IMG/VR virus record: IMGVR_UViG_3300038451_000172 | Location: 1-20,866 of that record | Reading direction: 5' to 3' (one strand) | Length of the DNA stretch: 20,866 bases | Source: a virus | Shown here: piece by piece, positions 1 through 20,866 of the stretch | Layout of the letters: each line of letters starts with the position of its first letter | Numbering within the stretch: the stretch's first letter is position 1 | The notes under the pieces: model-generated | Database searches by the model: none | What the model was told of the DNA's origin: nothing | Seen by the model: only the letters and a program-made list of their open reading frames with translations | Program-made: the position numbers and the translations under genes

Positions 1-618
1 GGCGGTGAACGTCGCGCCATACATGCAGGGATTGTCCACAATGGACAGTTCGGCAGTCGATGCGGTGTAACGGGTCGTGTCTCCGTCCGTCCACTTGCGG
101 ACGTAACGGCCGCCCAGAGAGAATCCGGTATAGACGCCCTCTTGGACTTTTGCCCATTCGTTATCGTCCACGACCTTGACGACAACAGGAATCTTTTTGT
201 TTACATCGTCGAACTCCAACGCGACGACTTTGCCTGCAGCCACGGAGCCATGCATCACGCGCACGTTGCCCAGGCTCTTGCCGTCGCTGGCCTTCTCGAT
301 GCCTTCGCTCCATTTGCGGATGTACGGCTTCGAGGTCAGGTAGTCGAACGTTTCACCGGCCTTGTCCTCGACTTCTTCCGCCATGATGCCGTGGATCTCG
401 CGCTTTTCCAGATCCACCTTGACCAGCGGGATAAACTTGCGAAATTCGGTGCGCATAAATTTCTCCTTCGATTTGGTTCCTGTTACAGAGTTGGCTGCCG
501 CAAATGCTCGATCTTCATCCCCATGCGATTTGTACTCGCTGTTCCAAATATCAAGCCATTGCTTTCGCTTCTCCTTTGGAACATAGGAGGGAACTTCGCT
601 GGTCGATGAGTAGCGCAT
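1..618 (-). CDS. ChaB-like domain fused to XkdF-type prohead serine protease (partial)
   Basis: The frame is open from an ATG at 618 to the window edge: 206 residues, C-terminus missing. Residues about 8-45 resemble the small ChaB fold (VPSYVPKEKRKQWLDIWNSE, then an Ala-rich helix). Residues about 60-206 resemble phage XkdF/S78-type maturation proteases, with candidate catalytic His123 (VMHGS), Ser167 (GFSLGG) and Asp195 (ELSIVD). Such enzymes cut scaffold and capsid precursors during head assembly. The gene starts 5 bases after the stop of the 87-aa gene. A second in-frame ATG (codon 55, 454-456) has a strong AAGGAGAA Shine-Dalgarno at 461-468, so a short protease without the ChaB part may also be made. 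Position next to portal-MuF fits the role. The family call is from motif memory; the open frame is certain. Confidence 0.8.
   Translation of the reverse strand, partial: MRYSSTSEVPSYVPKEKRKQWLDIWNSEYKSHGDEDRAFAAANSVTGTKSKEKFMRTEFRKFIPLVKVDLEKREIHGIMAEEVEDKAGETFDYLTSKPYIRKWSEGIEKASDGKSLGNVRVMHGSVAAGKVVALEFDDVNKKIPVVVKVVDDNEWAKVQEGVYTGFSLGGRYVRKWTDGDTTRYTASTAELSIVDNPCMYGATFTA
461..468 (-). promoter_or_regulatory. Internal Shine-Dalgarno for a second start of the protease
   Basis: AAGGAGAA lies 4 bases before the in-frame ATG at 456-454. It is a far better ribosome-binding site than anything before the upstream ATG at 618, so the ChaB-protease gene may have two translation starts. Confidence 0.45.
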
Positions 619-622
619 TGTT

Positions 623-886
623 CTACTTGACGCTGATTCCCGCTCTTGTCCGCGTTATGACTCGCACGCCCTTGGAACTGCCCGTGACACTTGGCTTCTG
701 GGCGACTGGCGCAGCCTTGAAATCTTTTCGCGCTTCGCCTGTCAGAATCTTTCCTACGCGCCGCATGATTTCTTCGGCCTCGGTGTCCGTAACTTCGCCC
801 GGATGCGCATCGCAGGTATCGACCGTGCCGCACACTTCATGCACGATGGCGTGAACTCGACCCGCCAACTGTTCGACTGTCATCAT
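623..886 (-). CDS. Small hypothetical protein in head operon
   Basis: This is an 87-residue protein of unknown function. The start chosen is the ATG at 886-884, which overlaps the TGA of the preceding 59-aa gene as ATGA, so translation is probably coupled. The first half looks helical (TVEQLAGRVHAIVHEVCGTV, then a DTEAEEIMRRVGKI stretch). The C-terminus is basic and low in predicted structure (KPSVTGSSKGVRVITRTRAG). It contains two Cys and two His near residues 13-26, but no clear zinc motif. It lies between portal-MuF and the protease, a place where small head-assembly or scaffold-like proteins are found. No homology is recognised. It stops with TAG, so amber is used as a normal stop in this genome. 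Confidence 0.65.
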   Translation of the reverse strand: MMTVEQLAGRVHAIVHEVCGTVDTCDAHPGEVTDTEAEEIMRRVGKILTGEARKDFKAAPVAQKPSVTGSSKGVRVITRTRAGISVK

Positions 887-1062
887 TGGGTTTCTTGAAC
901 TTTTGTATCCCCGAACACGTGAAACCAGTCGTACCAAAACGAGTGTCGTTCAAGCATTTCTTTTTGCCGTGGCAGTGAGGGAAAAACCCAGTAGTACAAA
1001 CGCACCCTGAGACCCCATGGAAGAATCCAGTTCCACGCATCTATCCAAAGGTGTTGTCTCAT
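883..1062 (-). CDS. Tryptophan-rich 59-aa hypothetical protein
   Basis: The ORF is short but supported on both sides by four-base ATGA overlaps: its ATG (1062-1060) overlaps the portal stop (1061-1059), and its TGA (885-883) overlaps the next start. The protein has seven Trp in 59 residues and many other aromatic residues, with one mildly hydrophobic stretch around residues 10-30 (NWILPWGLRVRLYYWVFPSL). It could be membrane-associated or a tightly packed peptide partner of a head protein. No family is recognised. A longer reading from 1104 is possible but would overlap the portal gene more deeply. Confidence 0.6.
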   Translation of the reverse strand: MRQHLWIDAWNWILPWGLRVRLYYWVFPSLPRQKEMLERHSFWYDWFHVFGDTKVQETQ

Positions 1063-3350
1063 TGCGCTTCTGCCGCGTAAGTGATAATCAAATCGCAAAC
1101 GCAATTTGGATGATAGGGAGGCCCATCGTCACCCGTGGAAAACGTCTCATCCAAGTCAATCTCTCCGTCGTCTGCAGCATCGTCGCACTCGTCGTCGCCG
1201 TCATGCATCGATCCGAGGATGCTGGCCTTCTTCATCTCGACACCGGTACTGGCCGCGCCCAGGAGCGCGCCCTGAATTTGGGCCTTTGCCAGTTCCGTCC
1301 GTGCAATCATTTCAGCCCTGCTTTCGCTGAACTGAAACGAATCCGCAATCGAATCTTCCAGCGCCTGTGGTCCCAGCCCGTCCTCAAATGCCCGGGTCAC
1401 CGTGTCGCGCAGAGCGTCCCGCGTGGTGTCCGTGATGGCCCACCGAGGATTCGGATTCTCGATCAGTGTGTCGCCGTCCCACTTCATGCCCACCATTTCC
1501 GCGGCACGGTCCCGAGCAAAATCCACGGCTGCTTGATTCACCTGATCGAACACTGCCTTGTCCGTCACGCCTACTTCCACCAGCACATCGCGTGCGACTT
1601 CCTGGGCTGTTTCCTCGATGGCCGACTGCGAGGAAGTAACAATCGCGTCCCATTCGAGTTCTATCGAGCGCACGATGCGGTCGATTTCGTCCTCATCCGT
1701 CTTGGTGACTTCCGCATAGTGATCTGCCACCTTCGCGGCAATAGCCTTGCCCTGCTTCTTCAGGAAGCGTCCTAGTACCCCTGCCAGTCGGCCGATACGC
1801 TTCTCAACCCGCGCCGGCAGCTTCCCCGTCGTTACCACAATCTTTTTTTTTTCGGCTTTGGCCAGCGCCAGCGCAAACTTGTTGGCAACCTCTGCGGATT
1901 TGGCCCTAGATTCGCTCAGGGGCGGCTTTGCGGCAGGTGCCTTGGCTCCTGGTACGCCGCCCGCTGCTCCGTTCGCTGGCGGCAGCATGGGCTTCGGCGC
2001 GCCCGGTTTCACGCGCCCATCGCCACTCTTCACGTCGTCCAGCATGATCGGCCCGGTTTGGGTCAGGATGAACGGTCCAATACCCCACGGCTCCTCGCCG
2101 TCGCGGATGCGGAGCTCGTCCACGGAACTTTTTCCGCAGCTTATGTAGATTTTGTCGACTTGCGCCTGCACCAGCGGATCAACTTCAACGTCATCATCGA
2201 AGGATGCCTCAATGTCAGGGAAGTTCAGGTACTGCGGAGCCTGGATCAGGTAATTCAGTTTCTCCAGAATCCAGACCTTTGACGGCTCGAAACCTTCTTC
2301 CAACGCCTGGCGCTGCTGCTGCTGGCCGCTGGCCCGGTTCATCATCTTCACGAATGCCGTAGGCGGCAGCGAGAAGCAGAAAGCCACAATGCGCGCCCGC
2401 CACTCCTCGAACTGATCGAGCAGCATGTCTTTCTTGGCAAATGTGATCTGGCCAGGGCCTTTTTCACCGAGCGATGGGATAAAGCGAAGCATGCGGCGCG
2501 CAGCCAAGTTGCCTTCTAGGGCTGCGTCAAATGCGCGTTGGAACCGTTCGATCTGGTCCGGGGACCAGTCAGGCGGAACCTGAGCAATCGCATCTGGAAT
2601 GGTGCCCGAGGTATACTCGGCCAGCCGCGAAACATCACGGCGCAACCCTAGATTGATCATAAAGATGATCTGCTCGACCGGGCTCATGCCGTAGACGCGG
2701 TGCGTGCGCAGATTGCGCGGCATGTAAACGAGTTGATTCGTGTTCAGGTCGCAGAGGATCTGGCCCTTCACGATTTGCTGGTAGGCGGTGAAGGGCGCTT
2801 TGGGCGTGGTGCCGTCCGGCCCGAGGCGGATGCCGATGGTGCCGCCATCGGTGGGAACGAACCGCGTCACCTTCTGGGTCTTTGAATCCCGTCCGACGAG
2901 CAAGCTGGCGCAGTCGGCAACAAGTTGATCCTCGAACCACAGCCTCGTCCATTCGTGGAAGTCGTGTTCGCCGTCCGGCCGGTCGAAGAACTTGCGAACG
3001 TCATCCACGCGCGAGTCATTTTTGCTGCGCTTCTTTACCTTCGAATCGGGCTCGTCTGCGTCCTCTTTCTTCAGCCCAAAGTGAACGACCAGTTTCGACA
3101 CCTGATCCTTGCGTGTTTCGATGCAGGTCCGAGTCAGATAGTCCGTGTCAGCCAGCATGCGCAACTGCTCGAAGGAGATTCCTTCGTAACTCCTGGGCAT
3201 GTACGAAATGTTGTAGCCGACCGGATAATCCAACCGGCGCGCTTCACCGTCCGTGACCGTCGGCTTCAGCGGCGGCAGGGGCGACATGAAGACGTCATAG
3301 TCCGCCCGCGACATTGGCCGTGGAATGATGCTGGTTTTTGGAACACTCAT
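1059..3350 (-). CDS. Portal protein fused to MuF-like head morphogenesis domain
   Basis: This 763-residue protein has two parts. Residues about 15-440 look like an SPP1/HK97-type portal, the dodecameric ring at the DNA-entry vertex: N-terminal helices, the RVYGMSPVEQ segment around 218-227, and a clip/stem-like region around 300-370. An Ala/Pro/Gly-rich linker covers about 445-480. Residues about 490-760 look like the MuF minor head protein family, with RTELAKAQ near 684-691 and the characteristic HPNCVCDL at 747-754. In most phages these are two adjacent genes; here they are one polypeptide. The ATG at 3350 lies one base after the stop of the 78-aa gene, and its TGA overlaps the next start. 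The first strong head-structural gene after the exported fibre-like cluster. Confidence 0.88.
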   Translation of the reverse strand: MSVPKTSIIPRPMSRADYDVFMSPLPPLKPTVTDGEARRLDYPVGYNISYMPRSYEGISFEQLRMLADTDYLTRTCIETRKDQVSKLVVHFGLKKEDADEPDSKVKKRSKNDSRVDDVRKFFDRPDGEHDFHEWTRLWFEDQLVADCASLLVGRDSKTQKVTRFVPTDGGTIGIRLGPDGTTPKAPFTAYQQIVKGQILCDLNTNQLVYMPRNLRTHRVYGMSPVEQIIFMINLGLRRDVSRLAEYTSGTIPDAIAQVPPDWSPDQIERFQRAFDAALEGNLAARRMLRFIPSLGEKGPGQITFAKKDMLLDQFEEWRARIVAFCFSLPPTAFVKMMNRASGQQQQRQALEEGFEPSKVWILEKLNYLIQAPQYLNFPDIEASFDDDVEVDPLVQAQVDKIYISCGKSSVDELRIRDGEEPWGIGPFILTQTGPIMLDDVKSGDGRVKPGAPKPMLPPANGAAGGVPGAKAPAAKPPLSESRAKSAEVANKFALALAKAEKKKIVVTTGKLPARVEKRIGRLAGVLGRFLKKQGKAIAAKVADHYAEVTKTDEDEIDRIVRSIELEWDAIVTSSQSAIEETAQEVARDVLVEVGVTDKAVFDQVNQAAVDFARDRAAEMVGMKWDGDTLIENPNPRWAITDTTRDALRDTVTRAFEDGLGPQALEDSIADSFQFSESRAEMIARTELAKAQIQGALLGAASTGVEMKKASILGSMHDGDDECDDAADDGEIDLDETFSTGDDGPPYHPNCVCDLIITYAAEAQ

Positions 3351-3351
3351 T

Positions 3352-3588
3352 TTAGGTGAGACCGAAAGTGTCCTTTACGCCTTCGACGTACTTCTTCTCT
3401 TCTACCCGCGAAATGTAGCCGCGCGCGAACGTCAATTCCGCTGCCGCCTTTTCGAGGGCGGCATGCTGATCGGCCTGAATCACAACGTGGCCCGCGGGAA
3501 CATGATCCAACGTGCATCTTCCCTCAAGATCAATTCGACCGATGAGAACCTTCCAAGCGAAACCGATTCGCGCCAGAATCGTTGACAC
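3352..3588 (-). CDS. Small hypothetical protein before portal
   Basis: This 78-residue protein starts at GTG 3588-3586. A near-perfect AGGAGG at 3594-3599 lies five bases upstream and overlaps the TAG of the previous gene, which decides the start. The middle contains HVVIQADQHAALEKAAAELT, an amphipathic helix, preceded by a short beta-like stretch. No transmembrane segment or signal peptide is seen. It lies between the exported fibre-like genes and the portal gene, ending one base before the portal ATG. Function unknown. Confidence 0.7.
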   Translation of the reverse strand: MSTILARIGFAWKVLIGRIDLEGRCTLDHVPAGHVVIQADQHAALEKAAAELTFARGYISRVEEKKYVEGVKDTFGLT

Positions 3589-3593
3589 TTTTT

Positions 3594-3599
3594 CCTCCT
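3594..3599 (-). promoter_or_regulatory. Strong Shine-Dalgarno fixing a GTG start
   Basis: AGGAGG on the minus strand sits five bases before the GTG at 3588 and shares bases with the TAG stop (3600-3598) of the upstream gene. It supports translation of the 78-aa protein from GTG. Confidence 0.75.
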
Positions 3600-3960
3600 A
3601 CTGCAAAGTCGTTGTTGCTGCAATGACCACTGCCCCGGTCTTGCCATTCACGGAAGAGACGGGTGCCGCGGGAGGGCTGTATACGACCGCGCCAGTAAGG
3701 CCATTCCACGAAGTCACTCCTGCTGTGCCCGATGGAGCCACGACTTGAAAGTATGCTGCCCCGTTGTTACTGATCCAGATTCCATCCGTGGCCACGCACA
3801 GGAAATATGACCCGGCGACCGGAGTGGTGCAGGTTCCATGCGCGCCGCCGCCCTGAAAGGTTGCCGCAACCGCACCCTGCGCGCGAACGCTCCGCGTGAA
3901 ATAAGCCCCGGCAAGAATCAGCGTCAGGGCCATAAACCAAAGTGCTGCGATCTTTTTCAT
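3598..3960 (-). CDS. Short exported fibre-like protein with NGKTGAV motif
   Basis: This 120-residue protein begins with a clear Sec signal: a Lys-rich start, a hydrophobic core at about 5-22, and a likely cut at VRA|Q near residue 28. After a Gly/Thr-rich region, it has two SxNGxTGAVV-like segments (SWNGLTGAVV and SSVNGKTGAV) near the C-terminus. These match the style of the [10 protein letters not shown] motifs in the 2047-aa protein upstream, so the two probably share a fibre or adhesin architecture. It is the last of four consecutive signal-bearing genes, starting one base after the stop of the beta-helix gene. An exact function is not recognised; a small tail-tip, fibre or surface-display protein is possible. 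Confidence 0.7.
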   Translation of the reverse strand: MKKIAALWFMALTLILAGAYFTRSVRAQGAVAATFQGGGAHGTCTTPVAGSYFLCVATDGIWISNNGAAYFQVVAPSGTAGVTSWNGLTGAVVYSPPAAPVSSVNGKTGAVVIAATTTLQ

Positions 3961-3961
3961 T

Positions 3962-5860
3962 TTAGTTTCCTTTTACTGTTGGTGATCCCGATACATTGAC
4001 ATTGCCCACAAAAATTGTTGTCGAGGGTGCTGGAACTGGCGGTCCAAGCGTGCCGCCATAGCACGTCGCTTCGTTGAACGTCGTGACGTTCGTCGTCCCA
4101 TTCGACGTGACGCTGTTGAAGCAATCCATCGCCGGGATGCTGTTCGCATAGCCGCCCACGCCCGTGATGTTCCCCCCTGTAACGTCGGGTCCGATGGGAG
4201 GCCAGGGCTGTGACCCCCAGAAGCTCGGCTTGGAGCTAAAGAAAAAAGAAACAGGCAGCGAGTGTGCGCCCGAGGCCCATGTGAACGTTCCCGATTGGCA
4301 GCCATACAACCCGTCAATGAACGTGGTGGGCGAAACTGTGTTGGTCGAAACCGTGGTGTTATCCGACCCATCATAACCGATGCGGAAACACACTTTGCTT
4401 CCAAAACCGGAGGCAGGATCAACTTTGGAATCCACGTAACTCTGAGAAGTAGCGTGCGGACTTCCGATGATGTCTCCCACGACGTTGTAGTAATCGTTCA
4501 GGTCGTTGATGTCTATGCCGAAATTTTCGCCGTTGTCTTCCCATATCGCGCTTCCCGGCTGGAGCGTTCCCCGCGCATCGTCTGGAGGAACGTTCTGCTC
4601 CGTGCCCATGACGTAGTTGCGGAAAAGCGTGTGATGGCTGCTGGACCCCCAGTAGTCGTCCCACAGCATGAAGCTGACGATGTTGCCCTCATAAAGATTC
4701 ATCATCGGGTGTGCGCCGTGCGAGTCCATGTTGGGTTCCTGCCAGGCGTTCGGACTCGTGTTATAGTTGTTTACCGCATAGTTATAGGCGACAACGTTGC
4801 CCGCCGGTCCGCGCTCGGCCATCACGCTGCAATGCTCCCGCCAGAAAATGTTATTGATAATGAGGCTCGCACTGGTCTTGTAAGCCAGATTGAGTTGCTG
4901 GTCGTTCGAGCCGGGACCGTGCTGGTAGGCGTCGTGGAAGAAACTGTTACGAACTTCGCAGTGCAACGAATATTGCAAGAACATATGCGCGTTGTCGGCG
5001 AAATCGCTCTCCACGCCCTTGACCCAACTGGCATAATTACCAATCATGTTGATGGTTGCAACGTTGGCGTTGCCGTGTGTGTTGTTCTGCGAAATCTTCA
5101 AGTCCTCAAGGCCATTGTTGGTCGCGGTGTTGGTAAATCGGAATACATAAGAAGGGTTGGCGTAAGCAATGTAAAGCGGCGGCTCTATAGTAAGTGTCGT
5201 TCCCGCCACGTTCGTCACACGCACAATCTCGCCCGAGTTGTGGTCGTTCGTGTCTTCACTATTACAAAAGTCACAGTTGCCGCCATGTCCGACTTGCGTC
5301 ATGTAGCTAAGATCGGGCTGGGTTATCATCAAAAGGCTTCCGACGCTGATGCCCGAGGCACTGGCGACGGTGATAGTGTTCGCGTACTGCGAACCTCCGG
5401 TAAAAGTTGTGGAATTTCCCCCGGACCACGGAGTGCTTGTGCCCGATAAACCGGTTCCAAAAGAAATGGGCGTCGAGCTACTTCCCGTGTTATTCAACTG
5501 TGTCTGGTTCGCTCCCATGCCACGCAGCACGCAATTGCTCGGGATAGATAGCCCACTGCTGATGAGAAAAACGCCTGTGCCAAGTAAAACGTAATGGTTT
5601 GTCCCGCAGGCGTTCAGGGCCGTCTGAATCCCCGAAGTCGCGTCGGATGAGCCGTTTCCGTAAGTGGACGCCAAGATCGTCGAGCCTGATTGCGTCCAAG
5701 AGCCGCTGGGAATGCCACCAGGCACACCCGCTGGAACCCAATTCGCCGTGGTCCCAGCCCAATCCACGCCCGTGCCTGCGGGAATGTACCCCGACCACAA
5801 CTGAGCGCGAACGGGCAATGCACAGAGCAAAACAGCCGCGAGTAGGAGTAATTTTCTCAT
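3962..5860 (-). CDS. Exported right-handed beta-helix protein, pectate-lyase-like spike or depolymerase
   Basis: The start at ATG 5860 is chosen because it gives a perfect Sec signal (MRKLLLLAAVLLCALPVRAQ) and an ATGA overlap with the upstream gene; a longer reading from 5908 is unlikely. The mature part of the 632-residue product begins with a pectate-lyase-superfamily-like segment (NHYVLLGTGVFLI, VLRGMGANQT) and continues with repeated Asn/Gly-rich turns typical of parallel beta-helices. A His-rich stretch in the middle (HGAHPMMNLYEGN, WGSSSHHTLFRNY) could line an active groove. Known relatives are phage tailspikes or polysaccharide lyases/hydrolases. A Sec signal on a tailspike is unusual. 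The catalytic class cannot be set by eye. Confidence 0.75.
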   Translation of the reverse strand: MRKLLLLAAVLLCALPVRAQLWSGYIPAGTGVDWAGTTANWVPAGVPGGIPSGSWTQSGSTILASTYGNGSSDATSGIQTALNACGTNHYVLLGTGVFLISSGLSIPSNCVLRGMGANQTQLNNTGSSSTPISFGTGLSGTSTPWSGGNSTTFTGGSQYANTITVASASGISVGSLLMITQPDLSYMTQVGHGGNCDFCNSEDTNDHNSGEIVRVTNVAGTTLTIEPPLYIAYANPSYVFRFTNTATNNGLEDLKISQNNTHGNANVATINMIGNYASWVKGVESDFADNAHMFLQYSLHCEVRNSFFHDAYQHGPGSNDQQLNLAYKTSASLIINNIFWREHCSVMAERGPAGNVVAYNYAVNNYNTSPNAWQEPNMDSHGAHPMMNLYEGNIVSFMLWDDYWGSSSHHTLFRNYVMGTEQNVPPDDARGTLQPGSAIWEDNGENFGIDINDLNDYYNVVGDIIGSPHATSQSYVDSKVDPASGFGSKVCFRIGYDGSDNTTVSTNTVSPTTFIDGLYGCQSGTFTWASGAHSLPVSFFFSSKPSFWGSQPWPPIGPDVTGGNITGVGGYANSIPAMDCFNSVTSNGTTNVTTFNEATCYGGTLGPPVPAPSTTIFVGNVNVSGSPTVKGN

Positions 5861-6639
5861 TTGAACGCCACCGAAGACATCGCTATGTAGCCTGAAGTTT
5901 GGTTCCACGTAATCGCATTTCCGTTGCTCTGGTTCAACGCCCCAGCGAAAGCTCCATCCACGTAGCTGTTTTCATAATCAAATGGATTCGTCCACGGAGA
6001 GCCGCTGGCGCTGAAACTGCCCTGACCTGCGGCAAATTCCACTCGATAGTCACTGCTCCCGCTCAAGGATAGCGTTGGCCCGGTACAAGTAGAGCATTGA
6101 GCGCTACTGTTGTTGCTGTTGTTGCTTGTGTCGTAGATGGCCGTTCCGGTGGAACGACGCACCTCGTAAAATTCTAGGTCTAGGTTATTTGAAGTGTTGT
6201 TCCAAGTGAAACTAACCGTCACGCCCGTTCCGCCCGTCGCTGACAAGATGAAGGAGCAATCGGAATAAAGGGCACTTGTCCATGTCACATAAGAATAAGA
6301 AGATGGGCAATGGGTGGGCGTAACATCTCCCGAGACAGAAGAGGAAGAATACGTTCCCTGCCCGGTGGTTGACTTATACCCGCTCGATGCCAAAACGAGC
6401 GCATCGCCCGCCGTGGTCGTGACGCCCGTAATCGTTATGGTCCCGCCACTGCCCGCCAAATTGTTGAGGTGTTGTATCAGGGTCCAGGTTACACCGGCTG
6501 CTGAAGAACCCAGCACTGCTTCTCCGCCAACTTTACTGTTGCCGCCCACTTTCGGATTCTGAGCGAACAGCAGAGTGGGCGCGAGCGCAAGAAGCCACGC
6601 GACAAGCCAGATCAAAGCAATGCGTGTCCAATCTTTCAT
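5857..6639 (-). CDS. Exported Ser/Thr/Asn-rich beta protein
   Basis: The start at ATG 6639 gives 260 residues with a Sec signal (hydrophobic core about 8-22, likely cut LFA|Q near 26) and lies 10 bases after the stop of the giant fibre-like gene. The rest is rich in Ser, Thr, Gly and Asn with alternating beta-like hydrophobics (TITITGVTTTAGDALVL, GVTVSFTWNN). It includes a Cys pair in a QCSTCTGP segment and two further Cys, which might form disulfides after export. The pattern suggests a jelly-roll or lectin-like fold, possibly a carbohydrate-binding spike component. No named family is recognised. Its TGA overlaps the start of the beta-helix gene, so the two are probably made together. Confidence 0.7.
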   Translation of the reverse strand: MKDWTRIALIWLVAWLLALAPTLLFAQNPKVGGNSKVGGEAVLGSSAAGVTWTLIQHLNNLAGSGGTITITGVTTTAGDALVLASSGYKSTTGQGTYSSSSVSGDVTPTHCPSSYSYVTWTSALYSDCSFILSATGGTGVTVSFTWNNTSNNLDLEFYEVRRSTGTAIYDTSNNSNNSSAQCSTCTGPTLSLSGSSDYRVEFAAGQGSFSASGSPWTNPFDYENSYVDGAFAGALNQSNGNAITWNQTSGYIAMSSVAFK

Positions 6640-6649
6640 ATAATTCTCG

Positions 6650-9600
6650 TTACCATAAAGTACATGAACTGCCCCGGTAAATCGTAAGCGAATCGCTGGC
6701 GCTTCCACTCAGCGTCATGATGTTCAGTGTTGTGGCTCCAGAACCCTGCTCCAGTTCACCCCAAATCTCCGCAGTAAATATGTCGGCCACGGTTCCGATT
6801 GCGCCAAAGGCGCCCGGTGTGAATGTCCCGATGTTCGTTGCGGTAGTGGTGGCCAATGTCGGCAACGTGGCGGTCACACCAGCATTCGTAAGACTTGTGA
6901 GAACCTGCATGGCAGCATAGAGGTTGGTCGGCGCGGTCGTGGCCGCTTGCACGCCAAAGGCATTCGCGGCTGCTGCGGTAGCCTGCGAGTATGAGAGCGT
7001 GCAACTAAAGTGGTAGTTATGGTTGGTGGCCGGGAAGGTCCATGACAATCCCGTGATGGTGACCAGCGACGTGCTGGTTGTGGTGAAGTTGCTGGCAACA
7101 ACGACGGTGTTACCAGCGCGCAGCAGGCCCGCTGCACTGCCTGCGGCTCCCGTTCCAACGTCCACGATGCCAGCCGCATCGCGGCTTAAGCCCGTGTCGG
7201 CAGCCGTCGCCGCATCGGTCGAGCTGCTCGACATCCCGAATACGCCGCCAGAGATGATGTTCACATTTCCGGCGCTGGTGAACTGATGCGAGTCGTTCGA
7301 TGCGGTCCCTTTGCCGATTCCGATCGAGGTCGCGCTCGCGCTGTAGAAGCCGAAGGTCGTACCCGCCGCAAAGACAAGCGAGGGATTAGCTGCACTCCCG
7401 TTGATGATTTCGACAGCGCCGGTGCCATTCGGAGATAACAGCAAGAAAGCGTTCGAAGTTGTGGTCGAGATCGTTGTTGCCGCGCCGCTTGCGCCGGAGA
7501 GCGCAATCCCTTCCGAACTGGTCACGGTCGTCCCATTGTCGGTTACGGCTGATGCTGAGGGAGCCGCAGAACTTCCAGCTTTAATCAGCGCGTTTGCTGT
7601 CAGCGCTTCGGTCGTGGACATCTGCGTGGCCGTGCTCATGTACGGGATGCCCCACTGGGTCGCAGAGGCCAGCCATCCAATCGTGGAGAACGCGGGATTC
7701 GCTGAACCTGCACCGACCAGAGGCATATTCGCAGCACCCGCTGCCGTTGATTGCGGTGCAGATCCAACGGCCCCGGCGACTACCACGCCATACTGCGTGA
7801 GTGCTCCGCCAACAGACAGCGCTGTGGTCGTTGAGGAGTAAACCAACCCGCCTTGCGTCACGGCCGAGGTCGGAATGGCGACGGACGAGAAAATCGGCAG
7901 CGTCGAAGCGCCTTGGCCGATCAGCGGCATATTCGATGCGCCGGCTAGAATGCTCTCAGTCACAACACTGGAGGAGTTCGACCAGAGAACCAGCCCCGTC
8001 GCTGCCGCACTGGGAACGAGAACTTCATAAGCCGTCACGCTAGCGGGACATTCAAATGTGAAGGTGTTGGCGGTGGCATGGCCATTCGCCGAACCTTGCG
8101 TGCATTGGAAGTAACCCGCAGTCGAGCCGTTAGCAGTGAACACAGGAGCAACATAGCCGCTCGTATCGGTCGTGGTTACGCTTGTTCCATTGTCCGTGAT
8201 GCTGGAGGCCAATGGCGCTGTTCCTGCGCCGCCGCTCTTTGGCAGCACATTCGCGGTGATGAGTGCGGACGATGCAAACGCCGTCGTGCTCGAAGCGTAC
8301 ATGAAACCACCCGAGGTCAACGCGGTTGGATACGCAATGGTGGACCAGATTGGATTTGCGGACGATTGACTAATAAGTGGGAAGTTCGCGCCACCCGCCG
8401 CTGCTGTCACGCCGAGTGCTTGCGTGCCCGCGCCCAGCATGACGCCGTACTGCGTTGGGGCCGTTGCCGTCAGACACCCGGTTTGAAAACTCGGTGTCGT
8501 CGTTGCGTAGGAACTCGCCGCGCTCATAAAGCATTGGCTGTTCGCTGTGGGCGTCGCCCAGCTCGGGTTCGTGGCTCCAGAAACTTTCACGCTGTAGGCT
8601 GTCGTGGCCAGTTCCGCGACGGCACTCGCGGTGACGTAAAGCTCTGCGCCCGCCGTCGTTCCCGTCAAATCAGTGTCCGCGGGCTGCGTCTGAGTGAACG
8701 CGCCCGTGCTCTGCGTGTACGAGTTCAGCCACTTGTGCGAGGCGTTCGCTAATGTCGATGGAATTGGGCCGCCGGCGTCGGTCAACGTGCAAATAGTGGT
8801 AGACGTAACGCACTTGACGGCATCGCCGGTCGTCGGCGCAGTGGCAAATCCAAGAATCGTATTCGATGCTGTCGCCGCGCTGCCCCAAGTCGTTGTGAAG
8901 TTTCCAGATGCGGGGTACATCGAGAGCGTGCCGGCGGTTCCAGAAGCACCAATCGTGAGCGTCGGACTCGACCAAGTGAGGTTCACGCCTGCGTCAGCAA
9001 GCTGCGTCGTGCTCGACCCAATGACGAAGTGATTCGCAGCAATGGATGTCAGATAGGCGATTGTGGAGAACGCTGGATAGGCTGATGCCCCTCCCCCCAG
9101 CAACGGCATATTCGACGCGCCGGGACCAATGCCCTCAATGGTTGTGCTGCTCACCCACGCGGCTACTTGATATTGAGACGGCGTTCCGCTGTTCGATACG
9201 TTACCGCCACCGCCAGGCGAGGTCCATGAAGGCACGCCACCAGATGTTTCCTGAAGCCAAGCAGTACTGCCGTTGTTCCCAGCGGCCAGCGACCAAGTCG
9301 TGCAAGCGCTCGCCGTATAGGCTGAGCAATAGAGAATGTCCCCGATGCGCGTGCCTGCGGGAAGCAAGCTGACGAGAGCTGCTGCCGCGCTCGAAGCGTT
9401 CGTGCCACCGTTAGCGAGCGGCAGAGGACTCGCAAGAGTGGTACCCCAGGAGGTTCCACCGGACACGATCGCAAAGCCGCTTCCCGAGGGATAAGTCATA
9501 CTGCCGCCAGCACCCCACGACACGTTGCCGCTGGCATCCTCGGTGAGAACTTTCGTGCCGCTGGCGTTTCCCGCAAACTTGGCCCAAGTCGTCCCGTTGC

Positions 9601-12600
9601 CAACCAATAAATCGCCATTCGCTGCAGAGGTCAAAATGGACTCGGTGACAACGCTGGAAGAATTTGTCCAGAGCGGTATCCCCGTCGCAGCGGCACTTGG
9701 TAGCACGATCTCAAACGACGTGACCGATGCCGGGCATTCAAATGTGATCGTATTCGCCGTGGCGTGGCCGTTTGCGGTGCCCTGAGTACATTGGAAGTAG
9801 CCTGCCGTTGCTCCATTCGCTGTGAATGCTGGCCCAACGAATCCGCTTGTCGCTGTCGTGGTGACTGTGGTGCCATTATCTGTGATGGTCGAATTGTTTG
9901 GCGCACCACCAGCGCCACCGCCGCGGACTAGTACGTTCGTGTTCAGAATTGCCGAAGAGCTTTCTTGTACCGTCGAGTTGAAGTATGGAACGCCGCCCGA
10001 CGTGACTGTGCCGCTGATAGTCAAAGGTAGAGCAGTTGACCCGCCAGTGATGGAGTTGCACCCGAATAGTCCTGTCGCCAAAGTGAACGTGACTGCACTC
10101 GACGCTGTGTGGCAGTCGATAAACGACTGCAGCGTCGGCATGATCGGGAAAAATGTGCCCGTGTTATCGGTGTACTGGAAACCGAAAGCATATTGCGGCA
10201 GCTTACCGAATCCAATCTGTGAGCCGGAGGCCGGCGTGTAGGTCACACTCCCAGCGCCGATATTGAACATGCTAAAGACGATGTTTCCGGCCAGTGCGGG
10301 TCCCGTCATCGTGGTCGCAGAACCATTGCTCGTCGTGAGCAAGCTGGCATTCATCGCTGACGTGACTGTATCGGATGTTCCCACGAAGGCGTTGACAGGC
10401 ACACCTGGAATTGTGCAAGTTGGAGCGACTGCCACGCCGCTCACGACGTTGTAGCCGCACACATAGTTCCCGTTTGCCGTTGGAGGCGTCAGGCTGCCCA
10501 CTGTGGTTGAGCCGGTGTAGTACGCCATCCCATAAGTTGTGCCACTGGACAGTGTTCCCGAAGGAGCAGACCATGTGCCATCACCGCGCCAGAAGGTCGA
10601 GGAGCTAGCACCGGTACCGCTATTCAAGTTGTTGACGGATAGGTTGCCGCTGACCTGTGTGGCCAGATTAAGTGTGCCGCTGATATTCGAGAAGCCTGGC
10701 TGCGCGCACCCAGGAGCCGTGTTGCGCGTAAGTGTATTCACCCACTGGTTTGCAGAGCAAGATCCCACACCAGAATACGCGCTGCCAAGTCCGGCATCGG
10801 TCAAGGTGCCCGAAATGGCGAACTGCACGTTGCCTACGCTTGGATTCGAGGCATTGATTGTAATGCCCGTAACAGTCGCACCGTTCTGGAAGTTGATCGT
10901 GGACTGATTTGAGGTGGGTGTGCCGTTGACCTGAATCGTGGCCCCACCGCTGGACGTGGTGCCGCAGGTTAGCGCGTGCGTCGTTGTGCTGTAATTCCAG
11001 TGATTTCCTCCAGAATCAGGACAATTAACCAGCGAAGTCCATTGGCCGGTCCCCGCGGCGGTTGTATTGATCATTTGGTCCGCGGCCGAGTTCGTTGGGA
11101 CCGTAGTGCCGTTGATACGGATGGCCGTAAGCGCCAGCGACCCAGCCGAGTTAATGACGTCGCCTGTATGCGCTGGTTCTTGGGCAGCCTGCAGAGTGCC
11201 AGAAACGTCAGTTCCTAGCGCTACAGCGCCATAAGATGGCAGTCCCGAGGCGTTGCCATGCAGGACCGTTGTCGTGGTGCCCAGCGAGGCTAGAACCTTC
11301 AAATCCGTCCCACCGTTGCCAACGGCGAGAGCGTTCAGCGTCAGATTTCCCGCTGTGTTCGTAACCGTGCCCGCACCTGAAGGTGTGCCCCATGTTCCAT
11401 CGCCCCTCCAATAGGTCGAACTGGACGCGCCGGATCCGCCGTTCAGGTTAGCAACGGGGAGATTGCCGGTCACTTCCGAGGCCAGATTGACCTGAGCCCA
11501 GATGTTCGTTCCATGCAGGACCTGGCTGTTGGTTCCTGTTCCCAATCGGGCGAGGATTCCGCCGCTCACTGTCCACAGATCACCGTTCGTTGTCAGCGGC
11601 GTGGCCGACAGTGGCAGGACGCCAGAGAGATTTGAATACAACGGTTGTGCCTGGCTAAAGACGCCCGTGGCCGAATTATAGGCCGTGATGAACTGATTCG
11701 AGACTGCCGGGGTGTTGCCAGGCGCTACAGGCGTGCCAGAAATCTGCGCATATGCGATTGTGACGTAAGTCTGCGCGCCAGTCAGGAACGTGTTGGCGTT
11801 AGCCGTGCCGCTGCCCAGTTGCGAGGCAGGTACTAGGCCGCTCCCGTTCAGGCCAGCGTAGCCGCTGACCGCGCCCTTGTGTCCTGTCACTTCGCAGGTG
11901 GGGCAGGCCAGAGTCGCACTCCCACTCGATCCGCTAAAAGTCAAAGGTGAAGTGAACGTCGCGGTAATCAGGTCCAGCGAATAGTCTCCGCTTGTCGCTG
12001 TGACCGCACCGGTGCGGCCAAATACGGATGACACCGCACCGCCGCCGCCACTCGTCGGCATGCAGCTCGCGCCGGCCGAGTTGATGCAGCCAATTAGGCC
12101 ACTTCCAGAATCGAAGTACACTCGCCCGAAGCCGGAGGCAGGGTTTGCTGGTGCAACCTGCTGTCCAATGTCAAAATAGTGCGTACCGAGATTGTTGTTG
12201 GCGCTGGTATCGAAAGCGTTCGTGACTTGCGCTGCGGTGTAATCGCCACTGGCCGCGACGACGCCCCCAGTACGACCAAAGACTGAACTGACCGCACCAC
12301 CGCCCCCGCTACCAGCCGTGCAAGTCCATCCCGAGGTCGTCCATTGGAGAACGTAAAGATTGGTGCATCCATTCGGCGGCAGTACCTGCGCGATCGGAAT
12401 CATCACCCCTGGCGCCGTCGGCCACAGCACACGCACCCCGCTTAGGCGAATCGTAGTACCACTCAGCGGCACCACCCACGTCTCGCGGAAGCGGGCGGTT
12501 GAAGTCGCATAATCCACGCTATAGCTGGTGCCAAAAGGTGATGCCCCGATGTTAGGCACGAGCTGCACGCTGAATGAGCCGGTCGCGTCGAGGATGATGT

Positions 12601-12793
12601 AAGTTTTCTGGCCAATCAGGACCGTGTAACCGTCCAGGGAAGTGAAGGTCTGATTCGTCGTGACGGTCAACTGCCCGACAACGGTGCCGTTCTGTGGCGG
12701 GATGAGCTGGTCGGCAATTGTGGTGCGGATCTGTGCAGAGACTGGCAAGACGGCAAGCAGGAACAATGCGAGGATGATCAGTCTGTTCTTCAC
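6650..12793 (-). CDS. Giant exported repetitive tail-fibre/adhesin-like protein
   Basis: This 2047-residue protein starts at GTG 12793, inside a GTGA overlap with the terminase stop and preceded by GAGGAAG. Residues 1-20 form a Sec signal with a likely cut at VSA|Q. Two SSVFGRTG motifs (169-176 and 255-262) and several YWRGDGTW / FWRGDGTW elements are typical of phage tail-fibre shafts. The remainder is Ser/Thr/Ala/Gly-rich beta repeat. A block of roughly 70 residues ([22 protein letters not shown]) occurs twice, encoded at about 9634-9846 and 7949-8160. No enzymatic motif is seen. It is probably the main adhesin or fibre of the particle, or a phage-encoded surface protein; the signal peptide makes the second option real. 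The C-terminus ends in an aromatic/Cys segment (SSCTLW). Confidence 0.75.
7949..8160 (-). repeat. Internal duplicated block of giant fibre gene, copy B
   Basis: This encodes the second copy of a block of about 70 residues ([16 protein letters not shown], then [10 protein letters not shown]). It is clearly similar at protein and DNA level to the block at about 9634-9846. It shows module duplication within the fibre-like gene. Confidence 0.7.
9634..9846 (-). repeat. Internal duplicated block of giant fibre gene, copy A
   Basis: This is the first copy of the duplicated module ([16 protein letters not shown], then [10 protein letters not shown]); see copy B at about 7949-8160. Differences are scattered substitutions, so the duplication is not recent. 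Confidence 0.7.
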
Positions 12794-14316
12794 ACTTCCT
12801 CGTCTTTCCGCGCCAGCTTTTCGTAGTAATCCAACATTCCCATCCTGTGTCGCATCATCTTCAGAGCCTGGCTCGCGGCATCGCCGCGGTCGTTCGGCTT
12901 CATGGGAAACCGCGTGATCTCTCGGATATGGTCCATCACCGGAAATGGCGCGATGTTTGGTGCAGGGAACTCGACGTTGCCTGCTTGGTATTCGGTGCTG
13001 ACAGCGAACATGCGCGCGGTCTTGTCGCCATCGGGCTGCACGTCAATCAACCCGTCCACGGTCGCTTTGAGTTCCTGAATGATGGCGGGGCCATTGGCCT
13101 TGTTCTCAACGTATTTGGCGTGCGCGAATGGCGGGCGTGCAGAGAAAGACTTCAGCGCCTGCTTCGTTTCTACGAAATCCATGCGTCGTCGTTCTTCATC
13201 AAGTAGGAGTTTTCGAGCACCAATACGTCCCCACTTCTGCCCAACAACAAAACTCGCCTCATCGCTTTTGCTTCCAAAAGACATATCCCAGGACTGGATA
13301 ACTTCGTCGAATTGCTTTTCATCTGGGACGACGTTGTAGAAGTGCTGACACCATTCTTCCTTGATGATGGCTCCGCCTTTTGGACTTGGTCGCTGCTGGT
13401 ACTGGCCGTGGTAGTTCGGGACATCGCGGCGTAACGACGCAACCACAGGTTCAGGAAAACGAGCAGGCCAAAGCAGGTCACCAGCGGCGCGACGATAAAC
13501 ACGACCAGAAATAGGAAAATTCCATTCTTCAGCATCCTCGGCCTCCATCGGAAGCGAGATCACGGTCCACTCGCCGGGATTCATTTCGGTCAAATGGCCC
13601 GTGAGATCGTTGATGTCCAGGCGCTGCATGATGATGACGAACGCGCCGGTTGCCTGGTCCGATAGCCGCGTGCGCAGTGTGTCGTCGAAGAAGAGGTTCG
13701 AGGACTTGAGTTCCACTTCCGAGGCTGCCTGCTTCGGATTCAACGGGTCGTCCACAATCACGTCGTGGCTGCCCTTGCCCGTAGCTGTGCCACCCGTGGA
13801 AGTTGCGGTCATGCGACCGCCCACCGCATTCTCGATCTGGTCCTGGCGTTCCTGCGTCAGCGACACCTGGTCCGGAAACATTCGCTGGAACCATTCCGAA
13901 CTGACCAGCTTCGAGCGTTCGATGTTGAAGCCTTCGGACAGCTCGCCAGAATACGAGCTGGACAGAAAGCGCCGCGTAGGAATCTGACTCCATGACCAGG
14001 TGGGATAGAAGACGTTCACAAGCCGCGACTTCATTGTCTGCGGTGGAACGTTGATGATAAGGCGGCGACATACTCGCTCTTTCACCAGCGTCAAGTATTC
14101 GCAAATGAGATCGAGGTGCCAATTCCATTTCAGTGGTGTCCCAGGCTCAAGAATCGGCCACGCTTGCTGTGTGAAAGACGCAAGGTCACGAAGTTCACTT
14201 TGCTGCTTCAGGAACTCGCGGCGTTCTAGAAGCTGTAGGAGTTCTACCTTTTCCTCGGGAAGTAGATGCGCGACTGCGACCGCGTCCGAGATATTCGGAA
14301 ATTTTGCCCTCGACAT
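12790..14316 (-). CDS. terL: Terminase large subunit
   Basis: This is the ATP-driven DNA packaging motor and nuclease. The start is placed at ATG 14316 (508 aa), because the open frame before it is an antiphase reading of the small terminase gene. Visible motifs are a Walker A variant PPQTMKS at 91-97; Walker B DVIVDDP at 185-191; a coupling-type MQR at 230-232; and nuclease acidic residues Asp344 in SWDMSF, Glu404 in VENKANG and Asp476/Asp479 in NDRGDA. The order and length fit Terminase_6-type large subunits with an RNase-H-like C-terminal nuclease. The N-terminal [19 protein letters not shown] helix is typical. The gene overlaps TerS by 122 bases, and its stop overlaps the start of the giant fibre-like gene. 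Confidence 0.95.
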
Positions 14317-14620
14317 CGCCGATGTTGAAGCTGATTGCGCTTCCTTCCGGTCCTGAAACTTCAAAGGACTGGCGAGGTTTTCCGTCGATACTGTCGCGGA
14401 TGGCGATGAAATGCTGGATGCTGCCGTTGAGTCCTTCAACGACGGCTGCCTCGCAGAGCGCTTCTTCAATCGTCGTGTCGCCGCGCTTGCGGTCGAGGAT
14501 CTCGCACAGCCTGTCGTAGATGCGCCGCTTGCGCGAGTAACCGTTCGGGTTGCCGCTTTGCCCTGGCTTCCACGATTTGAGGTTCTCGATGCGGCCACGT
14601 CGTTTTGTTTTCTCAGCCAC
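14195..14620 (-). CDS. Small terminase-like protein (DUF5681-type)
   Basis: This 141-residue protein starts at GTG 14620; a TAA at 14650-14648 bounds the frame and no ATG lies between. The N-terminus carries WKPGQSGNPNGYSRKRR, the signature of the DUF5681-like proteins usually found just before TerL, thought to act as a small terminase that recognises phage DNA. A helical central part follows (RLCEILDRKRGDTTIEEAL). The C-terminal 40 residues are basic, Ser/Arg-rich and overlap the start of TerL in another frame, so that tail may be disordered. No convincing Shine-Dalgarno is seen. Role is inferred from motif and position; it has not been tied to a named pac or cos site. Confidence 0.8.
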   Translation of the reverse strand: MAEKTKRRGRIENLKSWKPGQSGNPNGYSRKRRIYDRLCEILDRKRGDTTIEEALCEAAVVEGLNGSIQHFIAIRDSIDGKPRQSFEVSGPEGSAISFNIGDVEGKISEYLGRGRSRASTSRGKGRTPTASRTPRVPEAAK

Positions 14621-14647
14621 TACTGCAACCAGTGCATTCAGTGGAAC

Positions 14648-14908
14648 TTAGGCATGGGCGCGTATCGCCGGAAGCAACTCCCCGCCATTCCACACCGGCA
14701 CAAATCCTTCTTCAAAGTCTTGAACGTGCGCGCCGCAAAGCGCGTGGCCCCGCATTGCCAGGCGGTCACATCCAAGAAGCGCACACTCGTTGCGGTTGCC
14801 GTTCGCGTTCGCGTATCGCGCGAACTTTTCTAGATGGACATAGCAGAGGGTGTGGCCGGATAAGGCGGTGCGCCAACACCCGGAGTGCTTGCAGTTTCTC
14901 GCCGACAT
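14648..14908 (-). CDS. Small protein with two tandem C-x4-C-x10-C-x2-H zinc motifs
   Basis: The 86-residue reading starts at ATG 14908 with a weak GGGAA eight bases before; a GTG at 14950 would add 14 residues. Two near-identical motifs are visible: CKHSGC ... GHTLCYVH and CALLGC ... GHALCGAH. Each has spacing C-x4-C-x10-C-x2-H, about 22 residues apart, and each probably binds one zinc. Similar CxxxxC...CxxH modules occur in small nucleic-acid-binding or protein-docking proteins. The C-terminus is acidic then hydrophobic (DFEEGFVPVW). It lies immediately before TerS, ending 28 bases from its start. DNA or RNA binding is inference. Confidence 0.75.
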   Translation of the reverse strand: MSARNCKHSGCWRTALSGHTLCYVHLEKFARYANANGNRNECALLGCDRLAMRGHALCGAHVQDFEEGFVPVWNGGELLPAIRAHA

Positions 14909-15334
14909 TGAATGTTCCCGAGCATCGTAGAAGCCCAATCGCGTTGACACTTATCAGCGAGCGCGAGAGCTAAAGGTTCACCCACGCGCGCACTGAGCCC
15001 GCGAACGGGGATCATCCGCATCATGCGCAGCACGCCTTTCAGCTTCGTGCGGCGCAGCGGCTCTCGCAGAGTTTCTACAAGATTGACGGACGTGTAGTCA
15101 GAGGCTTGCTGGCGGGAAAGATGCGCGTGGGAATTGTCCGAGCAGGTATGAAGATTGAGTGTGGCGAGCGTCCAATCGTGCGGGATAAGACAGTAGAGCT
15201 TCGCTGACAAATTTGAAGACGCTGAGTCGGCAGAGATTGGCCCTGCATGATGCTGGGCGGCAAGGCGACGCAGCGTCAGAAGATAATGGAGTTATGAGGC
15301 AGGGGGAGCAGTCGCGTCAATGAGGAAAATGCAT
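14909..15334 (-). other. Gap with no confident gene; possible degraded ORF
   Basis: No clear gene fills this stretch. One minus-strand frame stays open from about 15291 to 14830 and contains plausible protein-like text (VNLVETLREPLRR, then MIPVRGLSARVGEPLALALA). However, it has no ATG near its front (TTG at 15210 at best), no ribosome-binding site, and its end runs antiphase through the zinc gene. It may be a decayed gene or a rapidly evolving one. No tRNA, hairpin terminator or repeat was seen. Confidence 0.4.
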
Positions 15335-15514
15335 TTAACTCGAAATTAGTCTATTAGTTGTGTTTTTGACCCGGAGGATGGGCACTTCCCGGGTATTGAA
15401 ACGCTTCTTGCAACTCACACATTCGCGGCGCCGGTGCAACACATGACGCTTTATTCGGTACCGCGAATCCACGACTTTTGTGGGACCGCCGCACTGAGGA
15501 CATGGCAGTTTCAT
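15335..15514 (-). CDS. NrdR-like zinc-ribbon mini-protein
   Basis: This 59-residue ORF starts at ATG 15514 with an AAAGGGA ribosome-binding site just upstream, and ends at TAA 15335. The product begins MKLPCPQCGG, has DSRYRIKRHVLHRRR, then ECVSCKKRFNTRE. This matches the N-terminal zinc ribbon of NrdR (CPxC, DSR, RRRECxxCxxRFxT), the repressor of ribonucleotide reductase genes, but the ATP-cone domain is absent. In phages such stand-alone ribbons may act as DNA-binding regulators or binders of host proteins. It sits alone between the 171-aa gene (42-base gap) and an uncertain region. Confidence 0.85.
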   Translation of the reverse strand: MKLPCPQCGGPTKVVDSRYRIKRHVLHRRRECVSCKKRFNTREVPILRVKNTTNRLISS

Positions 15515-15556
15515 GTTATTCCCTTTCTCTAGGCTGAGGGAGCCGCTGGGCGAGAA

Positions 15557-16072
15557 CTAAGCTCGCGGTTGTCCGTTACGACTCCCTCGCCTTCCCGCGA
15601 TGGCTGGCGCTGGGTTCCGTTTTGCGCAAATGTAACAATCTTCTTGATCGCAGAATTGGACGCTATGTTTTCCGCAAACGCCAATTACATCTTCGCGCCC
15701 AATAACTTGTTCAAGTGTGGGCGTGGGCGCTGGCTCCGCTGGCCACCGGACACCAGCATGAGTCGTGGCTTGCGTCTGACTGGCAACGGGTGCTGGCTGG
15801 GCGGCGAGAAGGGCGTGCGTAGACGCATGCCAAGCGGCGGCTGCGGCTTCATAGCGGCTCCCGGCGCATGGTTGACTCTCGTACCATTTCTCAAAGTCAA
15901 TCTGTATTTGCTCCTCCGTCACCTTGGGCTGCGCGGCGAGGGCGGCTTTCAGTTCGGCAACAGCCTTGTCCCACGCTATGCACCATGGATTCTTGGTGCC
16001 TTTAGCCCAAACAGTTCTCATTCGATGACCTGTTTCAAGGGCCGTCTCTGCTAACTTCTTAAGTTCGCTCAT
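15557..16072 (-). CDS. Hypothetical accessory protein with C-terminal Cys cluster
   Basis: This 171-residue protein begins at ATG 16072 in an ATGA overlap with the previous gene. Its N-terminal half is helical. The middle carries FEKWYESQPCAGSRYEAAAAAW, a segment style common in phage early-region proteins of the Ead/Ea22 kind. A Pro/Ala-rich linker follows. Near the C-terminus is VCGKHSVQFCDQEDCYIC, with spacing C-x7-C-x4-C-x2-C plus a His, likely one zinc site. The function is unknown; such genes are usually dispensable accessory genes. The family resemblance is from memory and weak. Confidence 0.7.
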   Translation of the reverse strand: MSELKKLAETALETGHRMRTVWAKGTKNPWCIAWDKAVAELKAALAAQPKVTEEQIQIDFEKWYESQPCAGSRYEAAAAAWHASTHALLAAQPAPVASQTQATTHAGVRWPAEPAPTPTLEQVIGREDVIGVCGKHSVQFCDQEDCYICAKRNPAPAIAGRRGSRNGQPRA

Positions 16073-16413
16073 GGCTTCTTCACTTGCCCGCCTCTCGGCT
16101 TACCCGCGAGGGCGCGAATACATGGTGCAATTCTGTATCCCGTCCAACCTGCAAGCGTATCGCATAGTTCCGCCGCTTTCTCCCGCGCATCGGACCGTGC
16201 CTCACGCAGCAAAAATGCCAACGAATCTATATGGTCCAATAAGCATCCATTCTGCTCCAGCCATTCTTTTGCCTGCTGTTCCTCCGTCAGCCCCACGCGA
16301 TGCGCGGCGAGGGCTTCTGCCGCAATCGCATAAATCTGCCGTAATTTCGAGAACGCTTCAAAATCATTCTCAGCTAATCTCCGAATTTGCGATAACGCTT
16401 CAATGAGATTCAT
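16069..16413 (-). CDS. Hypothetical helical protein
   Basis: The start at ATG 16413 overlaps the TGA of the upstream micro-gene as ATGA, and an AAAGGCGG lies just before it. It gives 114 residues. The sequence is almost entirely helical (MNLIEALSQIRRLAENDFEA, then LTEEQQAKEWLEQNG), with a basic tail (GKPRGGQVKKP). It includes a short EWLEQNG...LLDHIDSLAFLLREA segment that resembles other small phage early proteins, but no family can be named. Its own stop overlaps the start of the 171-aa gene, so three small genes are translationally chained here. Confidence 0.7.
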   Translation of the reverse strand: MNLIEALSQIRRLAENDFEAFSKLRQIYAIAAEALAAHRVGLTEEQQAKEWLEQNGCLLDHIDSLAFLLREARSDAREKAAELCDTLAGWTGYRIAPCIRALAGKPRGGQVKKP

Positions 16414-16550
16414 GGCTTGCCGCCTTTCTCGCACTTCACGCTAACGAATGTTCCACAATTCGCGCAGCGCCATTTTCCACTCCATCCTTTTGATGACCAC
16501 GGCTATTTGCGTAAAAGTACGCCGTGCCAACACTTCGCTCGTTTAGCCAT
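16410..16550 (-). pseudogene. Zinc-ribbon micro-gene interrupted by an in-frame amber codon
   Basis: An ATG at 16550 with a perfect GAGGAG seven bases upstream (16558-16563) opens a 47-codon frame ending in TGA at 16412-16410, which overlaps the next start as ATGA. Codon 16 (16505-16503) is TAG. Without it the product would be one small zinc ribbon: KCWHG before the stop and WRCANCGTF after it, a plausible C-x-H / C-x2-C pair. The strong start signal and the coupled end argue the whole frame is a real gene. TAG serves as an ordinary stop in the neighbours at 623 and 3598, so genome-wide amber reassignment is unlikely. A mutation, assembly error or suppression remains possible. Confidence 0.6.
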
Positions 16551-16557
16551 TGCTTGG

Positions 16558-16563
16558 CTCCTC
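16558..16563 (-). promoter_or_regulatory. Strong Shine-Dalgarno of the amber-split micro-gene
   Basis: GAGGAG on the minus strand lies seven bases before the ATG at 16550 and 11 bases after the stop of the nuclease gene. It is the main evidence that the interrupted frame is a genuine gene. Confidence 0.65.
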
Positions 16564-16574
16564 AGCCCGCTGGC

Positions 16575-16922
16575 TCACAACTCTTCTTCGCGCAGCCCCT
16601 TTGCTCCCCATCCGTGCAACCAGATGCGTCCGCCTGAATTAATCCAACCTAGCCTGTGGGGACTCTCAAATATCTTCCTTTTGCGTGCTCCGAAATTGGC
16701 CCATGACGTAGTTTGGATGAGAATGATTCCGCCATATTGATGCATCATGGGGCCTTCTTTCCAGCTCTTGATTGTCCGATAGGCCAGAATGTCAGCAAAG
16801 CCGAAACAATCCTGCGTCACGAATTTCCCCGGAATCGGCAGTCGCCGCTCAACGATTTGACAGGCATAACCCAATTTGGCCAGATAATCGAGACTCAACT
16901 GCATGGGCGATTTTCTTCTCAT
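16575..16922 (-). CDS. PD-(D/E)XK-like phage nuclease (Q-x-T variant)
   Basis: This 115-residue protein starts at ATG 16922, overlapping the stop of the zinc-ribbon gene. The order of motifs fits a small restriction-endonuclease-like fold: a helix then a basic strand (IVERRLP), VTQDCFGFADILAY with Asp38 and Asp44, then IILIQTTSWANFGARKRKI with Gln70-Thr71-Thr72, Arg80 and Lys83. Related phage proteins carry QVTS in place of the usual E-x-K, so this may be an active variant or a non-cutting binder. It forms a tight three-gene unit with the zinc ribbon and the 259-aa protein next to the repeat array. Family assignment is from motif recognition only. Confidence 0.7.
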   Translation of the reverse strand: MRRKSPMQLSLDYLAKLGYACQIVERRLPIPGKFVTQDCFGFADILAYRTIKSWKEGPMMHQYGGIILIQTTSWANFGARKRKIFESPHRLGWINSGGRIWLHGWGAKGLREEEL

Positions 16923-17098
16923 GCTGCTCTTTCTGCCGGCCGGCGCAACGTTTCCAGTTTTGCGTACACTGGCCCGACGCGCATTTCACGTTTGAGTTCC
17001 TTGTAGCACTGCTCGCACAAGACGAACACGACGCCGCGGCCATCCTTGGACGTTCGCAACGTCGCTTCGCACAATCCGCAGATGAGACGGGCGGGCAT
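16919..17098 (-). CDS. Small zinc-ribbon protein
   Basis: The start at ATG 17098 lies two bases after the stop of the 259-aa gene; a longer frame exists but only shadows that gene. The 59-residue product has two Cys pairs, ICGLC near residues 7-11 and LCEQC about 20 residues later, giving a C-x2-C ... C-x2-C treble-clef or ribbon. Basic residues follow (YKELKREMRVG). Its TGA overlaps the nuclease start as ATGA. A nucleic-acid-binding or adaptor role with its neighbours is inferred from linkage only. Confidence 0.75.
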   Translation of the reverse strand: MPARLICGLCEATLRTSKDGRGVVFVLCEQCYKELKREMRVGPVYAKLETLRRPAERAA

Positions 17099-17100
17099 GG

Positions 17101-17880
17101 CTACGCGGCTTTTTCTTTTTTGCTTGGAACTGCCTTTAGACCGGGTATTTCGATCTCGCAGTCTCTGACCAGATATTTCCCGCACTCGAACGCTTTCGCG
17201 CTGCCGAGGCCGACAATCATCCCCATCGCCACGACTTGTCTGAAATCGTCCGTCTTCAAATTGCTGGGAAGAAGGCGATACTCGAAAGCGAAGCGAGTTC
17301 CGACCTCTGCGCATTCTGAATTGTGAATGATTGATTTCATGCCCTGCGGACCACCGACGCGGCCACGAAACTCACGAAAATGTGTCTTTGCCGGTTTCTT
17401 TCCGCTTGCGTCACGAAGATAGATGCGCTCAGGATGAGATGGATCAACCAGGCTGATTCCTATCGCGCGAACGTTTCCAGCTTCCGCGAAGTCACCCTTT
17501 GAGCCTTTGTGCTCAATGAAAATCTTGAGCCGGGAAGCTGCCTGTTTGTAATGCGCCTTAATCATCCAGTCGCCAATCCACGGACCATTTTCGTCACGCC
17601 GGATAATATTCACGCCGTATGTCACCTTTTCGCTGAGTTCTCCGAGTTCGGGAGTCGCATCGCGCTCGCCGATCTCTTCCTTCTGCATCCGTTCGACCGC
17701 AGCATCGAGTTCCTTTTCGGAAGTGATGCCGAGGTGGAACTTGGCGAATGCGCGTAAGCCTTCCTTGTCCGCTGGCACACCGCCAACAATCTCGGTTGCC
17801 AGCTCGCATTCCACACGAATCACCGCCGTTTTTTCTTCGTAGGACTCCCTCAGTTCCTTCAAACTAAACTTAACTTTCAT
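17101..17880 (-). CDS. Conserved-looking phage protein with RAMP/Cas7-like glycine-rich loop
   Basis: The start at ATG 17880 follows AAGGAG at 17891-17896; the open frame beyond it only reads through the repeat array. The 259-residue product has an early GGVPADKEGLRAFAKFH segment (33-48), YGVNIIRRDENGPWIGDWMI (88-107) followed by a helix, a GRVGGPQGMKSII segment (173-185), GTRFAFEYRLL (194-204), and a C-terminal GLGSAKAFECGKYLV (224-238). This order recalls, from memory, a phage family ending in a GLGQWRN..G.GRF loop, and the last motif resembles the glycine-rich loop of RAMP proteins such as Cas7. No catalytic residues stand out. It directly follows the pentamer array, so it may bind it. The RAMP link is a hypothesis. 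Confidence 0.7.
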   Translation of the reverse strand: MKVKFSLKELRESYEEKTAVIRVECELATEIVGGVPADKEGLRAFAKFHLGITSEKELDAAVERMQKEEIGERDATPELGELSEKVTYGVNIIRRDENGPWIGDWMIKAHYKQAASRLKIFIEHKGSKGDFAEAGNVRAIGISLVDPSHPERIYLRDASGKKPAKTHFREFRGRVGGPQGMKSIIHNSECAEVGTRFAFEYRLLPSNLKTDDFRQVVAMGMIVGLGSAKAFECGKYLVRDCEIEIPGLKAVPSKKEKAA

Positions 17881-17979
17881 GCGCCTTTTTCTCCTTTTCG
17901 TTTTGCCGCTAAGTTCGATCACATATCGTTGTGCCGCTACGCGAAGTGCCGCACAGCACAGTTCCATCGGGTGATGCCA

Positions 17980-18019
17980 CTGGGTCCGGTCAAGTGCCGT
18001 GAAATAAGGTGAAGCCGCT
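17980..18019 (-). repeat. 40-bp direct repeat within array, copy 1
   Basis: Identical to 18261-18300 at 38 of 40 positions. Both cover one six-pentamer segment, its two free bases and the flanking anchor bases. The two mismatches are in the pentamer CTTAT versus ACTAT. Shows that segments can be copied to a distant place in the array. Confidence 0.9.
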
Positions 18020-18123
18020 GCGTTATATCGAGTCCTATCTAGTCCGGTCAAGCCGCTCCGCACAGTAACGTAGAGTTGTGTTTTGTCGGGCCGCTCAGTG
18101 CTGTTTCATCGAGCCGAGTCATG

Positions 18124-18237
18124 TCATGTTTCGCCGCTCTGGCACGTCGCGTGGAATCATGTCATGTTTCGCCGCTCTGGCACGTCGCGTGGAATCATGG
18201 GCTGTTTCGCCGCTCTGGCACGTCGCGTGGAATCATG
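18124..18237 (-). repeat. Three tandem 38-bp array units
   Basis: Three adjacent copies with an exact 38-base period, differing mainly at one pentamer (ATGAC versus AGCCC). They are three near-identical n=6-type units and suggest recent tandem growth of the array. Because 38 is not a multiple of three, the unit is read in all frames, which argues against protein coding. Confidence 0.92.
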
Positions 18238-18260
18238 GGCTGTCGGGTCCTATCTCGCCG

Positions 18261-18300
18261 CTGGGTCCGGTCAAGTGCCGTGAAATAGTGTGAAGCCGCT
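18261..18300 (-). repeat. 40-bp direct repeat within array, copy 2
   Basis: Second copy of the unit at 17980-18019 (38 of 40 identical), separated by seven other array units. Confidence 0.9.
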
Positions 18301-18356
18301 CCGTGTTGCCACATCGGGTAAAGTAGAGTCGGGCCGCGGAGTTTCATGACGCTTCG

Positions 18357-18620
18357 TCACGCCGCTTTGTTGAGTTTCTTCGATGCGAGTTTCTTGTTCG
18401 TCGCGTTTTTCGGGGCTGGCAAAAAGGGCACGTAAGCAGTGCCATACAAGCGGCCAGCAACCCGAGCTGCGTTGATTGCATGGCCGGCACCTTGGAGACT
18501 CTGCCCGCGCATCTTTGCAAGAGCTTTCTCGATTTCCGGCTTATGCCTTCCGGTCAGGAAAGCCTTTCTGTCCGCCTTGATCTGCTCCATCACTTCTGAG
18601 ATTTCCGTGATTACGTTCAT
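18357..18620 (-). CDS. Small hypothetical basic helical protein upstream of the array
   Basis: This 87-residue protein starts at ATG 18620 behind a clear AAAAAGGAG ribosome-binding site. The N-terminal half is helical and charged (VITEISEVMEQIKADRKAF, IEKALAKMRGQ). A GAGHAINAARVAGRLYGTA segment follows, and the C-terminus is Lys/Ala-rich (KKLASKKLNKAA), suggesting nucleic-acid contact. The last Ala-Ala codons supply the first AGCGGC anchor of the array. The gene is the first of the array cassette and sits behind a candidate divergent promoter. No family is recognised; a role with the array RNA or DNA is possible but unproven. Confidence 0.75.
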   Translation of the reverse strand: MNVITEISEVMEQIKADRKAFLTGRHKPEIEKALAKMRGQSLQGAGHAINAARVAGRLYGTAYVPFLPAPKNATNKKLASKKLNKAA

Positions 18621-18637
18621 GTAGTTCTCCTTTTTGA

Positions 18638-18680
18638 TTTATACTTGGCCCGAAAATCTTCCCGTGAGGTCACCCGTGAC
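18638..18680. promoter_or_regulatory. Candidate divergent promoter and operator
   Basis: The short region between the minus-strand array cassette and the plus-strand ORF holds overlapping -10-like hexamers: TATAAA on the minus strand near 18638-18643 and TATACT on the plus strand at 18640-18645. -35 boxes are weak on both sides. A perfect inverted repeat GTCAC-CC-GTGAC lies at 18669-18680, a plausible repressor site. It would place the array cassette and the plus-strand ORF under shared control. Confidence 0.4.
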
Positions 18681-18861
18681 AAAAGCCGTTGTTAGCCCTC
18701 AAAAACTACTTAAGCGCCTGCGCCGATATGCAAAATCTATCGAGCGCCTTGAGCGAAGCATCGACGGAATTACGGAAATCGCCGAGAAATTGGCTGAAGA
18801 TGTTGGCGATGATCTACTTTTCCTCGAAGCTGAAGTGCATGCTAAGCAGCCGAAACATTGA
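18676..18861 (+). CDS. Plus-strand coiled-coil mini-protein
   Basis: This is the only supported plus-strand gene. The start at GTG 18676 has GAGGT five bases upstream; a TTG at 18634 is an alternative. The 61-residue product is a charged amphipathic helix with regular hydrophobic spacing (LLKRLRRYAKSIERLERSID, then ITEIAEKLAEDVGDDLLFLE), as expected of a coiled coil. Random antisense frames rarely show this. It ends 16 bases from the convergent lipoprotein stop. It could be a small regulator or a lysogeny/moron gene, but no family is known. Confidence 0.5.
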   Translation: MTKAVVSPQKLLKRLRRYAKSIERLERSIDGITEIAEKLAEDVGDDLLFLEAEVHAKQPKH

Positions 18862-18877
18862 GGCGTGGTTGGCATAA

Positions 18878-19297
18878 TCACTTCTTCGCTGGCGCAGGCG
18901 GTGCAGGCAGCGGCGTAGGCGGCGGTGGTGGCGGCGGCGTAGGCATCGGCGGTGGCAATGTCAGGATCTGCGGCTTGAACGAAAGCGTCTCCTCATCCCA
19001 CGTGTAGCCTTGCGGCACCTGGCCCTGCAGCCGCGTGGCCATGCCGTTCAACTGGTCCACCTTGGCGGTCAGGTTCTCTTTTTTCTGGATTGCCGCGACT
19101 TCGTCCCTGAGCGCCTTGAACTCCTGCCACTGCTCGACAAACTCCTTCGGCGCAATCTTATTTTCCGCTGGCGCCACCTTCACCGCTTTCAGCGGCGGCG
19201 TCTGATTGCAGCCGACGATCAGTGCCACCAGGCTCACCAGCAACAGCACAATAAAAACTCCGAACACTGCGCGTTCTTTTCTCGAAATGTTGCTCAT
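18878..19297 (-). CDS. Proline-rich lipoprotein, possible outer spanin
   Basis: The ATG at 19297 overlaps the upstream TGA as ATGA and follows AGGAGG. The 139-residue product has a basic start, a hydrophobic core (about 11-28) and a lipobox IVGC with Cys30 as the lipid anchor. A coiled-coil-like middle follows (FVEQWQEFKALRDEVAAIQK). The C-terminus is a run of Pro-rich sequence (TLPPPMPTPPPPPPPTP). Proline-rich lipoproteins with little else are typical of Rz1-like outer spanins, which disrupt the outer membrane at lysis. No endolysin, holin or inner spanin is seen nearby, so it could instead be a superinfection-exclusion lipoprotein. Confidence 0.75.
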   Translation of the reverse strand: MSNISRKERAVFGVFIVLLLVSLVALIVGCNQTPPLKAVKVAPAENKIAPKEFVEQWQEFKALRDEVAAIQKKENLTAKVDQLNGMATRLQGQVPQGYTWDEETLSFKPQILTLPPPMPTPPPPPPPTPLPAPPAPAKK

Positions 19298-19599
19298 GTT
19301 TCTTTTCCTCCTGTTTTTTCTTCCTGCTTGGGAATTGATTCAACCTGGACGCGACCTTCGGGGATTTGTGGTGTCGGCCACAACGCCTCGAAACTTTCGC
19401 TGTAGACGAGAATGAAAAACATGCCGCGCTCGCGGTTGAATGCCGTGCGAAGCGCTTTCGCATCCGGCGGGAAACCTTCGGTCACGATCCAATGAATCTC
19501 CTGGCCGTGAACGAACACCTTGAGTAGCTCCTCCACCGGCACCGCATATAGCTTCACACGGTTGAGGTTCGGCTTTGCTACCACTGCGGGCTCAGTCAT
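19294..19599 (-). CDS. Hypothetical 101-aa protein
   Basis: The start at ATG 19599 forms an ATGA overlap with the replication gene stop, with a GGGGAAAA upstream; the longer frame from 19746 shadows that gene. The product has a compact alpha/beta look: VKLYAVPVEELLKVFVHGQE, then IHWIVTEGFPPDAKALRTAF, then MFFILVYSESF. A charged tail follows (KQEEKTGGKET). It is translationally linked to the replication gene and the lipoprotein. No family is recognised. Confidence 0.7.
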   Translation of the reverse strand: MTEPAVVAKPNLNRVKLYAVPVEELLKVFVHGQEIHWIVTEGFPPDAKALRTAFNRERGMFFILVYSESFEALWPTPQIPEGRVQVESIPKQEEKTGGKET

Positions 19600-20501
19600 T
19601 TCGTTTTCCCCGCGAGGTCTGGATATTTCGCTTCGAGCTCTTTGAGCTCCCTGTGGGTTCGCTCTGCCTGCTCGGGAGTTGGGTTGCGATTTCCTTCTCC
19701 AACCCTGGCATCGGCAAGTACCGGGGAACTCCCGGCCAATTCCCATTTGTCGTAGTTGCCTTCCAGAACTTTCATATAGTTCGTATCATTTACGATAAAC
19801 CAGTCGAACGTTGGCGTCCACGTTGGCCAGCCAATACGACTCGCGTGCTCAACGCTTTGCTCAAAGTCCGCCAGGAACTTTTGCGTTTCTACTTTGTGAT
19901 TCAGAAGACGCTGGCGGCACTTGCTCAGGCGCTGTGGGGATAACTCCCTCACTCCTGGCAGGCTTCCGCGCTTCTGATCGTAGATTGCTAAAAGATCTTC
20001 TGGAGAAACACACACAGCGGCGTCAGCCGCAGGTTTTGACGTATTCCCTACCAAACCTAACCCTACCCCTACCAAACCCAGTGAGGATTGTCCTAGGACA
20101 GCTCCTAGGAGAGTCCTAGGATGTAAAAACTCTATAAGTTGTTGAGTAGGAGGGGTCTTACCGCATACCATTTTTATTCTTTGACTAGGTGGTGGAAGGC
20201 GTCCTTCCTTCTCAATTCCGACCCAATAGCCCCATTCCTTGCCATCTGGCTCATGCCAACGGAAAAGAAGCTTCACCCGCTCGTACTCATCGAGGATGGA
20301 TTTCACAGTGTCAGGGAAGATGTCCGGTCGGTTGAAACTGTACATTCGTGACCAGATCTGAGCTGGTGAACACTCAAAGGACCCGTTGGCAAGCGCCAGC
20401 GTCACGAGAAGTGCATATTCCGCGCGGTAGGCGAACGGCTGCACTTCGCGCAGCTTCTGAGAGGTCGCTATGGAGTCTCCATCCACGATCCGCTTAGGCA
20501 T
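19596..20501 (-). CDS. Phage replication initiation protein (O-like)
   Basis: ATG 20501 is chosen over a TTG at 20522 because it has GCAGGCGA just upstream. The 301-residue product starts MPKRIVDGDSIATSQKL and continues with an EYALLVTLALANGSFEC helix, PAQIWSRMYSFNRPDIF and WGYWVGIEKEGRLPPPS. This layout is typical of the N-terminal winged-helix origin-binding domain of phage replication proteins. A Gly/Leu/Val-rich linker follows (about residues 135-160), encoded by the iteron-like DNA. The C-terminal part has a segment with WTPTFDWFIVNDTNYMKVLE near 235-260, typical of the partner-binding end of these proteins. The gene overlaps the HTH gene stop by eight bases. It probably loads the host helicase. 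Confidence 0.8.
   Translation of the reverse strand: MPKRIVDGDSIATSQKLREVQPFAYRAEYALLVTLALANGSFECSPAQIWSRMYSFNRPDIFPDTVKSILDEYERVKLLFRWHEPDGKEWGYWVGIEKEGRLPPPSQRIKMVCGKTPPTQQLIEFLHPRTLLGAVLGQSSLGLVGVGLGLVGNTSKPAADAAVCVSPEDLLAIYDQKRGSLPGVRELSPQRLSKCRQRLLNHKVETQKFLADFEQSVEHASRIGWPTWTPTFDWFIVNDTNYMKVLEGNYDKWELAGSSPVLADARVGEGNRNPTPEQAERTHRELKELEAKYPDLAGKTK
20046..20141. repeat. Iteron-like cluster: candidate replication origin inside the replication gene
   Basis: Three perfect TCCTAGGA palindromes lie at 20091-20098, 20103-20110 and 20114-20121 (spacing 12 and 11 bp). Beside them a 12-base direct repeat CCCTACCAAACC occurs at 20046-20057 and 20067-20078 with partial copies between. An AT-rich stretch follows (about 20122-20141). 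All fall in the linker-coding part of the replication gene, the same arrangement as oriλ inside gene O. The encoded linker is low complexity, as expected if DNA function drives the sequence. Confidence 0.6.
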
Positions 20502-20817
20502 TCGCCTGCTCTCTTTGGGCAATCACGTCCAGTAAACTCATTTGGCCCTTGGGCGCGGGGTGCATGAACCAGGAATAGACCGTGCCGTCAGTCCTGCGTT
20601 GGGTGCTGTTTAGAATCTCGAAACCTTCCCGGCGCAACTCCAGTATTCTGGTCCCGTACTGTAATGCGATGCCCGCGAGCAAATATGCTGGTACCCAAAA
20701 TCCTTGCCGTTCCAGCAGCAGGACCTTGATCTTTTCGCGCTGGGTCAGGCGCTTCACGCTCTCCTCCTGAAACTCGCTTGTCTCGCCTGCCATTTTTGGC
20801 GCCGATGCTCTTTCCAT
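20494..20817 (-). CDS. Helix-turn-helix accessory protein
   Basis: This 107-residue protein starts at ATG 20817 with a weak GGTGA before it; an internal ATG at 20793 is an alternative. The core (LTQREKIKVLLLERQGFWVP, then LAGIALQYGTRILELRREGF) has the layout of the short HTH_39-like winged helix common in phage replication and early regions: a helix, a variable turn, then a recognition-type helix ending in RREGFEIL. The C-terminus contains a YSWFMHP segment and ends with a basic helix. It directly precedes the replication gene with an eight-base overlap, so a role in early control or replication is likely. Confidence 0.7.
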   Translation of the reverse strand: MERASAPKMAGETSEFQEESVKRLTQREKIKVLLLERQGFWVPAYLLAGIALQYGTRILELRREGFEILNSTQRRTDGTVYSWFMHPAPKGQMSLLDVIAQREQANA

Positions 20818-20866
20818 TTTTCACCGTTCTGATAATCGCGCGTTTGGCAAACGATACTGCAGTACT

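Follow-up and report, generated by a model that had tools for sequence, protein, structure and literature searches.

What occupies a 462-bp gap between two phage genes, and which molecule might read it? The gap (17905-18366, minus strand) lies in the viral record IMGVR_UViG_3300038451_000172, whose whole analysed stretch of 20,866 nucleotides we call the window; it also carries terminase, portal and other phage genes. The original prediction, made from the letters of the sequence, described six-base anchors separated by n pentamers of the form NNNAY plus two free bases, and proposed that the five-base step might suit a repeating protein subunit. Below we ask whether this grammar is real, which gene it accompanies, and what kind of guide, if any, it could encode.

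The grammar of the array

An exact recount bore out the arithmetic. The minus strand, read from 18366 to 17905, contains 13 anchors (11 AGCGGC, CGCGGC at 18338 and AGTGGC at 17981), and the spacing between successive anchors equals 5n+2 in 12/12 cases, with n from 4 to 8 and n=4 at both ends. The pentamers end in a pyrimidine in 72/72 cases and carry A at position 4 in 60/72. The remaining three bases had been described as varying freely, which holds for positions 1 and 2, where no base exceeds 36%, and not for position 3, where 46% are G.

Comparison with shuffled sequence, which the original prediction had named as a check, came out clearly in its favour: under a five-state phase model the array scored 102.5 vs 10.1±3.6 (maximum 17.6) for 20 dinucleotide-matched shuffles, and coding controls scored like the shuffles. 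With redundant units removed, the array still scored 77.4 vs a maximum of 19.9 in 200 shuffles, and the final pyrimidine was present in 54/54 pentamers. The best 240-nt segment in the entire 20.9 kb lies in the array (phase score 58, runner-up 22). Fixed-phase AY counts and Fourier power were rejected as detectors, as they miss arrays because the phase breaks at every unit. Elsewhere in the window, a weaker five-base periodicity surrounds a 140-nt gap at 16400-16620 on the minus strand (24 vs a shuffle maximum of 13.8); it could be composition or a decayed guide.

Across 24 arrays, predicted RNA folding resembled that of shuffles (mean z 0.2), and we therefore see no hidden structured element; an Rfam search of nine sources returned neither a hammerhead nor any other family. 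Table 1 lists the features of the locus.

Table 1. Features of the array and its neighbours, in window coordinates.
Feature	Position	Strand	Basis or remark
Vipr-like RAMP protein, 259 aa, ~29 kDa	17101..17880	-	glycine-rich loop GLGSAKAFECGKY near end; predicted Cas7/Csm3 fold
Probable ribosome-binding site GGAG	17891..17894	-	sequence; 10 nt ahead of the RAMP gene's ATG
Putative guide array, 12 abutting units	17905..18366	-	GGC-NN-(NAY-NN)n-AGC, bounded by AGC/GGC junctions
Last unit, n=4, with the final AGC/GGC junction	17905..17938	-	directly before the next gene's ribosome-binding site
Three related units, 48 + 38 + 38 nt	18139..18262	-	common guide tail AT-TC-GC-GT-AG
First unit, anchor to anchor, n=4	18339..18366	-	sequence
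87-aa protein, directly upstream of the array	18357..18620	-	homologue at the same place in locus L177 (E 1e-4)

The adjacent gene is predicted to encode a RAMP protein

The borders of the array are tightly fitted to the flanking genes: the first anchor overlaps the last codons of the upstream gene, whose stop codon falls within the first pentamer (..AAA GCG GCG TGA), and at the other end 24 nt separate the array from the ATG of the downstream gene. Given these borders (the upstream gene's last codons on one side, GGAG and the ATG on the other), the array is probably co-transcribed with the downstream gene from the minus strand. We found no sigma-70-like promoter near the array.

The 259-aa product of the downstream gene has no match in Pfam, PHROG, NCBIfam or PADLOC. 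AlphaFold2 produced a model with a pLDDT of 79 from a 19-sequence alignment, in which the glycines of the G-loop are invariant. The solved structures nearest to this model are Cas7-family RAMPs, chiefly Csm3 (best Foldseek E 1.3e-7), and a further structural neighbour is a viral protein annotated as a Cas-associated RAMP. The structure comparison VIA with Csm3/Cas7 gave a Z of 11.7 over 170 residues at 4.8 Å, for the predicted model. Members of the family also give weak PADLOC matches to Csm3, Cas6, Csm4 and type IV Cas7, over the loop. Based on the model, we refer to the protein as a predicted Cas7/Csm3-fold RAMP.

Other small genes may belong to the locus. The L177 homologue of the 87-aa protein groups with small genes found upstream of the arrays in L172, L173 and L174, making the 87-aa protein a candidate accessory protein by sequence. 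In 15 sister loci, a conserved protein of about 185-200 aa is encoded on the upstream side of the RAMP gene, in most cases immediately ahead of the array (for example L145:2425-2976 and L160:405-971, with 13 further loci); it has no convincing Pfam or PHROG match, is absent from the window, and is likewise a candidate accessory gene. Separately, a short unlisted ORF at ~15350-15514 of the window (minus strand; MKLPCPQCGGPTKVVDSRYRIKHHVLHRRRECVSCKKRFNTREVPIL...) appears to resemble an NrdR-type zinc ribbon.

The array travels with the gene

A direct protein scan of IMG/VR with the window's RAMP protein found no match. A single clear relative, WWT39994 of Microcystis phage Mae-JY09 (E 2e-5), emerged when phages were searched with tblastn. 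Directly downstream of WWT39994 there is a phased-pentamer array, scoring 44.5 vs 7.2±2.5. Through this protein we reached 27 IMG/VR loci, and a profile built from 18 of the 27 matches the window protein with an E of 4e-8. A phased 240-nt block adjoins the gene in 21/23 homologous loci, with scores of 22-48 vs locus medians of 5-10; the two exceptions, L127 and L143, are both cut by a contig end. Among the more distant homologues tested, arrays are present in L154, L159, L160 and L161, L158 has none, and L157 is truncated. The side of the gene varies, with the array lying downstream of it in L176, L179, L122, L125 and L129. L173 and L175 proved to be parts of one 108-kb contig, in which a single RAMP gene is flanked on each side by arrays of this grammar. 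Related phages with the same gap and no phased pentamers had been named in advance as the outcome that would speak against the grammar; what these relatives carry favours it.

The association also emerged in the reverse direction. When IMG/VR DNA was scanned blindly with the pattern GCGGC(NNNAY)6NNNGCGGC, using no protein, it picked out eight stretches, spread over seven contigs. Every stretch is an array of this kind (scores 25-93), and 7/7 contigs encode a RAMP homologue beside an array, the nearest 58% identical, so that the search of phage and metagenome contigs suggested by the original prediction led each time to this gene family. By our own estimate the pattern has a chance rate of ~3.6e-12 per base, or <1 in 1e11 bases, the size of the collection not being known. 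A looser scan of IMG/VR for AGCGGC spacing was discarded: it returned mostly unrelated DNA, and its high-scoring stretches in L065 and L023 resemble tandem repeats of 15 and 21 nt.

Two scans of contigs from 84,980 named species found no relative, though the family is common in IMG/VR; either the family is truly viral or the short scan patterns, or masking, account for the absence. No relative was found on plasmids.

A proposed reading of the array as abutting guide units

The statement that no known class has such a grammar has been overtaken by the description in 2026 of VIPR (Viral Interference Programmable Repeat) in a preprint (PMC13142463). According to its main text, phage RAMP proteins form filaments on RNAs in which GGY triads alternate with guide NN dinucleotides, and these filaments recognise DNA; phages employ such systems for silencing the DNA of rivals. 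The RNAs contain 9-16 YNNGG repeats in which GGY does not vary; base pairing with DNA falls to the NN dinucleotides, and at every step one base of the target is passed over (PMC13142463). The same text distinguishes seven types and several array designs, words the repeat rule as 'GGY/NN or a related consensus', and mentions 'staggered arrays with overlapping vrRNAs' (PMC13142463). As a positive control, Escherichia phage SUSP1 and its relatives yielded GG-Y-NN arrays with the same phase program, and the structures nearest to a SUSP1-type Vipr model are of the kind found for the window's RAMP protein (Z 9.4). The window's RAMP protein is collinear with the SUSP1 Vipr through the G-loop, but the match is weak (hhalign E 0.0011, probability 20%). 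Taking the class as the main text of the preprint describes it, we consider it highly probable that the array is a VIPR-type guide array of a phage. The guide would then contribute two bases per step (NN) rather than the three originally supposed.

This model also accounts for the anchors. Among 365 phase breaks in 24 arrays, 240 skip exactly two positions and the other kinds number 36, 37 and 52 under a symmetric model; the junction model used for counting units favours the rule by construction, and 240/365 is the unbiased figure. If each step consists of a constant triad plus NN, a two-position skip corresponds to two triads meeting without an NN. On that reading the anchor is not a separate element: it comprises two constant triads, AGC at the end of one unit and GGC at the start of the next, and the 5n+2 spacing with its 'two free bases' arises because units of the form GGC-NN-(NAY-NN)n-AGC abut with no NN between them. 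Unit length is 5(n+1)+3, that is, 28, 38, 43 or 48 nt for n=4-8.

The junction reads AGC/GGC in the window, mostly C/GAC in sister arrays, and GTC/GGY in L160. Nine arrays of the window's type gave triad frequencies of G.47 at the first position, A.79 and G.17 at the second, and C.78 and T.20 at the third (.98 for the two pyrimidines together), with near-uniform base usage at both N positions. The window's triads are mostly G-A-Y and depart from a strict GGY consensus; L160, which falls within the window's protein family, carries a GG-type array, and the GAY and GGY dialects are therefore linked.

Guide-like turnover and target searches

The contents of the arrays change quickly beside conserved genes. 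In the pairs of related phages L134/L137 and, near the gene, L145/L148, flanking genes are 87-92% identical and the arrays are largely unalignable; between L129 and L133, one unit sits at a different place. Such turnover next to conserved flanks is as expected of guides, judging from sequence comparison. Within the window's array, three 38-nt stretches are near-identical and one unit is found again 281 bp away, and the units at 18139..18262 appear by their sequence to be the product of duplication at the level of the unit. The mismatches between homologous arrays, sorted by phase, are so few and so redundant that they do not by themselves prove NN hypervariability.

Exact target scans of IMG/VR allowing one skipped nucleotide per step gave 0 matches for the longest unit of the window (18 bases) and 0 matches for one sister unit (20 bases), and in local target searches no skip rule yielded a clear surplus of matches. 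Of the codon phases, positions 1-2 suit the pooled NN composition best, ahead of 2-3 and 3-1, in agreement with the wobble-skip described for VIPR (PMC13142463); this is a weak hint, because composition alone can produce much of the fit.

A proposed mechanism and its alternatives

We envisage that the array is transcribed from the minus strand, probably together with the RAMP gene 3′ of it, and that Vipr-like subunits polymerise along the RNA at five-nucleotide intervals. Each subunit would grip a constant triad, mostly G-A-Y, with GGC and AGC at the unit ends, and by analogy with VIPR the two bases between triads would be presented for pairing with DNA. Each unit would be a separate guide of n+1 dinucleotides (10-18 guide bases), and the abutting of units triad to triad would generate both the AGC/GGC 'anchor' and the 5n+2 spacing. 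The complex may then bind the DNA of a rival phage or satellite by skipped-base pairing and repress its target. The original idea of a RAMP-like repeating subunit on an RNA with guide content agrees very well with the predicted RAMP fold of the next gene's product and with the grammar's travelling with that gene, and loses its triplet guide; its centromere and leader ideas are not needed. The least certain step is the release of each unit as an RNA of its own, as opposed to several being read together.

On that last point, longer overlapping vrRNAs of the same VIPR-type system could instead span several units, with AGC/GGC serving as a spacer inside a longer guide. SUSP1 vrRNAs have 9-16 repeats and staggered overlapping vrRNAs are mentioned in the main text of PMC13142463, whereas the window's units have only 4-8 internal triads; an n=4 unit holds 10 guide bases under the NN model, which is little for specificity. 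Against this, units are duplicated and moved as wholes and the junction is kept at every boundary, both of which suggest that the unit is the module. We regard longer guides as a realistic possibility that falls short of being probable.

Readings without guides fare much worse. The RAMP protein might bind its own 5′ untranslated RNA and repress itself, the array being a regulatory leader, and in the window the array does make up the gene's 5′ untranslated region and is followed immediately by the ribosome-binding site. We nevertheless think this very unlikely: in the five loci named above the array is 3′ of the gene, the contig of L173 and L175 has arrays at both sides, and the content changes while the grammar stays, which a pure leader would not need. 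Five base pairs are about half a helical turn and a replication-initiator-like gene lies 1.2 kb upstream, so that one could also imagine a site on double-stranded DNA (a packaging site, an origin or a centromere) to which an operon-encoded protein binds at each half turn. It seems to us extremely improbable, given that the phase jumps are not helical, the contents are hypervariable, it is the strand of the gene that carries the constrained pyrimidine in the loci read, and the adjacent conserved protein is predicted to have an RNA-binding type of fold. Chance, or the decay of tandem repeats, might be invoked for an array in which some units are duplicated; with a non-redundant score of 77 vs a shuffle maximum of 20, and a grammar-only scan that led to seven further contigs, each encoding a member of this gene family, these tests refute it and we give it practically no weight.

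Comparison with known systems

The preferred reading, a VIPR-type guide array, can be set against other systems built on short repeated units. The backbone of CRISPR type III (Csm3/Cas7) is the nearest solved fold and is also a RAMP filament on a guide RNA, but it has a six-nucleotide step, identical repeats with spacers and many cas genes, and the present grammar goes without these. The near-identical 20-50 nt repeats and near-constant spacers that define a CRISPR array are absent from the gap: only the 6-nt junction recurs throughout, and unit lengths step by five, unlike near-constant CRISPR spacers. TIGR-Tas systems are compact and phage-borne; their arrays consist of short guide units whose repeat edges are fixed, and they use a Nop5-like protein. 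The compactness is shared; here the protein is a predicted RAMP and unit lengths vary by five, and Pfam matched no Nop-like domain in the ten neighbouring proteins tested. TRAP, a protein ring, reads triplets two or three bases apart, with free spacers that are not known to carry guide content; no TRAP-like protein was found at the locus.

The closest likeness is to VIPR type II of SUSP1, which shares a phage RAMP protein with a glycine-rich loop and a similar predicted fold, and intergenic five-nucleotide steps in which a constant triad ending in a pyrimidine is followed by two hypervariable bases. As the main text of PMC13142463 describes it, SUSP1 has GGY triads, ~15 repeats per vrRNA, and separate vrRNAs that each end in an invariant structured 3′ tail, whereas the window has mostly GAY and short units of 5-9 NN set head to tail with AGC/GGC junctions. 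Reading through the array, we saw no 3′ tail: units of 4-8 internal triads abut directly. Tail-less units therefore exclude type II and not VIPR, because that text gives the tail for type II and not for all types. Neither the GAY dialect nor the packing of abutting units is described in the main text of PMC13142463. It is conceivable, and we offer it as a tentative proposal, that the loci form a distinct VIPR type, undescribed in that text, with tail-less guides of 5-9 NN arranged head to tail and marked only by the triad-triad junction. If so, a minimal RAMP effector would be served by a single RNA with at least a dozen programmable guides.

Multiplexed short guides beside a single ~29 kDa protein would be of practical interest, and a short DNA pattern suffices to find such systems without a protein search. 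The array design marks units by sequence alone, so they can be counted, compared and decoded from sequence. VIPR has been proposed as the form from which CRISPR effectors descend, and the code by which it reads DNA is non-contiguous; from this clade comes a second dialect of that code, clearly written and with GAY triads instead of GGY.

Follow-up and report, generated by a model that had tools for sequence, protein, structure and literature searches.

The array and the genes on its two sides

The window, by which we mean the whole stretch of 20,866 nucleotides of the IMG/VR virus record IMGVR_UViG_3300038451_000172, has a phage setting, with terminase and portal genes present. Between two of its minus-strand genes, at 18357–18620 and 17101–17880, there is a candidate array of vrRNA-like guide RNAs at about 17900–18378, for which the minus strand, on which both flanking genes lie, gives the best reading, and which extends beyond the 18124–18300 of the original prediction. 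The array consists of units of the form GCGGC-(NNNAY)n-NNA, with n being mostly 6, where a unit with n = 6 has 38 bp (5 + 30 + 3) and units with n = 7 and 8 have 43 and 48 bp, respectively. It holds 13 exact GCGGC anchors and 73 pentamers, with a parser score of 322. In the control, where 17890–18380 was shuffled 2000 times with the dinucleotides preserved, the lag-5 identity reached at most 0.329 versus 0.409 in the real sequence, the lag-38 identity at most 0.329 versus 0.545, the number of GCGGC anchors at most 6 versus 13, and the number of anchor distances equal to 3 mod 5 at most 4 versus 10 out of 12. The blastn search of the array against phage records matched nothing and Rfam gave no match in the window, while Rfam on seven loci returned two tRNAs only, with no hammerhead and nothing on the arrays themselves, for which no structured 3' tail was found. 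No promoter was found in the promoter scan, and the terminator-like sites amounted to one, fewer than in the shuffles.

It had been predicted that the units are duplicated both in tandem and at a distance, and this description of the copies is borne out. Tandem Repeats Finder gives a period of 38 with 3.1 copies and 96% matches at 18119–18237; the block that starts at 18124 recurs unchanged at 18162, and the third block, starting at 18200, differs from them only in its three leading bases, where TCA becomes GGC on the plus strand and, correspondingly, ATGAC becomes AGCCC on the minus strand. Parsed on the minus strand, this region contains a 43-bp unit, GCGGC GAAAC ATGAC ATGAC TCGGC TCGAT GAAAC AGCAC TGA, at 18095–18137, and two 38-bp tandem units, at 18138–18175 with the dinucleotides GA AT AT TC GC GT AG and at 18176–18213 with GA AG AT TC GC GT AG, the latter containing the change of ATGAC to AGCCC. 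The unit of 48 bp with n = 8 (18214–18261) has its 3' part as in the tandem unit and extra pentamers at its 5' end, in that GAAAC is replaced by GAGAT AGGAC CCGAC. The 38-bp unit at 18262–18299 is a distant duplicate of that at 17981–18018 (dinucleotides TT CT TT GG TT CG CC), with one dinucleotide being AC versus CT; over 18261–18300 and 17980–18019 the two are identical at 38 of 40 positions, with both changes inside one pentamer. As regards the further claim that change proceeds by whole pentamers, the swap of ATGAC and AGCCC is real but is a single event, which is thin ground for a rule.

The gene at 17101–17880 (minus strand) is vipr-like and encodes a protein of 259 aa with the predicted RAMP fold, including an RRM core, and a G-rich loop, GLGSAKAFECGKY, the motif of which is conserved in the family as GLGSxRSxExGKF. 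Based on the AlphaFold2 model, which was built with a 10-sequence alignment and has a mean pLDDT of 79.6 and a pTM of 0.74, the protein is predicted to fold like the CRISPR RAMP proteins Csm3 and Cmr4. Foldseek matched the model to 111 PDB chains at E ≤ 1e-3, with the 50 matches listed being CRISPR effector complexes or RAMP subunits, and the best match by VIA-align is a Csm subunit of L. lactis, with Z of 11.1 over 170 residues and rmsd of 4.1; the TM-scores of the fold matches are moderate, 0.3–0.5. Moreover, the second-ranked viral match to the protein is annotated as 'Cas system-associated RAMP superfamily protein', and hhalign aligns the family (11 sequences) with five Vipr proteins of the published type at E of 2e-6 and probability of 89, the match spanning the C-terminal ~155 residues only. 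Among these five, SUSP1 Vipr is as given in PMC13142463 and the other four are Vipr by homology to SUSP1. Pfam, PHROGs and NCBIfam had no useful match for the 17101–17880 protein, the PDB searched by sequence gave one match at chance level (E 0.36), and the PADLOC HMMs run on 10 homologues singly gave one Csm4 (1.4e-5), one type IV Cas7 (0.0084) and nothing for 8 of the 10.

The gene upstream of the array, at 18357–18620 (minus strand), encodes 87 aa and has homologues in the same place upstream of the arrays of L012 (10067–10399), L013 (9570–9881), L015 and L022. In the leave-one-out HMMs the member left out was the best non-training match in 5 of 5 cases, with E ranging from 6.9e-11 to 0.5 (0.032 for the member in the window). 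The family, which has no database name, is a candidate partner or accessory of the RAMP protein, and may be comparable to the vap genes, of which vap1–6 are named (PMC13142463).

Three other features of the window were also observed. At 20084–20121 inverted as well as direct repeats based on TCCTAGGA occur within the gene 19596–20522, the product of which matches replication-initiation/helicase-loader families; the repeats may be an origin of replication situated in the initiator gene. The gene at 18878–19297 encodes a small protein, the N-terminal segment of which is membrane-like; its C-terminal tail is rich in proline and is encoded by GGC/GGT repeats at 18897–18957. The open reading frame at 6650–12793, of 2047 aa with many repeated motifs, probably encodes a tail fibre or appendage protein.

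Arrays of the same kind and the gene family that accompanies them

Arrays of this kind are present in 12 virus records, namely the window and eleven others, in otherwise unrelated sequence, and in 11 of the 12 the array adjoins a member of the same gene family. The records were reached from two sides. From the side of the array, the strict pattern of one n = 6 unit occurs in IMG/VR in six stretches, each being part of a long array, the n = 5 and n = 7 patterns added two more IMG/VR records, and in bacterial and archaeal genomes, of 257 Gb in total, the strict n = 6 pattern has no match. In six of the seven records thus found besides the window the gene adjoins the array, so that among the first eight records it is beside the array in seven; by blastp it is the sole protein family widely common to them, with no other family occurring in more than two of the eight and one further small match linking two records. 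From the side of the protein, the search of IMG/VR with the family alignment gave nine relatives, three of which lie in new records (L022, L023 and L027), where the scan with the single sequence had given none, and tblastn of phage records gave one relative in an isolate, Microcystis phage Mae-JY09. In all four of these records found by the protein a pentamer array adjoins the gene. Bacterial and archaeal genomes gave no relative of the protein.

In all 11 records having both, the array and the gene are touching or within ~100 bases of each other and are on a common strand, with the array being before the gene, after it (as in L014, L018, L023 and L027) or on both sides. In the remaining record, G006, of 256 kb, the search for the protein gave no relative. 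The GCGGC array of this record (L017 9328–9571, which is G006 119327–119570) is short, with its GCA/ACA spacers being near-constant, and the candidate readings are that it is an orphan or is served by a distant protein. In L022, at about 3190–3340, repeated units of the TCCGACTGCTCC/CGCTGCTCC type were seen, apparently a cysteine-serine-rich coding stretch.

The comparison across records was made by running the parser on eight of them (the window and L012–L018), which gave 1028 pentamers, showing at the DNA level tandem pentamers with a hypervariable dinucleotide. Position 4 is A in a fraction.85 and position 5 a pyrimidine in.99 (C.78 and T.21), while position 3 is G in.45, and positions 1–2 are near random. 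Correspondingly, the information is ~0.05 bit at positions 1–2 and 1.0–2.0 bits at positions 4–5, where it is inflated since the parser rewards these two positions. In terms of the constant part, NAY occurs in 867, GAY in 413 and GGY in 35 of the 1028 pentamers. Between anchors there are mostly 4–9 pentamers, and an array has up to ~36 units. The anchor varies with the protein lineage while the five-base step is constant: NNA-GCGGC in the GCGGC arrays, NNT-GCGAC in L027 (anchor TGCGAC) and NNG-CCGAC in Mae-JY09, where the pentamers end in C (NNNNC) and the lag-5 identity is.445 versus a maximum of.408 in 2000 permutations. The reading of the pentamers as codons was rejected, with stop triplets at positions 1–3 in 48 of the 1028.

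The original prediction held that the phase is kept and that this reflects selection on the five-base step rather than simple slippage. The phase is indeed largely, though not perfectly, kept, with anchors standing 3 mod 5 apart for 120 of 161 distances in the GCGGC arrays, 30 of 35 in L027, 5 of 6 in L022 and 1 of 2 in L023, the array of which is cut by the contig end. Selection on the step is favoured by the cross-record comparison, in which positions 4–5 are constrained and positions 1–2 almost random, while slippage or recombination may still have made the copies. The data support that selection acts on the product staying in phase, whatever made the copies, and the adjacent RAMP protein offers a physical reason for a fixed five-base step.

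Reading of the candidate guides and explanations of the array

For the decoding, each guide was composed of the dinucleotides at positions 1–2 of its pentamers, followed by the first two of the three spacer bases, and 148 guides of 6–12 dinucleotides were scanned, with skips of 0–3 target bases, against 775 kb. This sequence, in which the arrays were masked, was taken from the array phages and, in part, from SUSP1 and Mae-JY09. At E < 0.03 the numbers of matches for skips of 0, 1, 2 and 3 are 0, 1, 0 and 0, respectively. The single match is that of a guide of the sister phage G001 (unit L012 9336–9378), which fits its site at 18 of 18 bases with a skip of 1 and with E of 4.6e-5 for that guide. 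The site (L012 8925–8950) is in the phage's own vipr gene, ATG GTG CAG GCC TGC ATA AAG CAG GC, the target sequence for the reading with the 1-nt skip being GANAGNCCNAGNATNTCNGCNGTNAG, and every skipped base is a wobble base. When only the own vipr genes of the phages are searched the guide has E of 5e-8, a value reached by 0 of 300 order-shuffled guide sets. The longest contiguous word common to the unit and the vipr gene is 7 bases, and the third pentamer positions match the skipped bases in 2 of 8 cases. The 18/18 match supports the 1-nt-skip code for this class, with one guide of one sister phage as its basis, and the self-match suggests either self-regulation of vipr or targeting of related vipr genes. 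A second G001 guide, matching the own vipr gene at 13 of 14 with a skip of 1 (E 4.5e-4), was rejected, since it is off the wobble phase and is not significant over all tests. Also set aside was the reading of the dinucleotides as codon positions 1–2, for which the symmetrised correlation is 0.99 and which is the best model in 225 of 300 bootstraps, with the control P2P3 having favoured it too.

The guides of the window have no target in the 775 kb or in their own vipr gene, and its 9-dinucleotide guide has 0 matches in IMG/VR. For one G001 guide of 10 dinucleotides, 9 of which were searched, IMG/VR gave one match, which is 19/20 over the whole guide; for a G002 guide searched in the same way there are three matches, in which the site begins in each case at the first codon position of an ORF, but the three proteins are unrelated and have an I-I-L-D-G motif in common. 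Further guides of G001 and G002 showed no clear convergence on the matched contigs, and the IMG/VR matches are candidates only for targets. In the three tandem units of the window one dinucleotide differs (AT/AG), the antisense codons being I/M versus L in L-T-A-D/E-I/M-x-S, and it may be speculated that the change is a tracking of target variants.

The most likely identity of the window array is a multi-guide vrRNA array, and we consider it very probable that the minus-strand array gives rise to short guide RNAs for the RAMP protein of 17101–17880, which are read as dinucleotides with a 1-nt skip. Based on this explanation, the minus-strand array, situated between the 87-aa and vipr-like genes, would be transcribed, and the 8-base junction NNA-GCGGC, parting the guides, would be a likely processing or start site. 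The RAMP subunits would then probably line up along the RNA, one per five bases, gripping the constant part (A at position 4, C or T at position 5 and often G at position 3) and leaving the variable positions 1–2 exposed, so that these could pair with the target DNA, with one target base being skipped before the next pair; n pentamers together with the last dinucleotide would read ~3(n + 1) target bases. Such DNA binding could silence competing phages or the vipr gene itself. With the filament gripping every five bases, change by whole pentamers and units with the phase kept would be expected: duplicated units would be duplicated guides, copying in phase would keep the guides readable, and guides for variant or longer targets would come from the change of one dinucleotide or the addition of pentamers.

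An explanation by a DNA element, in which a protein would bind tandem operators or iterons spaced by five bases and thereby serve autoregulation, replication or packaging, would account for the intergenic position next to coding sequence and for the strict spacing. It is, however, improbable, because positions 1–3 are nearly random, unlike binding sites, the neighbour has an RNA-binding fold, and the array is on the vipr strand in every record with the gene, on either side of it. A degenerate CRISPR array, or mini-CRISPR array, could also be proposed, with a handle of 8 nt, which is the length of the crRNA handle; the RAMP protein and the variable stretches parted by an 8-nt junction would fit. 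This we regard as more doubtful still, because the spacer-like stretches carry A-Y every five bases, unlike copied spacers, the junction is constant at 5–6 bases only, and the scan of ten window proteins named no cas gene.

If the array were a functionless minisatellite made by replication slippage or recombination, near-identical copies in tandem and at a distance would be expected, as are seen. However, most units differ, yet the step, the anchor and the phase hold across the 12 records and follow one gene family, and one unit decodes exactly to a gene; a code common to unrelated phages counts strongly against neutrality, and we give this explanation very little weight. ToxI-like RNA arrays of type III toxin-antitoxin systems have ~36-nt tandem repeats before the toxin gene, to which the unit length is similar, as is the order in the window, where the gene follows the array, but with a RAMP-fold protein whose fold matches are CRISPR subunits, unit sequences that are not conserved and the array lying after the gene in four records, this explanation has almost no probability left.

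If the preferred explanation, that is, guide RNAs read as dinucleotides by the RAMP protein, is true, it would mean that very short RNAs could be used to program the recognition of DNA. It would be expected that the Vipr of this clade reads A-Y and not GG-Y, and that in one phage the vipr gene is the target of a guide from that phage itself. The guide duplications and the single-dinucleotide changes are natural sets for studying the evolution of guides, and in the NNNAY arrays it is the RNA code that varies widely, with tens of guides, 8-nt junctions, no tail and a changed motif, while the five-base step stays.

Comparison with VIPR and CRISPR-Cas systems

The VIPR kind has been known since 2026 and, as described in the main text of the preprint PMC13142463, combines a single small RAMP, which is mostly that of a phage or prophage, with RNAs built from YNNGG pentamers, the variable NN of which pairs with DNA while one target base is skipped per step, usually the wobble base; its effects include the silencing of competing elements. 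Seven types are given there, with the constant part being GGY/NN 'or a related consensus'; the published guides have the NNGGY consensus and a tail and are of ~100 nt, those of type II having 9–16 repeats followed by a structured 3' tail, and 'staggered arrays' are mentioned as well. Consistent with that description, NNGGY tracts were found by the vipr gene of SUSP1, and among the four relatives of SUSP1 Vipr such tracts near the gene are clear for three, while there is only a weak one for phiHSIC.

The system analysed here is like VIPR (SUSP1 vipr, ALH47069.1) in having one small phage RAMP gene flanked by pentamer tracts with a hypervariable dinucleotide, in the alignment with a 1-nt skip on the wobble base in the one decodable guide, and in the homology of the protein profiles. 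By contrast, the pentamer of the window type is NNNAY (NNNNC in Mae-JY09) versus the NNGGY described in the main text; the guides are many and short, mostly of 4–9 pentamers, with 8-nt junctions and no 3' tail seen; and the proteins have 215–293 aa versus 195 aa for SUSP1. The 9–16 repeats with a structured 3' tail, as described for type II, are not what is seen here, which counts against type II alone, as the other types differ in architecture. The literature search gave no other paper on the NNNAY array layout, and the main text of PMC13142463 is without it, but its supplement may hold it, and the layout may already be among the seven published types. It is thus counted here as a variant of VIPR and not as a new kind.

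A stronger proposal would be that of a distinct VIPR class, with dozens of short guides per array, a constant 8-nt junction for each, no acquisition genes, guides diversifying by in-phase duplication and at least one of them regulating vipr. We hold this tentatively, at slightly below an even chance. If it is true, the layout would be intermediate between single vrRNAs and CRISPR arrays, where it has been proposed that viral gapped-code guide RNAs preceded CRISPR (PMC13142463). With the RAMP subunits of class 1 CRISPR-Cas (Csm3, Cmr4 and Cas7) the protein has in common the predicted fold, the G-rich loop and the expected filament on RNA. The array differs from a CRISPR array, with its identical repeats and unconstrained spacers, in having 5–6 constant bases per unit and A-Y every five bases; and the system differs from class 1 CRISPR-Cas in being without CRISPR repeats and in its step, which is 5 bases here versus 6 for the CRISPR RAMP proteins (PMC13142463).
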